DNA of 5,041 bases from Clostridia bacterium (GTDB lineage Bacteria; UBA6262; WVXT01; JAUXBS01), in NCBI GenBank assembly GCA_030618495.1, contig JAUXDE010000112.1, positions 1-5,041 of the forward strand, written 5' to 3'. The notes under the pieces were generated by a model that worked only from the letters and a program-made list of their open reading frames with translations, searched no databases and was not told the DNA's origin. The position numbers were made by a program, and so were the translations under genes. This document shows, one piece after another, positions 1-5,041 of this stretch (positions are counted from its first letter, which is position 1; the number at the start of each line of letters is the position of its first letter).

Positions 1-5
1 CGCAT
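1..5 (-). CDS. Possible start of a minus-strand gene running off the left edge
   Basis: On the minus strand an ATG (bases 5-3) is preceded by AGGAGA (bases 16-11), with a five-base spacer GCGCA, which is close to ideal Shine-Dalgarno geometry. Only the start codon and two further bases lie inside the window, so nothing can be said about the product. It would be the next gene downstream of the mutase on the same strand, about 150 bases past its stop codon. The call rests only on the ribosome binding site. A competing reading is that the 38-codon open frame on the plus strand (2-118) is the tail of a plus-strand gene entering from the left. Confidence 0.3.
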
Positions 6-156
6 TGCGCTCTCCTAACGCCTTGAATTCACCTCAGACTATAGCCTCAAAAATAACGGTAATTTATGAGACAGAGTACAAGCCATATTCTCGATATGCC
101 TTCGTCGTCTTTCCTTGAACCCATCTCAAAGCCTACCCTTCAAATGTAAAGATAGG
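6..156. other. Intergenic stretch without a confident gene
   Basis: This stretch lies between the mutase stop codon and the possible minus-strand start at base 5. The minus strand has a TATAGT hexamer at 40-45, near the possible left-edge gene, but no convincing -35 box at the right distance. A small perfect inverted repeat CATAT-TCTCG-ATATG lies at 84-98. The plus strand has a 38-codon open frame (2-118) with no visible start. I see no tRNA, no strong terminator and no recognisable protein family. Confidence 0.5.
11..16 (-). promoter_or_regulatory. Putative ribosome binding site of the left-edge gene
   Basis: The minus strand reads AGGAGA here, five bases before an ATG at 5-3. It is the only evidence for the partial gene at the left edge. 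Confidence 0.35.
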
Positions 157-1503
157 TTAGAGACAGCACACTAGTTCAGCGGCTATACGTTTATTCAGTT
201 CCTCTGATTTATTCTTATTTGTGGATTCCGTGATAATGCGTATTATGGGCTCAGTGTTAGAGCTTCTCAGGTGAACCCAGGAATTTGCCCATTCAATTTT
301 TATTCCATCTGTCAAATCCATTTTCTCATCCTTGTATTTTTCCTTGAACTGGGCTAATATTTTTTTTGCGCTTTCGGGATGGCAGGTGATTTTGTCCTTG
401 CAAACGTAGTATTTCGGGATTTCTTCGGCAAGTTGTGAAATGCTCTTGCGGGTTTGGGCCATGTACTGCAGAATAAGGGCAATACCTGCAAGGCTGTCCC
501 TGCCATAGTGTACCCTGGGGTCTATTACGCCCCCGTTACCCTCACCTCCGATAACCGCCTTTTTTTCCTTCATTGTTTCGGATACGTTCACTTCACCGAC
601 TTTTGTCCTTAAAACAGGGCAGTTGTGCTGATTCGCAATATCGTCAAAGGCCCTGGTGGTGGAAAGGTTTGTTACAACGAGTCCCTTATTCTTTTGAATA
701 ATGAATTTCTCGGCAAGGCATAATGAATATTCTTCTCCGATTATCCTGCCTGTTTCAGAGACTACTGCGAGCCTGTCGGCGTCTGCATCCTGGGCAAAAC
801 CAATATCGGCTCCGGTTTCAGAAACCGCGCCGGAGAGTTCTTTGAGGTTTTCCGGAATGGGTTCAGGGTTATGCGGAAAAATGCTGTCCGTATCGCAGTT
901 AATTTTTGTTATTTCACATCCCAGCGCTTTCAGGAATTTCGGGGTTATGATACTTCCCGCGCCATTACAGCTGTCCAGGACCACTTTAAACTTTCTTCTG
1001 CTTATCAGGTCCACGTCAGCGTGTGCCAGCACCCTGTTTATGTGTTTTTCATTAGCGGTGCTGTCTTCTATAACGGGTTTAATCTTCTTTTTGGGGACTT
1101 CTTTGAAATTCCGCTTGTTGTAAATCTCAAGTAATATTTTCCCTTCTTTTTCATTTAAATATATTCCATTGTTTTTAAAGAACTTCAATCCATTCCATTC
1201 AGCGGGATTGTGGCTTGCTGAAATTATTATTCCGCCATCCGCTTTAAGTTCTTTAACCATTATCTGGCAGGATGGAGTAGGGCAGATACCAAGGTCTATG
1301 ATTTCGCATCCTGTTGAAGAAAGGCTTTCAAAAAGGTGTTTCTTTATGATTTCACCGGACATCCTGGTATCCCTGCCGACAACGATACGGCCCATTTTCA
1401 TGTAAGTTCCGAAAGCGCAGGCAAACCTTTTAATGTGCTCCGGGAGAAGGGTTTTAGCATAAATACCGCGCACACCCGATATTCCGATTATTAATGAACT
1501 CAT
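157..1503 (-). CDS. glmM: Phosphoglucosamine mutase / phosphomannomutase family enzyme
   Basis: This is a complete 448-residue alpha-D-phosphohexomutase, which interconverts hexose 6-phosphate and 1-phosphate in the cytosol. The family signatures appear in order: N-terminal GISGVRG (7-13) and GRDTR (43-47); the catalytic phosphoserine loop SASHNP (95-100, Ser97); the metal loop DADADR (239-244), normally DGDADR; the sugar-specificity loop GEGNGG (320-325); and the C-terminal phosphate-binding loop RSSNTEP (413-419). Length is normal for the family. The ATG start is supported by AAAGGA seven bases upstream. The GEGNGG loop differs from GEQSGH of classical bacterial GlmM and resembles archaeal-type GlmM and some phosphomannomutases. 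The substrate (GlcN, Man or Glc phosphate) therefore cannot be fixed from sequence. The family is certain; the glmM name is the likeliest choice, about 60 percent. It is transcribed away from aspS and probably feeds UDP-GlcNAc or another envelope-sugar pathway. Confidence 0.93.
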   Translation of the reverse strand: MSSLIIGISGVRGIYAKTLLPEHIKRFACAFGTYMKMGRIVVGRDTRMSGEIIKKHLFESLSSTGCEIIDLGICPTPSCQIMVKELKADGGIIISASHNPAEWNGLKFFKNNGIYLNEKEGKILLEIYNKRNFKEVPKKKIKPVIEDSTANEKHINRVLAHADVDLISRRKFKVVLDSCNGAGSIITPKFLKALGCEITKINCDTDSIFPHNPEPIPENLKELSGAVSETGADIGFAQDADADRLAVVSETGRIIGEEYSLCLAEKFIIQKNKGLVVTNLSTTRAFDDIANQHNCPVLRTKVGEVNVSETMKEKKAVIGGEGNGGVIDPRVHYGRDSLAGIALILQYMAQTRKSISQLAEEIPKYYVCKDKITCHPESAKKILAQFKEKYKDEKMDLTDGIKIEWANSWVHLRSSNTEPIIRIITESTNKNKSEELNKRIAAELVCCL

Positions 1504-1510
1504 TTTGTAA

Positions 1511-1516
1511 TCCTTT
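1511..1516 (-). promoter_or_regulatory. Ribosome binding site of the mutase gene
   Basis: The minus strand reads AAAGGA, then a seven-base spacer TTACAAA, then the ATG. This supports the chosen start codon. Confidence 0.65.
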
Positions 1517-1532
1517 GTTTTGATGAATTTAC

Positions 1533-1561
1533 TGAATATGTTAGTAACCCTACCCTATCAA
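1533..1561 (-). promoter_or_regulatory. Putative sigma-70-type promoter of the mutase gene
   Basis: On the minus strand TTGATA (1561-1556, five of six matches to the -35 consensus) is followed by a 17-base spacer and TATTCA (1538-1533, a weak -10 with three of six matches). A second pairing is TTGAAA (1580-1575), 17 bases, TAGGGT (1557-1552), also weak at -10. Either would give a leader of roughly 20-45 bases. Both lie on the mutase side of the large inverted repeat, so the repeat would not be part of the mutase transcript. Confidence 0.3.
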
Positions 1562-1596
1562 AAGATAATGGAATTTTCAAGTATAATTATTTATTT

Positions 1597-1684
1597 AAAA
1601 AACCGGGACGGTTCTGTTTTTTTTTAGTATTATATGTTTTTATTAGAGATTTTGTAAAAAAAACCAGAACCGTCCCGGTTTTTT
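1597..1684. repeat. Long A/T-flanked inverted repeat (REP/MITE-like palindrome or bidirectional terminator-like hairpin)
   Basis: The left arm starts AAAAAACCGGGACGGTTCTG (1597-1616) and is matched perfectly by the reverse complement of 1665-1684. After one mismatch (T1617 against C1664), eight more A/T pairs follow (1618-1625 with 1656-1663), giving 29-base arms around an AT-rich 30-base loop (1626-1655). Each arm is also self-complementary: AACCG-GGA-CGGTT at 1601-1613 and AACCG-TCC-CGGTT at 1668-1680. Both halves are followed by a T run and AGTAT. The structure resembles an intrinsic terminator in both directions. However, it sits between two divergent genes and outside both predicted transcripts, so a terminator role is not expected. 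GGGACGGTTCT-type palindromes are, from memory, found near IS200-like/RAYT transposases. That link is unverified, and there is no transposase or clear target duplication here. Confidence 0.8.
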
Positions 1685-1698
1685 AGTATGTTTTTTGT

Positions 1699-1727
1699 TT
1701 GACATAAATTATACTATATGATAACAT
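1699..1727 (+). promoter_or_regulatory. Putative promoter of the aspS operon with extended -10
   Basis: A perfect -35 box TTGACA (1699-1704) is followed by exactly 17 bases and TAACAT (1722-1727, four of six matches). The -10 is preceded by TG plus one base (1719-1721), the extended -10 motif, which can compensate for a weak hexamer. Transcription would begin near 1733-1735, giving a leader of about 33-35 bases before aspS. The promoter begins 14 bases after the end of the large inverted repeat. Confidence 0.65.
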
Positions 1728-1739
1728 CATTCGTTATTA
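1719..1739. promoter_or_regulatory. Dyad over the -10 box and start point of the aspS promoter
   Basis: TGATAAC (1719-1725) and GTTATTA (1733-1739) form a seven-base inverted repeat with one G/T mismatch around a seven-base spacer. It overlaps the predicted -10 box and transcription start, where a repressor could bind. The AT-rich context makes a chance dyad plausible. Confidence 0.2.
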
Positions 1740-1746
1740 AAGAATG

Positions 1747-1758
1747 CCATGTACATGG
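1747..1758. promoter_or_regulatory. Perfect 12-base palindrome in the aspS leader
   Basis: CCATGTACATGG is a perfect palindrome ending ten bases before the aspS ATG. Its last two bases are the first two of the weak ribosome binding site GGGA (1757-1760, seven bases before ATG). In RNA it could fold as a 4-bp stem with a GTAC loop covering part of that site, or as DNA it could bind a dimeric regulator. Function is inferred only. Confidence 0.3.
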
Positions 1759-1767
1759 GAATAGAAA

Positions 1768-3564
1768 ATGAAACTAAGAAGAACGCATAGTTGCAGTGAT
1801 TTGAGAAAAAAAGATATCGGAAAAGAAGTAATAATTTCCGGGTGGGTTCATAAATGGAGAGACCACGGTGGAGTAATATTTATTGACCTGCGTGACAGGG
1901 AGGGCATTACTCAGGTAGTGTTCGGCAAAGATGACAGCGCGGGCCCCGATTCCGCGCTTGCCAAATCCGCGCGCGGGTTAAGAAATGAATGGGTCATATC
2001 CGTTAAGGGAAATGTTGAAGCCCGTCCTGCGGGCACCGTTAATGATAAACTGGATACCGGGGAAATTGAAATTCTTGCCGGTGAAATGGAGATATTAAAT
2101 AAATCAAAAACCCCGCCGTTCGATGTTTTTGGCAAGGAAGATGTTTCGGATGAAATAAAAATGAAGTACCGTTATATTGACCTGCGGAAACAAAAGATGA
2201 TGAACACGTTACTCCTGCGCAGTAAAGTGAACAAGGTGGTAAGGGATTTTTTCTACTCCGGGGGATTTGTTGAAGTGGAAACCCCGGTATTGACCAGGTC
2301 AACGCCCGAGGGGGCAAGGGATTACCTTGTGCCGAGCCGCATAGACAAAGGAAGTTTTTACGCAATGCCCCAGTCACCGCAGCTTTTCAAGCAGCTCCTG
2401 ATGGTTGCCGGACTGGACAGGTACTTCCAGATAGTGAAGTGTTTCAGGGATGAGGACCTCAGGAGGGATAGGCAGCCGGAGTTTACACAGATTGATTTTG
2501 AGATGTCTTTTGTAAACGAAGAGGATGTATGCGGCGTGATTGAGTCGCTTATCAAGGAAGTATTCAAGTCAGCAATAAATGTTGATGTTAAAACCCCCTT
2601 CCGGCGCATTGAGTACGCCGAAGCAATGAACAGGTTCGGTACGGACAGGCCGGATGCCAGGTTTGGAATGGAACTTGTGGATATATCGGAAATTGCCGCC
2701 GCCTGCGAGTTCAGGGTTTTTAAGGATGTTACCGGAAAGGGAGGTATGGTATCGGGGATAAACGTAGAGGGGGGAGCGTCGAAATTCAGCAGGAAGGACA
2801 TAGATGATTTAACTGTTATGGCGCAGGGAGACGGGGCAAAGGGGCTTGCCTGGATTAAGGTTACTTCTGAGGGGCCTGAATCGTCAATAGCGAAATTCTT
2901 CAAGAAGGAAGAACTGGATTCAATTATAAAGAAGATGAAAGCCCGCAAGGACGATCTGCTGCTGTTTGTGGCGGACAAACGAAAAGTTGCTTATGAAGTT
3001 TTGTCCAACCTTCGCCTGCATCTTGGGGAAAAACTAAATCTTATACCTCGGGATGATAAGGCTGTGTTTAGTTTTCTGTGGGTTATAGGACACCCCATGT
3101 TTGAGTATAACGATGATGAAAAGAGATGGGATGCGGTACATCATCCGTTCACCGCGCCCGATAAAGATAGTATAGAAAAATTGGACAAGAATGACCTTGA
3201 CGCAGGTGAATTAAGGTCCAGGGCATATGACCTGGTTCTTAACGGAATGGAGGTAGGTGGGGGGTCTATCAGGATTCACAGCAAGGAAATCCAGGAGAAG
3301 GTGTTTAATCTGCTTCAAATCAAGCCTGAAACTGCAAGGCAAAAATTCGGATTCTTACTTGATGCGCTGGAATACGGCGCTCCTCCGCATGGAGGATTTG
3401 CGTTTGGCATGGACAGGCTTATCATGGTACTGTCGGGCGCGCGTTCTATCAGGGATGTTATAGCTTTTCCAAAGACTCAGAGCGCATCCTGTCCGTTGAC
3501 CGGAGCGCCGTCCAAAATTACAGAGAAGCAATTAAAGGAACTCGATTTAAAAATCATTAAGTAG
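1768..3564 (+). CDS. aspS: Aspartate--tRNA ligase, bacterial type, possibly non-discriminating (Asp/Asn)
   Basis: This is a complete 598-residue class IIb aminoacyl-tRNA synthetase that attaches aspartate to tRNA in the cytosol. Domains in order are an N-terminal OB-fold that reads the anticodon (about 1-110), a catalytic core with motif 1 around FVEVETP (167-173) and motif 2 at [20 protein letters not shown] (226-245), a bacterial GAD insertion (about 300-425), and motif 3 with GGFAFGMDR (542-550). Expected substrate-site residues are present: the QSPQLFK segment (202-208), Arg227, Gln241, the HH pair at 458-459, Glu495, Arg502 and Arg550. Length matches the bacterial family (E. coli about 590). 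His33 and Gly89 align with the positions held by Leu and Lys in the tRNA-Asp-specific E. coli enzyme. His and Gly there mark relaxed enzymes that also charge tRNA-Asn. The start has only a weak site, GGGA, seven bases upstream. An in-frame ATG at 1744 is ruled out by TAG at 1762. It is the first gene of a probable two-gene or longer operon. Confidence 0.98.
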
Positions 3565-3582
3565 AAAAAAACAAATATTTTC

Positions 3583-3588
3583 AGGAGG
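3583..3588 (+). promoter_or_regulatory. Strong ribosome binding site that fixes a TTG start
   Basis: AGGAGG is a perfect Shine-Dalgarno. It lies eight bases before TTG (3597-3599) but 17 bases before the first in-frame ATG (3606-3608), so the TTG is the better start. It sits in the 32-base gap after the aspS stop, which has no terminator hairpin, and so supports co-transcription. Confidence 0.8.
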
Positions 3589-3596
3589 AAGCAAAA

Positions 3597-5041
3597 TTGC
3601 GCAAGATGAAAATGGTTTTCAGGCAATTTTTACTGAAATTGCTGAAGGTTACCAGGGAGAAGAAAACCGAAAGCCCTAAAAAGGGTAAAGAGAGTAAGCC
3701 GATATTATTCAGAGAATTGAATGTGCCCGCATGGGTTGTCGGGCTGGTGATATTTGTTTTGGTGATATGGATACTATGGGGGCAGTTCGGTCCGGGATGG
3801 CAGGGTATTTCCGGGCTCATTTTATTTGTTTCGATTGCAATTTACATCTATGCTTTTTATCTGCGGAGGTATAAGAGCAGTATTCTTGCCAGTAATGAAC
3901 TGGCGATGCTCCTGGGCCTTATAATAACCGTGATGGTATTGATTATGGTTGGAATAAAACTTCTTGCCCAGTCATATTCAATATCTATGAACTACCTTGT
4001 TCCCGTTGCCAGCGGTGTGATGCTGATAACGATGCTTATAAGTATTCCTCTTGCTTTAATTTCACTTCTGCTTTTGAGCGTTCTTCTGACGGTTGTCAAC
4101 GATTTTAATTTTAATTTCTTTCTGGTGGCGGTGATGGGCGGTCTTGCGGGCATATACAGCACTTATTCGGTGCGAAACAGGCGTGATATCACCAGGGCGG
4201 GATTGTTTGTCAGCGGCGCTAATATTTTTGCCATTCTGATGATTTATCTAATCAAGGGAGACTCGTTCATATTCATGTGGAAGGATATGATGTGGGGATT
4301 AGGCAGTGGTTTTCTTTCCGTTGTCCTGACTATAGGTATTTTGCCGTACCTTGAGGATGTTTTTTCCATCGTTACGAATATTAAGCTTCTTGAGCTTGCT
4401 GATTTCAATCAGCCGTTGTTGAAGAGATTGATGCTGGAGTCACCGGGAACTTATCATCATAGCCTGATAGTGGGTAATCTTGCGGAAACGGCGGCTGAAT
4501 TGATAAACGCGGATTCCCTCATGGTAAGGGTTGGAGCGTATTATCATGACATAGGAAAATTAAACAAGCCTGAATACTTTACGGAAAACCAGAGTAATCT
4601 TGCAAACAAGCATGAGGAGTTAACGCCAAACATGAGCAGCCTGATTGTAGTTTCTCATGTGAAAGACGGTGTTATTCTCGGGAAGAAACACAACTTGAAT
4701 AAACGCATCATTGACATCATTGAAGAGCATCATGGTACGGGTTTAATTCATTATTTTTACATGAAGGCTCTTGAAAAAGATAAATCGTCTTCGGTTGAAG
4801 AAATGAAGTACCGCTACCCGGGACCGAAACCAACAACCAGGGAAGCAGCTATAGTAATGCTTGCTGACAGTGTTGAAGCTGCGGCAAGAACACTTGAAGA
4901 ACCTTCTTTTGAACGTATATCGAATATGGTAAATACCATTATCAATAATAAATTTACCGATGGACAGCTGAATGACTGTAATATAACACTGGTGAACCTT
5001 CATAAGATAGCAGAAAGTTTTATAAATACGCTAACGGGCAT
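3597..5041 (+). CDS. 7TM-HD family cyclic-di-AMP phosphodiesterase (PgpH/YqfF-like), lacking the 7TMR-HDED domain; partial at the right edge
   Basis: 481 codons are visible without a stop. Residues 1-40 are basic and cytosolic. Hydrophobic helices lie at about 44-62, 70-88, 102-124, 133-153, 154-168, 172-190, 200-219 and 231-250. An HD phosphohydrolase domain follows (about 270-480). Its metal ligands are all visible: His288 in PGTYHHSL, His317-Asp318 in YYHDIGK, His354 in SHVKDG, His378-His379 in EEHHGTG, and Asp424 in LADSVEAA. These match PgpH, which hydrolyses c-di-AMP to pApA at the membrane. The sequence RYPGPKP (405-411) is also typical of the family. Normally about 250 extracellular residues (7TMR-HDED) separate the first and second helices; here the loop is about eight residues. 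The 32-base gap to aspS leaves no room for a missing domain upstream. By comparison with the family about 10-20 C-terminal residues are cut off by the window. In many bacteria this gene precedes ybeY, which may lie just beyond the edge. Substrate is inferred from family; c-di-AMP use in this organism is not shown. Confidence 0.93.
   Translation, partial: MRKMKMVFRQFLLKLLKVTREKKTESPKKGKESKPILFRELNVPAWVVGLVIFVLVIWILWGQFGPGWQGISGLILFVSIAIYIYAFYLRRYKSSILASNELAMLLGLIITVMVLIMVGIKLLAQSYSISMNYLVPVASGVMLITMLISIPLALISLLLLSVLLTVVNDFNFNFFLVAVMGGLAGIYSTYSVRNRRDITRAGLFVSGANIFAILMIYLIKGDSFIFMWKDMMWGLGSGFLSVVLTIGILPYLEDVFSIVTNIKLLELADFNQPLLKRLMLESPGTYHHSLIVGNLAETAAELINADSLMVRVGAYYHDIGKLNKPEYFTENQSNLANKHEELTPNMSSLIVVSHVKDGVILGKKHNLNKRIIDIIEEHHGTGLIHYFYMKALEKDKSSSVEEMKYRYPGPKPTTREAAIVMLADSVEAAARTLEEPSFERISNMVNTIINNKFTDGQLNDCNITLVNLHKIAESFINTLTG

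Follow-up and report, generated by a model that had tools for sequence, protein, structure and literature searches.

The gap between a glmM-type gene and the divergently transcribed aspS in the 5,041-nt stretch of Clostridia DNA analysed here (the window) holds a long palindrome, and the question is what kind of element it is and whether it serves either neighbour. We found two arms of 31 nt, 97% complementary, with 28 nt between them (Table 1). Folded as DNA, either strand reaches -28 to -30 kcal/mol vs a shuffle mean of about -7 (z about -11), and 0 of 200 shuffles equal it. Hence, the palindrome is real and far beyond chance. The first-pass annotation had drawn the same object slightly trimmed, at 1597-1684 with 29-nt arms, and its remark that each arm also folds alone holds: the terminator-like scan picks up AACCG-GGA-CGGTT (or its complement, with loop TCC) in both arms. 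The tandem direct repeat that it also described exists but is weak (22 nt, 77% identity), arising mostly because both halves end in a T run, with TAGTAT in common, in AT-rich DNA. No GTRG or CYAC occurs at 1561-1720, and a search of the window against Rfam matched no family.

Table 1. Features of the palindrome, its flanking genes and the aspS promoter, in window positions
Feature	Position	Strand	Basis or remark
Candidate miniature element, whole (palindrome, 28-nt loop)	1596..1685	.	Inverted repeat; DNA fold z -11 on both strands; covariance-model match of 77.5 bits (training copy)
Left terminal inverted repeat TAAAAAACCGGGACGGTTCTGTTTTTTTTTA	1596..1626	+	Inverted-repeat search; common to copies C26, C157 and C65
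Right terminal inverted repeat (reverse complement of left arm, one mismatch)	1655..1685	-	Inverted-repeat search
Small hairpin AACCG-GGA-CGGTT in left arm	1601..1613	+	Terminator-like scan; 5-pair form in part of the family only
Small hairpin AACCG-GGA-CGGTT in right arm	1668..1680	-	Terminator-like scan; 5-pair form in part of the family only
Loop, differing from the loops of other copies	1627..1654	.	Minus-strand promoter-like match 1658-1629 towards glmM; shuffle background not exceeded
GlmM-type phosphohexomutase	157-1503	-	Best NCBIfam model is archaeal-type TIGR03990
aspS (aspartyl-tRNA synthetase)	1768-3564	+	
aspS promoter, TTGACA-17-TAACAT (host DNA outside the element)	1699..1727	+	Promoter scan; conserved in same-genus G001, with homology ending at window 1689

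The palindrome has relatives in its own genome (1.69 Mb; assembly 98% complete, 179 contigs). The exact motif GGGACGGTTCTG occurs at three sites (C26, C157 and C42, which is the window), each time paired with its reverse complement. Clear copies besides that of the window lie at C26:11616-11677, C157:9361-9420 and C65:15044-15108; the C65 copy and one at C29 are paired copies carrying changes, and an additional half copy adjoins the one at C157. A covariance model (R2) was built from four copies, which match it by construction, and diverged copies outside its training set were found at C172 (E 3.7e-8), C81 (E 3.1e-6) and C29 (E 5.1e-6); C13 (E 0.027) and C90 (E 0.34, within an ORF) were treated as doubtful. 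The copies are dispersed dimers, and their number is low (four clear, about seven in all, paired). Only paired matches were counted, a one-mismatch scan of GGGACGGTTCT giving 41 matches vs 48 for the reversed control and so no enrichment. Similarly, only inverted-pair matches were used from a 16-mer scan of 84,980 genomes, where the number of matches listed, a lower bound, is near the chance level estimated for 257 Gb on two strands. All copies are intergenic, between convergent genes (C26), between same-strand genes (C157, C65, C29 and C172), at a stop codon (C81) or between divergent genes (window). Their ends agree, and their loops are unrelated in sequence and length. At C81, the start of the diverged copy overlaps the preceding gene's stop codon (L237 1519-1521), whose last bases also belong to the repeat.

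We compared these sites with G001, the only same-genus genome in the comparison (76% complete, about 77-82% identical). At the C26 site both convergent genes align in G001, and at the C157 site the end of a secA-like gene and the next gene align; the palindrome is absent from both, that is, from two of the two testable orthologous sites. Hence, the presence of the palindrome differs between relatives. With G001 at only about 77-82% identity, neither a clean empty site nor a target sequence is readable in this comparison. G001 has about three copies of its own, and the reciprocal comparison of its C168 copy with C171 of G000 is ambiguous. The first-pass annotation had held that a single copy, conserved at one place in all relatives, would speak against mobility; we found several dispersed copies in the genome, and the C26 and C157 sites lack the palindrome in G001.

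The window site has no orthologous gap in G001 because the gene upstream of aspS there is a GT87 glycosyltransferase gene in place of glmM. However, aspS and its promoter are conserved (TTGACATAAATTATACTATATGATAACATC vs TTGACATATATTATCCTATTTGATAATATC), and similarity stops at window 1689, the edge of the element. Since G001 keeps the promoter and lacks the palindrome, the conserved promoter does not depend on the palindrome, and by this alignment the window copy is not part of the conserved aspS control region. The GlmM-like gene (157-1503) best fits the archaeal-type model TIGR03990, and its closest relatives in same-genus and same-order genomes are only about 30% identical, those in G001 about 32%; hence, this gene may be a horizontal gain or may have replaced an earlier neighbour of aspS. 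The third gene of the window (3597-5041), which is cut by the window end, encodes a 7TM receptor with an intracellular HD hydrolase (PF07698 and HD domain) and probably starts with TTG.

The position of the palindrome raises the idea that it regulates aspS or glmM, as an operator, a leader hairpin or a promoter-bearing loop. The aspS -35 box (TTGACA at 1699-1704, with TAACAT at 1722-1727) lies about 14 nt to its right, and its loop holds the best minus-strand promoter match for glmM (11/12). However, promoter-like matches across the region are no more frequent than in shuffles, the other copies adjoin unrelated genes, Rfam has no match, and G001 retains the aspS promoter without the palindrome. 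We consider a regulatory site very unlikely. The first-pass annotation had placed the palindrome exactly between two divergent promoters. The divergent neighbours and an aspS promoter to the right of the element bear this out in part, but the promoter scan found no convincing glmM promoter to the left of it. The window copy is now probably a passive insertion beside the aspS promoter.

The strongest rival explanation is that the copies are bidirectional intrinsic terminators, with an A-run, a GC stem and a T-run readable on both strands, and that the window copy insulates the divergent units. It is the strongest because the copies have the right shape and often sit at stop codons. Stable RNA hairpins with T runs are predicted on both strands, terminator-like sites number 2 vs 0.2 expected from shuffles, and copies in this genome often hug stop codons (that at C26 fits exactly between convergent genes, and those at C81 and, weakly, C13 start at the stop). 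Yet the primary sequence of the stem, which a terminator does not need, is common to unrelated loci; this sequence is also found on either side of transposase genes in other phyla; the palindrome is absent from both testable orthologous gaps; and the window copy lies upstream of two divergent genes, where we found no evidence for the transcriptional insulator that had been proposed. Terminators are therefore an improbable explanation of the family, and individual copies may have a secondary use in termination.

The ends of the palindrome are common with repeats that flank transposase genes elsewhere. Genomes from other phyla (Thermohalobacter, Omnitrophota) have GGGACGGTTCT as well, there as the terminal motif on the flanks of Y1/HuH transposase genes that belong to the RAYT/TIRYT group. 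The RAYT-type gene of Thermohalobacter berrensis (L162) lies between inverted copies of GGGACGGTTCTCTTTTTCACCA, an inverted repeat that is exact over 22 nt. A whole palindrome precedes the Y1 match by 146 nt, a half copy follows the gene, and about a dozen more palindromes are scattered through that genome. The RAYT-type gene at L161, in an Omnitrophota MAG, is flanked by GGGACGGTTCTG; G044, a further Omnitrophota MAG, has a GGGACACATCCCA variant of the palindrome next to a RAYT, and this variant is likewise dispersed. The proteins of L161, L162, L165 and L152, the last from the genome under study, match Y1_Tnp above cut-off and have NHxH and YxxxNP motifs.

The L152 gene (C61) is the single Y1_Tnp gene of its own genome. 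It encodes 218 aa with the motifs NHVH, WQ and YVELNP, its best NCBIfam match is REP-associated tyrosine transposase (below the model cut-off), and perfect inverted repeats of 28 nt, ATAATTTGGGGACACGTACCTAATTATT, stand on either side of it (L152 1149-1982). Its ends, GGGGACACGTACCT, are related to those of the palindrome (GGGAC...) but different. Hence, in this 98%-complete genome we found no Y1 transposase with the exact ends of the palindrome, and the exact partner is missing, lost or promiscuous. The suggestion that copies would be found near RAYT genes was thus borne out in other genomes but not at the one RAYT here, which has a different terminal repeat. One TIRYT with GGGGACACGTACCT ends could promiscuously move the second family (GGGACGGTTCTG), with miniature elements outliving their cognate transposase or spreading independently of it, although we hold this to be unlikely. 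The stretch L152 1149-1982 is apparently an intact autonomous TIRtron. Directly beside its right repeat, at about L152 1990-2065, lies a palindrome of unrelated sequence, ACCGAGTTACCAA...TTGGTAACTCGGT, which may be a terminator or a further miniature element.

RAYT-like genes flanked by inverted repeats other than GTAG-type REPs have been named TIRYTs or TIRtrons (PMC3733652). Their repeats frequently have a GGGGWSAS core, and the TIR families are moderately abundant, with many dimers and some self-complementary members (Di Nocera et al. 2013, PMC3733652). TIRYTs fall mostly in subclass 2.1 of the TnpA-Y1 classification, which has NHVH and YIELNP motifs (Quentin et al. 2018, PMC6006769). Similarly, the palindrome family is dispersed, multi-copy and dimeric, and its repeat flanks a RAYT-like Y1 gene in inverted orientation at L162 and L161, though not in the genome under study, whose single RAYT has GGGGACACGTACCT ends. 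The family reads GGGACGGTTCT at the core, where most arms agree with GGGGWSAS at six of eight positions (element CGGGACGG), and the repeat of the genome's own RAYT, GGGGACAC, matches this core exactly. Unlike a TIRtron family, the palindromes have no cognate transposase bearing their exact ends in this genome. We file the element as a TIRYT-type miniature element, with a core that matches at only 6/8 and a genome in which our search found no cognate enzyme.

REPINs consist of two REPs in inverted orientation, for which movement in trans by RAYTs has been proposed; their fold is either a single long hairpin or a 'clover' of two hairpins (Bertels and Rainey 2011, PMC3116915). The palindrome likewise has inverted units around a variable spacer that form one long hairpin and could also fold as two small ones, and the two structural readings in the first-pass annotation are these two fold forms. 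REPINs are also non-autonomous, with mobilisation in trans by a RAYT proposed. In contrast, the palindrome has no GTAG-tagged REP and few copies vs hundreds. Since the GTAG foot is absent, the element is not a canonical REP.

Bacterial MITEs such as RUP, NEMIS and ERIC are 70-300 bp long and resemble degenerate insertion sequences (PMC3733652). The palindrome is, like them, short, gene-less and intergenic with terminal inverted repeats; unlike them, it has ends that match the repeats of Y1 transposases, and it shows no evident target-site duplication. Could it nevertheless be a MITE that belongs to a DDE-type insertion sequence, with no Y1 transposase involved? DDE-type MITEs have inverted terminal repeats around a short interior, which is the shape seen here. 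However, target-site duplication is not evident at the four best copies, and the same ends flank Y1 transposase genes. We consider a DDE origin extremely unlikely.

Within a copy, the two arms are more alike than are arms taken from different copies. Over 20 copies from several genomes, arms within one copy are 88% identical on average vs 69% between copies; this likeness was reached in 0 of 10,000 shuffles over the 20 copies and in 2 of 5040 permutations within the genome itself, figures that are descriptive since copies of common ancestry are not independent. For example, C26 has AAAAATAGGG on both sides and the window has AAAAACCGGG on both sides. Hence, the likeness of the arms agrees with paired spread of the unit. 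The hairpin within a single arm varies: it has 5 pairs in the window and C157, 4 in C26 and C65, and 2 or 3 in the G044 variants, several copies without GGGAC being not scorable. The self-complementary half is not conserved in all copies of the family, so recognition through that hairpin is uncertain.

Taken together, the palindrome at 1596-1685 is most likely a non-autonomous, REPIN/MITE-like mobile element with TIRYT-type ends. The dispersed copies, the two sites in G001 that lack the palindrome and the RAYT-flanking ends elsewhere support the earlier proposal of a RAYT/REP-type element or a MITE relic, which are equivalent here. The element would be a short variable loop between two inverted copies of a terminal repeat (AAAAAnnGGGACGGTTCTG) that a transposase recognises, and would be grouped with the terminal inverted repeats of TIRYTs, a branch of the RAYT-related Y1 (HuH) enzymes. 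In the single-stranded state, as on the lagging-strand template, the arms would fold, and a transposase supplied in trans would cut, join and re-insert the element, with no internal gene needed. We infer the recognition by a TIRYT, the single-strand route and the past movement of the window copy.

This reading adds a sparsely sampled lineage to those with TIRYT-type miniature repeats. The kind of repeat is already known, and the palindrome family is a real, fairly ordinary and largely explained member of it. TIRYT TIR families are far less studied than GTAG REPs. Closely similar ends occur in Bacillota and Omnitrophota, and Thermohalobacter has both transposase-linked and gene-less copies; together they offer suitable material for studying end recognition by a TIRYT.

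The 76%-complete assembly of G001 has no Y1 match. Within the same order, G003 and G004 also have no Y1 match, with at most one weak model match each, and G002 and G005 have Y1 genes together with palindromes with GGGGTCAGTTCTATTTTT ends. These palindromes (C95, C61 and C52 in G002; C107 in G005) form a sister family, and no Y1 gene with GGGGTCAGTTCTATTTTT ends is among the loci read in these two genomes. G005 also has two IS200-type tnpA copies (C14:65244-65604 and C49:8465-8825) with equal scores and the same in-frame TAA, that is, the same broken transposase twice.
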